From positions 310,001 to 374,000 of the forward strand of contig NZ_JABEDH010000002.1 of assembly GCF_029285175.1 (NCBI RefSeq): a stretch of 64,000 nt of DNA, read 5' to 3'. A program made the translations under genes and the position numbers. The notes beneath the pieces are model-generated. The model was not told the DNA's origin, ran no database searches, and saw nothing but the letters and a program-made list of their open reading frames with translations. Each line of letters starts with the position of its first letter. The first letter of the stretch is position 1. Below are positions 1 to 64,000 of this stretch, one piece after another. Source of the stretch: Sulfitobacter sp. M05. Lineage in GTDB: Bacteria > Pseudomonadota > Alphaproteobacteria > Rhodobacterales > Rhodobacteraceae.

Positions 1-622
1 TTTCCGCCTCTGACATCACCTGCTCCGCAATGCTATCGGCCTGCTGTGCAAAACGCCCCGCAGCGGCCTGCGCCCGTTTTGAAAGCAGCTGGTTGGCGAT
101 GGTGATTGTGACCAACAAGGCCGCCCCCGCCACTGCCAGCACCCCCAGATAAGGGTGGAACACAAAAATTGCCCCGAAAAAGATCACTGTCCATGGCAAA
201 TCAAATCCCGCAATGACCACGGGTGCAGCCAGCAGGCGCTGCACAGCATCAAGATGGGCAAACCCGGCGCGCGCCTCGGTGTCTGGACTGACTGCACATT
301 TTCGCGCGACAGCATCAAACACCCGATCGTCCAGATCACGTTGAAACCGCAATCCGATCCGGGTCATGATCCGCGCCCGCACCGCATCAAATACGGCCAT
401 CGCCGCAAACAAAAATGCCACCAGCAGCGACAGGGCCACCAGCGTTTCAACCGACCCCGATCCTAAGACACGGTCATAAACCTGCAACATGTACATGGGG
501 CCGGTCAGCATCAGCAGGTTGGCAAACAGACTGAACACACCGACAGCCCAAAATAACCCGCGACTGCGTTGCCGGATGGTCCGCAGCTCTTCATGTCCGC
601 GAAGGGCCTTTTGCCCGATCAT
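1..622 (-). CDS. Type I secretion ABC transporter (PrtD/HlyB type), 5' part only
   Basis: Only the first 207 codons lie in the window; the gene runs off the left edge. The start is the ATG at 620-622 with a GGAG about 9 bases upstream. The protein opens with a short charged tail, then a membrane segment reading LFANLLMLTGPMYMLQVYDR and further hydrophobic segments, which is the typical start of the permease half of PrtD-family type I secretion ATPases. The nucleotide-binding domain is outside the window. In the family this inner-membrane protein works with a membrane-fusion protein and an outer-membrane channel to export RTX-like or adhesin substrates. A probable exported protein with a C-terminal DUF4214 region lies at 32 kb, but a link between the two is only a guess. 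Confidence 0.8.
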   Translation of the reverse strand, partial: MIGQKALRGHEELRTIRQRSRGLFWAVGVFSLFANLLMLTGPMYMLQVYDRVLGSGSVETLVALSLLVAFLFAAMAVFDAVRARIMTRIGLRFQRDLDDRVFDAVARKCAVSPDTEARAGFAHLDAVQRLLAAPVVIAGFDLPWTVIFFGAIFVFHPYLGVLAVAGAALLVTITIANQLLSKRAQAAAGRFAQQADSIAEQVMSEAE

Positions 623-749
623 AATATCCACTGCTCCTGTTACCGATACGCCGGGACAGGCAAACCGATGCGAGGCGGATATAGATCAGGCTTAACTTAA
701 CATCGGCTTTCGATAAGCAAAGCGCCGCATAACAAGGTTAACACAATAT

Positions 750-2957
750 TCAGCGGTTGCCGCCGGTCTGTTCGCCAGCACCACCGCCACCAGAACCACC
801 ACCAAAGATGTCGCGCAGGACCTGATCAATAATGGTACCCTCGTCACGTCGCGGTTGCGGGGCCGGTTCAGGCCCGGTTTCCCCCATCCCGCTCAGCGGG
901 ACAGGTGCTGACATCGGCAGAGGGTTCTGCGGCAGACCCGCGTGAATCCGGATCATCGCCTCGCGCCAGATATCCGTCGGCAGGCCCCCACCCGTGACAC
1001 CCTTGAGCGGGGTATTGTCATCATAGCCCATCCAGACGCCCGCGACGTAATCGGCAGAGAACCCGATAAACCACGCATCTTTTGCCGCCGAGGTTGTGCC
1101 GGTCTTGCCCGCCAGTTCACGCCCGTCAAACTGCGCCCGTTTGCCAGTCCCCTCCGAAATCACCTTCTCCATCATATAGACCAACTGGCGCGCGGCACCT
1201 TCCTGAATGACCCGTTCACCGATACCGCCCCCGCGCCCCATCAGCGGCTCTGGATCGCCTTTCAAGGAAAGCTCGACCAACCCGTAAGGCGTGACAGATG
1301 ATCCCCCATTCAGGATACCGGCATAGGCGCCTGTCATCTCAATCAGCGTACTTTCAGAAGCCCCAAGCGCCAGCGCCGGACCAGCAGCCAGATCGCTTTG
1401 GATGCCAAACTGCGAGGCAACCCGACTGACCAACTCGCGACCAACGCTTTCGGAAATCTTGACCGCAGGAATGTTCAACGAGTCCTTTAGCGATTCAGTA
1501 AGCGTCACGATCCCCTTGAATGTGTTTGTATAGTTGCGCGGGCACCATTCGCCAGATCCGGGGATATTCTGACAATAGGGCGCATCTTCAATCAGATCAT
1601 TGGGCGAATACCCCAAATCAAGAGCCGCAGCATAGACAAAGGGTTTGAAGGCCGATCCTGTCTGACGCAAAGCTTGGGTGGCGCGGTTGAACACCCCGGA
1701 CACTTTTGTTTTGCGCCCTCCCACCATCGCCCGCACCGCGCCGTCAGCAGACATGATCACAATCGCCGCCTGCGCCTTGGAGCCCTGGCGAACCTTGTTG
1801 TCGAACACCCATTTCAGCCCCTCTTCGGCGGCCAGTTGAATGCGCTGATCCAATGTTGTGGTGATCTGCATGTCCGAGGTTGTCGAACGGATAAAGTCGG
1901 GAATCTCTGAGATCATCCAATCGGCAAAATACCCGCCCACCTGCTTTTCCGCCTCGGCAGAAAGCTGGGCGGGATTTGCCTGTGCATCCGCCGCTTCGGC
2001 TTTCGTCAGATATCCCTGCTCTTGCATCAAACGGATCACCGTGGCGGCCCGGTTCTGTGAGCGGTCAAGGTTGTTGGTGGGTGACAACGTCGTCGGTGCC
2101 GTCAGCAACCCGGCCAGCATCGCACTTTCTGCCGGCCCCAAGCGGGCGGCAGATTTGCTAAAGAACCGCTGTGCCGCCGCTTCGGCACCATAGGCACCAC
2201 CGCCCATATAGGCACGGTTGAGGTAGATCGACAGGATATCGTCCTTGGAATACTTCGCCTCCATCGCCATCGAAAACAGCGCCTCTTTCGCCTTGCGACG
2301 GATTGATCCCCTGCGACAGTCGGCCTCGTATTGCTTTTCAGAGATCCCCTTGGACGGATCATAGGGTTCGCCCAGACAAATCAATTTGGCCACCTGTTGG
2401 GTGATGGTCGACCCGCCGTGCCCGGACAGGGGCCCGCGCCCTTCGGACAGGTTAATGCGCACAGCAGAGGCAATGCCGCGCGGGCTGACACCGAAATGGC
2501 GGTAGAACCGTTTATCTTCGGTCGCGATGACCGCATGTTTCAGATGTGGCGAAACAGAGTTTGCCGTGACCACCCCGCCAAACTGGTCGCCACGCCGGGC
2601 AAATACCACGCCATTGCGGTCAAGCATCGTCACCGACCCGCTTGCCCGCCCGTCCAACAAGGCCTCAAGCGGGGGCAGCGTCGTGTAGAAATAGCCCACG
2701 GCCAGCGCCAACACGAGACAGACCACCGCTGTCAGCCGCCAAGTGATCTTCCAGATCAGGCGCAACACCCATGACACAACGGCCATAAGAAAGCCCGAAA
2801 TGCCGCCACGCTTTGCCCGCTTGGGGGCCGCCTTGCGCCGTGCAGGGGCGGGCTTTTTCGTGGGCTTCTTCGCAGATTTTTTGGCCGCGGGCTTGGCCTT
2901 TGACGGATACCGTTTATCCGCCACCAAAGGACGCTTGCGCTTGGGTGTGTCACTCAT
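750..2957 (-). CDS. Class A penicillin-binding protein (PBP1A-like, GT51 plus transpeptidase)
   Basis: 735-residue bifunctional peptidoglycan synthase. A Lys/Pro/Ala-rich cytoplasmic tail (1-52) precedes one membrane anchor (about 75-92). The GT51 glycosyltransferase domain shows the catalytic Glu at about 147 in ATEDKRFYRHFG and the GGSTITQQ motif near 181-188. The transpeptidase domain has SAFK (435-438), SLN (493-495) and KTG (618-620), so all three penicillin-binding motifs are intact. The C-terminus is Gly/Pro rich. It polymerises and cross-links the wall from the periplasmic side of the inner membrane. It stands alone, divergent from glnK across about 250 bases that must hold both promoters. 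Confidence 0.93.
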   Translation of the reverse strand: MSDTPKRKRPLVADKRYPSKAKPAAKKSAKKPTKKPAPARRKAAPKRAKRGGISGFLMAVVSWVLRLIWKITWRLTAVVCLVLALAVGYFYTTLPPLEALLDGRASGSVTMLDRNGVVFARRGDQFGGVVTANSVSPHLKHAVIATEDKRFYRHFGVSPRGIASAVRINLSEGRGPLSGHGGSTITQQVAKLICLGEPYDPSKGISEKQYEADCRRGSIRRKAKEALFSMAMEAKYSKDDILSIYLNRAYMGGGAYGAEAAAQRFFSKSAARLGPAESAMLAGLLTAPTTLSPTNNLDRSQNRAATVIRLMQEQGYLTKAEAADAQANPAQLSAEAEKQVGGYFADWMISEIPDFIRSTTSDMQITTTLDQRIQLAAEEGLKWVFDNKVRQGSKAQAAIVIMSADGAVRAMVGGRKTKVSGVFNRATQALRQTGSAFKPFVYAAALDLGYSPNDLIEDAPYCQNIPGSGEWCPRNYTNTFKGIVTLTESLKDSLNIPAVKISESVGRELVSRVASQFGIQSDLAAGPALALGASESTLIEMTGAYAGILNGGSSVTPYGLVELSLKGDPEPLMGRGGGIGERVIQEGAARQLVYMMEKVISEGTGKRAQFDGRELAGKTGTTSAAKDAWFIGFSADYVAGVWMGYDDNTPLKGVTGGGLPTDIWREAMIRIHAGLPQNPLPMSAPVPLSGMGETGPEPAPQPRRDEGTIIDQVLRDIFGGGSGGGGAGEQTGGNR

Positions 2958-3211
2958 AACTCTGCCTGCCGGACTGCTCTTTTTTTGAAACCTTATCCCG
3001 CTTTGCCGGGAATGTTTAGCACTAGCGCCATCGAAACGATCAATATGACGACCATTTTTTGAGCAACTTTAATCGAACGACTAAATAATACGCAAATTTT
3101 CCGATCTTACCCCCTAAAATCCCACGGAAAACCTTCCTTCCTTCTCCAAAATGAAAGTTTCTGCAGTTGCACAATGCAGGACTACCCTGCCTATCGAAAG
3201 AGAGATCATCA

Positions 3212-3550
3212 GTGAAACTCATCATTGCAACAATCAAACCATTCAAGCTGGAGGAGGTGCGCGAGGCACTGACTGACGCGGGCGTACGCGGGCTGATGGT
3301 GACAGAAGTTAAGGGATTCGGCGCACAGTCCGGCCACACCGAAATTTACCGCGGCGCGGAATACGTCGTGAACTTTGTGCCCAAGGTCAAACTGGAACTG
3401 GTCGTCGCCGATGCCATCGCGGACCAGATCGTGGAGGTGATTTCAAGCACCGCACAGACCGGCAAAATCGGGGACGGCAAACTCTTTGTCATCGACGTGG
3501 AACAGGCAATGCGCGTGCGTACCGGTGAAACCGGCGACGACGCGCTTTAA
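3212..3550 (+). CDS. glnK: Nitrogen regulatory protein P-II (GlnK)
   Basis: 112-residue PII signal protein. I take the GTG at 3212 as the start, since it gives the canonical MKLIIATIKPFKLEEVREAL beginning and sits just after a purine-rich AAAGAGAG; a longer in-frame reading from 3167 adds residues not seen in the family. The T-loop includes Tyr51 (RGAEYVV), the uridylylation site of GlnB/GlnK proteins. PII senses 2-oxoglutarate, ATP/ADP and, by uridylylation, glutamine. Its position 21 bases before amtB makes GlnK, the gatekeeper of AmtB at the membrane, the best assignment over GlnB. Such operons are usually NtrC controlled, but I could not find a convincing sigma-54 site upstream. Confidence 0.93.
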   Translation: MKLIIATIKPFKLEEVREALTDAGVRGLMVTEVKGFGAQSGHTEIYRGAEYVVNFVPKVKLELVVADAIADQIVEVISSTAQTGKIGDGKLFVIDVEQAMRVRTGETGDDAL

Positions 3551-3571
3551 GCTCAAGAAGGATATTAAGAA

Positions 3572-4900
3572 ATGACATTGTCGAAAAAACTACTTCTCAC
3601 CGGGGCGGCAATCACCCTGCCGCAGATGGGCTTGGCACAAGACGCAGAGACCGCTGCGGTAACGGCAGAAATGGTCTGGATCATGAACACATTGCTGTTC
3701 TTGATCGGCGGCTTTCTGGTGTTCTTTATGGCCGCCGGCTTTTGCATGTTAGAAGGCGGATTGGTGCGTTCCAAAAACGTCACCATGCAAATGACCAAGA
3801 ACGTCGGCCTGTTTTCACTGGCAACCATCGCCTATTGGGCTTTTGGCTATAACCTGATGTACCCTTTGGGCACCTGGTCCATTGAAGGGGTGCTGTCGGG
3901 CGTGTTCGGCGTCGGCGTTCTGGAAGCGGTGGGCATTGATTTGGCCGGTGCGGACGATGGCGAATATGCCTCGACGGGATCCGACTTTTTCTTTCAGCTG
4001 ATGTTTTGTGCCGCCACTGCTTCGATCGTATCGGGTGCCTTGGCTGAACGGATCAAACTGTGGCCCTTCCTGATCTTCGTCGTGATCCTGACCGGCATCA
4101 TCTATCCTTTGCAGGCTTCGTGGAAATGGGGCGGCGGCTTTCTGGATGAAATGGGCTTCCTCGATTTTGCCGGCTCAACTGTTGTGCATTCCGTTGGCGG
4201 CTGGGCTGCCTTGGCAGGCGCGCTGATCCTTGGGCCACGTATCGGTAAATACAAAGACGGTCGCGTGAACCCGATGCCCGGCTCAAACCTTGCGCTGGCC
4301 ACCTTGGGTATGTTCATCCTGTGGCTTGGCTGGTTCGGCTTTAACGGTGGTTCGCAGTTGGCCATGGGGTCAGTCGGCGACATCGCTGACGTGTCGCGCA
4401 TCTTCGCCAATACCAATGCCGGCGCTGCCGGTGGTGCTTTTGTGGCGCTGGTTCTGACGCAGCTGCTTTACAAAAAGCCCGACCTTACGATGGTTCTGAA
4501 CGGTGCGCTGGCGGGCCTTGTGTCCATCACAGCCGAGCCATTGACACCAAGCCTTGGAATGGCGACGCTGATCGGTGGTATCGGCGGTGTGATCGTGGTC
4601 TTTACCGTGCCGTTCCTTGATAAGCTCAAGATCGACGATGTTGTCGGTGCGATCCCTGTGCATCTCTTTGGCGGCATCTGGGGCACAATTGCGGTGGTTC
4701 TGACCAACCCCGAGGCCTCGCTTGGCACACAGCTTTATTCGATCCTGATCGTTGGTGTCTTTGTCTTCGTGGCCTCTGGTGCCGTCTGGCTGGCCCTCAA
4801 GGCGGTCACGGGCATCAGGGTTAGCGAAGAGGCCGAAATCAACGGGTTGGATATGACTGAACTGGGCATGGAAGCCTATCCTGAGTTTTCCAAGAGCTGA
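3572..4900 (+). CDS. amtB: Ammonium transporter AmtB
   Basis: 442-residue Amt/MEP/Rh channel protein. A cleavable-looking N-terminal segment (1-22, ending GLAQ) is followed by about eleven membrane helices. The two pore histidines fall at about 206 (TVVHSVGGW) and 364 (PVHLFGGIWG), and the AGFCMLEGG segment near 50 is family-typical. It conducts ammonium across the inner membrane and is blocked by deuridylylated GlnK when nitrogen is plentiful, which matches its place directly downstream of glnK. A strong hairpin terminator follows the gene. Confidence 0.95.
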   Translation: MTLSKKLLLTGAAITLPQMGLAQDAETAAVTAEMVWIMNTLLFLIGGFLVFFMAAGFCMLEGGLVRSKNVTMQMTKNVGLFSLATIAYWAFGYNLMYPLGTWSIEGVLSGVFGVGVLEAVGIDLAGADDGEYASTGSDFFFQLMFCAATASIVSGALAERIKLWPFLIFVVILTGIIYPLQASWKWGGGFLDEMGFLDFAGSTVVHSVGGWAALAGALILGPRIGKYKDGRVNPMPGSNLALATLGMFILWLGWFGFNGGSQLAMGSVGDIADVSRIFANTNAGAAGGAFVALVLTQLLYKKPDLTMVLNGALAGLVSITAEPLTPSLGMATLIGGIGGVIVVFTVPFLDKLKIDDVVGAIPVHLFGGIWGTIAVVLTNPEASLGTQLYSILIVGVFVFVASGAVWLALKAVTGIRVSEEAEINGLDMTELGMEAYPEFSKS

Positions 4901-4917
4901 CCCCCCTTCAGAAACGT

Positions 4918-4946
4918 AAAAAGCCCGGGTGATCGCCCGGGCTTTT
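4918..4946. terminator. Bidirectional intrinsic terminator after amtB
   Basis: A perfect 10-bp stem AAAGCCCGGG / CCCGGGCTTT with loop TGATCG, an A run on the left and a T run on the right. It lies between the ends of convergent amtB (+) and the aminotransferase gene (-), so it can serve both strands. Confidence 0.85.
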
Positions 4947-5001
4947 CACTCATATAGCGGGGAAGTCGCCGAAATGCGCCAGCCTGCCGCGCTTGTCAGG
5001 T

Positions 5002-6186
5002 TCAGATACCCACGTCGATAATTGCAGCCGCCAGAACCGGCACGCTTTGAGTGTTCAACCCGGCGATATTCATCCGGCTGTCGCCAACCATGTAAATCCC
5101 GTGTTTGACCCGCAGCTCTTCAACCTTCTCCGGCGTGGTGCCCAGCCGCGAGAACATGCCGCGGTGCTGCGCAAGAAAACCAAACCGATCAGAACCGGAC
5201 AGACGCTGCAACTCGCCGGCCAACTGCGTGCGCAGACCCAGCATGGCACCGCGCACCTCTTCCAGCTCTGCCATCCAGTCAGCCCGCAGCGCATCATCAT
5301 TCAGAATGGTGGTGACAATGCGCGCCCCGTGATCCGGTGGAAAGCTAAAGTTCTGGCGGTTCAAAAACGCCAGCGTCGCCTGATTAAGCGCATGTGCCGC
5401 CGGGTCGGCCGCGATCGCCATCAGCAACCCGGTGCGTTCGCGGTAAATGCCAAAGTTCTTGGAACAGCTTGCCGCAATCAGACATTCGGGCACGGCGGCA
5501 ACCAGCTTGCGGGTCGCTTCGGCGTCCGCATCCAAACCGTCGCCAAACCCCTGATAGGCAATGTCGATCATTGGCGTTGCACCGGTGTCCTGCAAAAGCT
5601 TGATCACCTCGTCCCACTGGGCCGCGTTCAGGTTCGCACCCGTCGGGTTGTGACAGCAGCCGTGCAACAGGATCACATCCCCCGCATGGGCGGTCTTCAG
5701 GTCGGCCATCATCCCGTCGAAATCCACGCCGCGCGTTTCATCATCGAAGTAACGGTAAGGGACGATTTCAATGTCCAGATATTTCAGGATCGACAGGTGG
5801 TTCGGCCATGTCGGATCAGACACAAACACCCGCGCATCAGGCTTGGCCATGCGCACCAGCTCAAATGCCTGACGCACTGCACCCGTCCCGCCGGGGGTTG
5901 CCGCCGCCGCCACAGTTGCCCGCGGCACCGCATCCCCCAACACCAGCGAAACCATCGCATCGGCAAAGGCCGGATCACCCGCAAGACCGGTATAAACTTT
6001 GGTGTCCTGCGACTGCCAGATTTGCTGTTCGGCAGCTTTGACCGCGCGCATTACTGGCGTCAAACCAGTTGCGTCCTTATAGACACCTACGCCCAAATCC
6101 ACTTTGGTTGTGCGCGTGTCTTCCTTGTACATCTGCATCAAGGCAAGAATTTTGTCGGCGGGTTGCGATTGCAGTGTTTCAAACAT
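5002..6186 (-). CDS. Aspartate/aromatic amino acid aminotransferase (PLP class I)
   Basis: 394 residues from the ATG at 6184-6186 (MFETLQSQPADKILALM). An upstream in-frame extension exists, but it lies inside the preceding gene. The fold-type I aminotransferase features are clear: the CCHNPTG segment near 177-183, the DIAYQGFGDGL segment near 209, and the PLP lysine at about 243 in SCSKNFGIYRERTG. It matches the AspC/TyrB subgroup of roughly 400 residues and would move the amino group between aspartate (or aromatic amino acids) and 2-oxoglutarate in the cytoplasm. The start overlaps the stop of the sulfurtransferase gene by one base (TGATG), which implies translational coupling. Confidence 0.9.
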   Translation of the reverse strand: MFETLQSQPADKILALMQMYKEDTRTTKVDLGVGVYKDATGLTPVMRAVKAAEQQIWQSQDTKVYTGLAGDPAFADAMVSLVLGDAVPRATVAAAATPGGTGAVRQAFELVRMAKPDARVFVSDPTWPNHLSILKYLDIEIVPYRYFDDETRGVDFDGMMADLKTAHAGDVILLHGCCHNPTGANLNAAQWDEVIKLLQDTGATPMIDIAYQGFGDGLDADAEATRKLVAAVPECLIAASCSKNFGIYRERTGLLMAIAADPAAHALNQATLAFLNRQNFSFPPDHGARIVTTILNDDALRADWMAELEEVRGAMLGLRTQLAGELQRLSGSDRFGFLAQHRGMFSRLGTTPEKVEELRVKHGIYMVGDSRMNIAGLNTQSVPVLAAAIIDVGI

Positions 6187-7040
6187 CAGGCTTCTCCAGT
6201 TGCCACAGGCACGGTGGGGAACATGCCCCATTCCGACCATGATCCGTCATAAAGGGACCAATCAGTATGGCCCATCCGTTCCAGTGCCAGCGCAAGAATT
6301 GCCGCCGTCACGCCCGATCCGCAGCTGGTAATCACCGGCTTTGACAGATCCACGCCTGCCGCCTCGAAGATCGCGCGGGTTTCGTCGGGGGTTTTCATTG
6401 TCTTATCTGCATTCAGCAGGGTCTCGAAATGCACATTACGTGATTTCGGAATGTGGCCGGCGCGCAGCCCCTCGCGGGGTTCGGGTGCATCGCCGCGAAA
6501 CCGCTCTGCTGAACGGGCATCGACAATCTGCGGATCACCAAGCTTTGACGCATGGGCCACCTGTGTAACATCGCGCACCAGGTGGTTTTGCACCCGCACC
6601 GTCATATGACGGTCCCGCGGCACCGGCGGCATATCCTCGGTTGCGTTGCCTTCGGCGACCCATTTGGGCAGGCCACCGTCCAACACGGCGATGTTGTCCT
6701 GTCCCATCAACTTGAACAGCCACCAAACCCGGGCGGCGGAAATCAGACCGGCACCATCATAAACCACAACCTGATGTCCGTCACCGACACCCATCGCGCG
6801 CATACGGGACATGAATTTTTCAACTGGTGGTGCCATATGGGGCAGGTCAGACCGGCCATCCGAAATATCGTCAATATCAAAGAACCGCGCGCCGGGGATA
6901 TGCGCCGCGTCATATTCCGCCTTTGGGTCGCGCCCTGCATCAGGCAAATACCAAGATGCATCCAGAACCCGCAGATCGGGGTCTTTCAGGTGTTTGGCCA
7001 GCCATCCAGTTGAAACAAGTGTTTTGGGATCATCAGTCAT
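6186..7040 (-). CDS. sseA: 3-mercaptopyruvate sulfurtransferase (tandem rhodanese)
   Basis: 284 residues with two rhodanese domains. The inactive N-terminal domain spans about 8-135 and the catalytic domain about 165-280, with the persulfide cysteine at about 240 in TSCGSGVTA. That CGSGVT loop is the signature of 3-mercaptopyruvate sulfurtransferases rather than thiosulfate sulfurtransferases. The enzyme moves sulfur from mercaptopyruvate to acceptors such as thioredoxin or cyanide. Coupling to an aminotransferase makes sense, because transamination of cysteine gives mercaptopyruvate; that pairing is an inference from context. Confidence 0.9.
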   Translation of the reverse strand: MTDDPKTLVSTGWLAKHLKDPDLRVLDASWYLPDAGRDPKAEYDAAHIPGARFFDIDDISDGRSDLPHMAPPVEKFMSRMRAMGVGDGHQVVVYDGAGLISAARVWWLFKLMGQDNIAVLDGGLPKWVAEGNATEDMPPVPRDRHMTVRVQNHLVRDVTQVAHASKLGDPQIVDARSAERFRGDAPEPREGLRAGHIPKSRNVHFETLLNADKTMKTPDETRAIFEAAGVDLSKPVITSCGSGVTAAILALALERMGHTDWSLYDGSWSEWGMFPTVPVATGEA

Positions 7041-7126
7041 ACTCTGGCCTTTGCGTCTGGAAGTTAATCCTGACTACCGCCGCCAGCTGTGACTCGCAAG
7101 GTAGATGCGGTGCGAAACGCTCCGCC

Positions 7127-7615
7127 CTAGCTGTTGTCCTTCAACAGACGCGACTTTTGCCGCGCCCAGTCACGTTTGGCCGAGGATTCACGTTTGTCGT
7201 GGTTCTGTTTACCCTTGGCGATGCCGATCTTGACCTTCGCCATGCCCCGATGATTGAAGTACATCACCAGCGGCACCAACGTCATGCCCTTGCGCTGTGT
7301 CGCGCTCCACAGATCGGCCAATTGCTTGCGACTGACCAACATCTTGCGCCGGCGGCGCTCCTCGTGACCAAAGGTCTTGGCCTGCTTGTAAGGCGCGATA
7401 TAGGAGTTGACCAACCACAGCTCACCATCTTCCACCGCCGCATAGCTTTCAGCGATGTTTGATCCGCCCATGCGCAGGGACTTCACTTCGGACCCCTCAA
7501 GAATGATACCGCATTCAATATCATCCTCGATCGCGTAATCATACCGCGCGCGGCGATTTTCGGCGATGACCTTATAGTTCGGGTCTGACTTGGATGATGA
7601 TTTTACCTGGGCCAT
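7127..7615 (-). CDS. smpB: SsrA-binding protein SmpB
   Basis: 162 residues from the ATG at 7613-7615 ([27 protein letters not shown]). The family's beta-barrel residues are present: [17 protein letters not shown], and the basic C-terminal tail ending near [12 protein letters not shown] that enters the decoding centre. SmpB binds tmRNA and is needed for trans-translation rescue of stalled ribosomes. It stands as a single gene here; no ssrA gene was found in the window. Confidence 0.95.
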
Positions 7616-7728
7616 GACACCGGATGTAGGACGCCACCGCCCCGCGTGCAAGTCACAGAGGTGGTGCAGGCTGAAACTCGGTTAAAAACATGCGGGAAAG
7701 CGGCGCAGTCAGCGCAGATCAAGCCGCA

Positions 7729-8547
7729 TCAGTCGCCCAGTTTGGCATGTACCTCGTCCAGATCAATCTCGCCGATAGGCATCTTGTTGCCCGGATTGTC
7801 GAAATCATACTTGAACAGATCAAAGTCGCGTTTGTAAATTTCCCGCACCAAATGGATCGACAGGTCGTCAAAATAATCCTCAACCGGATGCGCGCGTTTG
7901 GGCCCATGCCCTTCGCTTTCGTTAAAGCGCGGGATATCTTCGATGTTCACAGCATTGGGTGTCTTGATCGAGTTCAGGACGTCTTGCATCCCATCGTTGA
8001 ACTTTTCGGTCCACAGAATTTTGTCATAGCGCCCCCCGTTCACGATGAAGGTGCTGACATGGCCCGACATTGCAGACCAATGGATGTCTGGATCCATTGG
8101 CCGACGCCAGCGGATGGTGTCACGGGCAAACAGCAAGAACCGGCGGAAGCTCTTGATCTGGTCGAACTCCTGCTTGCCGTCTTCACCGCCCACCTCGATA
8201 CCGTATTTCTGGATCAGCAAAGGAACAAGATTGCCGCGATACCGTTTGCCGTTGCGCTGAATGCCACAAATTTTGTCAAAGAACGACGACAGGATGCGCG
8301 TGTAGGGGTTGCGCACACAGGTAAAGGAATAAGAGGCATGATTGGTGACATTCGCGGTGATCGGCAGTTGTGACGGCTCAAGCGCCCATTTGTGCATCCC
8401 TGATTGCGCGTCATGGATGTCACCATCAAAGAACGCGCCATGATCCGAATAGAACATGATCTGGCCGATGGTCGAACAGGCGCACTTTGGCACAACGCGG
8501 TACACCACGCTCTCGCTCTCTGTCATCCAGGTGCCGGGAAATCCCAT
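7729..8547 (-). CDS. Sulfotransferase family 2-like protein
   Basis: 272 residues. The N-terminal VVPKCACSTIGQ (about 18-29) matches the 5'-phosphosulfate loop of PAPS sulfotransferases, and CVRNPYTRILSSFFDK (about 77-92) matches the 3'-phosphate site, as in the Sulfotransfer_2 / carbohydrate sulfotransferase group. It probably sulfates a glycan or lipid-linked sugar. No signal peptide or membrane segment is evident, so a cytoplasmic location is likely. It is divergent from a GT14 glycosyltransferase at 8687, suggesting that both act on the same surface glycan; the substrate cannot be read from sequence. Confidence 0.75.
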   Translation of the reverse strand: MGFPGTWMTESESVVYRVVPKCACSTIGQIMFYSDHGAFFDGDIHDAQSGMHKWALEPSQLPITANVTNHASYSFTCVRNPYTRILSSFFDKICGIQRNGKRYRGNLVPLLIQKYGIEVGGEDGKQEFDQIKSFRRFLLFARDTIRWRRPMDPDIHWSAMSGHVSTFIVNGGRYDKILWTEKFNDGMQDVLNSIKTPNAVNIEDIPRFNESEGHGPKRAHPVEDYFDDLSIHLVREIYKRDFDLFKYDFDNPGNKMPIGEIDLDEVHAKLGD

Positions 8548-8686
8548 ATGCGCGTCCTCTGCTCATGTGACTGTTTTTACAACAGATCCGTCTTGGCTTA
8601 AAAAAGCAAATTAATGGTGTTTATTCAATCTCTCTTCACCCTTATCAACGAAACAATCAAAGTCAAAAGGGCACATCGTCTCCGGT

Positions 8687-10264
8687 ATGGCAAAAATCGC
8701 CTATATATTATTGTGTCACAAAGACCCGGAGGCCGTCATTCGGCAAGCCGAACGCTTGACTGCGGTCGGGGACTATATGTCGATCCACTTTGATGCCTCG
8801 GCCAATCCGGCCCACTTCAAACAGATCAAGCAGGCGCTGGCCGACAACCCCAACGTCACCTTTGCGAAAAAACGGATCAAATGCGGCTGGGGCGAATGGT
8901 CACTGGTGCAAGCGACGCTGAATGCAGTTCAGTCCGCGGTTGATGACTTCCCGCGCGCCTCGCATTTTTATATGCTTTCGGGGGATTGCATGGCAATCAA
9001 ATCCGCCGAATACACCCACGGGTTCCTTGATGACAACGATGCCGATTTTATCGAAAGCTTCGACTATTTCGAAAGCGACTGGATCAAGACCGGCTGGAAG
9101 GAAGAACGCCTGATCTATCGCCACTTTGTCAACGAACGCGAACACAAACGGCTGTTCTACTTCCTTTTCGAAACGCAGAAACGTCTCGGCCTGCACCGCA
9201 AAATTCCCGAAGATTTGCAGATCATGATCGGGTCACAATGGTGGTGTCTGCGCCGGCGCACCATCGAGGCGGTACTGGAATTCGTCAAAGAGCGCCGTGA
9301 TGTCGCACGCTTCTTTCGCACCACCTGGATTCCCGATGAGACCTTTTTCCAGACACTTGTACGCCATCTGGTACCGGGCCATGAAATCAGGTCGCGCACG
9401 CTCACCTTCCTGATGTTCACTGACTACGGTATGCCGGTCACTTTCTATAACGACCACTATGATCTTTTGCTGTCTCAGGATTACCTGTTCGCCCGCAAAA
9501 TCAGCCCCGAAGCACAGGACCTCAAGCGCCGGCTCGGCTTGCTCTATGTGGCGCAGGGTGTGCAATTCCAGATCAGCAACGAAGGACGCAGCCTGTTCCA
9601 ATTTCTGTCCGGCAGAGGCCGCAATGGCCGGCGGTTTGCAACCCGTTTCTGGGAAACCGAAAGCACGCTAGGCCGGGAGCGCGAGCTGTTGATCGTGGTC
9701 TGCAAAAAATGGCACGTGGCCAAACGGGTGCTGGACCGCATTCGGCAAGTTACCAATGTGCCCGCCATTGAATATCTGTTCAACGAAGAGGACACGCCGC
9801 TGCCTGATCTTGGCGGCATCCAGAACACGCTGGAAAAACGGCATCGTCACAGGCGCGCCTTGATGCGGATGCTGTTTGACTATTTCGAAACAGACAAGAT
9901 GATCATCTGTATGGACCCGGCCAATCTTGATCTGTTGAACGATTTTGCCGCCGACCGGTCGGTGACCCGCATTATGGAAATCGAATGTCAGTTCAGCGAC
10001 GATTACCTGACCGGCCACGCCATGCGTGTCGGGTTGGCAGGGGACCAGACCTCAGCAGATACGCTTGAGCGGCTCTTGCCAACCATACGCAACGACATGA
10101 TGTTCGAGAGCGACCGCATTCGCGACGCCAATTTCGAAAACCTGTCCCGCATGCGCGAGGGGGCAGACATCGAAAAGAACACCGAGGCGTTAGGCGCGTT
10201 TCTTGCGCTCCCGGTTGAGACTGCGCAGGAAATCGCCAAGACGGACTACCTGTTCGCGGATTGA
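8687..10264 (+). CDS. GT14 core-2/I-branching type glycosyltransferase with long C-terminal extension
   Basis: 525 residues. The first 250 or so match the beta-1,6-N-acetylglucosaminyltransferase / xylosyltransferase family (PF02485): IAYILLCHKDPEAVIRQ at the start, IHFDASA, FYMLSGDCMAI and IGSQWWCLRR, with WIPDETFFQTL as the likely catalytic region. The remainder (about 280-525) is a separate basic domain that I recall as DUF5928 in Rhodobacterales, but I could not check this. The N-terminal segment is not a signal peptide, so it is probably cytoplasmic. It should add a sugar branch to an exopolysaccharide or lipid-linked glycan. The sulfotransferase gene is divergent from it. Confidence 0.75.
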   Translation: MAKIAYILLCHKDPEAVIRQAERLTAVGDYMSIHFDASANPAHFKQIKQALADNPNVTFAKKRIKCGWGEWSLVQATLNAVQSAVDDFPRASHFYMLSGDCMAIKSAEYTHGFLDDNDADFIESFDYFESDWIKTGWKEERLIYRHFVNEREHKRLFYFLFETQKRLGLHRKIPEDLQIMIGSQWWCLRRRTIEAVLEFVKERRDVARFFRTTWIPDETFFQTLVRHLVPGHEIRSRTLTFLMFTDYGMPVTFYNDHYDLLLSQDYLFARKISPEAQDLKRRLGLLYVAQGVQFQISNEGRSLFQFLSGRGRNGRRFATRFWETESTLGRERELLIVVCKKWHVAKRVLDRIRQVTNVPAIEYLFNEEDTPLPDLGGIQNTLEKRHRHRRALMRMLFDYFETDKMIICMDPANLDLLNDFAADRSVTRIMEIECQFSDDYLTGHAMRVGLAGDQTSADTLERLLPTIRNDMMFESDRIRDANFENLSRMREGADIEKNTEALGAFLALPVETAQEIAKTDYLFAD

Positions 10265-10271
10265 AGCCGCC

Positions 10272-10904
10272 TCAGGCCTTTTTCTTCCACGTGCCCAGCC
10301 AGCGCCGCATGGCACCCGACTTTTCTGCCATATCATCCTCGATCGCCTCAAGGGTCGGATCAATCCGCGCCATGCGGAACCGCCGCCAGCGCACCCAGAT
10401 CGCCCATGCAATCGCCGCAAACAGCGTAATGATAAAGATATTGAGGAATGGGATACCCTTGGATGCATCCGGGCCAGATACCGGGCGGATCGAAACCGCA
10501 TTCGGGAAGATCGTAAAGAACTCGTTGCGCCAGCCGTAATGCTTCAACGCATAATACTGTGCGGCACCGGCGGTGGTTTTGGCATCTGCCGCCTCGGCCT
10601 GCAGGTTCGACGTGTCGAATTTGAAATAGGGCGGCCAGCCCCAACCGGTATCCTCGTTGCGGTAGACCATCACATCCCCTTTGGCACGCCGCGTCTGGAT
10701 AAAGAACACATCGCGGTTCGCCACCGTGCCATCAGACCCGATATCCGCCTGTGCCCAGAACAGTGAATTCTCGCCCGGATCAATCCGTTTCTCATAGGTG
10801 TCCGTCACCCGCACGATATCCACCTGCGGCAGGGTATAATGAAACACCGCAATCACCAGCACCCAGATCGTGCCCCAGAAAACCCATTTGATCATCGTCA
10901 ACAT
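10272..10904 (-). CDS. DUF1523 family membrane protein
   Basis: About 210 residues from the ATG at 10902-10904, which is well spaced from AGAGAG; a GTG two codons earlier is the alternative. One membrane helix near the N-terminus (FWGTIWVLVIAVFHYTLP) leads into a periplasmic-looking region carrying DIVRVTDTYEKRI, NRDVFFIQT and FKFDTSNLQAEA, features I associate with DUF1523. A second hydrophobic segment (FLNIFIITLFAAIAWAIWV) lies near 165-185, with a basic tail after it. The function is unknown. It is the last gene of the seven-gene minus-strand operon, 12 bases after the preceding small membrane protein. Confidence 0.7.
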   Translation of the reverse strand: MLTMIKWVFWGTIWVLVIAVFHYTLPQVDIVRVTDTYEKRIDPGENSLFWAQADIGSDGTVANRDVFFIQTRRAKGDVMVYRNEDTGWGWPPYFKFDTSNLQAEAADAKTTAGAAQYYALKHYGWRNEFFTIFPNAVSIRPVSGPDASKGIPFLNIFIITLFAAIAWAIWVRWRRFRMARIDPTLEAIEDDMAEKSGAMRRWLGTWKKKA

Positions 10905-10916
10905 CGCCACACTCTC

Positions 10917-11183
10917 TTAGGTAAAATTCGTCAGATAGATGATCACTGCAATCACCATCACGGGCACCACATAGACCAGCAAGATCAGCTTGCGCCGGAT
11001 CGAACCATCATAGCGTTCCAGCCCCCGCTGCACAAAGGTATCTCGATCCACCAGCTGCTTGCCCGCGTGCCACTTCTTCTTCAGCTTCGATTTGCGCACC
11101 GCACGGGAATAAAACGACAGCGACACATAGATCACCGTCAACGCGATAAACAGCATCCCAAAAAGCCGGATAAACCCGATCAT
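10917..11183 (-). CDS. Small two-helix membrane protein, unknown
   Basis: 88 residues from the ATG at 11181-11183 (MIGFIRLFGMLF), which overlaps the stop of the upstream gene as ATGA. Two hydrophobic helices (about 3-22 and 65-85) flank a basic, Lys/Arg-rich loop (KSKLKKKWHAGK). I do not recognise a named family. Its tight coupling to the DUF6638-like gene and to the DUF1523 gene points to a shared membrane-linked role. Confidence 0.7.
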   Translation of the reverse strand: MIGFIRLFGMLFIALTVIYVSLSFYSRAVRKSKLKKKWHAGKQLVDRDTFVQRGLERYDGSIRRKLILLVYVVPVMVIAVIIYLTNFT

Positions 11184-12556
11184 CTGTTCCTCCTTACCGC
11201 ACCCCAAGGGCCAACCCGTGCAATCAGATCACGATCCGGCCCACCACGTCTGGCCGGGGTGGCGCGTCTGGGCTCCGGCTCTGCCATCGGGGCGTCATGG
11301 CCGAAAAGCGTATCGCGCGCGCCCGCCTTGTCCACCTGATACTCGGCCACAAGGAAATCCACAACGTATGCCTTTTTGGTCTCGGGCCAGCGCGCATAGG
11401 TCGCGTAAAACAACGCCTTGTGACAGATGAACATCTGGCGCGCATCTTTCGGCGCAAGCTCTGCCAGCAACATATTCACCAGTGCCGCGTCTTTGGTATC
11501 GCTGGCCCGCAGCGTGTAGAAATACGCCGGATGATCCGATGAGATACGGGGCCATTTGCCGCCGTTCTCTGCCCAGCGCACCAGCGCCCCCAAGGCATGA
11601 AACTCCTCCGGCAACGCATCATGATAGCGTCGCGCCAACCGCCGCATGTCCGCCCGTGTCGCCCCACTCAGATCGCCGCCCTGATCGGCCACCGCATCGA
11701 CCAGAATAAAATCCATCTTCTGGCGCAGGATCGCAGCAGCATGATCGCGCCGCCCCTCGACAATGGTTTCGGTCAACCTGTTGTAATCAAAAAACTTTGC
11801 AATCTGGTTCCGGTCCTTCGCATCAAAGGTATATTTGATCGGCAGATCACCCAAATGCCCCTTGCCCGATGGCGCAATCACCGCCGGATGGGCCAGATCC
11901 TGAAACACATACAGCCCGCCGAAATGCGCCGTCCAAAAGTTGCGCTGGTCAAACCCCATCTGTTTCAACCGCACCGGATTGCGCACCACATCCCCGGTTT
12001 TCCCCGCCAGCGTGATCATTTCGGCAATCAGCACATCATCAAACCAGCCGTCAGACTCTGTCTTGAACCGGTCCACCATCGCGCCCAGCTTTTCCGCGTC
12101 CTTCACCGTGCCCGCCGTCGTATCCGCCTCAATCTCCACCCGCCGGATGTCAAACAGCCGCGCCGGCGTGGCCACGTCATAGACCGAGTTCACCAACTCC
12201 CCCGCCACCGCATCCCTTGCCGTCAGGGCAAACAGCTGCGCCTCGTTTTCGGCGATGAAGTCTTGCAGGATCGCGCGTGAGGTCGAGAATTTCATGTTGA
12301 GCAAAGGCGCTGTGCGTTGCTCCATGCTGAGCAGAATAAACTGCCGGTTCACCCCTTGGTGGTTGAGATATGCGTGGTCGTTCAGGTCATCGCCTACCTC
12401 GGGGGAATAGCCCGAAATGTCGATGTGGAAATCGGTGAGGTCGGTGCGTTTGCCGGTCAGGTGCTCGAGCGCGCGGTTGTAGCGTTCGACCAGCGCGGGC
12501 GAGGAGACATGGAACAGGTTGCCAAACATGAGGCCGTGGCGGATGAGGCGGTTCAT
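11180..12556 (-). CDS. DUF6638-like conserved protein
   Basis: 458 residues from the ATG at 12554-12556 (MNRLIRHGLMFGNLFHVSSP). It is a soluble-looking alpha/beta protein with no signal or membrane helix. The opening, with GNLFHVSSPALVERYNRAL followed by DFHIDISGYSPEVGDDL, recalls the family named DUF6638 in alphaproteobacteria; this comes from memory and needs a profile search. The C-terminal 50 residues are Pro/Arg rich and look disordered. The start overlaps the stop of the inserted membrane gene (ATGA), and the stop overlaps the start of the next gene the same way. It is probably a dedicated partner of the AAA+ ATPase encoded two genes upstream. Confidence 0.6.
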   Translation of the reverse strand: MNRLIRHGLMFGNLFHVSSPALVERYNRALEHLTGKRTDLTDFHIDISGYSPEVGDDLNDHAYLNHQGVNRQFILLSMEQRTAPLLNMKFSTSRAILQDFIAENEAQLFALTARDAVAGELVNSVYDVATPARLFDIRRVEIEADTTAGTVKDAEKLGAMVDRFKTESDGWFDDVLIAEMITLAGKTGDVVRNPVRLKQMGFDQRNFWTAHFGGLYVFQDLAHPAVIAPSGKGHLGDLPIKYTFDAKDRNQIAKFFDYNRLTETIVEGRRDHAAAILRQKMDFILVDAVADQGGDLSGATRADMRRLARRYHDALPEEFHALGALVRWAENGGKWPRISSDHPAYFYTLRASDTKDAALVNMLLAELAPKDARQMFICHKALFYATYARWPETKKAYVVDFLVAEYQVDKAGARDTLFGHDAPMAEPEPRRATPARRGGPDRDLIARVGPWGAVRRNR

Positions 12557-13488
12557 GCGTGCGTGACCTCCACTTCGGAACTCCACCATTCTTTTGTTTC
12601 GGAAATCGTTTGGAGATGAAAATAGGTCTCAATAATAAGCAGGTTCCTTAGCCTCTCTTTTTGAGCTTCACTTAGGAATTCCTCTAAATCGATCAATTTT
12701 TTAATATCGCGGATAAGAAAATCCAAGGCTGTAGGTTTCTCAGGCAGACGGTCCTTTGGTATCTCGACCGCACATTGATCAAGTGTACCGACAAGTTCCC
12801 CGAGAAAGTGAGCTTGCAATCTTAGCCGTGAATCCCGCTCCTCTGGTGTTTCCAATTTTTCAACCCGATGAATGTCATCTGTTTCCGGCAGGTTGAAAAG
12901 TTTAGCTTGGTCATCATAGTCCATGTCTTCGTAGCAACTCTCCGGAATAACCCATGATACCCAAGAAAGTGGCACCGACGTCATCTGATACCAAATACCA
13001 ACCAACTTTTGGTCAAGTACATCATGATAGACTTCCTGTTCTCTCTGCTTTTGCTCTTTCGAAAAAATCTTACCTTGTTCAACTAAGAGCGCAACTTGCT
13101 GGTCTTGAGCTTCAGCCATTCTACGAAACTCTTTACGGGTAAGTTGAAGCTCCTCGCGCTGTGCAGCCAATTCCTTACTTTGCAGCATAACAGTCACAAT
13201 AATCCAAAGGAATGCTAGCGCACCTGCAATACCGGCGAGAGTGTCGCCTATTTCATTTGAAGGTGCCAAAAAAAATGACCAAAGCCTCCATGACCACTCA
13301 CTACCTTCTCTCTGCGGCAATAGCGCGAGAAGAGTCAAAAAAGCCAAGAATAGCTTTGTTGACCCGATACCTATAAACAGGGGATTACCGCGCGCCATTC
13401 CTGCATTTACGAGCCTGATTTGATACTCGAACCAGCTAAATAACCTTTGGGCAATCGATTTCAGCAATCTAATGGCCTCACCCCTCAC
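12553..13488 (-). CDS. Membrane/coiled-coil protein inserted in the AAA operon, unknown
   Basis: About 311 residues if it starts at the GTG at 13486-13488; a TTG at 13465-13467 behind GGTGAGG is the alternative. Longer readings run inside the AAA gene and are Arg/Trp-rich nonsense. Two membrane helices (about 36-54 and 80-100) are followed by a long coiled coil (LQSKELAAQREELQLTRKEF onward, to about 150) and an acidic cytoplasmic domain of about 160 residues. This layout resembles putative abortive-infection type membrane proteins, but I see no diagnostic motif. The gene is visibly richer in A+T than its neighbours and uses different codons, which suggests transfer. It nevertheless overlaps the genes on both sides by a few bases. 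Confidence 0.75.
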   Translation of the reverse strand: MRGEAIRLLKSIAQRLFSWFEYQIRLVNAGMARGNPLFIGIGSTKLFLAFLTLLALLPQREGSEWSWRLWSFFLAPSNEIGDTLAGIAGALAFLWIIVTVMLQSKELAAQREELQLTRKEFRRMAEAQDQQVALLVEQGKIFSKEQKQREQEVYHDVLDQKLVGIWYQMTSVPLSWVSWVIPESCYEDMDYDDQAKLFNLPETDDIHRVEKLETPEERDSRLRLQAHFLGELVGTLDQCAVEIPKDRLPEKPTALDFLIRDIKKLIDLEEFLSEAQKERLRNLLIIETYFHLQTISETKEWWSSEVEVTHA

Positions 13489-15415
13489 CCCCCGACAAAT
13501 ACCGCTTCTTCGCAGCCTCCATCCGCTGCATATCCCGCACCGCATTATCAATCGCCACCTCATCCGACTTATCCGCATAGCGGAACTCGCTGTCCGCATA
13601 GCGGTTGATCTCCTGCACCACCATCTCCACCGTGATCTCTTGGCGCATCTCCTCAATCATCGCCTTCTTCTCATCGTACCCTTTGAACAGGAACAACTCC
13701 GGCTCCTCCATCCATTCATCCGGCAATTCAAAGTCCATCGCCCGCACCTTGACCGCGTCCGTGATGTTCTTGATCGCCCGCCCCGTGAAACGCGGATCGG
13801 CCTCCTGAATGGCCTTCAGATAGGTGCCCAGCTTGTTGATCGTGTCCAACTCCCCAATCTCGCCCCGCACGGCCTCATAGACCGTCAACAACCCCGCCTC
13901 ATGCGGTTTTGAATGCCCCTCGAACGACGCCGCCACCGCCTTTTTGATCATCTGCGCCTCGAACACCTGATGATCGCCCAGCGGAATATCGTGGTTTTTG
14001 CCCATCAGCAGGAACAGGATATCCACATAATCCTCCCGCGTCTGCGGCCCATCCACAAGGAACCGCGCCCCCGCCCGCTGGCGCAAGGCATCGTCGACAT
14101 TCTCCGGGTAATTCGAGAACATCCCGAAGGTGCAATTGCCGCGCACAACGGTATTCGCCCCGGCAAACGATTCCATCAGCACAGCGGTAATCTCCAGCTG
14201 CCCGGCGGATGACTGCCTGTCGCCGCGCTTGCCCGCCAACTGGTCAATATCATCTATTGTGCCAAAGCCGATCACCGACGGATCAATGATATTATTGATA
14301 AACGCCTTCGCGTTCTGCCCCGATTTGCCCTGATAACTGTCGATATTATCCGTGCTGAGGTTCTGATAGCGGAACGGATAGCCGGCATTCGAACAATACT
14401 CTGAAATCAACCCCGCCATCATTTGGATCAGCGTGGTTTTCCCCGTCCCCGGCGCGCCGTCGCCCATGAACGTAAATATGAAACCGCCCATTTCCGCAAA
14501 GGGGTTCATGCGACGGTCAAAGTCATAAGCCATCAACATCTTAGCCAGCTTCATTGCCTGATATTTGGCAATATGGTTGCCCACGACCTCATTGGGTTTC
14601 TTGAACGTCATGGTCAGCGTGGTCGATTTGGCCTTATGGGCGGGGGTAAAGCCGGAAACAGTAAAATCATCCGCCGCCACCCGCCAGCTTGTCGATCGGA
14701 ACCCTTCCAACTGCGGCATATTCTGCGCACGCAATGCCACTTTCTCCATCAGGCTCTCGGCAAAACCCGCCACGGTCGCCACCACATGCGCATCATCCTT
14801 GCCACTTACGGCGATATCCTGATCAAGTTCCCACAGCACGCCATGCAAGGCGGTCTGCCCATTGTCCAGCAACACCTCCTCAACCTCTCCCACATCCACG
14901 GAAACCTCAGGCAAATGCGCCGACATCAAATAGGCTGTTGCATTGCCGAACACATAAAGCGTGACCAAGGCCTCCGCCGCCAGCAACTCGCCAAACTCCG
15001 CCTTGCGCGCGGCAGGCAAAGCCCCCTCCAAATTCGCCCGCTTAAGATCACCCAGCCCCGATTGCTCCGCCACATTCCCGGCCACCGCCAATGCAATCGC
15101 AATCGCGCGGCGCAACCCATGCAAGACTGTCGACTGCAACGGCGACATCAACGCATCATCGCCATCCGCCCCTTCAACCCGCGCAATCAAGGACACCGCA
15201 CCGGATGCCACCCGCCTCTGCGTCACCAACCCCGGTGTGGTAGACCGGAACCGCCGCCGCGTGCCGATCCCAGAGGACCGCTCGACCGGTGCCGCCCCCA
15301 CGGCCACCCCAATGCGCGGCGTATGATCAAACCCTTCAAGCAACGCCTGCGCGACAACGACATGCGCCGCGATATCCTCTTCTCGCAACTCCATGGTGTC
15401 TGATGTCTGGCTCAT
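13478..15415 (-). CDS. AAA+ ATPase of unknown function
   Basis: 645 residues. The N-terminal half (1-300) is an unrecognised domain. The AAA+ module follows, with Walker A GDGAPGTGKTT at about 318-328, a Walker B-like VIGFGTIDDIDQ at about 381-392, sensor-1 Asn in FGMFSNYPENVD near 435, and arginine-finger candidates in DALRQRAGARF near 445-450. The C-terminal part (510-645) is charged and helical, ending in coil-rich segments. Only one ATPase module is present, so a hexameric remodeller is plausible. It sits at the centre of the minus-strand operon, behind a coiled-coil protein and an unknown protein. A 31-bp motif repeated elsewhere in the window lies 18 bases before the start. Confidence 0.8.
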   Translation of the reverse strand: MSQTSDTMELREEDIAAHVVVAQALLEGFDHTPRIGVAVGAAPVERSSGIGTRRRFRSTTPGLVTQRRVASGAVSLIARVEGADGDDALMSPLQSTVLHGLRRAIAIALAVAGNVAEQSGLGDLKRANLEGALPAARKAEFGELLAAEALVTLYVFGNATAYLMSAHLPEVSVDVGEVEEVLLDNGQTALHGVLWELDQDIAVSGKDDAHVVATVAGFAESLMEKVALRAQNMPQLEGFRSTSWRVAADDFTVSGFTPAHKAKSTTLTMTFKKPNEVVGNHIAKYQAMKLAKMLMAYDFDRRMNPFAEMGGFIFTFMGDGAPGTGKTTLIQMMAGLISEYCSNAGYPFRYQNLSTDNIDSYQGKSGQNAKAFINNIIDPSVIGFGTIDDIDQLAGKRGDRQSSAGQLEITAVLMESFAGANTVVRGNCTFGMFSNYPENVDDALRQRAGARFLVDGPQTREDYVDILFLLMGKNHDIPLGDHQVFEAQMIKKAVAASFEGHSKPHEAGLLTVYEAVRGEIGELDTINKLGTYLKAIQEADPRFTGRAIKNITDAVKVRAMDFELPDEWMEEPELFLFKGYDEKKAMIEEMRQEITVEMVVQEINRYADSEFRYADKSDEVAIDNAVRDMQRMEAAKKRYLSGGEG

Positions 15416-15433
15416 CGCTGCTCCAATCCTATT

Positions 15434-15464
15434 CTCTTTTTGGCCTTAAATACTGTCCGCACTC
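15434..15464 (-). repeat. Copy 1 of a 31-bp intergenic motif
   Basis: On the minus strand it reads GAGTGCGGACAGTATTTAAG followed by GCCAAAAAGAG. It differs by one base from the copy at 29201-29231. Both copies lie just upstream of minus-strand start codons; this one is 18 bases before the AAA+ ATPase gene. The conserved purine-rich end suggests a role in promoter or ribosome entry, but that is inference. Confidence 0.8.
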
Positions 15465-15490
15465 ACGAACCCTGCGCCCCTCGCCGGCGT

Positions 15491-16612
15491 TCAATACTGC
15501 AACACACGCCCCACGCCGCTGACCACAAATTTGCGCACCGAAGCGAAACCGGCCGGTTGTTTTTCATCCAACGCCTGAAACACCCTTTGCGGCAGAATGA
15601 TGCTGCGTTCCTGCCGTGTCGCCCCCAGGTCCGGCCCCTGTCCGGCAAAAGGATCCAGCGCGAAAACTTCACGCTCCACGGTCGAAAACCACCCCGATTT
15701 CTGCGCAACCACCCGATCCGAAACCAACTCTTCCTCGGTCCAGACCAAGGCCCAGTCCTGCCCCGCCGGGGCCTTGGCCTCTGCCAGAACCTCACGCAAA
15801 GGGCCCGCCTGACGGGTGTAGCTGTGCGAATACATCGGGCCCAGATGGAACCGCCGTAGCCGCTTGGGATGCAGGTCGTCGAAATCCTCGTCAAATCCCT
15901 TGGCAATGGTCAACAACTTCAACCCGCCCAGCGCCTGCGCGCTCAGATGCGCCTGCACCTCGGGCCAACGCCGCTGGTCCTTGGGCAACCCGACCTTGCC
16001 GGAATCCTCAAGCTCCATGATATAGATCACCGGCAGGTTCACCTGACTGTCATATGTCGCCCAATGCAGACGAAACTGCCGCCGCCCTTCAGCAAGGTTT
16101 CCCAACCACTGTGGTTGCACATCATTCTGCACCCAGAACAAATCACCCTTGGCCAACTCCTCATAGTAGAGCCGTTGTGACAGCGAGAATTGTAACTTGG
16201 TCGGCACCTTGCGCGCACTCAGGATGGTCTGGACCATCTGGTCCTTCAACGCCTCAACCGATGCCATCTCCTCCAGATGGGTGACCGCCTGCTGTGCATC
16301 ATTGGCCATGGTCATCAACTCTTCGGCCACCGGAAAACCGCTGTCCCGATTGTCCATCGTCAACGAACCAAAGAACCGCCCCGTCTCGCGCCCTGCCAAA
16401 AGATATTTCAAACCCAGCGCGTTGAAGCTGTGGGTCAGCTTGACGGCGTACCGCGTTAGAATTGCCACCTCGTCCTCGTTCAGCTTGCCCTCCGCCCGCA
16501 TGACGCCGGACACGTCCAGCATATGCTGCATAATACCCTCAAACTTACGGAAATACCGCCGCGAGGCATATGTGTCGGACAGGCCAACGTGGTCATGGGT
16601 AAGGTCGGACAT
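15491..16612 (-). CDS. Conserved protein of unknown function in the AAA operon
   Basis: 373 residues from the ATG at 16610-16612 (MSDLTHDHVGLSDTYASRRYF). Mostly helical in the first 160 residues, then an alpha/beta region (LPVIYIMELEDSGKVG, LGGLKLLTIAKGFDEDF) and a C-terminus ending FVVSGVGRVLQY. No signal peptide, membrane helix or catalytic motif is visible, and I recognise no family. It lies between the coiled-coil gene (99 bases upstream) and the AAA+ ATPase (75 bases downstream). Its place in the operon suggests an adaptor or substrate-recognition partner of the ATPase. Confidence 0.7.
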   Translation of the reverse strand: MSDLTHDHVGLSDTYASRRYFRKFEGIMQHMLDVSGVMRAEGKLNEDEVAILTRYAVKLTHSFNALGLKYLLAGRETGRFFGSLTMDNRDSGFPVAEELMTMANDAQQAVTHLEEMASVEALKDQMVQTILSARKVPTKLQFSLSQRLYYEELAKGDLFWVQNDVQPQWLGNLAEGRRQFRLHWATYDSQVNLPVIYIMELEDSGKVGLPKDQRRWPEVQAHLSAQALGGLKLLTIAKGFDEDFDDLHPKRLRRFHLGPMYSHSYTRQAGPLREVLAEAKAPAGQDWALVWTEEELVSDRVVAQKSGWFSTVEREVFALDPFAGQGPDLGATRQERSIILPQRVFQALDEKQPAGFASVRKFVVSGVGRVLQY

Positions 16613-16711
16613 CAGACAATCCAGCCGCAACTGCTGCGCAATCCGGTGACGAACTCCGCCAGCCGGCGCGTCACAACAGTCGGGCGCAGCTCACCGGATT
16701 GCCGCACGCTT

Positions 16712-17788
16712 TCACGCCCCATACTGATTACTGTCATGTTTCTCGACAATCGCCTGAAACCGCCGCGCAAACCGCTCGTCTGCCTTGGCCTTGGCCTCCA
16801 GCACCTCACGGGCAAATACCATGTGGTCCTCGTGCTTCTCCATCATCTCGGCCATGCGGGCATTTGTTGCCGCACCAATCCCCGCCATCGCCGACTGGGC
16901 CTCTTGATCCGTCTTCACGCCAATCTCGTTGATCCGATGCGCCACGTCCTGCTGCTGCGCCGTCTTCAGTGATTTGGTCAAAGCATCATACAGGACAACA
17001 CGTTGTTTCGTGTCTGTCTGCAACTTGTTGATCAACACCATCTGCGTGGCCGCCTGATTTTGCAGCGAGTCGATCCAGGTCTTGCCCTTCTCGATATACC
17101 GCTCCAGCGTTTGCGACTTCGCCAGCTTGACCTGCTCCTCCTGAACCAAAGCGTTATACTTCGTATTGGCCTCGGCAAGCTCGGTCTCCAGCTTGGTGCG
17201 TTTGGCTGCGTCCGTTTCCGAAGCAATGGCATTTTCCAGCTTGATGATTGTCGGGTCCATACCTTGCAAATCCGCGCGGATGGTTTCCAACTCACCGACC
17301 GTAAATTCTCGCTCGTCCAGCGTGCCGGTCAGGTTGTCCTCAACCTTGATCTTTTGCTCTTCCAGCATCGCCAACTGCCCTTCAAGCAATTGGACAATTG
17401 TATCCGACTTGGAAATCAAATCTTGCAACTTGTCGTCAATCGACGCTGACCGCACCCGTTCCTGCCGCATTGCATCCGATTTAGCGCTCGCGAAAATCCC
17501 GACAAAGCTCTCCCAGCCGGTCTTATTGCGCATCTCGTCGAAATCGCGGCTGAACCCGGCAGTCACATCGTCCAGCCCCATGATCAGCTCAGCAATATTG
17601 GCGTTCATCACATCGGTATGGGCATGAACATCCTCAAGCGTGGCATTCTCGATGTCGATCATCACATCATCGCCGGCTTTCATCTTGGCGCGGGCGGTTT
17701 CGATCCGGCTGGTCAGCTCGGCAATCTTGCTCTGGGCCGCGGCCACCTGTGTCTGCGATTCCCTGACCTGTGCGTCCAAATTCGACAT
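16712..17788 (-). CDS. Long coiled-coil protein, first gene of the AAA operon
   Basis: 358 residues, almost entirely helical, with heptad-rich stretches at 1-45, 120-180 and 185-260. The segment RYIEKGKTWIDSLQNQAATQ and the helices after it recall the toxic-anion-resistance TelA family in general pattern, but the match is too loose to name it. There is no signal peptide or membrane helix. It is the promoter-proximal gene of the operon; the 115 bases upstream are A+T rich and should hold the promoter. A PspA-like or TelA-like scaffold for the AAA+ ATPase is the simplest hypothesis. Confidence 0.7.
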   Translation of the reverse strand: MSNLDAQVRESQTQVAAAQSKIAELTSRIETARAKMKAGDDVMIDIENATLEDVHAHTDVMNANIAELIMGLDDVTAGFSRDFDEMRNKTGWESFVGIFASAKSDAMRQERVRSASIDDKLQDLISKSDTIVQLLEGQLAMLEEQKIKVEDNLTGTLDEREFTVGELETIRADLQGMDPTIIKLENAIASETDAAKRTKLETELAEANTKYNALVQEEQVKLAKSQTLERYIEKGKTWIDSLQNQAATQMVLINKLQTDTKQRVVLYDALTKSLKTAQQQDVAHRINEIGVKTDQEAQSAMAGIGAATNARMAEMMEKHEDHMVFAREVLEAKAKADERFARRFQAIVEKHDSNQYGA

Positions 17789-17903
17789 ACGACACTCCCT
17801 TTCTAAAACTGTTAAACTTTATATATGCAATGTAACAGCGATTTACATCACCTTACCATGTAGTTTCTTGAACTGTGGCAAAACCCCAAAGAGTTGAAAA
17901 GGG

Positions 17904-19175
17904 CTAACCCTTAGAGCCGCCCTCCAGCTTCGCCCAGCGGGCCAGAGCGGACAGCGCCAGAAGAAACACCAGCCCCGCAATCGCATATCCACCCAGGGTT
18001 ACCTGAATATCGGCATATACCATCACTGTATCCTGCTGCACCCGCGCCGAGGCAAACAACAAACTACCCGCGAGCAACAACCGCCCGACAAAACTTTGTA
18101 GTGACAGATACGTCGCCCGCCCGGCATCATCCAACAAAGGTTGCATCCGCGCGACAATAAAAGGCCGCGCAAAGGAATTCGGCACCATGCGCAATAGCAA
18201 CACCGCAATCGCCAAAGCAGAGTCGGTTAGGGAAAGCACCCCGATCAGCCCAATCTGAATGCCGAAGGCCAAAAGCAGGATTGCACTTAACCCGATCCGT
18301 CGGCGCAACTTCAACGCCACCAAGGACGCCAGAACCGACACCAACATCATCATCGCACTGACCGTGCCGCTGACAATAGGCGGCGACCATGTTAACCCCT
18401 CAAGGGCCTGCGCAATAAAGGGCTGACCAAAGATAAATGGCACATGGCTGAACCCGTACATCAACACCGACAGTATAAATAGCCAGACCAACACCGGCCG
18501 ACCCATTGCCTGACGAAAATGCCGCCATTGGCCAGACAGGCCGGCACTGCCCACACTGCCCCTCTCATGCAGTGGTTCGACAAAACGCCACGCAATGATC
18601 AAGGCCAGCACCTGCGCCACGGCACCAGCGACAAATGCCCATCCCAGATGATAGCTGGCCAGAACACCACCGGTGATCGCCGACAAGGCCAATCCGATCA
18701 ACGCAGCCTGCCAGCCTCTGGTTTCCTGCGCTTCAACCTCTGCGGCGCGGCCCTGCACTTTCAGGGATTCATACAACAACGCGCTGTCTGTGCCAGAACT
18801 GAACGCCGCACTTACACCCAGACAGACCTGCGCCAATGCAAAAACCGCAAACCCCGATCCGACTGCAACCAACGCCGCCCCCAGCGCCCCGAAAAACGCC
18901 GCAGCAATCAATGTGCGCCGACGGCCCAGACGGTCCGACATATAGCCTGACGGCACTTCCATCACCGTGGTTGCCACATCGTAAATTGCATAGAGCAGGA
19001 TGGCCTGCGCGGCCGAAAGCGTATTCTGAAACAACAAGAACCAGATCGCCTGCCAGAAGGTCAGGTTCTGGGCAAACTTGAACCACGGATAAAGCGTCAG
19101 GTTGCGCTTCAAGGCACCGTGTTCATCACCTGTCGCCGCATGGCCCTGCGTTGTAGCGTCTTCCGTCGGTGCCAA
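17904..19175 (-). CDS. MFS transporter
   Basis: 423 residues with twelve predicted membrane helices. The loop between helices 2 and 3 carries the MFS signature SDRLGRRRTL near 80-90. The start is a TTG at 19173-19175 behind GGGGAC; no ATG occurs in the hydrophilic N-terminal tail, and a TTG 21 codons later (ahead of KRNLTLYPW) is the other option. The substrate cannot be deduced; the size and pattern fit drug- or metabolite-efflux members. It stands alone, between the AAA operon and the dehydrogenase gene. Confidence 0.85.
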   Translation of the reverse strand: MAPTEDATTQGHAATGDEHGALKRNLTLYPWFKFAQNLTFWQAIWFLLFQNTLSAAQAILLYAIYDVATTVMEVPSGYMSDRLGRRRTLIAAAFFGALGAALVAVGSGFAVFALAQVCLGVSAAFSSGTDSALLYESLKVQGRAAEVEAQETRGWQAALIGLALSAITGGVLASYHLGWAFVAGAVAQVLALIIAWRFVEPLHERGSVGSAGLSGQWRHFRQAMGRPVLVWLFILSVLMYGFSHVPFIFGQPFIAQALEGLTWSPPIVSGTVSAMMMLVSVLASLVALKLRRRIGLSAILLLAFGIQIGLIGVLSLTDSALAIAVLLLRMVPNSFARPFIVARMQPLLDDAGRATYLSLQSFVGRLLLAGSLLFASARVQQDTVMVYADIQVTLGGYAIAGLVFLLALSALARWAKLEGGSKG

Positions 19176-19453
19176 AATTGTCCCCGTTTCGCTTTACAAA
19201 CCTGCGCGGCCAGAGCCTCTTTCAGGTTGTCCCGTTGATTACGACCCATTTGAATAAGGCCTGTTCACGACTGTTTGCGCTACCTTCACGGGCATCCCTT
19301 CCCACGTCCAGCCCTTCCTGTAGCAGCACCACAAAATCCTGAAGCACAAGCAGCCCTTGCGCCTGCCAGACCGCGCCGGAATTGCGACCAAGTAGAACTG
19401 GACAACCCCGAGCAAAATTGAAAGATGTCCCGCGACCCAAGTGGAGATTAGCT

Positions 19454-20923
19454 ATGAGCAATGTAACCAACCTCAAATCCCTGTTGAAAGACCCCAGTTT
19501 GCTGGAAACCCGCGCCTATGTCGGTGGCCAATGGGTAGACGGCGAAGATGGCACATTTGACGTCACAAACCCGGCCCGTGGCGATGTCCTGGCCCAGGTG
19601 GCCGACCTGAGCCGCGCACAGGTTGCTGGTGCCATTGCCCAAGCGGAAACGGCGCAGAAAGAATGGGCCCAGTGGACCGGCAAAGAGCGCGCAGGCGTAA
19701 TGCGCAAGTGGTTCGACCTAATGATCGAGAACCAAGACGATCTGGGCACTATCCTGACCGCCGAGCAAGGCAAGCCCCTTGCTGAAGCCAAAGGCGAAGT
19801 TGCCTATGGCGCGTCGTTCATTGAGTTCTTTGGTGAAGAAGCCAAGCGTATCTATGGCGAAACCGTTCCCGGCCATCAGCGCGACAAGCGGATCACCGTT
19901 CTCAAACAGCCCATTGGCGTTGCCGCGTCAATCACGCCGTGGAACTTTCCCAATGCGATGATCACCCGTAAAGCCGCCCCTGCGTTGGCCGCCGGTTGTT
20001 CTTTCGTTGCCCGCCCTGCTGCGGAAACACCGCTGAGCGCCATCGTGATGGGTGTCTTGGCCGAACGTGCCGGCATCCCCGCCGGTGTCTTCAATGTTGT
20101 GCCCTCTTCGTCGTCTTCTGCTATCGGCAAAGAATTCTGCGAAAACCCCGCTGTGCGCAAAATCACCTTCACAGGATCAACCGAAGTTGGTCGTATTCTG
20201 CTCAGACAGGCCGCAGATCAGGTGATGAAATGTTCCATGGAACTGGGTGGCAACGCACCGTTCATCGTGTTTGATGATGCGGATCTGGATGCCGCTGTTG
20301 AAGGCGCAATCATGTGCAAATTCCGCAACAACGGTCAGACCTGTGTCTGCGCCAACCGGATTTATGTCCAAGCTGGCGTCTATGACGTCTTTGCCGAAAA
20401 ACTGAAGGCCCGCGTTGAGCAGATGAAGATCGGTGACGGCCTTGAAACAGGTACGGACCTTGGACCACTGATCAACGCCGAAGCCGGTGCAAAGGTCAAG
20501 GAACACATTGACGATGCAGTGAACAAGGGTGCCACCGTGATCCTAGGCGGCAATGGCGCGATGGACGGTAATTTCCTGCCGCCCACAATCGTCACCGGTG
20601 TGACACAGGACATGCAGGTTGCACAGGACGAGACGTTCGGCCCCTTCGCGCCTTTGTTTAAATTCACCGATGAAGACGAAGTGATCGCCATGGCGAACGA
20701 CACGATCTTTGGTCTGGCGTCCTATTTCTATGCCAAAGACCTCAGCCGCGTGTACAAGGTTGCCGAAGCGCTGGAATACGGCATCGTTGGCGTGAACACC
20801 GGCATCATTTCTACAGAGGTGGCACCGTTTGGTGGCGTCAAACAATCCGGCCTTGGCCGCGAAGGCAGCCACCACGGCATCGAAGATTATCTAGAGATGA
20901 AATACATCTGCATGAGTGTATAA
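19454..20923 (+). CDS. gabD: NAD(P)-dependent succinate-semialdehyde dehydrogenase-like enzyme
   Basis: 489 residues from the ATG at 19454, behind GTGGAG. Aldehyde dehydrogenase superfamily: TPWNFPNAMITRK (cofactor loop, near 160), FTGSTEVGR near 240, the general-base Glu at about 263 in MELGGNAPFIVFDDAD, and the catalytic Cys at about 297 in NNGQTCVCANR. The latter two segments, including the CVC pair, are characteristic of GabD-type succinate-semialdehyde dehydrogenases, which feed GABA carbon into the TCA cycle. It has no partner aminotransferase here, so related semialdehydes remain possible. A hairpin terminator follows. Confidence 0.85.
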   Translation: MSNVTNLKSLLKDPSLLETRAYVGGQWVDGEDGTFDVTNPARGDVLAQVADLSRAQVAGAIAQAETAQKEWAQWTGKERAGVMRKWFDLMIENQDDLGTILTAEQGKPLAEAKGEVAYGASFIEFFGEEAKRIYGETVPGHQRDKRITVLKQPIGVAASITPWNFPNAMITRKAAPALAAGCSFVARPAAETPLSAIVMGVLAERAGIPAGVFNVVPSSSSSAIGKEFCENPAVRKITFTGSTEVGRILLRQAADQVMKCSMELGGNAPFIVFDDADLDAAVEGAIMCKFRNNGQTCVCANRIYVQAGVYDVFAEKLKARVEQMKIGDGLETGTDLGPLINAEAGAKVKEHIDDAVNKGATVILGGNGAMDGNFLPPTIVTGVTQDMQVAQDETFGPFAPLFKFTDEDEVIAMANDTIFGLASYFYAKDLSRVYKVAEALEYGIVGVNTGIISTEVAPFGGVKQSGLGREGSHHGIEDYLEMKYICMSV

Positions 20924-20928
20924 GGCAA

Positions 20929-20950
20929 AAGGCGGAGGTTTCTCCGCCTT
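20929..20950. terminator. Intrinsic hairpin at the gabD / muramidase convergence
   Basis: A 9-bp stem AAGGCGGAG / CTCCGCCTT with a GTTT loop begins just after the gabD stop. Its right arm reaches into the TAA stop of the convergent muramidase gene at 20949. The flanking A tract favours service on the minus strand as well. Confidence 0.7.
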
Positions 20951-21686
20951 ACCCCCGCCGGGGATCAATCTGTGCCATCACCCTGTCAAACCGCATCCAC
21001 GACAGGGAAGCCTTGTTCCCAGCAAGCCCGTCGTAGTGGGACTTTCCTGTAGAGTTTGGTAATCCCGCCCAGATTTTTGCCAAATTATTCATGAACCCCG
21101 TGCGGCCCAAAATTCCTGACCGGAACTGATGCAGGCCCGCCTCTGCCAGCAACACATCCGCCAACCTGTCCTGCACTGCCGGACTAAACCGTTGTGTTTG
21201 CTTGATCCCTGCTTTTTGCACCACCCGCCACAGGGTCACTGGAATAAACTGGTAACGTCCGATGGCATGTGGCTGTCCGGGGGTGGCTTTGATCCATGCA
21301 AATATCTCTGCCAATGTCATCTGTGTTGGTGGTTTGGTGGGTTTGATCCGCGCACCGTACTGTACCGCATCATACCCGTCACGGCGCGATTCCGCCTCTT
21401 GGATTAGGGCGCGGATCACCTGAACGTCAGAGCCGCGTAAAATCGCCGGGACCGCAGTTGCATAGGCCGGCTTATGCGCGGGCCGGTCCGAAAACATGCC
21501 CCTGTGATCACGGCCAATAAACAGCGCCGCAGTCTGACGTGCCGGCGTGACTCGCGCCGCAGCAAACAAGCTCCCCCGGCCAGCATTCAACGCACTGCCG
21601 CCAAGAATTGAAACCGCCTCTGCATGGGCGGTGCCACCCATCACCACCGTGAAAACAACGGTCAGAATGCGCCAAGCGGATTGCAT
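20949..21686 (-). CDS. Secreted muramidase / lysozyme-like protein
   Basis: 245 residues. A signal peptide (1-23, ending TAHA) is followed by a linker, then a lysozyme-like domain from about 85: IQEAESRRDGYDAVQYGARI with a likely catalytic Glu at the start, and GQPHAIGRYQFIPVTLWRV with the GRYQF core found in GH104-type and phage-like muramidases (COG4678 group). It would act on peptidoglycan in the periplasm or outside the cell. The context is a single gene with no phage genes nearby, so a housekeeping or competition role is more likely than a prophage remnant. Confidence 0.7.
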   Translation of the reverse strand: MQSAWRILTVVFTVVMGGTAHAEAVSILGGSALNAGRGSLFAAARVTPARQTAALFIGRDHRGMFSDRPAHKPAYATAVPAILRGSDVQVIRALIQEAESRRDGYDAVQYGARIKPTKPPTQMTLAEIFAWIKATPGQPHAIGRYQFIPVTLWRVVQKAGIKQTQRFSPAVQDRLADVLLAEAGLHQFRSGILGRTGFMNNLAKIWAGLPNSTGKSHYDGLAGNKASLSWMRFDRVMAQIDPRRG

Positions 21687-21799
21687 AAATACCTCAACAT
21701 TGTGCCCCCCCTTCTATGACGCAGAAAGGTTGCCAAGCCGTTCAGAAATAAAATTTCCCACACAGCCAAGGATTGACGCAGGAGGCGCGTCATACATAG

Positions 21800-22342
21800 G
21801 TGATGTTGATGCAAACCGATGATACCTCTCTTGCCCTTGCGGCAGCCGGCGGCGATGCCGGCGCTTTTGGCACGCTGATGGAACGGCAATATGATCGGCT
21901 GTTCCGTCTGTGTTTCCGGCTGACCGGTTCACAGGCCGAGGCCGAGGACCTGACGCAGGACATCTGTGCCGCCCTACCTGCGAAATTACGCAGCTTCAAA
22001 GGCGAGGCCACATTCACCACCTGGGCCTACCGTCTATGCGTCAATGCCGCCCACGATCGCCGCCGCCGCGCAGCCACCCACGCCAAAGCCGCCAGCGGCT
22101 GGGGCGATTGGGAGGTCAACCGCCGCGCAGCCGATGCTGAGGCCGAAGCGGCGCTGGACTGGCTGACACAGGCCATGCGCGCCCTGCCGGACGATCTGCG
22201 CGATACGCTGGCCTTGGTTCTTGATGACATGACCCATACGCAGGCCGGCGAAATTCTGGGCATCTCAGAAGGCACCGTCAGCTGGCGCATCTCACAAGCT
22301 AAGAAACACCTCGCAACCCTGCGCAAGGAGGGCACGCCATGA
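21800..22342 (+). CDS. ECF-type RNA polymerase sigma factor
   Basis: About 180 residues; possible starts are GTG 21800, ATG 21803 and ATG 21809, with AGGAGG 14-23 bases upstream. Region 2 includes LCFRLTGSQAEAEDLTQDI and FTTWAYRLCVNAAHDRRRRA; region 4 includes LPDDLRDTLALVLDDMTHTQAGEILGISEGTVSWRISQAKKHL, an intact helix-turn-helix. It would direct RNA polymerase to a small regulon. Its stop overlaps the start of the von Willebrand A gene (ATGA), the arrangement normally seen for a sigma factor and its anti-sigma factor. Confidence 0.9.
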   Translation: MMLMQTDDTSLALAAAGGDAGAFGTLMERQYDRLFRLCFRLTGSQAEAEDLTQDICAALPAKLRSFKGEATFTTWAYRLCVNAAHDRRRRAATHAKAASGWGDWEVNRRAADAEAEAALDWLTQAMRALPDDLRDTLALVLDDMTHTQAGEILGISEGTVSWRISQAKKHLATLRKEGTP

Positions 22343-24249
22343 GCGACGACCTCGATGATCTGAAATCCCTGATGAACGCGGCAACCCCGCACCCCGATGC
22401 CGCACGGAAATCGGAAAACCTTGCCTTGGCGCAAAAAAACTTTGCCGACCTCCAAGGATCGCGAGATGGCGTGCGTCTTACTTCTGATCGCCCGAAAACG
22501 GGCATTATCTCAGGAGTACGAAACATGTTGTCCACCCTTACCTCCCGCGCCGGCCTTACCGCATCCACCGCCATTGTTGCCGTGGGTCTTGTGATGCTGT
22601 CGCCCCTTGGCAATGACCTGTTGCCGCCCCCCACCGACACCGCGTTCCAGACCGCGCCGCAGCCTGTCGAACCGTCAATTGCCCAGCGCAAGACCGCGCC
22701 GGTCGAACCGGCACCACAGCTTGAAGTCGCACCAATGGTTGCGACTGAGATGGCCAGCGATGGTACGGCCGCCGCCCTGCCCCCGGCCAGCCCTGCGCTT
22801 ATGTCCACCCGCGCAAATGGCCGCATGATGCTGGATGCACCGGTGATCCTCCCGGAAAACATCACAGAGACCTTTGCCAATGCCGACACGAACCCCATTC
22901 AGGTTACAGCGCAAAACCCGGTTTCGACTTTTTCCATCGATGTGGACACGGCGTCCTATTCTGTCATCCGCAACTCACTAAGTAATGGCCAACTGCCGCC
23001 CAAAGATGCGGTACGTGTGGAGGAAATGATCAATTATTTCCCCTATGACTATGCCGCGCCCACCGGCACGAACGCCTTTCAACCTACCGTCACGCTAACC
23101 CCGACACCGTGGAACGCCGACACGCAACTGATGCAGATCGCCATCCAAGGCGCGTTGCCCGATCTGGCGGAACGCCCGCCGCTGAACCTTGTGTTCCTGA
23201 TCGACACCTCCGGCTCGATGGAGCAGCCCAACAAACTGCCCCTGCTCAAGCAGAGCTTTCGCTTGATGCTGGGCCAGTTGCGCCCTGAGGATCAGGTTGC
23301 CATCGTGACCTATGCCGGGTCAGCAGGCGAGGTTCTGGCCCCCACTGCCGCATCGGAACGCACCACAATCCTGAATGCGCTGGACAACCTTGGCGCGGGT
23401 GGATCAACCGCTGGCCAAGCTGGCCTGCAACAAGCTTACGCCACCGCCGCCGCCATGTCGGAAGAGGGTGATGTTAACCGGATCATTTTGGCCACGGACG
23501 GTGATTTCAATGTCGGGCTGAACGATCCTGACGCATTAAAAGATTACATCGCCGACAAGCGTGACAGCGGCACCTACCTTAGTGTTCTGGGCTTTGGCCG
23601 TGGCAACCTTGACGATGCGACGATGCAGGCGCTGGCCCAGAACGGCAATGGACAGGCGGCCTATATCGACACCCTGTCAGAAGCGCAGAAAGTGCTGGTG
23701 GATCAATTGGGCGGTGCCCTGTTCCCGATTGCCGATGACGTGAAAATTCAGGTCGAATTCAACCCGGCCACAGTCTCGGAATACCGTTTGATCGGCTATG
23801 AAACCCGCGCCCTGAAACGCGAGGATTTCAACAACGACAAGGTGGATGCAGGCGACATCGGGGCCGGCCATCAGGTTACCGCGATTTACGAGGTCACGCC
23901 AAAAGGCTCACCGGCAGAACGCAACGCTCCACTGCGCTATGACACACCGGTCATCACCCAGAATGCCAGCGACGAACTCGCCTTTCTGCGCCTGCGTTAT
24001 AAAGCGCCGGGCAGTGAGACCAGCGCCTTGATTGAAACACCGATACAGGCAACCATCACTGGAGAGGCAGGTTTTGCCGCCGCCATCGCAGGCTTTGGCC
24101 ATCTGCTGCGCGACGGCACCTATACCGGCGATTGGACCTATGCCGACGCGATCAAACTGGCGAATGACACCAAAGGCGACGATCCCTTCGGTTACCGCGC
24201 CGAGGCGGTGCAGTTGATGCGCCTGGCAGAAAGTCTGTCTGCACAGTAA
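22339..24249 (+). CDS. Membrane-anchored von Willebrand factor A protein (YfbK-like)
   Basis: 636 residues. A hydrophilic cytoplasmic region (1-70) precedes one membrane helix (about 72-90) and a Pro/Ala-rich linker. Then comes the YfbK-type N-terminal domain (FSIDVDTASYSVIRNSL, VRVEEMINYFPYDY; about 195-245), a VWA domain with the MIDAS motif DTSGS at about 289-293 and the later DGDFNVG, and a C-terminal DUF3520-like region. All metal-site residues look intact, so ligand binding in the periplasm is likely. Translation is coupled to the sigma factor. The cytoplasmic N-terminus is in the right place to act as an anti-sigma domain, but I see no ZAS or other known anti-sigma motif. Confidence 0.85.
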   Translation: MSDDLDDLKSLMNAATPHPDAARKSENLALAQKNFADLQGSRDGVRLTSDRPKTGIISGVRNMLSTLTSRAGLTASTAIVAVGLVMLSPLGNDLLPPPTDTAFQTAPQPVEPSIAQRKTAPVEPAPQLEVAPMVATEMASDGTAAALPPASPALMSTRANGRMMLDAPVILPENITETFANADTNPIQVTAQNPVSTFSIDVDTASYSVIRNSLSNGQLPPKDAVRVEEMINYFPYDYAAPTGTNAFQPTVTLTPTPWNADTQLMQIAIQGALPDLAERPPLNLVFLIDTSGSMEQPNKLPLLKQSFRLMLGQLRPEDQVAIVTYAGSAGEVLAPTAASERTTILNALDNLGAGGSTAGQAGLQQAYATAAAMSEEGDVNRIILATDGDFNVGLNDPDALKDYIADKRDSGTYLSVLGFGRGNLDDATMQALAQNGNGQAAYIDTLSEAQKVLVDQLGGALFPIADDVKIQVEFNPATVSEYRLIGYETRALKREDFNNDKVDAGDIGAGHQVTAIYEVTPKGSPAERNAPLRYDTPVITQNASDELAFLRLRYKAPGSETSALIETPIQATITGEAGFAAAIAGFGHLLRDGTYTGDWTYADAIKLANDTKGDDPFGYRAEAVQLMRLAESLSAQ

Positions 24250-24264
24250 CCGTCCCATAGATAT

Positions 24265-24299
24265 CAAAAAAGGTCCGGCGCGCGAAGCACCGGACCTTG
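24265..24299 (-). terminator. Intrinsic terminator downstream of hsp20
   Basis: An 8-bp stem AGGTCCGG / CCGGACCT separated by 11 bases, with a run of six As on the left, which is a T tract on the minus strand. It lies about 75 bases after the stop of the Hsp20 gene. Confidence 0.75.
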
Positions 24300-24372
24300 C
24301 AGAGTCTGTCTCGGGGGAGGAGGATCAGAACTCTGTTACCGTCTCAAGCGTTCGGGATAATCCCTTAACGCC

Positions 24373-24843
24373 TTAGTTGACGGATTTCGCGTCAACGACA
24401 TCTTTCTCCACCCGCTTCACATCAGAAGCGATCTGAATTTGGCGGGGTTTCAGTGCTTCGGGCACCTGCAACTCCAGCTCAATATGCAACATGCCATCGA
24501 CATGCTCTGCGCCTGTCACCTGAACGTGGTCCGCCAGATGGAAACGACGTTCAAAGGCGCGCGTGGCGATGCCGCGGTGCAAGAAAGTCTTGCCTTCATC
24601 CTCATCCGCCTTGCGGGCCGACACGATCAACGCCTTGTCGCGCACTTCGACTGACAGGTCGTTGTCCGAAAAACCGGCAACCGCGATGGAAATGCGATAC
24701 GCATCATCTTCCAGTTTTTCGATGTTGTAAGGGGGATAGCTTTGCGTTGTGCTGTCGGCGCGCAGGGCACGATCCATCATGTTTGCAATCTGGTCAAAGC
24801 CGACACTTGAACGGTAAAGCGGTGCAAAATCGTAAGTTCTCAT
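24373..24843 (-). CDS. Small heat-shock protein, Hsp20/IbpA family
   Basis: 156 residues from the ATG at 24841-24843 (MRTYDFAPLYRSSVGFDQIANMMD) behind ATGAGGATG. The alpha-crystallin domain spans about 35-130, with YPPYNIEKLEDDAYRISIAVAGF at its start and RKADEDEGKTFLHRGIATRAFERRFHL in the middle, the pattern of IbpA/HspB-class proteins. It is an ATP-independent holdase that binds unfolding proteins in the cytoplasm. Family members are often heat induced through RpoH or a ROSE thermometer; I could not define either in the roughly 130-base upstream region. Confidence 0.92.
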   Translation of the reverse strand: MRTYDFAPLYRSSVGFDQIANMMDRALRADSTTQSYPPYNIEKLEDDAYRISIAVAGFSDNDLSVEVRDKALIVSARKADEDEGKTFLHRGIATRAFERRFHLADHVQVTGAEHVDGMLHIELELQVPEALKPRQIQIASDVKRVEKDVVDAKSVN

Positions 24844-24971
24844 TGTGTTCATCCTCATTCTAGAGCGATTGAAGCCCGGACCTTCCACCATTGGACAGGC
24901 CCTGTTTTCAGTCATCAAGACCCTCATCAGGCATCTCGATGTCACTCATGTGGGAAGGATGGATTACGGTT

Positions 24972-25790
24972 TCAAGACCCGTTCGCCCTGACAAATTTTG
25001 CACCCGTGGATGTTTTCCGACTGCCCACTGTCACCCGTCGGATATTGGCACCCGGCAGCGCCTTGTTGGCACGCATCTGGCGTTTGAGGTCGGAAATCAG
25101 CTGTGGCAGCTCCATGCCAAAGGCCACCTTCTTGCCACCTCTTGTGCCAATGCCCGATATGACCGAGACAATCTGTCCCCGCCCGTTCAAATGGGTAAAC
25201 ACAGGGGCACCACTGGACCCGAAGGTGACATCGCAATCCAGCACCAGCAAACGGTCGCGTGCGCCCAGCACCTGACACTGGTTTTGCCGCGACAAAGCAT
25301 CTGAGCGCCCGCGCCCGTAAGACACGACACTTACCGGTCCTTTGGGCATCACCCCTGAAAACACCCGAAACGGCGCAAGCTGATGGGATGGGATCGGCTT
25401 TGCCAAACGAACCAGCGCCAGATCGTGACGGATGTTGTTGCCGTCAAATCCCGTTGTCGGGTCATAGCCGGCGTGGGCCTCAATCTGCGACACCCGCCGC
25501 TTCGCAGCCGCATCGCCATTGGTCAGCCCCGCACGAAACGTCACCTCTTCTGCAGAGATCAGTTGTCCGTTCTGATAGACACAATGCGCCGCGGTCAGCA
25601 CCATGTCCGGCGCGATCAACGTGCCCGAACAATAGCCGCTGCGCCCGAGGTCCAGACGGCCCACCGATTGCCAGGCCAATGCGTCGTTTTTCGTACCCAA
25701 TTTGCGCAGCTTGGTCGTTTCCGCCACAACTGCTCCGCCTGCAACCATGGCACAAAGCGCAAGCGCTGCTATCTGTGCAATACCCTTCAT
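24972..25790 (-). CDS. Secreted trypsin-like serine protease (second of a tandem pair)
   Basis: 272 residues. Signal peptide about 1-23 (ending VVAE). The chymotrypsin-fold triad is His69 in LTAAHC, Asp123 in RHDLALVRL and Ser193 in FGSSGAPVF, where the usual GDSGGP is GSSGAP. Four cysteines suggest disulfides. The C-terminal tail is basic. It should act in the periplasm or outside the cell. The start codon overlaps the stop of the upstream paralogue (ATGA). Confidence 0.88.
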   Translation of the reverse strand: MKGIAQIAALALCAMVAGGAVVAETTKLRKLGTKNDALAWQSVGRLDLGRSGYCSGTLIAPDMVLTAAHCVYQNGQLISAEEVTFRAGLTNGDAAAKRRVSQIEAHAGYDPTTGFDGNNIRHDLALVRLAKPIPSHQLAPFRVFSGVMPKGPVSVVSYGRGRSDALSRQNQCQVLGARDRLLVLDCDVTFGSSGAPVFTHLNGRGQIVSVISGIGTRGGKKVAFGMELPQLISDLKRQMRANKALPGANIRRVTVGSRKTSTGAKFVRANGS

Positions 25791-26602
25791 GGTCTTACAA
25801 ACTTTGCGCCAGTGCCGGCATTATTCTGACCAACCAACACCCGTTTCCGCCGGGGTGCATCGCCTTGGAACACGCCCTTACCTGCAACCAGTTCAGCCTG
25901 CAAAATTGCCAGCGGCGCGCCCAGTGACGTGCCCAATGACACGTTTTCTCCGTCCACCTCTGCCTTGGCAGAAACAACGGAAACGATATGGGCCTCACCT
26001 TCATGAAAGGTAAAGATCGGAGCCCCGCTGGATCCAAAATCAACCGAACAGCTTGTCACTAGAACACCGTCCTGTTGGGCCAAGACCTTGCATACCTCCT
26101 GCAATGACGGGGCCTCGGATCGGTCTCTGGCATAGCTGACAACGCCCACAGAATCGCCCGGACGCGGACGCGCCGCCGTCCCGAAGGGTTTGATTGTGGT
26201 GTTACGAATGGGCCGCTGAAGTTCCAACAAGGCCAGATCGTTGCGCACCCGCCCGGAGGAAACATCCCCGTCATAAACAAAATCGGGATGTACCACGGCG
26301 CGGCGGATATCACGATAAGCCCCCGCCCGTCCGTTGCGCCAGCCGGCGAGGAATTGCACGGTGCTGTGATCAATCCGCGTTTTTGTATCGCGATCAAACA
26401 GGCAATGCGCCGCCGTCAGCACCAAACGCGGCGCAATCAAGGCACCGGTACAAAAACCGGCGCCGCCAATGTTTAACCGACCAACCGCTTCCCAGGCTGT
26501 TGCATCAACGCCCGAACTTAACCGTTTAAGCCGTGCATCCTGTGCAAAAGCCGCCGTCGCGATGACGGTTATCATCAAGGTAAGAGCCACCCATCGCCGC
26601 AC
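25787..26602 (-). CDS. Secreted trypsin-like serine protease (first of a tandem pair)
   Basis: 271 residues from a GTG at 26600-26602 behind GGGGA. Signal peptide about 1-20 (ending AFAQ). Triad: His66 in LTAAHC, Asp122 in RNDLALLEL, Ser192 in FGSSGAPIF. It shares the length, domain order and SSGAP variant of its downstream neighbour, so the pair arose by tandem duplication and has since diverged. They are translationally coupled and probably made together. Confidence 0.88.
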   Translation of the reverse strand: MRRWVALTLMITVIATAAFAQDARLKRLSSGVDATAWEAVGRLNIGGAGFCTGALIAPRLVLTAAHCLFDRDTKTRIDHSTVQFLAGWRNGRAGAYRDIRRAVVHPDFVYDGDVSSGRVRNDLALLELQRPIRNTTIKPFGTAARPRPGDSVGVVSYARDRSEAPSLQEVCKVLAQQDGVLVTSCSVDFGSSGAPIFTFHEGEAHIVSVVSAKAEVDGENVSLGTSLGAPLAILQAELVAGKGVFQGDAPRRKRVLVGQNNAGTGAKFVRP

Positions 26603-26670
26603 TGAACATCCCCGCTGTTGCTATATCACCCGAGCTACAGACGACTTGCGGCAAAATTAGGGCAAATTTG

Positions 26671-28014
26671 TTACCGCAAGCGTGGAATCGCCGGATCGGG
26701 CTTATTTCCGCCACTAAGTGCCGCCGGCTTCGGTCCGCCGGAGGCCCAATCGAGTAATTCAACAGTATGCACCACAGGTGTTCCCGTGCCCGACCCGATT
26801 TGCATCATACAGCCGATATTGCCCGCCGCGATGACGTCCGGATTCTTGGCTTCCAAACTGCGCACTTTGCGGGCCTTCAACTGCCCCGAAATCTCGGGCT
26901 GCATCAAATTATATGTGCCGGCCGATCCGCAACACAGGTGTGGATCAGCAGGTTCCACCACCGTGAAGCCTGCCTGTTTCAGCAAATCCTTGGGATAGGT
27001 CTTGATTTGCTGGCCATGCTGCAAGGAGCAGGCTGCATGATAGGCAACGGTCATATTCTCCGGCAACGCAGTTGTCCCGGCCTGCGTCGGGCGTTCTTGC
27101 GTCAGGTCGATCAATACTTCGGACACATCACGGGCAATCGCCGACACCCGGGCCGCATCCACGGCCAATGGATCATTGCGAAACATATGCCCGTAATCCT
27201 TCACCGTTGTGCCGCAGCCGCTGGTGTTAATCACAATCGCATCCAACCCGTCGCCGTCCATCTCGGCACACCATGCTTTAATGTTTCTGGCCGCACTCGC
27301 ATGGCTTTCACCAGTTTTGCCCATGTGATGGGTCAGCGCCCCGCAACACCCGGCCCCTTCGGCCACCACAACCTCGGCCCCCAAACGCGTCAACAAACGG
27401 ATCGTCGCATCATTAATATCGGTGTTTAGCGCCCGCTGCGCACAGCCTGTCATCAGGGCCACCCGCTTGCGCTTTGGCCCCTCAGCCACAAAAGTCTGCG
27501 GATCGTCATTGCGACTGACCGGCGGGATCACTTTCGGGGCCATCTCAAGCATCGCCCGCAGCCGCGCATCCGGCATCAGCCGCGCAAAGGGCCGCCCGAT
27601 CTTGGCCCCCAGCAACGCCACCCGAAACCGCATCGGATGGGGCAGGATACGGGCCAACACCCAACGCAATGCACGGTCCGTGAACGGCCGCTTGTAACGC
27701 TGGTCGATGTATTCGCGCGCATGATCAACCAGATGCATGTAATGCACCCCCGAAGGGCAGGTCGTCATACAGGCCAGACAGGAAAGGCAACGGTCAATGT
27801 GTTTGACGGTTTTGGCATCCGGGTCGCGGTTGTTCTCCAGCATGTCCTTGATCAGATAAATCCGCCCACGGGGGCTGTCCAATTCATCGCCCAGCACCTG
27901 ATAGGTCGGGCAGGTCGCCGTACAAAAGCCGCAGTGAACGCAGGCCCGCAGAATTTCGTTACTGCGCTGGATCGCCGGGTCGCTCAGCTGTTGGTCGGTG
28001 AATGTCGTCTGCAT
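26671..28014 (-). CDS. glcF: Glycolate oxidase iron-sulfur subunit GlcF
   Basis: 447 residues from the ATG at 28012-28014 (MQTTFTDQQLSDP). Two ferredoxin-like clusters are visible near the N-terminus, CVHCGFCTATCP and CLSCLACMTTCP, each able to bind a [4Fe-4S] cluster. Two CCG-type domains follow (GCCGALTHHMG, LCCGSAGTY). It passes electrons from the GlcD flavin to the respiratory chain. It is the third gene of glcD-glcE-glcF. Confidence 0.95.
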   Translation of the reverse strand: MQTTFTDQQLSDPAIQRSNEILRACVHCGFCTATCPTYQVLGDELDSPRGRIYLIKDMLENNRDPDAKTVKHIDRCLSCLACMTTCPSGVHYMHLVDHAREYIDQRYKRPFTDRALRWVLARILPHPMRFRVALLGAKIGRPFARLMPDARLRAMLEMAPKVIPPVSRNDDPQTFVAEGPKRKRVALMTGCAQRALNTDINDATIRLLTRLGAEVVVAEGAGCCGALTHHMGKTGESHASAARNIKAWCAEMDGDGLDAIVINTSGCGTTVKDYGHMFRNDPLAVDAARVSAIARDVSEVLIDLTQERPTQAGTTALPENMTVAYHAACSLQHGQQIKTYPKDLLKQAGFTVVEPADPHLCCGSAGTYNLMQPEISGQLKARKVRSLEAKNPDVIAAGNIGCMMQIGSGTGTPVVHTVELLDWASGGPKPAALSGGNKPDPAIPRLR

Positions 28015-28081
28015 GGTAGCTCCGGTAACTGTATCGGGCACGCCTGCGCTGCCCTTGGAAAAGAATGACGGCCACGGCGGG

Positions 28082-29200
28082 TCACCCGCACGGTGCCATC
28101 AATCCGGGGTTAAACAGCCCCTTGGGATCAAATCGCGCCCGCAAACCGGCAGACAGCCTTGCCACACCCGGGGTTTGCGGATGGAACACCCCAAAGCGCG
28201 CTTTGGTCTCACTGTCAGCCCGCACAATCGTGGCATGACCGTCAAACATCCCCAATCGTGCGCGCAAATCGCTGCCCTGCGCCATCCGCAACCAGATCAA
28301 ACCGCCAGCCCAGTCCATAACATAGGCAGCACTGCCGGCCCTGCGCACCAACGCAGGCGCATCCGACGGCTTGCAAGACACCCGCCAGACATCCCCGTCG
28401 GTGCCCCGAAACGCGGCAACATCGCGTTGCGTTGACCAAAACGCGCCAGAGTCCGCTGCCGTAAGAACGGTCATTTCCCCCGCCAAGGCCTTTAACGTCG
28501 CTTTCAACTGCGCAACCCGATAGGCCACACTGGCCTCGAACCCCTCAACCCGCAGAATCGTCTGCCCCGCCGCCGGATCATGTGCCGCCCCGGATACCTC
28601 AAACGGGCTGCCCATCGCCCGGCTCATTGCCACAACCGCCTGATCAACCTCCAGCCCGTGCAGCGCCAAGGACGCTTGCGTCTCGACCTGCGGCAGCACC
28701 TTGAACGACAGCTCACTCATCACACCCAGCGTCCCGAACGATCCCGCCATCAACTTGACCAGATCATAGCCGGTGACATTCTTCATCACCCTGCCACCGT
28801 TCTTCACAACGCCACCGCGCCCGTCAACAAACCGTGCCCCCAACAGGAAATCCCGCGCCGCGCCAACCGCGATCCGCCGCGGCCCGCTGATATTCGCCGC
28901 AAAAATCCCACCAACGGTGGGGGTTCCCGTTCCTCCTAGCAACCCGCGATGATCCACCGGTTCAAAGGCCAGCCGCTGGTTTTCGCTGGCCAGCGCCGCT
29001 TCCACCTCTGTCACAGGCGTTCCCGCCTGCACCACCATAGTCAAAGCCCCGGGTTCATAAAGCGTGATCCCCGACAGCCCTGCCACCGACAATGGCGCAC
29101 CAGTCCCGGCCATACCACGTGTGTCGCCCCCCCGTACCGACAGGGGCTCAGCCGCATCAGCAACACAGGCCGCCAGTTCTTGTTCATCTGCGACCATCAT
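28082..29200 (-). CDS. glcE: Glycolate oxidase FAD-binding subunit GlcE
   Basis: 372 residues; the start is ATG 29200 or the next codon, ATG 29197. PCMH-type FAD domain with SVRGGDTRGMAG at the start and GLLGGTGTPTVGGIFAANISGPRRIAVGAARDFLLGARFVDGRG, typical of GlcE. Together with GlcD and GlcF it oxidises glycolate to glyoxylate at the membrane. A 31-bp motif shared with the AAA operon sits directly before the start and appears to supply its ribosome-binding region (AAAAAGAG). Confidence 0.93.
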   Translation of the reverse strand: MMVADEQELAACVADAAEPLSVRGGDTRGMAGTGAPLSVAGLSGITLYEPGALTMVVQAGTPVTEVEAALASENQRLAFEPVDHRGLLGGTGTPTVGGIFAANISGPRRIAVGAARDFLLGARFVDGRGGVVKNGGRVMKNVTGYDLVKLMAGSFGTLGVMSELSFKVLPQVETQASLALHGLEVDQAVVAMSRAMGSPFEVSGAAHDPAAGQTILRVEGFEASVAYRVAQLKATLKALAGEMTVLTAADSGAFWSTQRDVAAFRGTDGDVWRVSCKPSDAPALVRRAGSAAYVMDWAGGLIWLRMAQGSDLRARLGMFDGHATIVRADSETKARFGVFHPQTPGVARLSAGLRARFDPKGLFNPGLMAPCG

Positions 29201-29231
29201 CTCTTTTTGGCCTTATATACTGTCCGCACTC
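29201..29231 (-). repeat. Copy 2 of the 31-bp intergenic motif
   Basis: On the minus strand it reads GAGTGCGGACAGTATATAAG followed by GCCAAAAAGAG, and it abuts the glcE start codon. One base differs from the copy at 15434-15464. Conservation between two unrelated genes implies a mobile or regulatory element rather than chance. Confidence 0.8.
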
Positions 29232-29261
29232 TCATCCCCCTTAGCCCCCGATTTGGCCCGC

Positions 29262-30710
29262 TCATTCTGCCGCCAATCCGGTTGCACGCCGTCGTTCAGA
29301 AGCGTCCAGCGGAAACACCTTGGCCGGATTCAGCAACCACGCCGGATCAAACACATCTTTCACCGCCATCTGCACCTCCAGATCATCCGCGCTGTACTGC
29401 TCATACATCAAATCGCGTTTTTCGATCCCCACCCCATGCTCACCGGTCAAACAGCCGCCGACCTCGACACAAAGCTTCAAAATCTCGGCCCCAAATGCCT
29501 CGCAACGCTCAAGGTCACCCGGTTTGTTCGCATCAAACAGGATCAGCGGATGCATGTTGCCGTCCCCGGCATGAAACACATTGCCAACTTTCAAGCCAAA
29601 TTCTTGTGACATCTCGCCAATCCGGCGCAACACCATCGGCAAGGAAGATACCGGAATGGTTCCGTCCAGACACATGTAGTCGTTGATCTGTCCCATCGCA
29701 CCAAAGGCGGATTTACGACCCAGCCAGATTTTCGCGGATTCATCTGCTGATTTACTCTCGCGCAGCTCGACAGGGTTATGACGTCGCGCGATCTCCATGA
29801 TAAGGCTCAACTGATGATCAATCTCGGCGTCCGATCCCTCAACCTCCACAATCAACAAGGCTTCGCACATTGGATAGCCGGCTTTGGCAAAGGCTTCGGT
29901 CGCCTCGATACAAGGGCGGTCCATAAATTCAATCGCCACCGGCAAGACACCCGCTTTGATGATATCGCTGACACAGGCACCGGCCACCTCATTGTCATCA
30001 AACCCCATCAGCACGGGCCGCGCGCCTTCAGGCTTGGGCAAAATCCGCAAGGTTGCTTCGGTCACGACACCCAGCTGCCCCTCCGACCCACAGACCAGCC
30101 CCAACAGATCCAGACCGCCCGCATCCATATGGCCGCCGCCGATCTCAACCACCTCGCCGTCCATCATCACCATGGTGACACCCAGCAAGTTGTTGGTGGT
30201 CACCCCGTACTTCAGACAATGCGCGCCGCCGGAGTTCATCGCGATATTGCCCGCGATAGCACAAGCCAACTGCGACGACGGGTCCGGCGCATAGAAAAAT
30301 CCGTCCGCCTCAACCGCACCTGTCACAGACAGATTGGTGCGCCCTGTCTGGACCCGAATAAGCCGGTTATCATAGTCGGTTTCGATCACGTCATTCATGC
30401 GCGCCACGCCAAGGATCACACAATCGGCCGTTGGAAGGGCACCGCCCGCCAGCGACGTGCCCGATCCGCGCGGCACCACTGGCACCCCCTCGCTGTGGCA
30501 GATCCGCAGAACATCTGACACTTCGCCGGTGGTTGATGGCAATACCGCCACCATCGGCGGACAGCGATAGGCCGTCAGCGCGTCACATTCATAGGCCCGC
30601 GTCTCGCGTTCGTCATGGATTACTGCGTCCACAGGCAGGACAGACAGCAATCGCGCCACAACCCGCGCCTTGCGTGCAATCACGTCCGGGTTTGGTTTCG
30701 GCATTTCCAT
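29262..30710 (-). CDS. glcD: Glycolate oxidase subunit GlcD
   Basis: 482 residues from the ATG at 30708-30710, behind a good GGAGG. FAD-linked oxidase (VAO/PCMH fold) with VVPRGSGTSLAGGALP in the FAD-binding domain and GEHGVGIEKRDLMYEQY in the C-terminal domain, both hallmarks of the GlcD / D-lactate dehydrogenase family. It is the catalytic flavoprotein for glycolate oxidation. It leads the glcDEF operon; the short upstream region holds a perfect inverted repeat that could be its operator. Confidence 0.94.
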   Translation of the reverse strand: MEMPKPNPDVIARKARVVARLLSVLPVDAVIHDERETRAYECDALTAYRCPPMVAVLPSTTGEVSDVLRICHSEGVPVVPRGSGTSLAGGALPTADCVILGVARMNDVIETDYDNRLIRVQTGRTNLSVTGAVEADGFFYAPDPSSQLACAIAGNIAMNSGGAHCLKYGVTTNNLLGVTMVMMDGEVVEIGGGHMDAGGLDLLGLVCGSEGQLGVVTEATLRILPKPEGARPVLMGFDDNEVAGACVSDIIKAGVLPVAIEFMDRPCIEATEAFAKAGYPMCEALLIVEVEGSDAEIDHQLSLIMEIARRHNPVELRESKSADESAKIWLGRKSAFGAMGQINDYMCLDGTIPVSSLPMVLRRIGEMSQEFGLKVGNVFHAGDGNMHPLILFDANKPGDLERCEAFGAEILKLCVEVGGCLTGEHGVGIEKRDLMYEQYSADDLEVQMAVKDVFDPAWLLNPAKVFPLDASERRRATGLAAE

Positions 30711-30725
30711 GGCAGCCTCCAAATT

Positions 30726-30746
30726 TTGGTAAATTAATATTACCAA
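30726..30746. promoter_or_regulatory. Inverted repeat, candidate glc operator
   Basis: Perfect 7-bp arms TTGGTAA / TTACCAA around ATTAATA, 15 bases upstream of glcD within an 81-base divergent region. GntR/FadR-type regulators often bind sites with GGT...ACC half-sites, and the glc operon is GntR-type controlled in E. coli. The 11-base gap between GGT and ACC is longer than in classic sites. Confidence 0.45.
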
Positions 30747-30791
30747 TTTTCAAAGCTGGCAAGATGCAATTTACCGCAGTATGAGCCTAGC

Positions 30792-31508
30792 ATGACCTGG
30801 ACCGAACGCCTCACCCTGTTTTCGCCAGCGGATTTTGCCGCCCTTGCAACCCTGTTCTGCGTCTGGCTGGTCGTGGGCTGGCGGATCGAACACCCCAGCG
30901 CCAAACATCCCTCTGTTTCGACTATCATGGCCAACTATCGCCGCGAATGGATGCGCCAGATGCTGGACCGCGACCCGCGAATTTTTGACGCGCAGACCAT
31001 TGCAACCCTACGTCAGGGCACTTCATTCTTTGCCTCAACCTCAATGATCGCAATCGGCGGCGTGCTGGCAGTGATCGGCAACGCCAATAACCTCGCCTCA
31101 GTCGCACAGGACCTGACGCTCATGGCGCATCCGCCAATCGTCTGGGAAATCAAACTGCTGTTGGTGGTATTTTTCCTGACCAATGCGTTTTTGAAATTCG
31201 TCTGGTCGAACCGCCTGTTCGGTTATTGCTCTGTACTGATGGGGGCCGTGCCGAACGATCCTAATGACCCGCGTGCGCCCGCAATGGCCCACAAAGCCGG
31301 CGAATTGAACGTCACCGCTGCGCGCAGCTTTAACCGTGGCCTGCGCGCCGTATACTTTGCTCTGGCCTCGGTATGCTGGCTGGGCGGCCCGTTCCTGCTG
31401 CTGACTGGTGCAATAATGACACTTATTGTCATCTGGCGGCGGGAATTCGCGTCACAGTCACGTGGCATCCTCTTGGAAAAAGAGTACAGCGGTTTACATA
31501 CCCCATGA
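30792..31508 (+). CDS. DUF599 family membrane protein
   Basis: 238 residues with four or five membrane helices. MANYRREWMRQMLDRDPRIFDAQTI followed by TSFFASTSMIAIGG, and later FLTNAFLKFVWSNRLFGYCSVLMGAVP, are the conserved segments of DUF599. The function is unknown. It is divergent from glcD and 17 bases upstream of a small exported-protein gene. Confidence 0.8.
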   Translation: MTWTERLTLFSPADFAALATLFCVWLVVGWRIEHPSAKHPSVSTIMANYRREWMRQMLDRDPRIFDAQTIATLRQGTSFFASTSMIAIGGVLAVIGNANNLASVAQDLTLMAHPPIVWEIKLLLVVFFLTNAFLKFVWSNRLFGYCSVLMGAVPNDPNDPRAPAMAHKAGELNVTAARSFNRGLRAVYFALASVCWLGGPFLLLTGAIMTLIVIWRREFASQSRGILLEKEYSGLHTP

Positions 31509-31525
31509 ATTGAATCGGTGGTGCC

Positions 31526-31879
31526 ATGTTTACCCGAATTTTTCTTGCCCTGACTTTCTCCGCCACTGCCGTTGTTGCGGACCCGCCAAAGATCGAAGCT
31601 GCCTCTGCCAGAAAGGCCGGCAGCTATTGGACCTTTGACGTCACCCTGAAACATGCGGATACCGGTTGGGAACACTATGCCGATGCATGGCGTGTGGTTG
31701 ACAAGGACGGCAACGAACTGGGCCTGCGCAACCTTGCGCATCCTCACGTCAACGAACAACCCTTCACTCGCTCTCTGTCCGGCGTGGAAATTCCCGCTGA
31801 CATCAAAGAAGTCGGTATTCAAGCGCGTGACAACACCACAGGCTGGGGCAGCGCTATCAAGAGAATTAAACTGCGCTAA
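31526..31879 (+). CDS. Small exported protein, unknown
   Basis: 117 residues with a signal peptide (about 1-18, MFTRIFLALTFSATAVVA). The mature part is a compact beta-rich domain with WTFDVTLKHADTGWEHYADAWRVVDKDG and QARDNTTGWG, which looks immunoglobulin-like. I recall similar proteins in Rhodobacterales genomes but no named family. It is likely periplasmic and co-transcribed with the DUF599 gene. Confidence 0.7.
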   Translation: MFTRIFLALTFSATAVVADPPKIEAASARKAGSYWTFDVTLKHADTGWEHYADAWRVVDKDGNELGLRNLAHPHVNEQPFTRSLSGVEIPADIKEVGIQARDNTTGWGSAIKRIKLR

Positions 31880-32010
31880 AGCGGCCCGCCTTTAACCTGA
31901 GCCATCATTTACCGCTTTTCGCGTTCGACCAAAGAGAGAGGCCGCGAACAAGCGAACCATGTTTATCGCGGGACGCTCTAGGCTGCGCCACCCTGCGGGC
32001 GCTGATGCAA

Positions 32011-34161
32011 TCAGCCGAACCAAATACCGTCATCAATAGACGGCGCAACCAATTGCTTGTTCTCGCCACTCTCCGAGAATGACACCAGAATCTGATCGCG
32101 GCCAACATCCTGCTCCGCCTGCCCAAGCCAGAAATCATACCCTGCGGCATCCGGCGAACGCTCCAACACGTTCTCATAAAGCAGGCCAATAAACTCTGAA
32201 TCTCCAAGAGCATCATTCTGGCCGTAGGTGCCCGTGAACTCGGCAGAGGTAAGAAACTGCTCGGCCACCTCCTCAAGGGACAGCGCGCCACTGTCCAACT
32301 GCTGCACCCAGAACTCCAAACCTTCCAGATCGGGGGTCCTGTCAAAGCTGGCCTGATACAAGCGATAAGCTTGTCCACTATTGCCATCCAGATCAAGCGC
32401 AAGCACGCCATCATTGAACCCGATCCGTTCGACGTGTGTCAAAACGACCTCAGGAGCAAACCCCGCCGCACTCAACACAGGCCGGCCGAACCCGTCAAAC
32501 CCGACGCTCGCCTCCGATCTTAAAGCATCCACAAAAAGTGTGTCGATCCCGGCGCCGCTGTCGATAAAGACAATGTTGTCCGTGAGCTGGATCATATTAT
32601 CGGCTTCGTCGCCTAGAAAATAGTGCTTGTCCGAAACCACCCGTGCCGGCGGAATGCGTGGCGGTTCAGGCACCGGCGCGGTGTCAAGCGTCACCGTCAG
32701 CTCGATCACTTCAAAGGGTTTCAGCGCCAAATCAATCTGGCTGGCATCAGTGAACACCAAATCCGTCAGAACCACATCGACATCATGTTCGTTGTAATAA
32801 TAAGGTTGCCCATCCACAAACACGCTGTCGGCCTTTGTGCCTGCCTTCCATTGTAGGCCATTCGCACTGTCCCTGTCCATGGACACCAGCACCGCCTCAA
32901 CCGGCCCTGCGACCGGCAGTTTTGCTGCAAGGTCCAGCGTGAATTCAGCCATCTCAAGGCTGCGTGATGTGATGTAAAACACCATTTCCTGCTGGTCCGC
33001 ATAGGCCGTGACAGAAATATCCGGCAGACCGTTCGTGAAACCCGCCGTCACCAGTTCCTTGCCAACCAGCGCTTCTGACATCAGATCAAAAACCGCCCCC
33101 TGTGACGAATTGGTCAACCGCCCCAGTTCGTCCAGCCGAACACCATCGTCAGTGTCCAACGTCAAAGCAGTGCGCGAATGGTAATCCAACGCCCAGACAT
33201 GCGCACCGTCAGCACCGATTGCGATCATGTTTTCAAACTGTTTCACCATACTGGAACCCGCCACCATACCATGTTGGGTTTCCGCCGTGGTTTTAACGTT
33301 CCATTCGGTAATATGCAGGTCCAGGTCACCGCCCAGACGACCAGCCCAGATGTCAAAATCCTTGTTGATATTCTTTACGCTGCTGTCCAGATCACCAAAC
33401 GCATAGTCCAGTTTGTTGTAATAATAATGCTCGGTGACCCCATCAATCGCCGCGCGGGCCTCTTCGCTAAGCTGGTCGATGATCTGGTTGTTGGCCGCCT
33501 GATTGCGCGCCATAAAATCATTTACACCCGGCACCGCAGGAAACTCAGACCCCAGATTGCCCGCCGTCCCCATCTGTACCAGAATGTCGGGCTGATCGGC
33601 CTCGGCAATCCCAGCCGCCACCATTCCACGCGCCAGTGCTTCCGCACCAAGCGACGCCTTAACCCCGTAAGAGGTCTCGCCCATCTCCCAATATTCATTC
33701 CCCATTTGAAACGCCGCGATAACGTCCCCATAGCGCTGCATCACCAGAGTGGTAAAATCCTCGATCTCTTGCGCAAACGCGGTATAGTCCGCCGCCGCAA
33801 GGTGTTTGGTGGGAATGATCAATGTCGCCTTGGTTGGCGTACCATTGGCCGTGGTCTGCTCACACCAGTCCAGAAAATCGACAAGTTCGGACCGCAATGC
33901 ACCGTCTTGCATCTCGACAATATTGATGGCGTTTTCGCCCTGCACCGGCAGTTCACCCGCCCCGTTCGGTTTAAGCGGATCAAGATCGGCCTGCCCACCG
34001 CCGAACCGAATGTTCTGCACACCCAACGCGGCCGCGGCATCGGCGTATTCCGATGTCGGGACACCATCGTCAGTCAAACCAAAAACCGCATTCGCCCCGA
34101 ACATATCCGAAGACACAAACAGACCTGATTTTTGAAGACTCGAAAGTACCAATACCGACAT
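32011..34161 (-). CDS. Putative secreted GH-A clan glycoside hydrolase with C-terminal DUF4214
   Basis: 716 residues. Residues 1-350 resemble a (beta/alpha)8 barrel of clan GH-A (GH39/GH51/GH79 style), with the likely acid/base Glu156 after Asn in QMGNEYWEMG and the likely nucleophile Glu286 in HITEWNV. A beta-sandwich-like region follows (350-500), then DUF4214-type repeats near 595-700 (LYQASFDRTPDLEGLEFWVQ, LYENVLERSPDAAGYDFWLG). There is no Sec signal peptide; with the DUF4214 tail this suggests type I secretion by a C-terminal signal. It probably cleaves an acidic or arabinose-containing polysaccharide; the substrate is unknown. Confidence 0.65.
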   Translation of the reverse strand: MSVLVLSSLQKSGLFVSSDMFGANAVFGLTDDGVPTSEYADAAAALGVQNIRFGGGQADLDPLKPNGAGELPVQGENAINIVEMQDGALRSELVDFLDWCEQTTANGTPTKATLIIPTKHLAAADYTAFAQEIEDFTTLVMQRYGDVIAAFQMGNEYWEMGETSYGVKASLGAEALARGMVAAGIAEADQPDILVQMGTAGNLGSEFPAVPGVNDFMARNQAANNQIIDQLSEEARAAIDGVTEHYYYNKLDYAFGDLDSSVKNINKDFDIWAGRLGGDLDLHITEWNVKTTAETQHGMVAGSSMVKQFENMIAIGADGAHVWALDYHSRTALTLDTDDGVRLDELGRLTNSSQGAVFDLMSEALVGKELVTAGFTNGLPDISVTAYADQQEMVFYITSRSLEMAEFTLDLAAKLPVAGPVEAVLVSMDRDSANGLQWKAGTKADSVFVDGQPYYYNEHDVDVVLTDLVFTDASQIDLALKPFEVIELTVTLDTAPVPEPPRIPPARVVSDKHYFLGDEADNMIQLTDNIVFIDSGAGIDTLFVDALRSEASVGFDGFGRPVLSAAGFAPEVVLTHVERIGFNDGVLALDLDGNSGQAYRLYQASFDRTPDLEGLEFWVQQLDSGALSLEEVAEQFLTSAEFTGTYGQNDALGDSEFIGLLYENVLERSPDAAGYDFWLGQAEQDVGRDQILVSFSESGENKQLVAPSIDDGIWFG

Positions 34162-34418
34162 CAGCGGATTACCTCACCTCACCACATAACCAAGGGAACT
34201 CCCATTCCCGACAATTATGGCACCCACCGTCTGGAAAATGCCAGAATTGACGACCAACTTCCAAGCAAATCATTGATAATAGATGAAATATGGCCTTTTC
34301 GACAAAATTGCCGTACTTCTGGCTTTACAATTTCAAGACCAAGTCAAAACTGTTCGCCAGCCAGCAACAATAAAATCGGCGGAGAGGCCACTTTCAGGGC
34401 AGTCTACGGTCGAAAACC

Positions 34419-34808
34419 CTAGATTCCGTAACGCACCAACGCCCAGATCATTGCCACATAGGTCAGCTGGTGCATCAATTGATCAAGGCCGAATGCCCGC
34501 CAATAGGCCGCATCTGTCGGGTCGTGTTTCTTGCGCTCCGAATAGCGCCCTTTGATCCAATCAATGTGATAATGCGCAGCCCACTCAACCACGCAGAGAA
34601 CAACACAAAACACCAAAGAGCCGCCGCAAAGCTTAAGCACGAGAAACGACAGTATAGCATGCAACGCCGCATGTTCCGCCCGGCCCAGATGCACATAGAT
34701 GCTGCGCCCCGACAGCATACGGGGGGTTTGCAGAAAGAAATCCGCAAACATGTGCTTGCCCTGCAAAAGTATCAGGACCAAGAGTGCCGTGTTCAGCGCC
34801 GTATCCAC
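34419..34808 (-). CDS. DUF3307 family membrane protein
   Basis: 129 residues from a GTG at 34806-34808 behind GGGAGGGGAG. Three or four membrane helices, with the family's Asp/His residues in GKHMFADFFLQTPRM, HLGRAEHAALHA and EWAAHYHIDWIKG. The GLDQLMHQLTYVAMIW segment at the end is also typical of DUF3307. The function is unknown. The roughly 250-base gap on its downstream side is A+T rich and shows no gene. Confidence 0.8.
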   Translation of the reverse strand: MDTALNTALLVLILLQGKHMFADFFLQTPRMLSGRSIYVHLGRAEHAALHAILSFLVLKLCGGSLVFCVVLCVVEWAAHYHIDWIKGRYSERKKHDPTDAAYWRAFGLDQLMHQLTYVAMIWALVRYGI

Positions 34809-34936
34809 GATGTTCTCCCCTCCCGGCTCATGGTAGTGAATTCAGACCAGCGCGCAATTCATTTGATTTCAAAGCCCCGCTCTTGGTAAGTCTGTTACAA
34901 TATTCCTTGTGACCTGATAACTTCCGGACCATTTTC

Positions 34937-37936
34937 ATCGAACGCTCATTATTTTCATTTATCTGGAAATACTCCAAACGTGACCAGCTTATCCTGCTGG
35001 CCGTTACGCTCACCCTGTTCCCGCTACTGTTCCTGACCCTCGAATTGCCCAAGCGCATCATCAACGATGCAATTGGGGCATCGTCAGACAACATCAACTT
35101 CTTTGGTATTACTGTCGATCAGATCACATTCCTGATGCTTTTATGCGGGGCGTTCCTGCTGTCCGTGCTGGGGCATGGCATTATGAAAATGCGCATCAAC
35201 ACAATGAAAGGGGTATTGGCCGAACGCCTGCTGCGCCGTCTGCGATACACCCTGATCGCCCGCATTTTGCGCTTTCCCACCCCCTATTTCGAGCGCACCA
35301 GCCAAGGTGAATTGGTGTCCATGGTCACATCCGAGTCTGAACCAATGGGTGGGCTGATGGGCGATGCCGTGGCGCAACCGGTGCTGCAAGCCGGCCAGAT
35401 GCTGACCATTCTTGTGTTCCTGTTCATGCAAAGCATTGCCTTTGGCCTTGCGGCCTGTGCGCTAATCCCGTTGCAGGCCTGGCTGATCCCCAAGCTGCAA
35501 AAACAGATCAACCTGCTGAACAAGAAACGGGTGATCCAGATCCGCTCCCTTGCCTCGGAGATCGGTGAAGGGGCTGCCGGGGCCAGCACCCTGCGCACCA
35601 ATGGCGGTTGGCGCTACCGGCTGGCGCTTATTTCCGAACGTCTGGGCCGGCTTTATGCAATCCGGTTTGAAATCTTCCAAAAGAAGTTCTTCATGAAGTT
35701 CCTCAACAACTTCATCGGCCAGCTGACACCGTTTTTCTTTTACTCCATTGGCGGCTATCTGACCATCACCGGCGAAGTCACCGTTGGTGCCTTGGTTGCA
35801 GCCCTTGCCGCCTACAAAGACCTTTCCAGCCCGTGGAAAGAGCTGCTGGCCTATTACAATCAATCTCAGGACATGGCTCTGCGCTGGGAGGTGATCACCG
35901 AACGATTTGCCCCCCACGGCATGGTGAAATCGGAACTGTTCAGCAGCGACCCGGGCGACATCCCATCCCTTGCCGGCGACGTTACCTTTGACGCAATCAG
36001 CGTTCAGGACGCTGACGGCAATCCGGTTCTCGAAGACATCAGTGCGCGTTTTGCCAAGGGCAGCACCGCTGCCATCACTGCGTCCAGTGATGAAGACCGC
36101 CGCGCCTTTGCCGAGGTATTGATGCGCGAGATTATCCCCACATCGGGCAAGGTAAGCCTTGCCGGACTGCCCCTGTCAGAGCTGCATCAAGTAACCATTG
36201 CCAAGCGTGTAGGTCACGCCACCTCGCGGCCTGTGATGTTCCTGGGCAGCTTTGGTGACAACGTCGTTCTGCCTCTGCGGTTGCGCCCCGCCGGTGAAAT
36301 GGCCCGGTCCCCGCTGGCCATAGAAAGTGCGCGCGCGGGCAACAGCACCGATGCTTCGGATGCCGACTGGTTCGATCTGGAAGAAATGCAGATCGACGGC
36401 CAAGCCGGATTGCGGGCATGGTGGCTGTCACTGATCAAGGGAATGGGGATCGACCGCACCCTGTTTCTGCGCGGGTTAGACCAGCGTTTCATCGCCGATG
36501 CACATCCCGAACTGGCCGCCGCTCTGGTCAACCTGCGTCCGGAAGTTGCCGCAAGGCTGCACAGTTCGGAACTCGCAAAACATGTCCATGTCTTTGATAA
36601 GGAACAGTTCAATCCGGCACTTCCCGTGGCAGAAAACCTGATCTTTGCCACCCCCAAACAGGCCATTACCCCTGCACTCCTGCAAGAGCAGACCGGCTTC
36701 ATCGAATTGCTTGCCAAATTGGGGCTTGAGCCGGATTTATTGCAACTGGCCGCGGATACAGTGGATGTTTTGCGTCAAGCCTTTGGCGTTGACGGCACCG
36801 ACCACCCACTGTTTCGCAAACTCGGGCTTGATCCCACCACCTTCGAAGCGGCCGTCGACTTGCGCGCCAAACAACGCGATGGGGCGACACTGGCCCTTGC
36901 CGACAAGGCCTCACTGCTGGCGGTAACCTTTGCCATTTCAGCGGAAAAGCTGGGTGCCGCCTTTCCCGATAAAATCATCAACCGGGTGTTGGAAATCCGC
37001 AAAAACCATTCCGCCGATTTGCAACACAGCCTGTCCGACCTGATGAGCCCGATCACCCCAGACGCGCCCGTTGCCGGCATGACGGTTCTGGAAAACACCC
37101 TGTTTGGCAAGGTGGCCGAAACCGCCGGCCCCGAAGGGGACGCCTTGCGCGCGGTGGCAGTGGATGCCCTCTATGCCGCCAGGCTTGAGGGGTTGGTGCT
37201 GGATCTGATCTTTGATCTGCCGCTGACCCTGGGCGGCACGAACCTGTCGGCCATGCTGACCGAGACCCTCGCCATCAGCCGCGCCACGATCAAGCGGCCC
37301 CAGATTCTGATCCTCGATGATGTGCTGTCGAGCTTCGATGCCGCCACCCGTGCAGGGCTGCACGACCGCCTGCGCGGCCTTTTACCCGAAACAACGATTA
37401 TCTGCCTGCAACCCAGCTTTGACGACATCAGCGGGTTCGACGCCCAGTTCGTGCTGCAACAGGGGCGCATTTCCACACTTGCCAGCGCCACACCGGTAGA
37501 AGAAGACGACACCGTTGGGGCCGATCTTGCCCGCAAGCTGCGTGCCTTGGAACAGACCGATCTGTTTGCCGGTCTGGAACGTAAACAGCTGCGCCTGCTG
37601 GCGTTTAGCGCGCGCTGGTATCATGCCAAGCCCGGCGAATATGTTTTCCACAAAGATGATGACCCCTCCAGCGGGGCCTATCTGATCACCGAAGGCCAAG
37701 CCGATCTGTTACTGCCTGTCGACGGCAAGGACGATTTGTTGATTGCCACCTCCGGTGCCGGCAAACTGGTTGGCGAACTGGGCCTAATCCGCAACGAACC
37801 ACGCGCGCTGGACATGCGAGCGGCAAGCGAGCTGACCTGCCTGCGGATCGGCGCTGAGGAGTTTCTGGATGTGGTCGGCAGCGACGCCCGCACGGCCTAT
37901 AAACTGTTACAGGTCGTCGCCGGATACGTCTCTTAA
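34937..37936 (+). CDS. ABC exporter-like protein with degenerate ATPase and cyclic-nucleotide-binding domain
   Basis: About 1,000 residues. The conserved N-terminus (RSLFSFIWKYSKRDQLILLA, then LELPKRIINDAIG) lies upstream of the first standard start, a TTG at 35045, so I begin it at ATC 34937 as a possible non-standard start; the frame is closed by TGA at 34910. Counting from the TTG, a type I exporter membrane domain covers about 1-290. An ATPase-like region follows with no Walker A (ITASSDEDRR near 342) and a broken signature (LSAMLTE near 734), but with a Walker B-like ILILDDVLSSFD near 753. A cNMP-binding domain at about 835-960 retains GELGLIRNEPRALDMRA. ATP hydrolysis is doubtful, so a sensor or scaffold role is possible. 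The gene ends two bases before a MITE-like element. Confidence 0.7.
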   Translation: MERSLFSFIWKYSKRDQLILLAVTLTLFPLLFLTLELPKRIINDAIGASSDNINFFGITVDQITFLMLLCGAFLLSVLGHGIMKMRINTMKGVLAERLLRRLRYTLIARILRFPTPYFERTSQGELVSMVTSESEPMGGLMGDAVAQPVLQAGQMLTILVFLFMQSIAFGLAACALIPLQAWLIPKLQKQINLLNKKRVIQIRSLASEIGEGAAGASTLRTNGGWRYRLALISERLGRLYAIRFEIFQKKFFMKFLNNFIGQLTPFFFYSIGGYLTITGEVTVGALVAALAAYKDLSSPWKELLAYYNQSQDMALRWEVITERFAPHGMVKSELFSSDPGDIPSLAGDVTFDAISVQDADGNPVLEDISARFAKGSTAAITASSDEDRRAFAEVLMREIIPTSGKVSLAGLPLSELHQVTIAKRVGHATSRPVMFLGSFGDNVVLPLRLRPAGEMARSPLAIESARAGNSTDASDADWFDLEEMQIDGQAGLRAWWLSLIKGMGIDRTLFLRGLDQRFIADAHPELAAALVNLRPEVAARLHSSELAKHVHVFDKEQFNPALPVAENLIFATPKQAITPALLQEQTGFIELLAKLGLEPDLLQLAADTVDVLRQAFGVDGTDHPLFRKLGLDPTTFEAAVDLRAKQRDGATLALADKASLLAVTFAISAEKLGAAFPDKIINRVLEIRKNHSADLQHSLSDLMSPITPDAPVAGMTVLENTLFGKVAETAGPEGDALRAVAVDALYAARLEGLVLDLIFDLPLTLGGTNLSAMLTETLAISRATIKRPQILILDDVLSSFDAATRAGLHDRLRGLLPETTIICLQPSFDDISGFDAQFVLQQGRISTLASATPVEEDDTVGADLARKLRALEQTDLFAGLERKQLRLLAFSARWYHAKPGEYVFHKDDDPSSGAYLITEGQADLLLPVDGKDDLLIATSGAGKLVGELGLIRNEPRALDMRAASELTCLRIGAEEFLDVVGSDARTAYKLLQVVAGYVS

Positions 37937-37937
37937 C

Positions 37938-38215
37938 TAGGGTCAGGACTCATTAATCCTGTATCGTCAGCGGCAATTCCACGAAATTTCAATGGTTTGG
38001 GCCGCGCCGTCAATGGTGGTTCTATTTGCAAGCGGTCCGAGACGTTGAAATGAAGTGAAATCGCCGCCCTACGGGTTTGCCGGATTTTGCCGCTTCCTAA
38101 TGCCCGGCAGGGTCATCCAAAGGATCATCCCGAGAGGGGGTTTCCGCACAGATGTTCCTTGTTAGCGAAAAAATCTGGCAAACTGACGGCACAGGATTAA
38201 TGGGCCCTGACCCTA
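37938..38215. mobile_element. MITE-like element with 33-bp terminal inverted repeats
   Basis: 278 bp bounded by inverted repeats at 37938-37970 and 38183-38215; 29 of 33 positions match. Each end is TAGGGTCAGG, then CATTAATCCTGT, then CGTCAG. TA at both outer edges fits a TA target duplication as in IS630/Tc1-type elements. The interior has no open frame of note, so it is non-autonomous or a remnant. It fills the space between the stop codons of two convergent genes, and its right TA provides the first bases of the pxpA stop (TAG read on the minus strand). Confidence 0.8.
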
Positions 38216-38980
38216 AACCTGCCCGCTGAACTGCGCCAGCGTGATCCCAGCCGCCTCCAGTTGTTGGCGCACCGATCCGGCAATCTGCACCGCTTCAGCC
38301 GTATCCCCATGCAGGCAGATCGTGTCGATCCGTGTCGGGATATGCTTGCCGCTTTGCGTGATAATCGCGCCGGCATTCACCATCTCAACCATCCGCGCAC
38401 CGGCCAATTCCGCGTCATGGATCACCGCCCCCTCCAAGGACCGGTCAACAAGTGTGGCATCGTCATTATAAGCGCGATCAGCAAAAATCTCGCCAGCCCA
38501 AGCACAGCCCAATGCCTCAACCGCGCTTTGCTGCGCCGTGGCTGCCAGAACCATGATAATCAGATCGGGGTCCACGCTCAGCGCCGCTTCATAGAGGTCA
38601 CGCGCCATCACTTCGTCCTCGGATGCCATATTCGCCATGGCACCATGCAGCTTCAGATGTCGCACCTGCGCCCCTACAGATTTCGCCATCCCAAGGGCCG
38701 CGCCAACCTGAAACCGCACCTGATTTTGCAGCGTGGCACAGGGCACCGACATCCGGTTACGGCCAAAACCGGCAAGGTCCATGAATCCCGGGTGCGCCCC
38801 GATCCCGACCCCGTTCTGATGAGCCAATGCCATCGTCGCCGCCATCACATCCGCGTCCCCCGCATGGCCACCACAGGCGACATTGGCCGAGGTCACAATC
38901 TTCAACAGAGCCGCGTCATCCCCCATTTTCCACGGGCCAAAACTTTCGCCCATATCGGCATTCAGATCCACGGTTGGCAT
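38213..38980 (-). CDS. pxpA: 5-oxoprolinase subunit PxpA (LamB/YcsF family)
   Basis: 255 residues, the usual family length. VDLNADMGESFGPWKMGDD at the start and VACGGHAGDA, HLKLHGAMAN and CLHGDTAEAV carry the family's metal- and substrate-site residues. PxpA with PxpB and PxpC hydrolyses 5-oxoproline to glutamate using ATP. It ends inside the right terminal repeat of a MITE-like element, which provides its stop codon; the protein looks full length, so function should be intact. Confidence 0.93.
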   Translation of the reverse strand: MPTVDLNADMGESFGPWKMGDDAALLKIVTSANVACGGHAGDADVMAATMALAHQNGVGIGAHPGFMDLAGFGRNRMSVPCATLQNQVRFQVGAALGMAKSVGAQVRHLKLHGAMANMASEDEVMARDLYEAALSVDPDLIIMVLAATAQQSAVEALGCAWAGEIFADRAYNDDATLVDRSLEGAVIHDAELAGARMVEMVNAGAIITQSGKHIPTRIDTICLHGDTAEAVQIAGSVRQQLEAAGITLAQFSGQV

Positions 38981-38983
38981 GGC

Positions 38984-40012
38984 TCAACTCTCCTGTTCAA
39001 AAGGGTTCGCAACAGCGGAAACCGCGCCGCTGATCATTTGGTAGCGCAACAAGTCACGCATCGTTGCCGGATCACGCACCAAAGGTGTCACGTGTGACGC
39101 CAGCGCCTTCAACCCCGCCAGATACCGCGCTTGCAGGGCAACCGCCTCGTCCATCCCGACAAACTCAAACGTCAGGAAAGCCCCTGTCTGCGCCTGCGCC
39201 ACACGGGGCAAATCACAGGGCAGCACTGATCCGATACGCGGATATCCCCCCGTGGTCTGACATTCATACATCAACACATAGGGCGCACCATCACCGGCAA
39301 TCTGGATGTCGCCGGGCACCACAACTTCAGACAGGATGCTCAGCTGTGCCGCCGTGGCAAAGCCCGCCCCGTCATGCTCCATACGCACACCCATACGGTT
39401 GGCACGGGCATCACGGCGGAATTTCGTCGCCGTAAACCGGTCAATGGTCTGTGCATCGAACGTCGCGGTTTGCATTGATTGCACGATCCGTATCTTGCCG
39501 CCGCCAAACCGGTCGGGCTTGGGCAGGGTCATCGCCACCTCTTGCGCGACATCTGGCCCAATTGGCAGCGTGTCACCAGTTGTCAACAACGCCCCAATCC
39601 CACCTGCCAGATGGCTGCCCTGTGCCCCCATCACCTTGGGCGTTGCAAACCCACCGCCCACATGCAGATAGCCATAGCTGCCGTTGCGCGCGCCGCCGAT
39701 GGTCAATGTCGCACCCGCCGTCAACAGATGGCTTGCCCCCCAAACCAAGGGTTCGCCATCAATCTTCGCAGCCATTTCCGCACCACACAGCGCAATCCGG
39801 ATATCCGCATCACTGGTGAAACTGCCGCCACTGCCGGCCATCTCGATCGCCGCATGGGTTGGTGACTGGCCCAACAGGGCCGCCCCTTCAAACAGGGCTG
39901 TCCGATCTGCGGCACCGCCCACCGTCAGACCCTGCGCACGGAACCCCGCACGCCCCTGATCCTGCACACTTAACGCCGGCCCCGCTTGGGTTATCGTCAG
40001 ATGTGGCGTCAT
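38984..40012 (-). CDS. pxpC: 5-oxoprolinase subunit PxpC (biotin-dependent carboxyltransferase fold)
   Basis: 342 residues of the KipA / allophanate hydrolase subunit 2 family: VQDQGRAGFRAQGLTVGGAADRTALFEGAALLGQ at the N-terminus and GGYPRIGSVLPCDLPRVAQ near the C-terminus are diagnostic. It forms the catalytic complex with PxpB. Its start overlaps the pxpB stop (ATGA), and pxpA follows 3 bases after its stop. Confidence 0.92.
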   Translation of the reverse strand: MTPHLTITQAGPALSVQDQGRAGFRAQGLTVGGAADRTALFEGAALLGQSPTHAAIEMAGSGGSFTSDADIRIALCGAEMAAKIDGEPLVWGASHLLTAGATLTIGGARNGSYGYLHVGGGFATPKVMGAQGSHLAGGIGALLTTGDTLPIGPDVAQEVAMTLPKPDRFGGGKIRIVQSMQTATFDAQTIDRFTATKFRRDARANRMGVRMEHDGAGFATAAQLSILSEVVVPGDIQIAGDGAPYVLMYECQTTGGYPRIGSVLPCDLPRVAQAQTGAFLTFEFVGMDEAVALQARYLAGLKALASHVTPLVRDPATMRDLLRYQMISGAVSAVANPFEQES

Positions 40013-40746
40013 GTCAGCACCTCGCGCGTTGCACCGCCAAGGCCAGAAGTCTCCTTGGCAAGGATCGCATCATATTCGGCGCGGCTGATCGCGGGAAAGG
40101 TCAGTTCATCCCCCGGGGCAAGCGTGAAAGGCATCTCCGCATCAGGTCGAAAGGTGCGAAAGGCGGTCTGCCCGATATGGCGCCAGCCGGTGGGGGCCGC
40201 GTTGGTGAAAACAATCAACTGCTGCACTGCGACAACCAGCGCGCCAGAGGGCACCGATTTGGTAAGTCCCTGCTGGCGCGGGATATTCCACCTTGCCGGC
40301 AAGGCCCCCATATAGGGCTGCCCGGGGGCGAAACCGATGGTCAAAACCCGCACGCGGGAGGTCGAGATTTCCGCAACCGCCTCATCAGGGTCAACACCTG
40401 CGACCTCGGCGGCCTCCTCAAGCTGGGGAGCCAGATCGGTGCCGTAAAGTGTCGGCACCTGCCACAGCGTCCGCCCTGCCGGCAGCGCGGCGGCAAACCA
40501 GTCACGGCTGTTCAACACCTCTTCAAGGCGCTCTGTCATGTCTTGCGCAAAGGTGGTGGCAAGATCGACCTCAAGGAAAGTAGAGACCAGCGAGGTACTG
40601 GTTTCCGAGACCTCCGGCCACTGGGCTTGATCAACTGCCGCGCGAAAGGCCAGGGCCGCGCGGTTGGCAGCTTCGGACATCTCACCGGCAAAGGTGACCA
40701 AGACCCCGGACAGGCCAACAGTACGGATTTTCGGCCAGTCACTCAT
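40009..40746 (-). CDS. pxpB: 5-oxoprolinase subunit PxpB (KipI family)
   Basis: 245 residues of the KipI / allophanate hydrolase subunit 1 family. The conserved C-terminal segment includes TIGFAPGQPYMGALPARWNIPRQ, VPSGALVVAVQQLIVFTNAAPTGWRHIG and FTLAPGDELTF. The first gene of the pxpB-C-A group; it overlaps the end of the upstream permease gene by 8 bases, so all four genes probably form one operon. Confidence 0.92.
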   Translation of the reverse strand: MSDWPKIRTVGLSGVLVTFAGEMSEAANRAALAFRAAVDQAQWPEVSETSTSLVSTFLEVDLATTFAQDMTERLEEVLNSRDWFAAALPAGRTLWQVPTLYGTDLAPQLEEAAEVAGVDPDEAVAEISTSRVRVLTIGFAPGQPYMGALPARWNIPRQQGLTKSVPSGALVVAVQQLIVFTNAAPTGWRHIGQTAFRTFRPDAEMPFTLAPGDELTFPAISRAEYDAILAKETSGLGGATREVLT

Positions 40747-41674
40747 CGCGCAGCGCCCATTTGTAAAGTCGTGGCAATAACATCGGCGTCAGGTACATTG
40801 GCAGTTGCCAACACCCGATGAAGATCATTAACGGGGCCAGAACCTCGGCAGGCAGTGCCACCAGAAAAATCGCGATATTGCGGTTGCCCGCCCCAATTGC
40901 CAGCGGCCCCGCGACACCCCGCAACGGGCTGCGCCGCAGGGCAAGCAGGGTGAACAGCTGCAACAGGTAACTGATCGCAAAGGCAAGCACCGCCCATTTC
41001 ACCACCGCTGTGGGATCGCTGCGCAGCGCCGGGTTGAGTGCGGCCATCAGCCCAACAACGATAAAGGAAAACGCCAGCACCGACAGCCCATCCAGCGCCT
41101 TGACCTGCCCTTCGCTGGGGTGAGGAAAAAACCGGCTGCGCAGGGCAAAGCCAATCCCTGTCGCCAGCACAATCACGACCAGCAGTTTCAGCGCGGCCAA
41201 AATGATCACAGCGGGCGATCCCGCTTGCGGCAGAAACGCCAACACAGGCAGAACCGTCAGCGGAAAGGCCGCCGTGCCAAGCACCAGAATTTGCATCATC
41301 CGCCCCGCGTCCAGCCGCAGCATCAACGCCAGATTGACGCTGCCGGTAATCGCCGGGGCCGCACAGGCCAGCACAATCGCCAATGTCGCGGGGGTGTCTT
41401 GCAAACCTGCCAGCGTCAGCGCCCCCAGCAGGGCCAACGGCACTCCCGTCTGCAACAACGCAACCGCGCTCAGCCCCCACCACAGATCGCCAACCGCTCC
41501 AACGGCGGCGCGGTGCCCGATACGCAGGGCGGTAACCGCCAGCAGGATCGCCACCATTTGCGGCAGCCATGGCACCAACATCGCCGCAAAGCCGGGCATG
41601 GCCAGCCCCGCCAGCAGCCCAAGGATCAGACAGGCGCGCGCATGGGTCGAGGCAAGCCAAAGAAAGCGTTGCAT
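40739..41674 (-). CDS. Bile acid:sodium symporter-like (BASS superfamily) permease
   Basis: 311 residues with nine or ten membrane helices. The segment LAIGAGNRNIAIFLVALPAE and the earlier LACAAPAITGSVNLALML correspond to the crossed-helix motifs of the SBF/BASS fold. It is coupled to pxpB by an 8-base overlap, which suggests transport of 5-oxoproline or a related organic acid; the actual substrate is not readable from sequence. Confidence 0.7.
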   Translation of the reverse strand: MQRFLWLASTHARACLILGLLAGLAMPGFAAMLVPWLPQMVAILLAVTALRIGHRAAVGAVGDLWWGLSAVALLQTGVPLALLGALTLAGLQDTPATLAIVLACAAPAITGSVNLALMLRLDAGRMMQILVLGTAAFPLTVLPVLAFLPQAGSPAVIILAALKLLVVIVLATGIGFALRSRFFPHPSEGQVKALDGLSVLAFSFIVVGLMAALNPALRSDPTAVVKWAVLAFAISYLLQLFTLLALRRSPLRGVAGPLAIGAGNRNIAIFLVALPAEVLAPLMIFIGCWQLPMYLTPMLLPRLYKWALRDE

Positions 41675-41692
41675 CCGGCATACTCCCTCTCC

Positions 41693-43003
41693 TTATCCCG
41701 GCCCCGCCCGCATGTTTTCAGGCAGCCATGTCGCAATCTCGGGGAACCAGATCAGCACAAAAACCATCAGCACCATAATCCCGAACATCGGCAGGGCCGC
41801 GCGGGTGATATAGCCCATTTCATGATCGGTCATACCTTGCAGGACAAACAGGTTGAACCCGATCGGCGGTGTGATCTGCGCCATTTCGATCACGACCACC
41901 ACAAAAATGCCAAACCAGATCAGATCAATGCCCGCGCTGCGCACCATGGGTTCAACCACAGCCATGGTCAGCACGATGGCGGAAATACCGTCAAGGAACA
42001 TGCCAAGGATGATGTAGAACACCAGAAGAGCCATCAGCAGCTGAAACCGTGTCAACTCCATCGCAGCAATGCCGTCAGCCAGCGAACGCGGCAATCCGGT
42101 GAACCCCATCGACAGCTTCAGGAATGCCGCCCCCGCGAGGATCAGCGCAATCATCGCCGAGGTCCGCGTCGCCCCCATCAGGCTTTCGCGAAAGCTGTCC
42201 CATGTCAGGGACTTTTGCAAAAGTGCAAGAACCAGCGCGCCGATCACACCAATGGCCGCCGCTTCGGTCGCGGTGGCAAGGCCCGCGTACATCGATCCGA
42301 TAACAACGGTGATCAGCGCAAAGACCGGCAAGAGGAAACGCGAATTCGCTACTTTTTCAGAAAAGCTCATGCCCTTCTCGACAGTGGGGTTCCAATCCTT
42401 GGAAGTGAAGCTGACCAAGGCGACATAGCCCATGAACATGCCCGCCAGCACCAGACCGGGAAAGACACCGGCAAAGAACAGCTTGGTGATGCTTTCATTT
42501 ACCGTCACCCCGTAAACAATCAGCGCCAGTGACGGCGGAATCATCAGACCAAGGGTGGCCGCACCGGCAAGGGTACCGATCACCATCTTCTCAGGGTATT
42601 TGCGCGCACGCAGCTCGGGGATCGCCATCTTTCCTACGGTTGTCAGGGTCGCAGCGGAAGACCCCGACACCGCCGCGAAGACAGTGCAAGACACAATGTT
42701 GGTATGCACCAAGCCCCCCGGCAAGCGCGCCAGCCATGGTGACAACCCTTTGAACATATCCTCTGACAGCCGTGTTCGATACAGGATCTCCCCCATCCAG
42801 ATGAACAGCGGCAAGGCCGTCAATGTCCAGGACGACGACGAGGCCCAGATGGTGGTAATCATCACGTCACCCACAGGGCGCGTCGTGAACAACTCCATCC
42901 CGACCCAAGCAACCCCCATCAGGGCCAGGCCAACCCAGACACCGGTGCCAAGCAGCAAAAACAAGACAAAAAGAAACAGGGCAATTGCATAGAGTTCGGT
43001 CAT
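41693..43003 (-). CDS. TRAP transporter large permease (DctM family)
   Basis: 436 residues with about twelve membrane helices, including SGSSAATLTTVGKMAIPELRARKYPEKMVIGTLAGAATLGLMIPPSLALIVYG condensed here as the AATLT and GLMIPPS motifs of DctM proteins. The catalytic transport subunit for Na+-driven uptake of a carboxylate or amino acid-like ligand, working with the small permease and the binding protein encoded upstream. It ends 18 bases before the BASS permease gene, so the two transport systems may be in one transcript. Confidence 0.92.
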   Translation of the reverse strand: MTELYAIALFLFVLFLLLGTGVWVGLALMGVAWVGMELFTTRPVGDVMITTIWASSSSWTLTALPLFIWMGEILYRTRLSEDMFKGLSPWLARLPGGLVHTNIVSCTVFAAVSGSSAATLTTVGKMAIPELRARKYPEKMVIGTLAGAATLGLMIPPSLALIVYGVTVNESITKLFFAGVFPGLVLAGMFMGYVALVSFTSKDWNPTVEKGMSFSEKVANSRFLLPVFALITVVIGSMYAGLATATEAAAIGVIGALVLALLQKSLTWDSFRESLMGATRTSAMIALILAGAAFLKLSMGFTGLPRSLADGIAAMELTRFQLLMALLVFYIILGMFLDGISAIVLTMAVVEPMVRSAGIDLIWFGIFVVVVIEMAQITPPIGFNLFVLQGMTDHEMGYITRAALPMFGIMVLMVFVLIWFPEIATWLPENMRAGPG

Positions 43004-43005
43004 GG

Positions 43006-43527
43006 TTATTCCCCGTGGCTTTCAACAGTGTCGCGAACGATGCGGTGTGTGCCCTTGCGCAGCACGTGAAACAGGTTGTCGGTCAATGCGATGGCCAAAA
43101 GTCCCCCGCCAAGCACCATGACTGATTGCGGGATCCACAACAGGCTGGCGTCCTGCCCTTGACTGACCTCGTTGAATTTCCATGACCAGTAAACAAACCA
43201 ATAAGCGTAATAGGTAAAATACCACGCGATGGCGGCCCCCAATGCAAAGCACCAGATTTCCAGCGGGTATTTCCAACGCGGCGACACTGCGTTCAGCAGA
43301 ATCGAAACGCGGATATGCGCCCCCCGGTTCAACGCGCTGGCAAAGGCAAAAAAGCTGGCGGCCGCCATGGCGTACCCTGCATAATCCGGCGCACCGCGAA
43401 AGATTTCACCGGTCCAACGGGCAATCATCTGGGCCACGATCAAAGACAGGATCGCAATCAAACAAAGCGCGGCAAGGACACCTGCAGCACGGTAAAGGAA
43501 ATCAAGAATTTTTCGGATCACGCCCAT
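43006..43527 (-). CDS. TRAP transporter small permease (DctQ family)
   Basis: 173 residues from the ATG at 43525-43527 (MGVIRKILDFLYRAAGVLAA). Four membrane helices in the usual DctQ spacing; the SFFAFASALNRGAHIRVSIL segment is typical of the family. It stabilises the large permease and meets the binding protein. A GC-rich hairpin lies between it and the binding-protein gene upstream. Confidence 0.88.
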   Translation of the reverse strand: MGVIRKILDFLYRAAGVLAALCLIAILSLIVAQMIARWTGEIFRGAPDYAGYAMAAASFFAFASALNRGAHIRVSILLNAVSPRWKYPLEIWCFALGAAIAWYFTYYAYWFVYWSWKFNEVSQGQDASLLWIPQSVMVLGGGLLAIALTDNLFHVLRKGTHRIVRDTVESHGE

Positions 43528-43548
43528 GCTGGCCCCCTGAAATGCAAA

Positions 43549-43573
43549 GGGCGGCCCCGAACCGGGACCGCCC
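43549..43573 (-). terminator. Hairpin between TRAP binding-protein and permease genes
   Basis: Read on the minus strand, a 10-bp stem GGGCGGTCCC / GGGGCCGCCC (one G-U pair) with a GGTTC loop and a short T run. It follows the DctP gene by a few bases and precedes the DctQ start. It could terminate part of the transcription or protect the 3' end of the dctP message, giving more binding protein than permease. Confidence 0.6.
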
Positions 43574-43581
43574 AATTTGAC

Positions 43582-44571
43582 TTACTTCATCGCCTTAAAG
43601 CCATCGACGATCGCAGCACCGTCTTCACCTGCGGCTTGCAGCCATTCGGACGTCATCGTCGCACCGATATCGCGCAGACCGGACATCAATGCGTCGCCTG
43701 CTGGCGCAACTGTCATGCCACCTTCCGCCAGACCGTCCATGGTGAACTTGGTATAGTCCTTGGAGGCCTGCAAACCGCGTGCCGAGGCTTCGCTGGCGCA
43801 GGTGGTGATCGCCGCCTTGTTGGCATCAGATACACCGCTCCAGACATCGTTGTTCACCATGACATAGTTGTACGGCAACCAAGCATCGACCTCATAGAAG
43901 TGTGACAGGCTTTCCCAGACCTTACGATCGTATCCCGTCGCACCGGAGGACACCATTGATTCCGCCACACCAGTGGCAAAGGCCTGCGACAGCTCTGCGG
44001 CTTCAATGGTCACCGGCAACATTCCCGTCAGCTCGGCCAGGCGGGCCGTCGCCGAGTTGTAGGACCGGAATTTGGTGCCAGCCATGTCTTCGACGCTGTT
44101 CACTTCCTTGTTGAAATACAGGCCCTGTGGTGGCCAGGGCACAGCATAAAGCATCGTCAGGTTCTGCTCGGCCAGCACTTCGTCCAGCTTAGGCTTGGCC
44201 GCTTTGAACAGCTTTGCACTGTCATCAAATGACGGCGCAAGGAAGGGCACGGAGTCAAATCCGAAAACTGCGTTTTCGTTCTGGTGACCGGACAGCAAAC
44301 GCTCGCCGATTTGCACCTGCCCGGTCTGGATCGCCCGTTTGATGTCCGCGCCGGCAAACAACGCCCCACCCGGATGCACGGTGATTTCGATGTCGCCATT
44401 GGTGCCAGCCGCAACACAATTGGCAAATTCAACACCATTCTCGGAATGGAAATTAGATGCGGAATAGGCCATCGGCATGTCCCATTTTTCGCCCGCCATT
44501 GCCGGCAAAGCGCCGGCCAGTGCCACAGCAGCAGTGGCCACACCTGTCATCAGTTTTGTTGTCAGTTTCAT
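43582..44571 (-). CDS. TRAP transporter substrate-binding protein (DctP family)
   Basis: 329 residues with a signal peptide (about 1-26, ending LPAMA). The DctP fold shows GTNGDIEITVHPGGALFAGADIKRAIQTGQVQIGERLLSG, MLYAVPWPPQGLYFNKEVNSVEDMAGTKFRSYN with the conserved ligand-carboxylate Arg region, and SSGATGYDRKVWESL. It captures the ligand in the periplasm. The flanking D-amino-acid dehydrogenase and racemase suggest an amino acid-like ligand, possibly a D-form or 5-oxoproline. Confidence 0.9.
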   Translation of the reverse strand: MKLTTKLMTGVATAAVALAGALPAMAGEKWDMPMAYSASNFHSENGVEFANCVAAGTNGDIEITVHPGGALFAGADIKRAIQTGQVQIGERLLSGHQNENAVFGFDSVPFLAPSFDDSAKLFKAAKPKLDEVLAEQNLTMLYAVPWPPQGLYFNKEVNSVEDMAGTKFRSYNSATARLAELTGMLPVTIEAAELSQAFATGVAESMVSSGATGYDRKVWESLSHFYEVDAWLPYNYVMVNNDVWSGVSDANKAAITTCASEASARGLQASKDYTKFTMDGLAEGGMTVAPAGDALMSGLRDIGATMTSEWLQAAGEDGAAIVDGFKAMK

Positions 44572-44606
44572 TGTCGTCTCCCTTTTGGTTTTTGGTCGTC
44601 AATTAT

Positions 44607-45854
44607 CTAGGTCGTCTTGGAAAAGCGTTGCGGATGGTAGGGCGCAAGATCGGTGTTCACCTGCGCACCAGCAATCAGCCCCGCAACCAGACGCCCGGTC
44701 TTGGGGCCCGCAGTCAGGCCAATGTGCTGGTGACCAAATGCGGCAAACACCTTGGTCTCGCCAACCTGTCCAATCAAAGGCAGGCTGTCGGTTGTCGCCG
44801 GGCGATGGCCCAGCCATTCGATTTCTGATGTGGCCTTGAGATTTGGGAAAGCCTTGGCCGCATGTCGCCGCAAAAATGCGAGCGGCGCTTTTGAGGCGCC
44901 TGCCTCCAGCCCGCCAAATTCGACAATGCCGGCACAGCGCACCCCCTGATCCATCGGCGTCGCCACAAATTTGCCGCTGGCAATCATCGTCGGGCGCGCG
45001 GGGCCACCTGTCGCATCCTCAAAAACGATATGATATCCGCGTTCCGCTTCCAGCGGCACGTTCAGCCCCAGCTTGGCCATCATCGGTTTCGACCAGACAC
45101 CAGTGGCCAGCACCACCTCGGTGCAGGCAACGGTGCCTTGCGTGGTATGCACTGCTGAAACGGTGCCACCACTCAGGTCGAAATCCTTGACCTCTGCCTG
45201 CAAAATCGTGCCACCCATCCCTTCGAATGCTGTCGCGAGCGCCTGCACATAACCGCTCGGACTGCGGATAAAGCCATGATGTTTCATGATCGCCATAAAG
45301 CGCAGGTCAGGGCCCAGCGCAGGTTCATAATCGCGCACATCCTGACCTTCGATCAGGGTCGGGACGCAACCGGCCTGTTTGCGCAACGCCCAAGTATAGC
45401 TTTCGGCCTCAAAGGCGGCACGGTTGGCATAGGCGAAACAATAATCGCTTTCATTCACCCACTCGCCCAGCCCCAGATCATCACACAGGCTTTTGTGCTG
45501 CTCGACTGCATCGCCAACAATTGATGTCAGCCCCAACGCAATCCGCCGGGTATCGGCATCATTGGCGTGGGAAAGATATTTGCGCAACCACGGCAACATG
45601 CGCGGCAGATAGCCCCAACGCAGGAACAGTGGGAAATTGCGGTCCAACACCATGCCCGGTGCCTTGGCCAACAAACCCGGCCCAGTGACAGGCACCATCG
45701 CACAGGCCGCCAATACGCCGGCATTGCCATGCGATGTGCCACTGCCCGGTGTGCCACGGTCAATAACTGTGACCTCGATACCGGCACGCCGCAGCCAGAT
45801 CGCCGAAGAAAGGCCAACGATCCCCGCCCCAATAACAACCACATGGCGCGTCAT
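44607..45854 (-). CDS. D-amino-acid dehydrogenase-like FAD oxidoreductase
   Basis: 415 residues from the ATG at 45852-45854, spaced 7 bases after GAGG; a GTG two codons upstream is less well placed. DAO superfamily: HVVVIGAGIVGLSSAIWLRRAG binds FAD at the N-terminus, HGNAGVLA is typical of DadA-type enzymes, and GHQHIGLTAGPKTGRLVAGLI closes the FAD site. It oxidises a D-amino acid (or proline-like imino acid) to the oxo-acid and feeds electrons to the quinone pool. It precedes the TRAP genes by 35 bases and is probably the first gene of that operon. Confidence 0.85.
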   Translation of the reverse strand: MTRHVVVIGAGIVGLSSAIWLRRAGIEVTVIDRGTPGSGTSHGNAGVLAACAMVPVTGPGLLAKAPGMVLDRNFPLFLRWGYLPRMLPWLRKYLSHANDADTRRIALGLTSIVGDAVEQHKSLCDDLGLGEWVNESDYCFAYANRAAFEAESYTWALRKQAGCVPTLIEGQDVRDYEPALGPDLRFMAIMKHHGFIRSPSGYVQALATAFEGMGGTILQAEVKDFDLSGGTVSAVHTTQGTVACTEVVLATGVWSKPMMAKLGLNVPLEAERGYHIVFEDATGGPARPTMIASGKFVATPMDQGVRCAGIVEFGGLEAGASKAPLAFLRRHAAKAFPNLKATSEIEWLGHRPATTDSLPLIGQVGETKVFAAFGHQHIGLTAGPKTGRLVAGLIAGAQVNTDLAPYHPQRFSKTT

Positions 45855-45924
45855 CCGCACACCTCGGATTTGTGATGTCTCTGCAAATTGATTCTCCCCG
45901 ACAGCATCATGTCACGGAAAATCC

Positions 45925-45943
45925 AAACATCAACAAAATGTTT
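45925..45943. promoter_or_regulatory. Inverted repeat in the dadA-like / racemase divergent region
   Basis: Perfect 6-bp arms AAACAT / ATGTTT around CAACAAA, in the A+T-rich stretch between two divergent catabolic genes. A plausible operator for a shared regulator, which is not encoded next door. Confidence 0.3.
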
Positions 45944-46024
45944 ATAAATTGTCATCGTTTGTATTTTTCCTTGTTCCCCCCCGCCGAGCCGCGCAAAGGT
46001 TTTGCAACGGACAAAGGATTGATC

Positions 46025-46717
46025 ATGCAGGAAAACACACAGGCCGATTTGGGTATTTTGATGCTCGACACTGGTTTCCCCCGCATTTTGGGGGATGTCG
46101 GAAATGCGCAAACCTGGCCGTTCCCGGTACATTTCGGCGTGGTGAAAGGCGCAACACCACAGGCGATTGTCTGCGATGATATCGAACCCTTTGTGCAATC
46201 CTTCATTGAAGTCGGGCACGATCTGGTCGCCCAGGGCTGTCGCGGCATCGCAACCACTTGCGGTTTTCTGGCGCTGATCCGCCCCCGTCTAGCCGCAGCT
46301 TTGGGCGTGCCGGTGGCCGCCTCGGCGCTGGAACAGGCCAGCCAGATCATCCCTATGCTGGCACCGGATCAGCAACTGGGCGTTTTGACAATCTCGGCGG
46401 CGACATTAACCCCCGCCCACATGCGTGCAGCGGGTGTGCCAATCGCAACGCCGGTGCAGGGCATGGACGGCAGCACCTTCGCCGACACCATCCTTGGCAA
46501 CAAGACGACGCTGGACGTGACAGCAGCGCGGCACGAGATGATAGCCGCGGCGCAAACCCTTGTGGCGCAACATCCTGCCATCGGCGCGCTGGTTCTGGAA
46601 TGCACCAATATGGTGCCCTACGCCGGCGACATTGCACAGGCGACGGGACGACCGGTGTTCTCGATCTATACCTATCTGCGATGGTTTCACGCGGGACTGA
46701 CCCCGCGCAACTTTTAA
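46025..46717 (+). CDS. Asp/Glu/hydantoin racemase family protein
   Basis: 230 residues from the ATG at 46025 behind AAAGGA. The two catalytic cysteines of the Asp/Glu racemase fold can be placed in GIATTCGFLALI (about 79) and ALVLECTNMVPY (about 186). Related families include hydantoin racemase and arylmalonate decarboxylase, so racemisation is likely but not proven. Divergence from the D-amino-acid dehydrogenase supports a role in interconverting D- and L-forms of an amino acid. Its TAA stop overlaps that of the convergent GMC gene. Confidence 0.75.
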   Translation: MQENTQADLGILMLDTGFPRILGDVGNAQTWPFPVHFGVVKGATPQAIVCDDIEPFVQSFIEVGHDLVAQGCRGIATTCGFLALIRPRLAAALGVPVAASALEQASQIIPMLAPDQQLGVLTISAATLTPAHMRAAGVPIATPVQGMDGSTFADTILGNKTTLDVTAARHEMIAAAQTLVAQHPAIGALVLECTNMVPYAGDIAQATGRPVFSIYTYLRWFHAGLTPRNF

Positions 46718-48312
46718 CCCATATCTTCCAAAATCAGGTCACTGGCCTTTTCCCCGATCATAATCGCAGGGGCATTGGTATTGCCCGACACGATTTCGGG
46801 CATGATCGAACAATCCGCCACCCGCAGCCCGGCAATGCCATGCACCCGCAACCGCGCATCAACGACGGCCCCCGCATCACTCCCCATTTTGCAGGTGCCC
46901 GTGGGGTGATAGATTGACGCGGTGTTGTTGCGCGCCCAATCCAGTGTCGCATCATAATCGGTGATATCCAGATCGGCGTGGGGCCGAAACTCCTCGGAAA
47001 TCTTCGATGTTAACGGCGCGTTGCGGGCAATCCGGCGGGCAATGTTCACCCCTTCCACAATCGTGTCGCAATCGGTCTTGGTCGACAGATAGTTCGGAAT
47101 GATTTTGGGATAGCTGCGCGGGTTCCCACTGGCCAATCTAATCTCGCCCTTGCTCTCTGGACGCAGCTGGCACACCGACATGGTAAATGCCGAGAACCGG
47201 TCTGCCCCCTTGCCGGGGTTTTCCGCTGACAAGGGTTGCACATGGAACTGGATGTCGGGCGTTTCCAGATCATCACGGGTTTTCAGGAAACCGGTGGCAA
47301 GGCTGGCAGCCATAGTCATCGGACCAGCCCGGAACATCGCGAACTTTAACCCGATCTTTGCCTGCCCCCACAGCGATGAAACCTCGTCATTCAACGTCGG
47401 CTCATGGGTCTTGTACACCAGCCGGGCCTGCAAATGATCCTGCATGTTCTTGCCGACACCCTCCAGCTCTTGCGCAACCGCGATGCCATGTGCGCCCAGC
47501 TGCTGCGCTGATCCGATACCCGACAACATCAACAACTGCGGTGAATTGATTGCCCCGCCAGACAGGATAACCTCGCGGTTGGCGGTCACAGTCTGCTGCG
47601 TGCCACTGCGGTCTGTATAAACCACCCCCGTGGCGCGCTTCCCTTTGATCACAACCTTATCAACCTGGGCGTTGGTAATAATGTGCAGGTTCGGGCGTTT
47701 CTTGACGGGGTTCAGATAGGCCACCGCCGCCGAACAGCGCCAGCCCTTGCGCGAAGTCAGCTGGAAAAAACCGACCCCCTCCTGATCCGCCCCGTTGTAA
47801 TCGGGATTAAACTTGTATCCGGCGGCCTGCGCTGCCGCGACCCAGGCATCGGTGATCGGGCGCTGAATGCGCATATTGCTTACCGAAAGCGGCCCTTGAT
47901 CCCCGTGAAACACATCCGCGCCGCGCTCGTTGTTCTCGGCCCGCTTGAACAGCGGCAGAACATCGTCCCACCCCCAGCCGACATTCCCCATCTGCCGCCA
48001 GCGGTCGTAATCCTGTGCCTGACCGCGCACGTACAACAACCCATTCAGGGAGGACGACCCGCCCAGAACCTTGCCACGGGGCCATTCAATCGACCGCCCG
48101 TTCAACCCGGGATCAGGTTCGGTTTTGTAACACCAATCCACTTTCGGATTATGAATCGTCTTGAAATACCCAACCGGGATATGAATCCACGGGTTCAGGT
48201 CGCGGCCGCCAGCCTCTAGCAGAATCACCTTATTCGCAGGGTTCGCACTTAGCCGGTTCGCCAGAACACAGCCCGCAGACCCCGCCCCAACAACGATAAA
48301 ATCGGCCTTCAT
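46714..48312 (-). CDS. GMC-family FAD oxidoreductase (choline dehydrogenase-like)
   Basis: 532 residues. Rossmann FAD motif [22 protein letters not shown] signature 1 in [22 protein letters not shown] (about 78-98), signature 2 in [22 protein letters not shown] (about 252-273), and the C-terminal catalytic His in [12 protein letters not shown] with the following segment. It oxidises an alcohol to an aldehyde or ketone, as choline and related alcohol dehydrogenases do. It is divergent from a TRAP transporter with an IclR regulator, which probably imports its substrate. Confidence 0.88.
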
Positions 48313-48377
48313 TATAAATCCCTCCCCCTAGGTAAAGAAAATTCTATACAGAAGCTGGTTTTATCGCTAGTGTTTTT

Positions 48378-48394
48378 TGAAACTAAAAGTCTCA
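48378..48394. promoter_or_regulatory. Candidate IclR-type operator
   Basis: TGAAACTAAAAGTCTCA is an imperfect palindrome (one mismatch in 6-bp arms) between the divergent GMC and TRAP genes. The shape recalls TGAAAC-N-GTTTCA sites of KdgR-like IclR regulators, and an IclR gene ends this gene group. Confidence 0.4.
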
Positions 48395-48429
48395 TTAATT
48401 GACAAGCTACTTAAACCGGGAGGAAGACC

Positions 48430-49662
48430 ATGAAGGTATCAGATAAACTAAGGGGCATTTCGCGGCGCGACCTGTTCAGGGTTGCAGGGCAATACGGCAT
48501 GTCATCGACATTGCTCGCCGCGGGCAGCTTTGGCGGCGCAATGAGCCTCGCCAATCTGGCAAGCGCGGCAGAGTCGTCTTACGACAAGCGCTTCAAGAAA
48601 GAAGCCAAGTTCACATTCAAGTTTGGCGCAGCTGGCTTTAACGAGCGCAACCTGTTGATTGAACGCGCAGGTTGCCTTGAATTCGCCCGTGATCTGGAAA
48701 GCCGCACAGACGGTGAGATCCGCGTTGAATTCATTGGCGACAACCAGATTTGCGGACAAACCTCATGCGTTGAAAAGACCCAGCAAGGCATCGTGGACAT
48801 CTATGCGGCCTCGACACAAAACTCTGCCGGTGGCGCGCCTTACCTGAACGTGCTGGATTACGCCTATATGTTCCGTAACCGCGCAGACCAGTATCACTTC
48901 CTCTATTCACCGGAATCAGCCAAGCTGTTGCGCGAACCCTATGAAAAGCGTCACGGCCTGAAGTTCCTGTTCTCCCACGCCGAACTGCGCGGCATCCAGC
49001 TGGGTCTAGCCTGGGAAGACAAGGACACGGTCACCTCTGTTGAACAACTGGCCGGGACCAAGAACCGCGTCACCGGCACACAACTGGGCCGGATTGCCAT
49101 GAAGGCAATGAACCTGAACCCGGTTCCGGTTGCATGGGAAGAAACCCTTGATGGTCTCAAGCAAGGCCTGATCGACGGGGCGGAAACATGGGCCTCCGCT
49201 GTGGCCTACGCCAATATGTCCCCTGTGGTGTCCCAGTCGGTTCACCTGAACTTCTTCTGCGGCACAGAACATACTGCAATGTCGGCCAAAGCCTTCGACA
49301 GCCTTGGCGGTGAATTGCAGGATGCGGTGATGGAATCATCCTACCTTGCACAGGTTCACGTTCAGGCGGCGAACGAGGCGGCGCTGGTTAAAACCGTGGG
49401 TCAATCCGATCCGCAGTTGCCCGGCACCATCTTTGCGCAGAACAACGTGCGTAACGCCTTCCTGTCCGACGCCGAGATCAAAAAGGCCGAAGAAATGTGT
49501 TCGCCCGAGTATCAGCCACAGCTGTGGGAAGAATGGCGCGAGCGGCTTAACGGCTGGTCCGGCGGTCACGATACCTATCAGGAAATCTATGACTCGGTGC
49601 GCGTCCTGCCCGCAGATACACTCCCCGAGAACGTCGAACCCCGCCGTTGGTGGAAATCGTAA
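48430..49662 (+). CDS. TRAP transporter substrate-binding protein with Tat-like signal
   Basis: 410 residues, longer than most DctP proteins. The leader holds a twin-arginine motif SRRDLFRVAG (about 11-20) before a hydrophobic stretch ending LASAAE, so export in folded form by Tat is likely. DctP features include FIGDNQICGQTSCVEKTQQGIVDIY, LAGTKNRVTGTQLGR and DGLKQGLIDGAETWASA. It binds the TRAP ligand in the periplasm. Hairpin terminator after the gene, then the two permease genes. Confidence 0.88.
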   Translation: MKVSDKLRGISRRDLFRVAGQYGMSSTLLAAGSFGGAMSLANLASAAESSYDKRFKKEAKFTFKFGAAGFNERNLLIERAGCLEFARDLESRTDGEIRVEFIGDNQICGQTSCVEKTQQGIVDIYAASTQNSAGGAPYLNVLDYAYMFRNRADQYHFLYSPESAKLLREPYEKRHGLKFLFSHAELRGIQLGLAWEDKDTVTSVEQLAGTKNRVTGTQLGRIAMKAMNLNPVPVAWEETLDGLKQGLIDGAETWASAVAYANMSPVVSQSVHLNFFCGTEHTAMSAKAFDSLGGELQDAVMESSYLAQVHVQAANEAALVKTVGQSDPQLPGTIFAQNNVRNAFLSDAEIKKAEEMCSPEYQPQLWEEWRERLNGWSGGHDTYQEIYDSVRVLPADTLPENVEPRRWWKS

Positions 49663-49685
49663 AGCAGTCTTAGTAGGCTGAATTC

Positions 49686-49717
49686 AGGGGCCGGTCTTCT
49701 TGCGGGGGCCGGCCCCT
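49686..49717 (+). terminator. Hairpin between TRAP binding-protein and permease genes
   Basis: A perfect 9-bp stem AGGGGCCGG / CCGGCCCCT with a 14-base loop, followed by TTT. It sits between the binding-protein stop and the small permease start, the same position as in the other TRAP operon. Confidence 0.7.
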
Positions 49718-49773
49718 TTTGACTTTGCCATCGCAAGCGTGGCGCAAGACAGTATTTTAAGGGAGGAACTGGG

Positions 49774-50442
49774 ATGTCGATTTGGGCCGAAGCGGGTGCC
49801 GTCATTCCCGCAATTTTTGCCGGAAGCGCCTGGAAAATGCGCGACGCATTCTACACCGACGGGATGTGGATCGTCTGCTTTTTCATCACATTGTTCGGGG
49901 GCATTCTGGCCAACCAGTTTTTCAAAAGACTGCCGTTCATGGACAAGCATCTGGAACGCGGCATCGCCGTCACAACCTATCTGATGATCGCCGCCATCAT
50001 TTTCTGGGGCGTTATCGACCGGTTCATTTTCTCGAACCAATGGTCCGGCTCCACCACTGTTCCGCCCTTTCTGTTTATGATCATGGCGTGGTTTGGGTGT
50101 TCCTATAACGTGCGCCTACGCACCCACCTCAGCTTTAGCGAATTTCGCACCAAGATGCGGCCCGCTGGTCAGATGGCCGCGCTGTCGCTCGACGGGGCCT
50201 TGTGGTTCGGCTTTTGCTGGATCGCAATTACAACATCGCTCCGTTTCACCGTCTATTCAGCGGATAACTTTCAGCTGGTCGATGGCGTCGATAACACAAT
50301 GAAATGGTGGTTTTACATCACAGTGCCGGTGGCCTTTGTCCTGATGTCGGGTCGGGTGGTCGGCAACTGGCTGGACGATTTTAGAAACTACAGGGCTGGC
50401 AAAGACATGCTGCAAACAGCCGTTATCGGGGGGGATGTCTAA
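49774..50442 (+). CDS. TRAP transporter small permease (DctQ family)
   Basis: 222 residues with four main membrane helices, from the ATG at 49774 behind GGGAGGAACTGGG. FLFMIMAWFGCSYNVRLRTHLSFSEF matches the DctQ loop with its conserved Arg. The protein is longer than its counterpart at 43 kb. Its TAA stop shares one base with the ATG of the large permease. Confidence 0.85.
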   Translation: MSIWAEAGAVIPAIFAGSAWKMRDAFYTDGMWIVCFFITLFGGILANQFFKRLPFMDKHLERGIAVTTYLMIAAIIFWGVIDRFIFSNQWSGSTTVPPFLFMIMAWFGCSYNVRLRTHLSFSEFRTKMRPAGQMAALSLDGALWFGFCWIAITTSLRFTVYSADNFQLVDGVDNTMKWWFYITVPVAFVLMSGRVVGNWLDDFRNYRAGKDMLQTAVIGGDV

Positions 50443-51833
50443 TGTCAGATGGTACATGGGTCACACTTATTTCACTGGGTGTGACAGTCTTTTTCATGCT
50501 TGGCACACCGGTCTTGCTAGTCATCTTTTATTGGGTGATCGGGTGCAGTTTTGTCATCGGCCTGCCGCTCGACAACACCGGCAATGAATTGCTCAACGTC
50601 TTTAACAAGGGCTTTGCCCTGCTGGCGATGCCGCTGTTCATCCTGACGGGGGATCTGATCAACCAATCGGGCATTGCACGAAGGCTGTCTGATTTCGCCT
50701 ATTCCTGTCTCGGTTGGCTGCGTGGTGGACTGGCAATGGCGGCGATTGCGGCCTGTGGGCTCTTTGCGGCGATCTCGGGGTCGAACTCTGCCACCACAGC
50801 TACCATCGGTTCGATGCTGCACCCCGAAATGGTCAAAGGTGGCTATGACGAACGCTTTTCCGCCGCAACGGCAGCGGCAGGCGGCACCGTGGGCATCATC
50901 ATTCCGCCCTCAATCATCTTCATCGTCTACGGCTTTCTGATGAACCTGCCGATCTCGGAACTGTTCATCGCGGGCATCGTGCCCGGGGCGCTGATGGTGC
51001 TGGGCATGATGACAGCGGCCTTCATCATCTGCACACTCAACAGCTGGGGCTTCCTGATTACCCTGTCACCATGGCGGGTGTTCAAAACCGCTGTCGGGGC
51101 ATGGTTGGGTTTCTTTGCCATCGGTCTGGTGCTTTGGGGCATCTACACCGGCAAGTTCTCCCCCACCGAAGCGGCGGGTGTTACTGTTGGCTTTTGTATC
51201 ATCGTCGGATTGATCTGCTTTCCGCTGAACAAACTGATGGGCAGCGATCCTGACCAACCGGTGAACGAAAAAAGCCTGTTGTCGATGATTGTCGTCGAAG
51301 GCTTCACCCTGCCCAGCCTACCGGCAGTTGTGTCCCGCTCGGCCCAGATCACCGGCATTCTGGTACCGCTGATTGCAGTGTCCGTGGCAATGCAACAGGT
51401 TCTGTCGTCGCTGGGGGCCAAGGAAACCATCGGCGCTTTCGTCACCGGCATGGGCGGCTATTACGCGGTGCTGTTCACTTCGATGGCGATTGTCTTTGTC
51501 ACTGGCATGATCCTTGAATCCCTGCCTGTCACAATCATTCTGGCACCGATCCTCGCCCCGATTGCCGTCTCTGTCGGCATTGATCCGATCCACTTTGCGG
51601 TGATCTTTCTGGTGGGCGCGTCGATCGGGTTTATTACGCCACCTTATGGGCTGAACCTCTATGTGGCCTCGGGGGTGACGGGCGTGCCCTATTTCCGTCT
51701 TCTGCGCTATGCCACGCTCTATCTGGTCGCGCTGATTTCGGTTTGGTTCTGTGTCGCCCTGATGCCCTCCTTGTCAAAGACGTTGCTTCCGGGTGGCGGA
51801 ATCTTTGAAATTCTGTCAGGTGGAGGCGGATAG
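50442..51833 (+). CDS. TRAP transporter large permease (DctM family)
   Basis: 463 residues with about twelve helices. SGSNSATTATIGSMLHPEMVKGGYDERFSAATAAAGGTVGIIIPPSIIF in condensed form gives the ATTATIG and GIIIPPS motifs of DctM permeases. A later GFITPPYGLNLYVASGV segment is also diagnostic. It moves the substrate across the inner membrane with sodium. The IclR gene follows 46 bases downstream. Confidence 0.92.
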   Translation: MSDGTWVTLISLGVTVFFMLGTPVLLVIFYWVIGCSFVIGLPLDNTGNELLNVFNKGFALLAMPLFILTGDLINQSGIARRLSDFAYSCLGWLRGGLAMAAIAACGLFAAISGSNSATTATIGSMLHPEMVKGGYDERFSAATAAAGGTVGIIIPPSIIFIVYGFLMNLPISELFIAGIVPGALMVLGMMTAAFIICTLNSWGFLITLSPWRVFKTAVGAWLGFFAIGLVLWGIYTGKFSPTEAAGVTVGFCIIVGLICFPLNKLMGSDPDQPVNEKSLLSMIVVEGFTLPSLPAVVSRSAQITGILVPLIAVSVAMQQVLSSLGAKETIGAFVTGMGGYYAVLFTSMAIVFVTGMILESLPVTIILAPILAPIAVSVGIDPIHFAVIFLVGASIGFITPPYGLNLYVASGVTGVPYFRLLRYATLYLVALISVWFCVALMPSLSKTLLPGGGIFEILSGGGG

Positions 51834-51879
51834 TGGCCGCTGCCCGATGGCAGGCCCATGAGAAGGTGAGACACTGACA

Positions 51880-52653
51880 ATGCCCGACGCGCACGATTCA
51901 GACAAAGCGATACCAACCAATCTGCGGTTGCTCTTGCTGCTGGAAGAAGTCGCGCGCGTCGGTATTCCCGTGACCCCCACCGCCACGAACGAAGTGCTGG
52001 GGTTGCCCAAACCAACCGTACATCGCCTGTTCCACCGACTTGAGGAGGAAGGCTTTCTGCAACGTGACATCGACGGGCGATCCTATTCCGCTGGCCAACG
52101 GCTGCGCAAACTCTCGGCCAATGTGCTGTCCTCGTCGCGGATACGTGTGGCTCGCCTTGCGGTGCTGAATGCCTTGACGGATGACGTCGGTGAAACCTGC
52201 AACATTGCGACCGCCGACCGCGAAGGCATGTTGTACATCGACCGTGTCGAAACCAAATGGCCGTTGCGCATCCAGCTGCCCATTGGCACCACAGTACCGT
52301 TCCATTGCACGGCCAGCGGCAAGATGTACCTGTCCTCCCTGTCGCCGCGCCATCTGACCAAGTTTCTGGCCTCTGCCTCGCTGGAGGCCCACACCGGGAA
52401 GACACTGACAACACCAGAAGGCCTTTCAGAAGAAATCACCGCAATCCGGGAACGCGGCTATTCCACCGACAACGAGGAATTCATGGACGGGATGGTTGCC
52501 GTTGCCGTACCGATCCGCGATGACCTGGGCCGGCTGATGTCCACCATTTCGCTGCATGCACCGGATCAACGGGTCAGCGTCGCCGACCTTGAAACCCATT
52601 TGGAACGCCTGCGCGCCGCCGCGGACGACCTGTCAGAGATGATGCAGCGCTGA
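51880..52653 (+). CDS. IclR-family transcriptional regulator
   Basis: 257 residues. Winged helix at about 5-70 (LLLLEEVARVGIPVTPTATNEVLGLPKPTVHRLFHRLEEEGFL, shown here by PKPTVHRLFHRLEEEGF), then the IclR effector domain with TCNIATADREGMLYIDRVE, PFHCTASGKMYLSSL and AVAVPIRDDLGRLMSTISLHAP. It probably controls the TRAP and GMC genes beside it in response to their substrate. Its 3' end overlaps the convergent YcaQ-like gene by 21 bases. Confidence 0.9.
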   Translation: MPDAHDSDKAIPTNLRLLLLLEEVARVGIPVTPTATNEVLGLPKPTVHRLFHRLEEEGFLQRDIDGRSYSAGQRLRKLSANVLSSSRIRVARLAVLNALTDDVGETCNIATADREGMLYIDRVETKWPLRIQLPIGTTVPFHCTASGKMYLSSLSPRHLTKFLASASLEAHTGKTLTTPEGLSEEITAIRERGYSTDNEEFMDGMVAVAVPIRDDLGRLMSTISLHAPDQRVSVADLETHLERLRAAADDLSEMMQR

Positions 52654-53871
52654 TCCGCGCATCCAACCGTCCTCAAATTCCACCCGATCAACACCGGCCA
52701 GCCGCCTGATCCGTTCCAGCTCCGCCTCAAGTGCCGCCTGACGCGCCTTGCCCCAGCGGATAGTCCCCTCAGACCACAACGCCTTGACGCGCAGCACGTT
52801 CTGGTCCCGAAACGCCTTCATATCAATGCGTCCGACAATCCGATCGCCCTGCAATATAGGAAACACATAATAGCCGAAGGTGCGCTGCGGCTCCGGCACA
52901 AAAACCTCGATCCGATAGTTGAAACCGAATAACCGTTCCGCCCGCTTGCGGTCCCGCAATGCGGGGTCAAACGGGCTTAGGATACGCAGCCTGTTTGTCG
53001 GCTCCACCTCCAGCGCGCCATCTTCATCCAATCCGGGCCGCGCGAAGGCCGGCTTCACACTGCCATCCGCCCCGGTGATCTCCACCTGCTCCAACCGCCC
53101 GGCGGCCAGTTCGTTCTGGCACCACTGGCGCGCCTCTGCCGGGGTGATATGGGCCCAGAACGCCGCCAGCTCGCCATGGCTGGCAAAGCCCAACCGCGCC
53201 AAGGCCTGCGCACAGCACCAGTCGATCGTCTCGCCCACATCCGGCGCATGTACATCGTCACACAGGTGTTTCTCCAACACCCGTTCGGTCAGGTCATACC
53301 GTTTCTTGAATCCGTCACGCCCCACCACGCAGACCGCTCCAGAGCGCCAAAGATATTCAAGGGCGGTCTTGGACGGATGCCAATCCCACCAGCCCCCCGA
53401 TCCGCGTGCCTCGCCCTTACCGACATCACCGGAGGTCACCGGCCCTTCGGTTCTGATCTGGTCCAGAATAACTTGAAACTGTGCTTCGAAGCCGGCGCGC
53501 CGGTCTTTCTTCCAGCGCCCCCGCAACCGCTCTGCATCCCGCTGACGGCGCAGGTGCCACTGCGGGTAGAACGCCAGCGGAATCATCGCCGCGTCATGTG
53601 TCCAATGTTCGAACAAGGCCCGCTGTTTTTCGTAAAGCGTTTTTAGCCCCGCAGGCCGATAACGGGGCCGGCGCGCAAACAGGATCAAATCATGCGCCCG
53701 CGCCACCGTGTTGATACTGTCCAGCTGCACAAACCCAAGGCTTTCGATCATCGCCAACAGATCATCACCGGACGCCCCCCCTTGCGGGGCCTCGGCCAGC
53801 CTGTGACGGTCCAGAAACACCCGCCTTGCCTGCGCATTCTCCAGCCGCAGCATTCTGGTGTCAGGTCCCAT
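52633..53871 (-). CDS. YcaQ-like winged-helix DNA glycosylase family protein
   Basis: 412 residues, family length. LGFVQLDSINTVARAHDLILFARRPRY (about 45-71) holds the QLD segment tied to activity in E. coli YcaQ, and later segments EVFVPEPQRTFGYYVFPILQGDRIVGRIDMK match the C-terminal domain. The family unhooks DNA interstrand cross-links. The start at 53871 (MGPDTRMLRL) is uncertain; a methionine six codons later fits equally. Confidence 0.82.
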   Translation of the reverse strand: MGPDTRMLRLENAQARRVFLDRHRLAEAPQGGASGDDLLAMIESLGFVQLDSINTVARAHDLILFARRPRYRPAGLKTLYEKQRALFEHWTHDAAMIPLAFYPQWHLRRQRDAERLRGRWKKDRRAGFEAQFQVILDQIRTEGPVTSGDVGKGEARGSGGWWDWHPSKTALEYLWRSGAVCVVGRDGFKKRYDLTERVLEKHLCDDVHAPDVGETIDWCCAQALARLGFASHGELAAFWAHITPAEARQWCQNELAAGRLEQVEITGADGSVKPAFARPGLDEDGALEVEPTNRLRILSPFDPALRDRKRAERLFGFNYRIEVFVPEPQRTFGYYVFPILQGDRIVGRIDMKAFRDQNVLRVKALWSEGTIRWGKARQAALEAELERIRRLAGVDRVEFEDGWMRGSALHHL

Positions 53872-53882
53872 TCGTTCTGCCC

Positions 53883-54926
53883 CTAACGGCGGCGACGGCG
53901 CAGCGTATCACCGAAAGACAGGGTCGGTGTCAGGGTCACATTCTGCGGCACCTCCGCATCAGGTTCGTCCAGCGTCTGGTTCAAAACAATGCGCGCGGCC
54001 GCCTGTCCGATTTCGATCCGGCAGGCATCCATCGTTGCCAACTGCCGTGGCAACCCTTGCAACAGCTCGACGTTGTTGAACCCAGCAAGGCCAATCCGAC
54101 CGGGCACATCTATGCCCTTATCAAGCAGGTGCAACAATCCACCTGCCCCGATCATGTCGTTGGAATAATACAGAAAATCTAAGTCCGGAGACCGTGCCAG
54201 CATTTCCTGCGTCATCTCGCGTCCCTTGGCCAGGGCCGATCCGCCCGAATAAAATGCCCGGTCCTCGATTTCGACACCGGCCTTGGCCAGCGCCTCGGTA
54301 AACCCTTCGAACCGCTTACGTGCGCGGTGATCCAACGGCATCTTGGTGCCCAGAAACCCGATGTGTTCATAGCCTTCCTTCAGGATCGCATTGGCCATCT
54401 CGCGGCCGGCACGGCGGTGCGAAATCCCCACCATCGCATCCACCGGCTTGCCATCCGTATCCATAATCTCGACCACAGGTATCCCCGCATTGGACAGCAT
54501 CGCGCGGGTCGCCTCGGAATGCTCCAGCCCCGCGATGATCACGCCGGACGGACGCCAGGACAGCATCTCGTACAGCACCCGCTCTTCCTTTTCGGGCATA
54601 TAATCGGTCACCCCGACAACCGGCTGCAACGGCGTGTCCTCAAGGATCTGATTCACCCCGTTCAACACTTCGGGAAACACCATGTTGGACAGGGACGGAA
54701 TGATCACCGCCACCAGGTTCACCCGCTGTGACGCCAGCGAACCGGCGATTTGGTTGGGCACATAGCCCAGTTCCTTGGCCGCCGCTAAAACCTTGCTGCG
54801 GGTGGCGTCCGAAACATCCCCCCGGTTGCGCAACACACGGCTCACGGTCATTTCCGACACCCCGCAGGCATCTGAGACATCACGAAGTGTAAGCGGACGT
54901 TTGGCAGGAGTGGTCAATTTGGACAC
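53883..54926 (-). CDS. LacI-family transcriptional regulator
   Basis: 347 residues from a GTG at 54924-54926. The HTH (LTLRDVSDACGVSEMTVSRVLRN) and hinge (ELGYVPNQIAGSLASQR) are canonical. The effector domain is of the sugar-binding type and resembles the GntR gluconate-repressor branch (IIPSLSNMVFPEVLNGVNQIL). No sugar operon is adjacent, so its targets are elsewhere. It is the last chromosomal gene before the tRNA and island. Confidence 0.9.
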   Translation of the reverse strand: MSKLTTPAKRPLTLRDVSDACGVSEMTVSRVLRNRGDVSDATRSKVLAAAKELGYVPNQIAGSLASQRVNLVAVIIPSLSNMVFPEVLNGVNQILEDTPLQPVVGVTDYMPEKEERVLYEMLSWRPSGVIIAGLEHSEATRAMLSNAGIPVVEIMDTDGKPVDAMVGISHRRAGREMANAILKEGYEHIGFLGTKMPLDHRARKRFEGFTEALAKAGVEIEDRAFYSGGSALAKGREMTQEMLARSPDLDFLYYSNDMIGAGGLLHLLDKGIDVPGRIGLAGFNNVELLQGLPRQLATMDACRIEIGQAAARIVLNQTLDEPDAEVPQNVTLTPTLSFGDTLRRRRR

Positions 54927-55039
54927 CTTGTTTGTTCAGCCACCAGTTAGCGTGAACTATGCGCTGCGATCAAGCGCAGTGCAAAGCCGCATTGTAACGA
55001 TGACAAGCCTTTCAAGCTCGGTTAGACAATGCCGTGAAT

Positions 55040-55116
55040 GGCCCCGTGGCTCAACTGGATAGAGCAGCCCCCTCCTAAGGGGCAGGTTGCAGGTTCGAAT
55101 CCTGCCGGGGTCACCA
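55040..55116 (+). tRNA. tRNA-Arg (anticodon CCT)
   Basis: 77 bases including the encoded CCA. Acceptor stem GGCCCCG/CGGGGTC, D stem GCTC/GAGC, anticodon stem GCCCC/GGGGC with loop CTCCTAA, T stem GCAGG/CCTGC with TTCGAAT. All stems fold, with one G-U in the acceptor. Reads AGG codons. Its 3' end doubles as the attachment site of the downstream island. Confidence 0.96.
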
Positions 55117-55119
55117 AAA
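55100..55119 (+). repeat. attL core (3' end of tRNA-Arg)
   Basis: TCCTGCCGGGGTCACCAAAA, including the last 17 bases of the tRNA. It matches 60068-60087 at 19 of 20 positions in the same orientation. Confidence 0.8.
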
Positions 55120-55219
55120 ACACCTGAAGAATATGACTTATTTACAGGGCTTTGTGCAGGCACTTGCAGAAAGTCCCGTGAGCTTTCGCGCCGAATTCTG
55201 CTGAAACGGCGGAAATCTC

Positions 55220-55238
55220 GTACAAAACCTGTACAAAA
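55220..55238 (+). repeat. Paired GTACAAAA direct repeats
   Basis: Two identical 8-mers at 55220-55227 and 55231-55238, spaced 11 bases apart (one helical turn), about 100 bases inside attL. The spacing suits arm-type integrase sites, but no integrase is present to pair them with. Confidence 0.35.
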
Positions 55239-55271
55239 TTCGCACGTCTTTGCGCCTTTGGAGGCCTTCCA

Positions 55272-55523
55272 ATGAGCTGGCGGGTCGCCAACACATGTGC
55301 GGAACGGAAGTTCGGTAGCGCTACGCGCAAGCAGATCATTATGTTTCTGGCTGACAAGGCCAGCGACGACGGTTCAGGTATCTGGTGTTCAAAGGGCACG
55401 ATCCAGCGACACACCGAGCTTGGAGAGACCACCGTCAAGCGAACCGTGCGCGCGTTCCTGAAGGAAGGCATCCTGGTCGAGACCGGCGCACGGACCTGCA
55501 AGAACGGTTTCACTGTCGTTTAG
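55272..55523 (+). pseudogene. Truncated helix-turn-helix replication-type protein
   Basis: 83 codons with a good GGAGG before the ATG. MSWRVANTCAERKFGSATRKQIIMFLADKASDDGSGIWCSKGTIQRHTELGETTVKRTVRAFLKEG is the start of a family of HTH proteins found on alphaproteobacterial plasmids and prophages (quoted here by its key parts GSATRK, SKGTIQRHTELGETTVKRTV). Known relatives continue well past KNGFTV, where this one stops. It overlaps the opposing lipoprotein gene, so a junction near 55520 has removed the 3' part. Confidence 0.6.
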
Positions 55524-55769
55524 ATAACCGACATCGGTGGGGTGCTCATCACACGAGGTGAGCTCCACGTTCTTGGCGCGCATCCTCAGCGAGAACTGCA
55601 AGCCAACAGGCATGTCTTCGATTGATCCATACTGAGCCAAAGCGACCGCTCTGTCGGCCTCGATTCCGTTCAGGTAACCTTGCTCAATATTGTCAGCCGT
55701 TGGACTGCGGTCTTTGCATCCGAACAGAACCGACAATGCCAACATTGCAATAATCATCTTTTTCATCAT
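55389..55769 (-). CDS. Small lipoprotein, probably chimeric at the 3' end
   Basis: 126 residues; start ATG 55769 or 55766. A lipobox-like MIIAMLALSVLFGC gives lipidation at about Cys18. The first 85 residues look like a real small lipoprotein, but the rest is antisense to the HTH fragment and is unlikely to be native. The start overlaps the stop of the membrane-protein gene upstream (ATGA). Unrecognised family; such pairs occur in conjugation clusters, though nothing here proves that origin. Confidence 0.45.
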   Translation of the reverse strand: MMKKMIIAMLALSVLFGCKDRSPTADNIEQGYLNGIEADRAVALAQYGSIEDMPVGLQFSLRMRAKNVELTSCDEHPTDVGYLNDSETVLAGPCAGLDQDAFLQERAHGSLDGGLSKLGVSLDRAL

Positions 55770-56077
55770 CAGTTTCCTTTCGATTTCGGGCCTTTGAGAA
55801 GGCGTTGCGCACCACGGCCAACTCCGGCCTTTGTCACACGTCCCACGGCGGCTGCTTGGTTCGTGACAACGCCGGCGGCTGCGACCGTGCCAACCACGTT
55901 GGATTCGAGATTCATCGTGTTCGCTCTTTCAGTCAGCATCCCTGCGCGCGACATGACATGATCTCCAAGCTCGGTGATCACGCTGGATGCCAGGATGACC
56001 AGATAGAGCGTCACCAGGACGTACATGCAGACCAAACCAACAAGAATGATCACAGTGAACCAGGACCCAGCGGTCAA
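55769..56077 (-). CDS. Single-pass membrane protein, probably 5'-truncated
   Basis: 102 residues from a TTG at 56075-56077 that directly follows an in-frame TAG. A strong membrane helix (about 8-33) leads into a Gly/Ala/Val-rich basic region. The weak start and the abutting ParB-like fragment on the other strand suggest the true 5' end was lost. No family recognised. Confidence 0.4.
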   Translation of the reverse strand: MTAGSWFTVIILVGLVCMYVLVTLYLVILASSVITELGDHVMSRAGMLTERANTMNLESNVVGTVAAAGVVTNQAAAVGRVTKAGVGRGAQRLLKGPKSKGN

Positions 56078-56116
56078 CTATCTTTGCGCATTCATGGACA
56101 GGACACCGGATACCCT

Positions 56117-56836
56117 TTGGCGACACTTCGTAAGGCATTGAGAAACAGCGGCTCACTTGATGCCATTCTTGTATGGCGCGAACAGGATGGCGAAGGGAAA
56201 GAAACAGGCCGCTTAGTGCTCCTTGATGGGCACTTTCGGGTGATCGCCTATCGGGCAGAGATTGCCGAAGGACATATTGAGGGGAAGGGCATCCCAACGC
56301 ATCTTGCGAAAGGTACACGTATCGAAGCAGAACTTGCTGCCTTGCGCGCCAATACCAAGGACGCGCTGCCGTTGACACCATTGGAACGGACGGATGCCGC
56401 ATGGGCCTTGGTGCGCAGATACAGAAACAAAATATCCAAGTCGCAACTAGCGAAGTCCTCTGGTGTATCAGAGCGTTCTATTGCGAACATGCGAAGTAAG
56501 CTCAAAGAGTTCGTTGAGGCGAAGGAGACACCCTCAGGCGACTGGTGGCAGGACCGCAAGTGGCCCGAAGAGAGCACCTTCACGCCCCCAGAAGATGCCG
56601 AAAGGGAGCGCCTGATTGCGACCCTCGCGAATTCGATCACGGAGGCGATCAGGGAAAACCGGATCCGTGATGTTGAGATCAAGGCGGAGGCCATCCAACG
56701 AGCACTGGGTCAGCGCGATATGGCAGACGTGGTGGAATACCTTGGGCTTAGCCTTGGAGAGTTCGATGAGTTCTCGGAGGATGTGTCAGATCAAGACCTG
56801 AACAACGACCTTGAGTATCGGCCAGAGGTTCACTGA
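56117..56836 (+). pseudogene. ParB-like DNA-binding protein, 5' end missing
   Basis: About 239 codons from a possible TTG at 56117; the open frame extends upstream, but only as the antisense of the membrane-protein gene. LVLLDGHFRVIAYRAEIAEG is the ParB/Srx-like nuclease fold motif, followed by LTPLERTDAAWALVRRY and a helix-turn-helix (ISKSQLAKSSGVSERSIANMRSKL). Relatives begin with about 50 more residues before LRKALRNSGSLDAILVW. Plasmid-type partition or regulatory protein; probably non-functional unless the TTG is used. Confidence 0.55.
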
Positions 56837-56960
56837 AGCAGCAACAGCCATGCACCACTTAGGTGTGCATTTTGCACAGGTAGGGATAGATGACATTTGA
56901 TTGAAACTGGTTTTAAGCCCACCTGAACGAGTACAATATGTGTCACACGGTGGGCGGGAA

Positions 56961-56994
56961 GCGGACTTTCATCTCAGTCAACATGAATGTCCGC
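56961..56994. repeat. REP-like hairpin
   Basis: Inverted repeat GCGGACTTTCAT / ATGAATGTCCGC with 11 of 12 pairs and a 10-base loop. It lies in the otherwise empty 56837-57070 stretch, just past the 3' end of the three-gene operon. Similar GCGGACATTCAT hairpins are, from memory, common between Rhodobacterales genes. Confidence 0.55.
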
Positions 56995-57070
56995 TCTTTC
57001 GTCAAACATCGCAACACATCTGGCCTATCCGCTTCCCCGATTTACGACAATTGTGCCGGTAGACTTGTCG

Positions 57071-57631
57071 CTACTTCAGGCGGCTTAAAATCTCGTCTTC
57101 CAACTGTTTCCTTACCTTTGCACACAAGGTGCCAATGTGTTGAGCGGAAGTCTCGAGTGCCGCACACTTTACGTCGTCCCCCAAGTTCGGGTTGTAAGCC
57201 GCATTGAACTTGTCTGCCGCCACATCAAAATGGTGCGGGGTAATTGCCTCCCATTGCGTCCCGTTGGCAAACTGGCTGTCGCTCACCTTTCGAAGATTAA
57301 TCTGCAGCTTGAGATGTAGCTCACAAAATTCTCTGTTCAATCCGCCAATATCGGCATTTTCAGAAATTTGGCCTGCGGCAGATATACTGTTCAGCCGCTC
57401 TCCTATCATTTCCAATTCATCAAGAATCAAGTAGATAGGACGTTGGAAATTATCGCAGAATTGTTCCCGCATCAAGTTAGCTTCGCGTATCTCTTTGTCT
57501 CGACGCTCAGATTCAATTCTTACATTGCGCGTCAGCCATAGATTGAACAAGTTAAGCGCCAGCGAAAGCAACGCAATCACGGCCGTCAAAGTACGTGGGT
57601 CAAACGTGCTGGTGACATGTTCAGGCGGCAT
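57071..57631 (-). CDS. Single-pass membrane protein of the island operon (candidate effector)
   Basis: 186 residues. One membrane helix at about 14-34 (LTAVIALLSLALNLFNLWLT), then a charged helix (RIESERRDKEIREANLMREQ) and a helical cytoplasmic domain to the end. No enzymatic motif. It starts 4 bases after the STAS-like stop with TAGGTG as ribosome site, so it is translated with the two upstream genes. Its simple TM-plus-helical design resembles membrane effectors in defence operons, but that is analogy only. Confidence 0.7.
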   Translation of the reverse strand: MPPEHVTSTFDPRTLTAVIALLSLALNLFNLWLTRNVRIESERRDKEIREANLMREQFCDNFQRPIYLILDELEMIGERLNSISAAGQISENADIGGLNREFCELHLKLQINLRKVSDSQFANGTQWEAITPHHFDVAADKFNAAYNPNLGDDVKCAALETSAQHIGTLCAKVRKQLEDEILSRLK

Positions 57632-57635
57632 ACAC

Positions 57636-57956
57636 CTAGCCTAACGCGCTGCGCTTCATAAGAGAGTCCCTGATGCCCTCCGCGACCTGCTGCATAACGA
57701 TAGAGGACGCCTGAAAGCGATAGTGGGCCAAAAAGCCTTCCTTACCCAACTTTTTGACGGATTGGGCGAACATTCCTTGAAAGAAGGAACTCGACAATGT
57801 CAGTAGCTCGCCCGGAATGACCACATCGACAGTTTCATCATCACCATCCAAATGGTCAAGCATCCACTTTTCGCGCGCATCCTCGCCACGCTCATGGCCC
57901 ACAAGGTTGCGGACCTTGCCATCATTAGTCAGTTCAGAAAACAGTATTTCAGTCAT
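57636..57956 (-). CDS. STAS-like (DUF4325-type) protein
   Basis: 106 residues from the ATG at 57954-57956, 5 bases after GGAGG; an ATG one codon earlier is possible. The pattern DVVIPGELLTLSSSFFQGMFAQ followed by HYRFQASSIVMQQVAEGIRDSL fits the STAS-like DUF4325 fold, including the serine-rich loop (SSS at about 59-61) where anti-anti-sigma factors are phosphorylated. Such proteins usually sit beside GHKL ATPases, as here. The start overlaps the ATPase gene's end by 8 bases. Confidence 0.7.
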   Translation of the reverse strand: MTEILFSELTNDGKVRNLVGHERGEDAREKWMLDHLDGDDETVDVVIPGELLTLSSSFFQGMFAQSVKKLGKEGFLAHYRFQASSIVMQQVAEGIRDSLMKRSALG

Positions 57957-59430
57957 CATCGCCTCCATCATGAACACTTCCGTAGTTGAGTGGGTCTAGA
58001 ACAAAACCCATGCTTATAATTGTACCGGGGAACCCTACAGGGACATCATAAACGAAATCGGTGTCCGGCGGGTGTCCTCTATCGTTGTTAGGGTTGAACC
58101 ACAAGGTCCTCGGCGCTTCAGGGCTATCCCTCAGACCTTTAACATAGGGTGTACGTAGGGAAATACAGGACCGACCTGATAGAATTGTTATCTTCGGCGC
58201 ATGACCTTGGGAGAGCGTCGTACCCAAACCACTCACCACATCTAGCATTGAAGGTAGGCCAACACCACCTTGTTCTTTCTCCCATTTTTCTGGGTCACAC
58301 GTTATGCCGTCCTGCAGTGCTGCTAGAGTTAAAAGTGTCTCTCGTGATTGTTTAGCCCCCGCCGAGATGGCGTTTTTAACATAGTTGTCTAGTTTTTCTG
58401 CAAGGTCAGGTGAGGCTCGTCCGAGACTTTCGGCGAACGTATCACCAAGATTTACGATTCCAAGATACGCATGAAGCCGCGTCTCTCCCGAATCGTCATC
58501 CGTTCGACGCGCCAAAAAACCACTGACATTCCACCGTCCATCCCCTCGTTCCCCGTCGCTGTGTCGTTCGGCATTATTTAGCATTTCTGCAAGGATACTC
58601 TGTATCCCAACCCAACCAGTATCAGTGAGTTCCTCAGGCGGGTCTAATTTGCCAAGCCAACTATCAATTGCATCGCACAACCGGTCTGCGACTTTCTCCG
58701 CCTTCTGTAATTGCGCAAACCGGCGTTCACTTTGCGAAGACCCTGCATCTCGGCGACGCTCTAGCGGAAATGCCCAAACATCGCTTAGGTCGCGAAGGCC
58801 AACCAAATCAATGTCCATACCGTCTGTTATTCCAACGGCATGAAGTACCTTCTGCATTGGCAAATCCATGAACCCACCGTCAAAAACGCGCAGCATATCG
58901 TCCCACATAAGACGTAATATCATGAACGGCGTAATATCTTGGCAGAACTTGTCCCGAAAATTGAGCGTTACTGCTGCAGCGCTTGCTTCCGCTTTGGAGA
59001 TTTTCTGAAGACCCTGCATTGTCGCAATCGGGTCGGCTAAGAAGGAAAAGTTCTCAAGGTCAATGGTTTCTGAGCTGTCTTGGTCACGTTTTGGCAAGTC
59101 CAACCACCCGTTTTCCGTTTGGCGGCGTGGGAAAAGATTATCGAGAACAACTGAGTCCCGCCTCTTCCTTAGCAAGAGAAGCTGCAGTTCTTTGGGGATT
59201 TCAAGGCCGCGTGTCTCTGACGGAAACTTCGCTCGCACCCGCTCATCAATTGCACGGCGCAGTGAAGCACGTCGTTCAGAATCCTGCCCTGAAAGGTTCC
59301 AGTTCTTTTGAAGTTGTGCGCGATATTCTCGGCGGCTCTCTTCCAAGTACTCATCGTGATCAACGCCGCGTGCCTGAGCACTTCGAGCTTGAAATGCACC
59401 AAGGAACCTTCTGAGAGGGGTGTCATCCAT
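57949..59430 (-). CDS. GHKL ATPase with STAS-like N-terminal region
   Basis: 493 residues, no signal or membrane helix. An Arg-rich N-terminus (1-100) is followed by a region that looks STAS-like (AAAVTLNFRDKFCQDITPFM, about 151-170). The GHKL ATPase part has the N box AEMLNNAERHS at about 281-291, a G1-like GIVNLGDTFAES at about 324-335 and the G2 box QGGVGLPSMLDVV at about 387-399. The C-terminal strand FPGTIISMGFVL is also seen in ATPases paired with DUF4325 proteins. There is no histidine-kinase dimerisation motif, so a serine-kinase-like anti-factor is more likely. First gene of the three-gene operon; A+T-rich relative to the flanks. Confidence 0.72.
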   Translation of the reverse strand: MDDTPLRRFLGAFQARSAQARGVDHDEYLEESRREYRAQLQKNWNLSGQDSERRASLRRAIDERVRAKFPSETRGLEIPKELQLLLLRKRRDSVVLDNLFPRRQTENGWLDLPKRDQDSSETIDLENFSFLADPIATMQGLQKISKAEASAAAVTLNFRDKFCQDITPFMILRLMWDDMLRVFDGGFMDLPMQKVLHAVGITDGMDIDLVGLRDLSDVWAFPLERRRDAGSSQSERRFAQLQKAEKVADRLCDAIDSWLGKLDPPEELTDTGWVGIQSILAEMLNNAERHSDGERGDGRWNVSGFLARRTDDDSGETRLHAYLGIVNLGDTFAESLGRASPDLAEKLDNYVKNAISAGAKQSRETLLTLAALQDGITCDPEKWEKEQGGVGLPSMLDVVSGLGTTLSQGHAPKITILSGRSCISLRTPYVKGLRDSPEAPRTLWFNPNNDRGHPPDTDFVYDVPVGFPGTIISMGFVLDPLNYGSVHDGGDDD

Positions 59431-60067
59431 TAGCCAATACCATTCTCACTTTTAAAGGCATACAAAATGAAATGAGTAGCTTGGCAACCATCTAGTCGCA
59501 AGTTGCTAAAACGAAAGTCTGTCCGATTGTCTGTATAGAATCCCGCAGGGTAAAAACAAACTGTTTCGCTGTGGCGGTTGTGGGCTTAAATAACGAAAAT
59601 GGTATGAACATATGCTATCCCCTGAATTATTCAAACCGCCTATCAGCTCAGGCTGCCGTCCGCATTGACGGCAACGAAGTCACGTTCAGAGGTCATAGAA
59701 ATAGCTAAATTGCTGCGGCATGTACGAATGTCTGCAATGCGGGTGGCGACTGCAGCGTTGCGACCGTAGGATAAACGTCGGCTATGGCCATTTGTATCGA
59801 CTAGTCACAGCAATAGGCAGGGGCGAAGCAGAAGTATTCAGGTCACCCAATGTCTATACAATAACCTAGAACTATATACAGATTTCGCTGGAGAAAGACC
59901 GTGCCGTCGTCTGTTAACATCTCGCGGGTTATCTCATGCATACCTAGAATTCCACCGAGCAGCAACTGTGGTGTCCGTTACACCACCAATTAGGCACACC
60001 ACCGAGCTCTATAAAAAAATAAATAATATCAAAGCATTACGCGATGTATGTATTCCCAACCACCCCC
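59431..60067. other. Gene-free right arm of the island
   Basis: About 640 bases without a convincing gene. The part next to 59430 must hold the promoter of the ATPase operon. The rest is A+T rich, with short open frames that lack ribosome sites or any recognisable product. I see no integrase fragment or tRNA here. Confidence 0.6.
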
Positions 60068-60087
60068 TCCTGCCGGGGTCGCCAAAA
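60068..60087 (+). repeat. attR core
   Basis: TCCTGCCGGGGTCGCCAAAA, a direct repeat of 55100-55119 with one change (A to G in the CCA region). No tRNA lies upstream of it, so it is a displaced tRNA 3' end rather than a second gene. The 210 bases between it and the thi operon hold no evident gene. Confidence 0.75.
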
Positions 60088-60298
60088 CAAATGCAACACC
60101 TTACAGAAATAAGTGTGATCCACTCTGCAAGATCGTGCAGGATTTTTCATTATCCATGTGCGAACATGTAGAGAACAACCGTAAGCGTCCGTGGCCCAAG
60201 AGGTTTGTATGAAACCTGACTGGAGGGGCACAGGGATTGCTCACCTCTCTTTTTGCCAGAAGGCCCGGTCAGCCGCCGTTTTCCAACATCTCAGACCT

Positions 60299-61048
60299 TT
60301 ATAATGCCCCCGTGCCCTGTGCATAGCGGGTCAAACGGGCCGCCAGAAAACCGACAGAGATGTGCAAAACCACGGTCAGACAAGCCAACACGATCAAGCT
60401 GGCGAACATCAGGTCGATTTTTGCCCGACCATTGGCCAGCAACATGAGATAGCCAAGCCCCCTTGAGGCCCCAACCCATTCACCAATCACCGCGCCAATC
60501 GGTGCATAGACCGCCGCCAGCCGCAACCCCGTGCCCAGACTGGGAAGCGCTTGGGGAATTTGGATGTGGCGCATGAAGTTCCACTTCCCTGCCCCCATCG
60601 AAATCGACAAATCGCGATATCCGCCGTCGATCCGCATCAACCCGTCATGAAAGGCCGACGTGACGGGAAAATAGATGATCAGGACAGCCATCACAATTTT
60701 CGACCCCATGCCATAGCCGAACCAAAGCGTTAACAAAGGTGCCAGCGCGAAAACCGGCACGGCTTGGGTAAAGACAAGGATCGGCAACATCAGCCGCTCG
60801 GCCGTCCTTGACAGTGCCAATTGAACCGCCGTCACAACGCCAAGCAGGGTACCTATCAGCAAGCCAAGCAGGACCTCAACCGTTGTAACCCATGCATTTT
60901 CCGCGATGATCACACGGCTTTTGAAAGCGGCCTGCGCAACCCGCCACGGCGAGGGCAGGATAAAATGGGGGGCGCCAGTGATCCCAACCAAAACCTGCCA
61001 CAGGCCGATGCCGATCAACAAAGCCAGCACAGTATCGCGAATTTTCAT
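60299..61048 (-). CDS. thiX: ABC transporter permease, thiamin-precursor type
   Basis: 249 residues with six membrane helices and the EAA loop GAGKWNFMRHIQIPQALPSLGTGLR. Belongs to the SsuC/TauC/ThiX permease group; the neighbours (TenA and a ThiY-like protein) make thiamin pyrimidine uptake the best call. Its start overlaps the ATPase stop (ATGA). Confidence 0.82.
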   Translation of the reverse strand: MKIRDTVLALLIGIGLWQVLVGITGAPHFILPSPWRVAQAAFKSRVIIAENAWVTTVEVLLGLLIGTLLGVVTAVQLALSRTAERLMLPILVFTQAVPVFALAPLLTLWFGYGMGSKIVMAVLIIYFPVTSAFHDGLMRIDGGYRDLSISMGAGKWNFMRHIQIPQALPSLGTGLRLAAVYAPIGAVIGEWVGASRGLGYLMLLANGRAKIDLMFASLIVLACLTVVLHISVGFLAARLTRYAQGTGAL

Positions 61049-61770
61049 GCTGCAATCCCGCGTAAATGCGCCAGCAATCGCGCTTGGCTGGCAAGCGTTT
61101 CTTTGGCGTTGATGTCCCGCAAAGCTGTGGTGTCCGGGACCGGCCAGTTTTGCGTTTCCTGCCCGGACAAAACGGTAATCTGATGGGCCAGTCGAACAGC
61201 CTCTGCCGGATCATGGGTGACCAGCAACACCGTGCGGCCTTGTAGAACCTCTGCGGCCAATTCCTGCATATCGGCGCGCGTGCCTGCATCCAGCGCCGAA
61301 AACGGCTCATCCAGAAACACGATCGGACGGTCTTCAAACAGGGTTCGGGCAAGGGCAACCCGTTGGCGCATCCCCCCTGACAGGGTCGCAGGTTTCTGAT
61401 CCGCATGGCCCGACAGCCCAACCCGGTCCAAAAGGTCACGCGCGCGCGCGATCCACGGGACCTCACCGCGCAAACGTCCCCCGATACAGATGTTGTCGAC
61501 CACCGAAAGCCACGGCAGCAATAAATCCGATTGTGCCATATAACTGATGCGACCCGTCAGCGGGTCCCCGTCAGTGGCATCAAACGATCCGTGGAACACC
61601 CCACCGGTATCAAGCCCAAGGATCAACCGCAGGATCGTTGATTTGCCCACCCCCGAGCGTCCCAGCAAACACGTCCACTGGCCCCCGGGGATGTGCAGGT
61701 CCGTATTGAACAACACCCGGGCACCAAGGCGATGTTGCCCTTTCACCGTGATGCCCGGCGATCCGCTCAT
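61045..61770 (-). CDS. thiZ: ABC transporter ATP-binding protein, thiamin-precursor type
   Basis: 241 residues from the ATG at 61768-61770 (MSGSPGITVKGQ); a longer frame runs into tenA and is not real. Walker A LLGRSGVGKST, signature LSGGMRQRVALART, Walker B PIVFLDEPFSALD and the H-loop THDPAEAV are intact. Powers the ThiXYZ-type importer. Overlaps tenA by 4 bases. Confidence 0.86.
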   Translation of the reverse strand: MSGSPGITVKGQHRLGARVLFNTDLHIPGGQWTCLLGRSGVGKSTILRLILGLDTGGVFHGSFDATDGDPLTGRISYMAQSDLLLPWLSVVDNICIGGRLRGEVPWIARARDLLDRVGLSGHADQKPATLSGGMRQRVALARTLFEDRPIVFLDEPFSALDAGTRADMQELAAEVLQGRTVLLVTHDPAEAVRLAHQITVLSGQETQNWPVPDTTALRDINAKETLASQARLLAHLRGIAA

Positions 61771-62447
61771 GCGCCCTTCAAACCCATTTGCCAAAACCCG
61801 ACTTCCAGCTTTGTTGCGGTGCTGAACCGGTCTTGCAAAACCGCCCCTCGCGACGTCGCCGTTAGATCCCCGATCCGGCGCGCCACCGCGTTGTCGATCA
61901 TCTCGCCGACATTTTTGCAAACCGCCTGATACTCTGGATCGGCATAGGTTGCGATCCACTCGGCATAGGGCGTGCCCTCTGCCTGACACCCAGCCAGACG
62001 CAAACCGATCTCACCGTACCCCATGACGCAGGGTGCCAGTGCCGCCATCAAATCCAGAAAATCGCCTTGCAGACCCGCGTCGATCACATAACGGGTATAG
62101 GCAAGGTTCTCGACCTCTTCACACGCGTCAAACAATGCCTGTTCGTCAATGCCCTCGGCAGCGCAGGTCTTCACATGCAACGACATCTCGTGATTGACCA
62201 ATGCGTCCACCGTGCCGGCGCAAATCTTCATCTCCTCAAGCGTTTCGGATTTGACCACCGCCAGTGACCACGCCCGAGAGAAATGAACCAGAAACACATA
62301 GTCCTGAATGAGGTAGTGCAGGAACGCCGCACGCGGCAAACTGCCATCCCCCAACCCTTCGACAAAGGCGTGACGGGTATACTCCTGCCACGGCCCCCTG
62401 GCCCCCTCGCGCCAAAGCGCGAAGGTTTTTCCATAGTCCGGTGCCAT
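61767..62447 (-). CDS. tenA: Aminopyrimidine aminohydrolase / thiaminase II TenA
   Basis: 226 residues. The all-helical TenA fold shows FLHYLIQDYVFLVHFSRAW, NHEMSLHVKTC and the active-site Cys140 in LAPCVMGYGEIG, with Glu215 near the end (TKLEVGFWQMGL). It converts aminopyrimidine from degraded thiamin to HMP for salvage. Encoded between the importer ATPase and its binding protein, with overlaps on both sides. Confidence 0.93.
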   Translation of the reverse strand: MAPDYGKTFALWREGARGPWQEYTRHAFVEGLGDGSLPRAAFLHYLIQDYVFLVHFSRAWSLAVVKSETLEEMKICAGTVDALVNHEMSLHVKTCAAEGIDEQALFDACEEVENLAYTRYVIDAGLQGDFLDLMAALAPCVMGYGEIGLRLAGCQAEGTPYAEWIATYADPEYQAVCKNVGEMIDNAVARRIGDLTATSRGAVLQDRFSTATKLEVGFWQMGLKGA

Positions 62448-63385
62448 CAGTTTGCCGTCACATCAATGGCGATTTTGGAAACTGGGTTCTGCGCCGGGAT
62501 CAGGCCCGCCTCATGCAAGAACGCCTCAAATGTCGCATAGCGACCCGTGTCCATGGCCGTCGGGCGCAGGGCAAATCGGGGCAAGGTATCGACCCAGGCT
62601 TTGGCATTCAGCGCGTCTTGTAACTCCGCTGACGTCCCTGAAAACACCTGCCAGCTGTCCTCGGGATGGTTCACGATGTATTGCGTCGCCTTTTCGGTCG
62701 CCGCCAGAAAGCGGGCGATCATATCGCGGTCCATGGTGTCGGTATTGGCCACATAGATCAGCTCGTCATAGGGCGGCAGCCCCTCTTCCTCGACGAAAAA
62801 GCACTTGCCCTCGACGTTTTCAATTTCCATCTGGTTCAGTTCAAAATTGCGATAGGCACCGATAACCGCATCCACCTGCCCTGACATCAAAGACGGCGAC
62901 AACGACCAATTCACATTGACCAGTTCGACATCATCCAGCGACAAACCATGGTGGCGCAGGATCGACCCCAAAACCGCCTCTTCCACACCGCCGACAGAAA
63001 AACCAACCTTGCGCCCCGCCAGATCAGCGGGCGATTTGATCGGCCCGTCAGCAAGCGCCAACAGGCAATTCAACGGCGTGGCGACCAAGGTACCAACACG
63101 CTGCAACGGCAGGCCCTCATGAATTTGCAGGTGCAACTGCGGTTGATATGAAATCGCTAGGTCCGCCTTGCCGGCTGCAACCAGTTTCGGCGGATCAGAC
63201 GGATCGGCAGGGGCGATAATTTCGACCTCAAGATCCTGTTCGGCAAAATACCCTTTTTCCTGCGCCACAATAACCGGTCCATGATCCGGGTTAACGAACC
63301 AATCCAACAAAAGGGTCATTTCATCCGCAGCCATCAAAGGCGCCGCCGCGAAAGAAAACGCGGCAGTCAGGGAGGTCAGTTTCAT
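62447..63385 (-). CDS. thiY: ThiY-like periplasmic binding protein (NMT1/THI5 family)
   Basis: 312 residues with a signal peptide (about 1-19, ending PLMA). LLLDWFVNPDHGPVIVAQEKGYF is the classic start of NMT1/THI5-like proteins that bind formyl-aminopyrimidine or related precursors. GKADLAISYQPQLHLQIHEGLPLQRVGTLV supports this. It delivers the ligand to the ThiXZ importer. Overlaps tenA by one base and the ThiF-like gene by four. Confidence 0.9.
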   Translation of the reverse strand: MKLTSLTAAFSFAAAPLMAADEMTLLLDWFVNPDHGPVIVAQEKGYFAEQDLEVEIIAPADPSDPPKLVAAGKADLAISYQPQLHLQIHEGLPLQRVGTLVATPLNCLLALADGPIKSPADLAGRKVGFSVGGVEEAVLGSILRHHGLSLDDVELVNVNWSLSPSLMSGQVDAVIGAYRNFELNQMEIENVEGKCFFVEEEGLPPYDELIYVANTDTMDRDMIARFLAATEKATQYIVNHPEDSWQVFSGTSAELQDALNAKAWVDTLPRFALRPTAMDTGRYATFEAFLHEAGLIPAQNPVSKIAIDVTAN

Positions 63386-64000
63386 ATCGGAAGTCTTTCA
63401 GTTGAGGGCGTATCGCCCGTTGCAATTAAGGTGATGTCGCCGTCCCAATAGGAACGAAGATGTGTTGCCGCCTGCCATGCGCGCAGGCCGGAACGGCAGG
63501 CAAAAACGGCACGTTGCCCAAGGGCCGGCATTGGCCGTTGATCCGCGAACTGCGCCACGCTCAGCCGTTGGGCCGTTGCGGCGACAGGTGTTGCGGCTTC
63601 ATCCCTGTCACGCAGTTCGATGATGAAATCGGTGTCACCAATTTCACAGGCCGCAATGAATCTCAGGTCCGCCACAGGGTCCGCAGCCGCATCAAAACGG
63701 AAACTGCTGGACCGGAAATTCTGCATGTCAAAACGGATCAACTGCCCAAGCGGGGACGGCTGTTGACCAATCAAATACGCCAGCGCCATCTGCGCCTGTG
63801 CCGCACCGATCATCCCCACAACGGGGCCCATGACCCCCGCCGTCGCACAGGTTGCGGCACGATCCGGCAAATCGGGAAACACCGCACGCAATGACGGGGC
63901 GCCCTGACAAAACCCACCAACATATCCGGCATGTTCCAACACCGAGGCGCTGATCAGCGGGACACCAAGGGATTTGCACGTATCCGACAGAATATAGCTG
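63382..64000 (-). CDS. ThiF/MoeB-family protein with C-terminal rhodanese domain, 5' end cut by the window
   Basis: The frame is open to the window edge, so at least 205 residues and an unknown N-terminus. The visible part is the second half of an E1-like adenylyltransferase (SYILSDTCKSLGVPLISASV, GVMGPVVGMIGAAQAQMALAYLIG), then a rhodanese region with the active-site loop CRSGLRAW. This is the ThiF-type arrangement used to load sulfur on ThiS for thiazole synthesis. It indicates that the thiamin operon continues upstream beyond 64000. Confidence 0.8.
   Translation of the reverse strand, partial: SYILSDTCKSLGVPLISASVLEHAGYVGGFCQGAPSLRAVFPDLPDRAATCATAGVMGPVVGMIGAAQAQMALAYLIGQQPSPLGQLIRFDMQNFRSSSFRFDAAADPVADLRFIAACEIGDTDFIIELRDRDEAATPVAATAQRLSVAQFADQRPMPALGQRAVFACRSGLRAWQAATHLRSYWDGDITLIATGDTPSTERLPI

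Follow-up and report, generated by a model that had tools for sequence, protein, structure and literature searches.

A mobile three-gene cassette encoding a predicted STAS-GHKL protein, a DUF4325-type STAS-like protein and a membrane protein: a candidate phospho-controlled switch

GHKL kinases acting on a STAS serine are known from SpoIIAB/SpoIIAA and RsbW/RsbV, and two further systems, VapKSC and CapK/CapS, have been described by Chambers et al. (EMBO J 2026; PMC13373217). According to the accessible sections of that article, the gene following the kinase and the STAS protein in VapKSC encodes a toxin, the kinase is activated by ssDNA, the toxin is released once the STAS protein is phosphorylated, toxin binding is lost in the VapS S48E variant, and protection against phage Bas42 is conferred by vapKSC. 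In the article's text, 'transmembrane' does not appear at all. A different three-gene system, 3HP, lacks clear domains, is located in the hotspot of phage P2 and protects against phage P1, as stated in the accessible text of Rousset et al. 2022 (PMC9122126); in Salmonella it is reported mostly on prophages (accessible part of PMC11305592).

Here we describe an operon of three genes, encoding proteins termed P1, P2 and P3, in a 64-kb stretch of DNA (the window; Table 1). Like VapKSC, the operon follows the order STAS-GHKL kinase, STAS-like protein with a conserved Ser/Thr and third gene, and occurs in mobile or defence contexts. The hallmarks of the VapKSC kinase, STAS and GHKL parts without an HTH domain, are predicted for P1 by its model, fold search, profile and Pfam, and the absolutely conserved Ser/Thr of the STAS component is present in P2. 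However, P1 differs from the VapKSC kinase by a long, mostly strongly basic N-terminal region and by lacking the G1-box aspartate, P2 is a divergent DUF4325 relative under the Pfam cut-off, and the third gene encodes a membrane protein with one transmembrane (TM) segment and no Pfam match, whereas that of VapKSC encodes a VapC-like PIN nuclease. As its third gene is not of the PIN type, we do not file the window operon as VapKSC, but the logic still fits. As in CapK/CapS, a predicted STAS-GHKL kinase adjoins a STAS-like protein whose serine is conserved; CapKS, in contrast, carries an HTH in the kinase and a wHTH in the STAS protein and regulates how an immune operon located downstream is transcribed, and no HTH family was among the Pfam matches of window P1 or P2. 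Among solved structures, SpoIIAB comes closest to P1 in fold; unlike SpoIIAB/SpoIIAA and RsbW/RsbV, the window operon is without a sigma factor.

Table 1. Positions of the operon, its predicted domains and the island boundaries in the window
Feature	Position	Strand	Remarks
P1	57949..59430	-	predicted STAS-like + GHKL protein, 493 aa, ATG start; proposed P2 kinase
P2	57636..57959	-	DUF4325-type STAS-like protein; proposed phospho-regulated inhibitor of P3
P3	57071..57631	-	186 aa, ATG start; single-pass membrane protein, proposed effector
P1 STAS-like domain, residues 118-225	58756..59079	-	AF2 strands/helices; inside the GHKL profile alignment
P1 GHKL domain, residues 237-478	57997..58722	-	AF2 model, Foldseek
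P1 N-box, residues 282-290	58561..58587	-	E282, L284 and N286-H290 invariant in 25/25 sequences
P2 Ser58 codon (107-aa numbering), proposed phosphorylation site	57786..57788	-	invariant in 25/25 sequences, helix start
P3 transmembrane segment, residues 15-33	57533..57589	-	mean Kyte-Doolittle hydropathy 1.99
tRNA-Arg(CCT), island left end	55040..55116	+	ARAGORN
Boundary repeat, tRNA-side copy	55100..55119	+	TCCTGCCGGGGTCACCAAAA, tRNA 3' end
Boundary repeat, far copy, island right end	60068..60087	+	19/20 bases identical

ORF analysis confirmed the coordinates and spacing of the original prediction, which had placed three minus-strand genes with an 8-base overlap and a 4-base gap in an A+T-rich tRNA island. 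The P1/P2 overlap amounts to 8 bases if P2 starts at the ATG at 57956 (106 aa) and to 11 bases if it starts at the ATG at 57959 (107 aa, the version used for residue numbers), and the gap between P2 and P3 is 4 bases long. The 2-kb windows across 57-60 kb have a G+C content of about 0.50 and those outside the island 0.52 to 0.62, and the tRNA-Arg(CCT) at the left boundary is the single tRNA that ARAGORN detects in the 64 kb. The third product had been called a single-pass membrane protein, and window P3 indeed has one hydrophobic segment.

The AF2 model of P1 (mean pLDDT 83.2, pTM 0.78, 25-sequence alignment) comprises a helical N-terminal region, a beta-alpha part that we read as STAS-like, and the GHKL part. 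In a Foldseek search against PDB folds, SpoIIAB chains took ranks 1-5 and 7 (E 0.0097-0.39, probability 0.69-0.99), with nothing at E 0.001; profiles of P1 and P2 searched against PDB sequences returned nothing useful. Besides the N-box residues, G329, G389 and G391 are invariant in 25/25 sequences, with a G2-type Gly-x-Gly among them. The G1-box aspartate is a hallmark of GHKL proteins. At its usual position, window P1 carries Asn327 and the other 24 sequences Asn or Ser, a substitution that weighs against simple kinase activity, whereas all six aligned GHKL proteins linked to DUF4325 genes keep the aspartate. P1 combines a predicted Bergerat-type fold and an N-box with a G1 box devoid of its aspartate. 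In a comparison with the six GHKL neighbours of DUF4325 genes, the P1 profile aligned over its STAS-like as well as its GHKL part (E 8.4e-8, probability 94.4). The P1 region preceding residue 118 has a net charge of +4 to +27 in 25/25 sequences (+5 in the window); among the DUF4325-linked GHKL proteins, the first 45 residues carry +10 to +16 in 5/6 and -6 in the VapKSC-like L062. It is conceivable that the basic N-terminal region of P1 senses nucleic acids.

For P2, AF2 yielded a model with pLDDT 94.2, pTM 0.86 and no further domain. Its closest counterparts among the predicted viral structures of BFVD are DUF4325 proteins (E 3.3e-7, TM 0.82/0.83, and E 9.8e-6), whereas the best 50 matches listed against PDB folds include no STAS protein, and none at E 0.001. 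These models and matches, led by SpoIIAB for P1 and by the viral DUF4325 proteins for P2, agree with the GHKL and STAS-like folds originally proposed. When aligned by hhalign to nine DUF4325 sequences, P2 scored 34.7 (E 2.6e-5, probability 74.7), as compared to 11.1 and 12.9 for reversed controls and at most 18.3 for 100 column shuffles. Five TM-type DUF4325 sequences alone gave a score of 25.3, and three VapS-like sequences alone a non-significant 15.4. The Pfam model PF14213 (DUF4325) did not match window P2 up to E 5, so that P2 is without a Pfam cut-off score for DUF4325 but has the same fold and a related profile. The DUF4325 profile in turn matches the solved VapS structure 9z7o (E 7.6e-11) and L062 (E 7.4e-14); by these profile matches, DUF4325 and VapS are one family. 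G21, G25, A28, Ser58 and G62 of P2 are invariant in all 25 sequences, and Ser58 is the second residue of the modelled helix 57-79. The phosphorylated serine of CapS is also at a helix start, according to the accessible sections of PMC13373217, and we propose, based on motif and helix position, that Ser58 is equivalent to the phosphorylated serine of VapS and CapS.

P3 varies in sequence, with 8-19% identity to the window copy, and is a fast-evolving, mostly single-pass protein. The alphaproteobacterial type has one TM segment near the N-terminus, preceded in the window by about 14 residues and followed by basic residues; in the E. coli-like type, the TM segment comes after a signal-like segment and some 90 residues. 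A hydrophobic segment at hydropathy 1.4 is found in 21/24 P3 sequences, and a proline downstream of the TM segment (P65) is nearly invariant. The profiles of the two types align over 142 columns with a score of 29.4 (40 shuffles at or below 14.6, reversed control 21.6), indicating that alphaproteobacterial and E. coli-like P3s are probably related. In the PDB, the P3 profile weakly matched helical proteins (34 matches, the best at E 0.005), including MakA and another alpha-helical pore-forming protein; these matches were set aside because P3 is coiled-coil-like.

The three window proteins receive no name from Pfam, NCBIfam or PADLOC. NCBIfam and PADLOC had no match for any of them; Pfam returned nothing for P1 and P3 and only a sub-cut-off FBA match for P2 (E 0.042), and for nine relative proteins it likewise gave sub-cut-off matches only. 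Among PHROGs, P2 matches phrog_37359, of unknown function (E 3e-8), and P1 has weaker matches such as phrog_3364 (E 0.0067). PADLOC models produced one weak match for seven relative proteins, CARF3--CARF_TM (E 0.0084), to the P3 of the E. coli-like locus L024.

We next consider how widely the cassette occurs. P1 and P2 homologues are present in the identical 5/295 family genomes, the window's own among them, and in this search the genus-mate G055 has no P1 homologue. In class genomes, the P1 profile matched 7/385, of which four were convincing and three were dropped (E about 6e-4); in phylum genomes it matched 5/398, with convincing matches in the own genome and G855, a P1 fragment in G777 and two dropped. 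L010, L011, L012 and L015 were discarded as chance matches (E about 6e-4). Scanning viral contigs gave 21 loci, and genome contigs 10 confirmed loci out of 131 pattern matches, on the alphaproteobacterial side from Rhodobacteraceae, Leisingera, Ensifer, Ciceribacter, Roseibium and Hyphomicrobiales, and otherwise from Enterobacter, Yersinia, Proteus and a Bacteroidetes MAG. Plasmids contributed one record with window P1 as query and seven with an E. coli-like P1 (three from Pantoea and others from Providencia, Vibrio, Salinivibrio and Spirosoma); a phage collection had no match for either query. After the loci with a P2 match had been clustered at a P2 identity of 90%, 39 non-redundant loci remained. 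Of these, 37 have a full-length P1, L005 and L014 retaining a fragment of it, and 37 have a gene of 90 or more codons close behind P2. The third frame of L004 is open and encodes a hydrophobic segment but has no usual start codon, and in L016 the contig ends at the third-gene position, so that its third gene is not assessable. The best 19-residue hydropathy window of the third genes is at least 1.36 in 34/37 and 1.03-1.19 in L046, L048 and L049. These counts refer to loci detected via P1 or P2, a route that would miss a P3 standing without either. Given the co-occurrence of P1 and P2 in the same five genomes and the gene order in 39 loci, the operon is more than a chance arrangement: the three genes are a real, conserved, mobile cassette in distantly related bacteria.

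The same three-gene order, for which the original prediction had suggested a search in other genomes, does recur elsewhere, but the view of the membrane protein as an unusual addition does not hold, since such a gene is the rule in this cassette and a hydrophobic third protein is also encoded in five (L055, L056, L061, L067 and L070) of 19 DUF4325 loci fetched for comparison. These five sets, L067 with a short upstream ORF, have the same gene order as the cassette and a small third protein with one hydrophobic N-terminal segment; they differ in being another subfamily by sequence, and P3 could be aligned to their third proteins over 17 columns only, which we do not take as homology. Within the 19 loci, a PIN third gene is found in two, L062 (PIN, E 7.1e-9) and L063 (PIN_12, E 5.7e-6, below the Pfam cut-off), the latter with a GHKL protein that weakly matches STAS_2 (E 0.0046). 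The DUF4325 match lies inside a longer ORF in six (L057, L064, L065, L068, L069 and L073), L060, L066, L071 and L072 show no third gene of these kinds, and L058, with a possible TM gene, and L059 are unassigned in this tally.

A more specific genomic context emerged in E. coli. Using the L024 version as query, which may miss more distant versions, we obtained matches in 32 of the 5,426 complete genomes available for E. coli, all on the chromosome at 60-80% identity and each with three hypothetical proteins annotated under the match; the L038 version is present in 22 of the 5,426. The E. coli proteins of the cassette have the accessions WP_000723541.1, WP_000763711.1 and WP_000484450.1, and SE11 is one example of a strain with the version at the P2 locus. 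In the four E. coli regions inspected, the neighbours of the cassette belong to a P2-like prophage, with the portal gene on one side and the gene for the replication endonuclease on the other. When L016-L054 were searched by tblastn with these two proteins, both were found to flank the cassette in 17 of 20 E. coli-like loci, prophage or chromosomal (L024-L039, L044 and L052-L054), representing 10 distinct versions; the exceptions are L031, truncated by the end of its contig, and L032 and L054 (Proteus), which have neither. This site is the gpA-gpQ hotspot, which in phage P2 holds old and tin and from which eight further systems were cloned, three of them protective (accessible text of PMC9122126). 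A functional screen found 4/21 systems at the same place, as reported in the available part of PMC9519451. The prophage locus of the cassette thus points to a role in phage defence. In an analysis whose view of the flanks consisted of ORF listings around eight loci, no defence gene came to light beside the window copy.

3HP likewise consists of three genes at this locus in E. coli. Ten cassette proteins (three from the window, seven from relatives) gave no 3HP match in PADLOC-DB 2.0.0, in a run without a 3HP positive control. As the accessible part of PMC10855318, a study using the PADLOC server and citing PADLOC-DB v2.0.0, reports 3HP, this result tentatively disfavours identity with 3HP; its reported prevalence on prophages in Salmonella keeps the identity a possible one. 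Searches of the open literature, a scope to which most subscription papers, bioRxiv, Rousset Table S5B and the DefensePredictor supplements do not belong, brought up no description of a GHKL-STAS-membrane-protein operon, with DUF4325 occurring in 2 papers, and the exact three-gene set seems undescribed. Table S5B is indicated to cover 169 systems of the P2 hotspot, and DefensePredictor names a HATPase in a figure legend (PMC13092281), both as given in the accessible portions of these sources; either may include this cassette. A GHKL protein in PMC12137116 was rejected as a counterpart, being a Shedu protein in the part of the article available.

We infer that the cassette most likely serves phage defence as a switch under phospho-control whose output is a membrane protein. 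By analogy, we lean towards a mobile three-gene arrangement similar to VapKSC with P3 as output, in which the ATPase, the STAS-like protein and the membrane protein would act in the succession published for that system (accessible sections of PMC13373217). At rest, P2 would bind the cytosolic part of P3 and hold it inactive. P1 would be activated by a signal that arises when the cell is infected or its DNA damaged, and which might be nucleic acid bound to the basic N-terminal region; its GHKL domain would then phosphorylate P2 at Ser58; phospho-P2 would release P3, and free P3 would act at the inner membrane, halting growth or infection. Such a switch is favoured by the STAS-like and GHKL model of P1 with SpoIIAB as nearest solved folds, by the DUF4325 fold of P2 together with the DUF4325-VapS kinship and the invariant serine, by the relation of P1 to DUF4325-linked GHKL proteins including those of the VapKSC-like PIN loci L062 and L063, and by the constant third gene and the defence locus in P2-type prophages. 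L005 and L014, which keep P2 and P3 with a P1 fragment, are as expected if P2 alone quiets P3. Against the switch speak the poor conservation of P3 and its weak hydrophobic segment in three loci, the non-significant alignment of P2 to VapS-like sequences alone, the PDB fold searches of P1 and P2, the L062 GHKL protein without a basic N-terminus, and the absence of a visible defence gene beside the window copy. The G1-box replacement in 25/25 sequences also counts against it, and could indicate that P1 is not a kinase and that ATP binding alters its hold on P2 without phosphorylation, the more so as the six DUF4325-linked GHKL proteins keep the aspartate. However, the N-box Glu and Asn, the G2-type Gly-x-Gly and Ser58 of P2 are all invariant, and we consider a purely ATP-gated P1 quite improbable.

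The position of P3 in the pathway can also be read in reverse. Being membrane-anchored, with about 90 pre-TM residues that could face the periplasm in the E. coli-like type, P3 might be a sensor or anchor that perceives an entering phage or stress on the envelope and signals to P2 and P1. Alternatively, under control of P1 and P2, it might itself block entry in the manner of superinfection exclusion. Such roles would be in line with the many cassettes residing in prophages. We regard them as unlikely, though less so than a non-kinase P1, given that the third gene of VapKSC is a toxin and that window P3 has only about 14 residues ahead of its TM segment. A classical transcriptional partner switch acting on a sigma factor or promoter, as in SpoIIAB/SpoIIAA or CapK/CapS, with P3 as bystander or target gene, would accommodate the SpoIIAB-like fold of P1; it is very improbable, as no HTH family matched window P1 or P2 and P3 is the constant partner. 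Returning to the phospho-switch with membrane output, it is a tentative but quite possible extension that the cassette constitutes a toxin-antitoxin-like family of phage-defence systems, widespread and so far undescribed, whose STAS-like antitoxin would be released by the serine kinase of the same operon to free a membrane-protein toxin. If so, kinase-STAS control would widen from VapC to membrane effectors, and GHKL-STAS pairs would represent a switch of general use to which different outputs can be attached, namely transcription in the case of CapS, RNA cleavage in that of VapC and an attack on the membrane here. It would also offer a likely mechanism for three 'hypothetical' genes that recur at a validated E. 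coli prophage defence locus and are found on plasmids and islands of Alphaproteobacteria, Gammaproteobacteria and Bacteroidota. The E. coli copies allow direct testing in laboratory strains.

The window copy itself resides on an island of about 5 kb, bounded by the 3' end of the tRNA-Arg(CCT) and its 19/20 copy. At the same tRNA, relatives have other DNA. In G076, the 12-base core of the repeat occurs again about 7.6 kb away from this tRNA site, and between the repeat copies lie a gene resembling a relaxase, whose match falls slightly short of the Pfam cut-off (E 7.1e-5), and a C5 DNA methylase gene (E 1.4e-85). In this comparison, the window island resembles a truncated mobile element that carries the cassette as its cargo; no integrase came to notice in it in passing. 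A window ORF at 55272-55523 (83 aa) has a 284-aa version in G075.

Five loci (L055, L056, L061, L067 and L070) represent a second, apparently undescribed set sharing the layout of the window cassette, with the DUF4325 gene being followed by a small protein that carries one hydrophobic N-terminal segment. The gene upstream of DUF4325 encodes a GHKL protein in L055, L056, L061 and L070, and is replaced by a short ORF in L067. The gene order GHKL, DUF4325, PIN, resembling that of VapKSC, was found in L062 and L063, both of which come from genomes belonging to the same phylum.

In L005 and L014, P1 (the predicted STAS-like and GHKL protein) is reduced to a fragment, while the STAS-like P2 and the membrane protein P3 are retained; in L005, a tRNA-like sequence lies close to the end of the P1 fragment. 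For L004, the P3 frame (3123-3641) is open and contains a TM-like segment, with no ATG, GTG or TTG present near P2. P3 might begin there at a non-canonical codon, its frame might be shifted, or the gene might have decayed.

Looking at the genomic setting, the tRNA-Arg site seems to be an insertion hotspot: in the relative G076 (L086), two copies of the 12-base core of the boundary repeat enclose other genes there, one relaxase-like and one for a C5 DNA methylase. At the same tRNA, the relative G075 (L084) carries a 284-aa ORF, the window counterpart of which is cut down, and the window island has the appearance of a degraded mobile element. The ORF adjoining the operon matched a ParB-like partition protein (phrog_1033, E 1.1e-7) and, weakly, SoFic (E 6e-4); its real start probably lies more internally than called. 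On a Pantoea plasmid, the cassette and its two flanking recombinase genes are like a small mobile unit.

Coordinates of features at the tRNA-Arg site and of the plasmid-borne cassette
Feature	Location	Strand	Remark
83-aa ORF	window 55272-55523		directly after tRNA-Arg; shortened copy of G075 ORF
343-aa ORF	window 55805-56836	+	adjoins three-gene operon
Region at same tRNA-Arg	L086 (G076) 1137-8767		two copies of 12-base repeat core enclose genes
Region with cassette	L040 5222-10753		Pantoea plasmid pAR8b_C; tyrosine recombinase gene on either side
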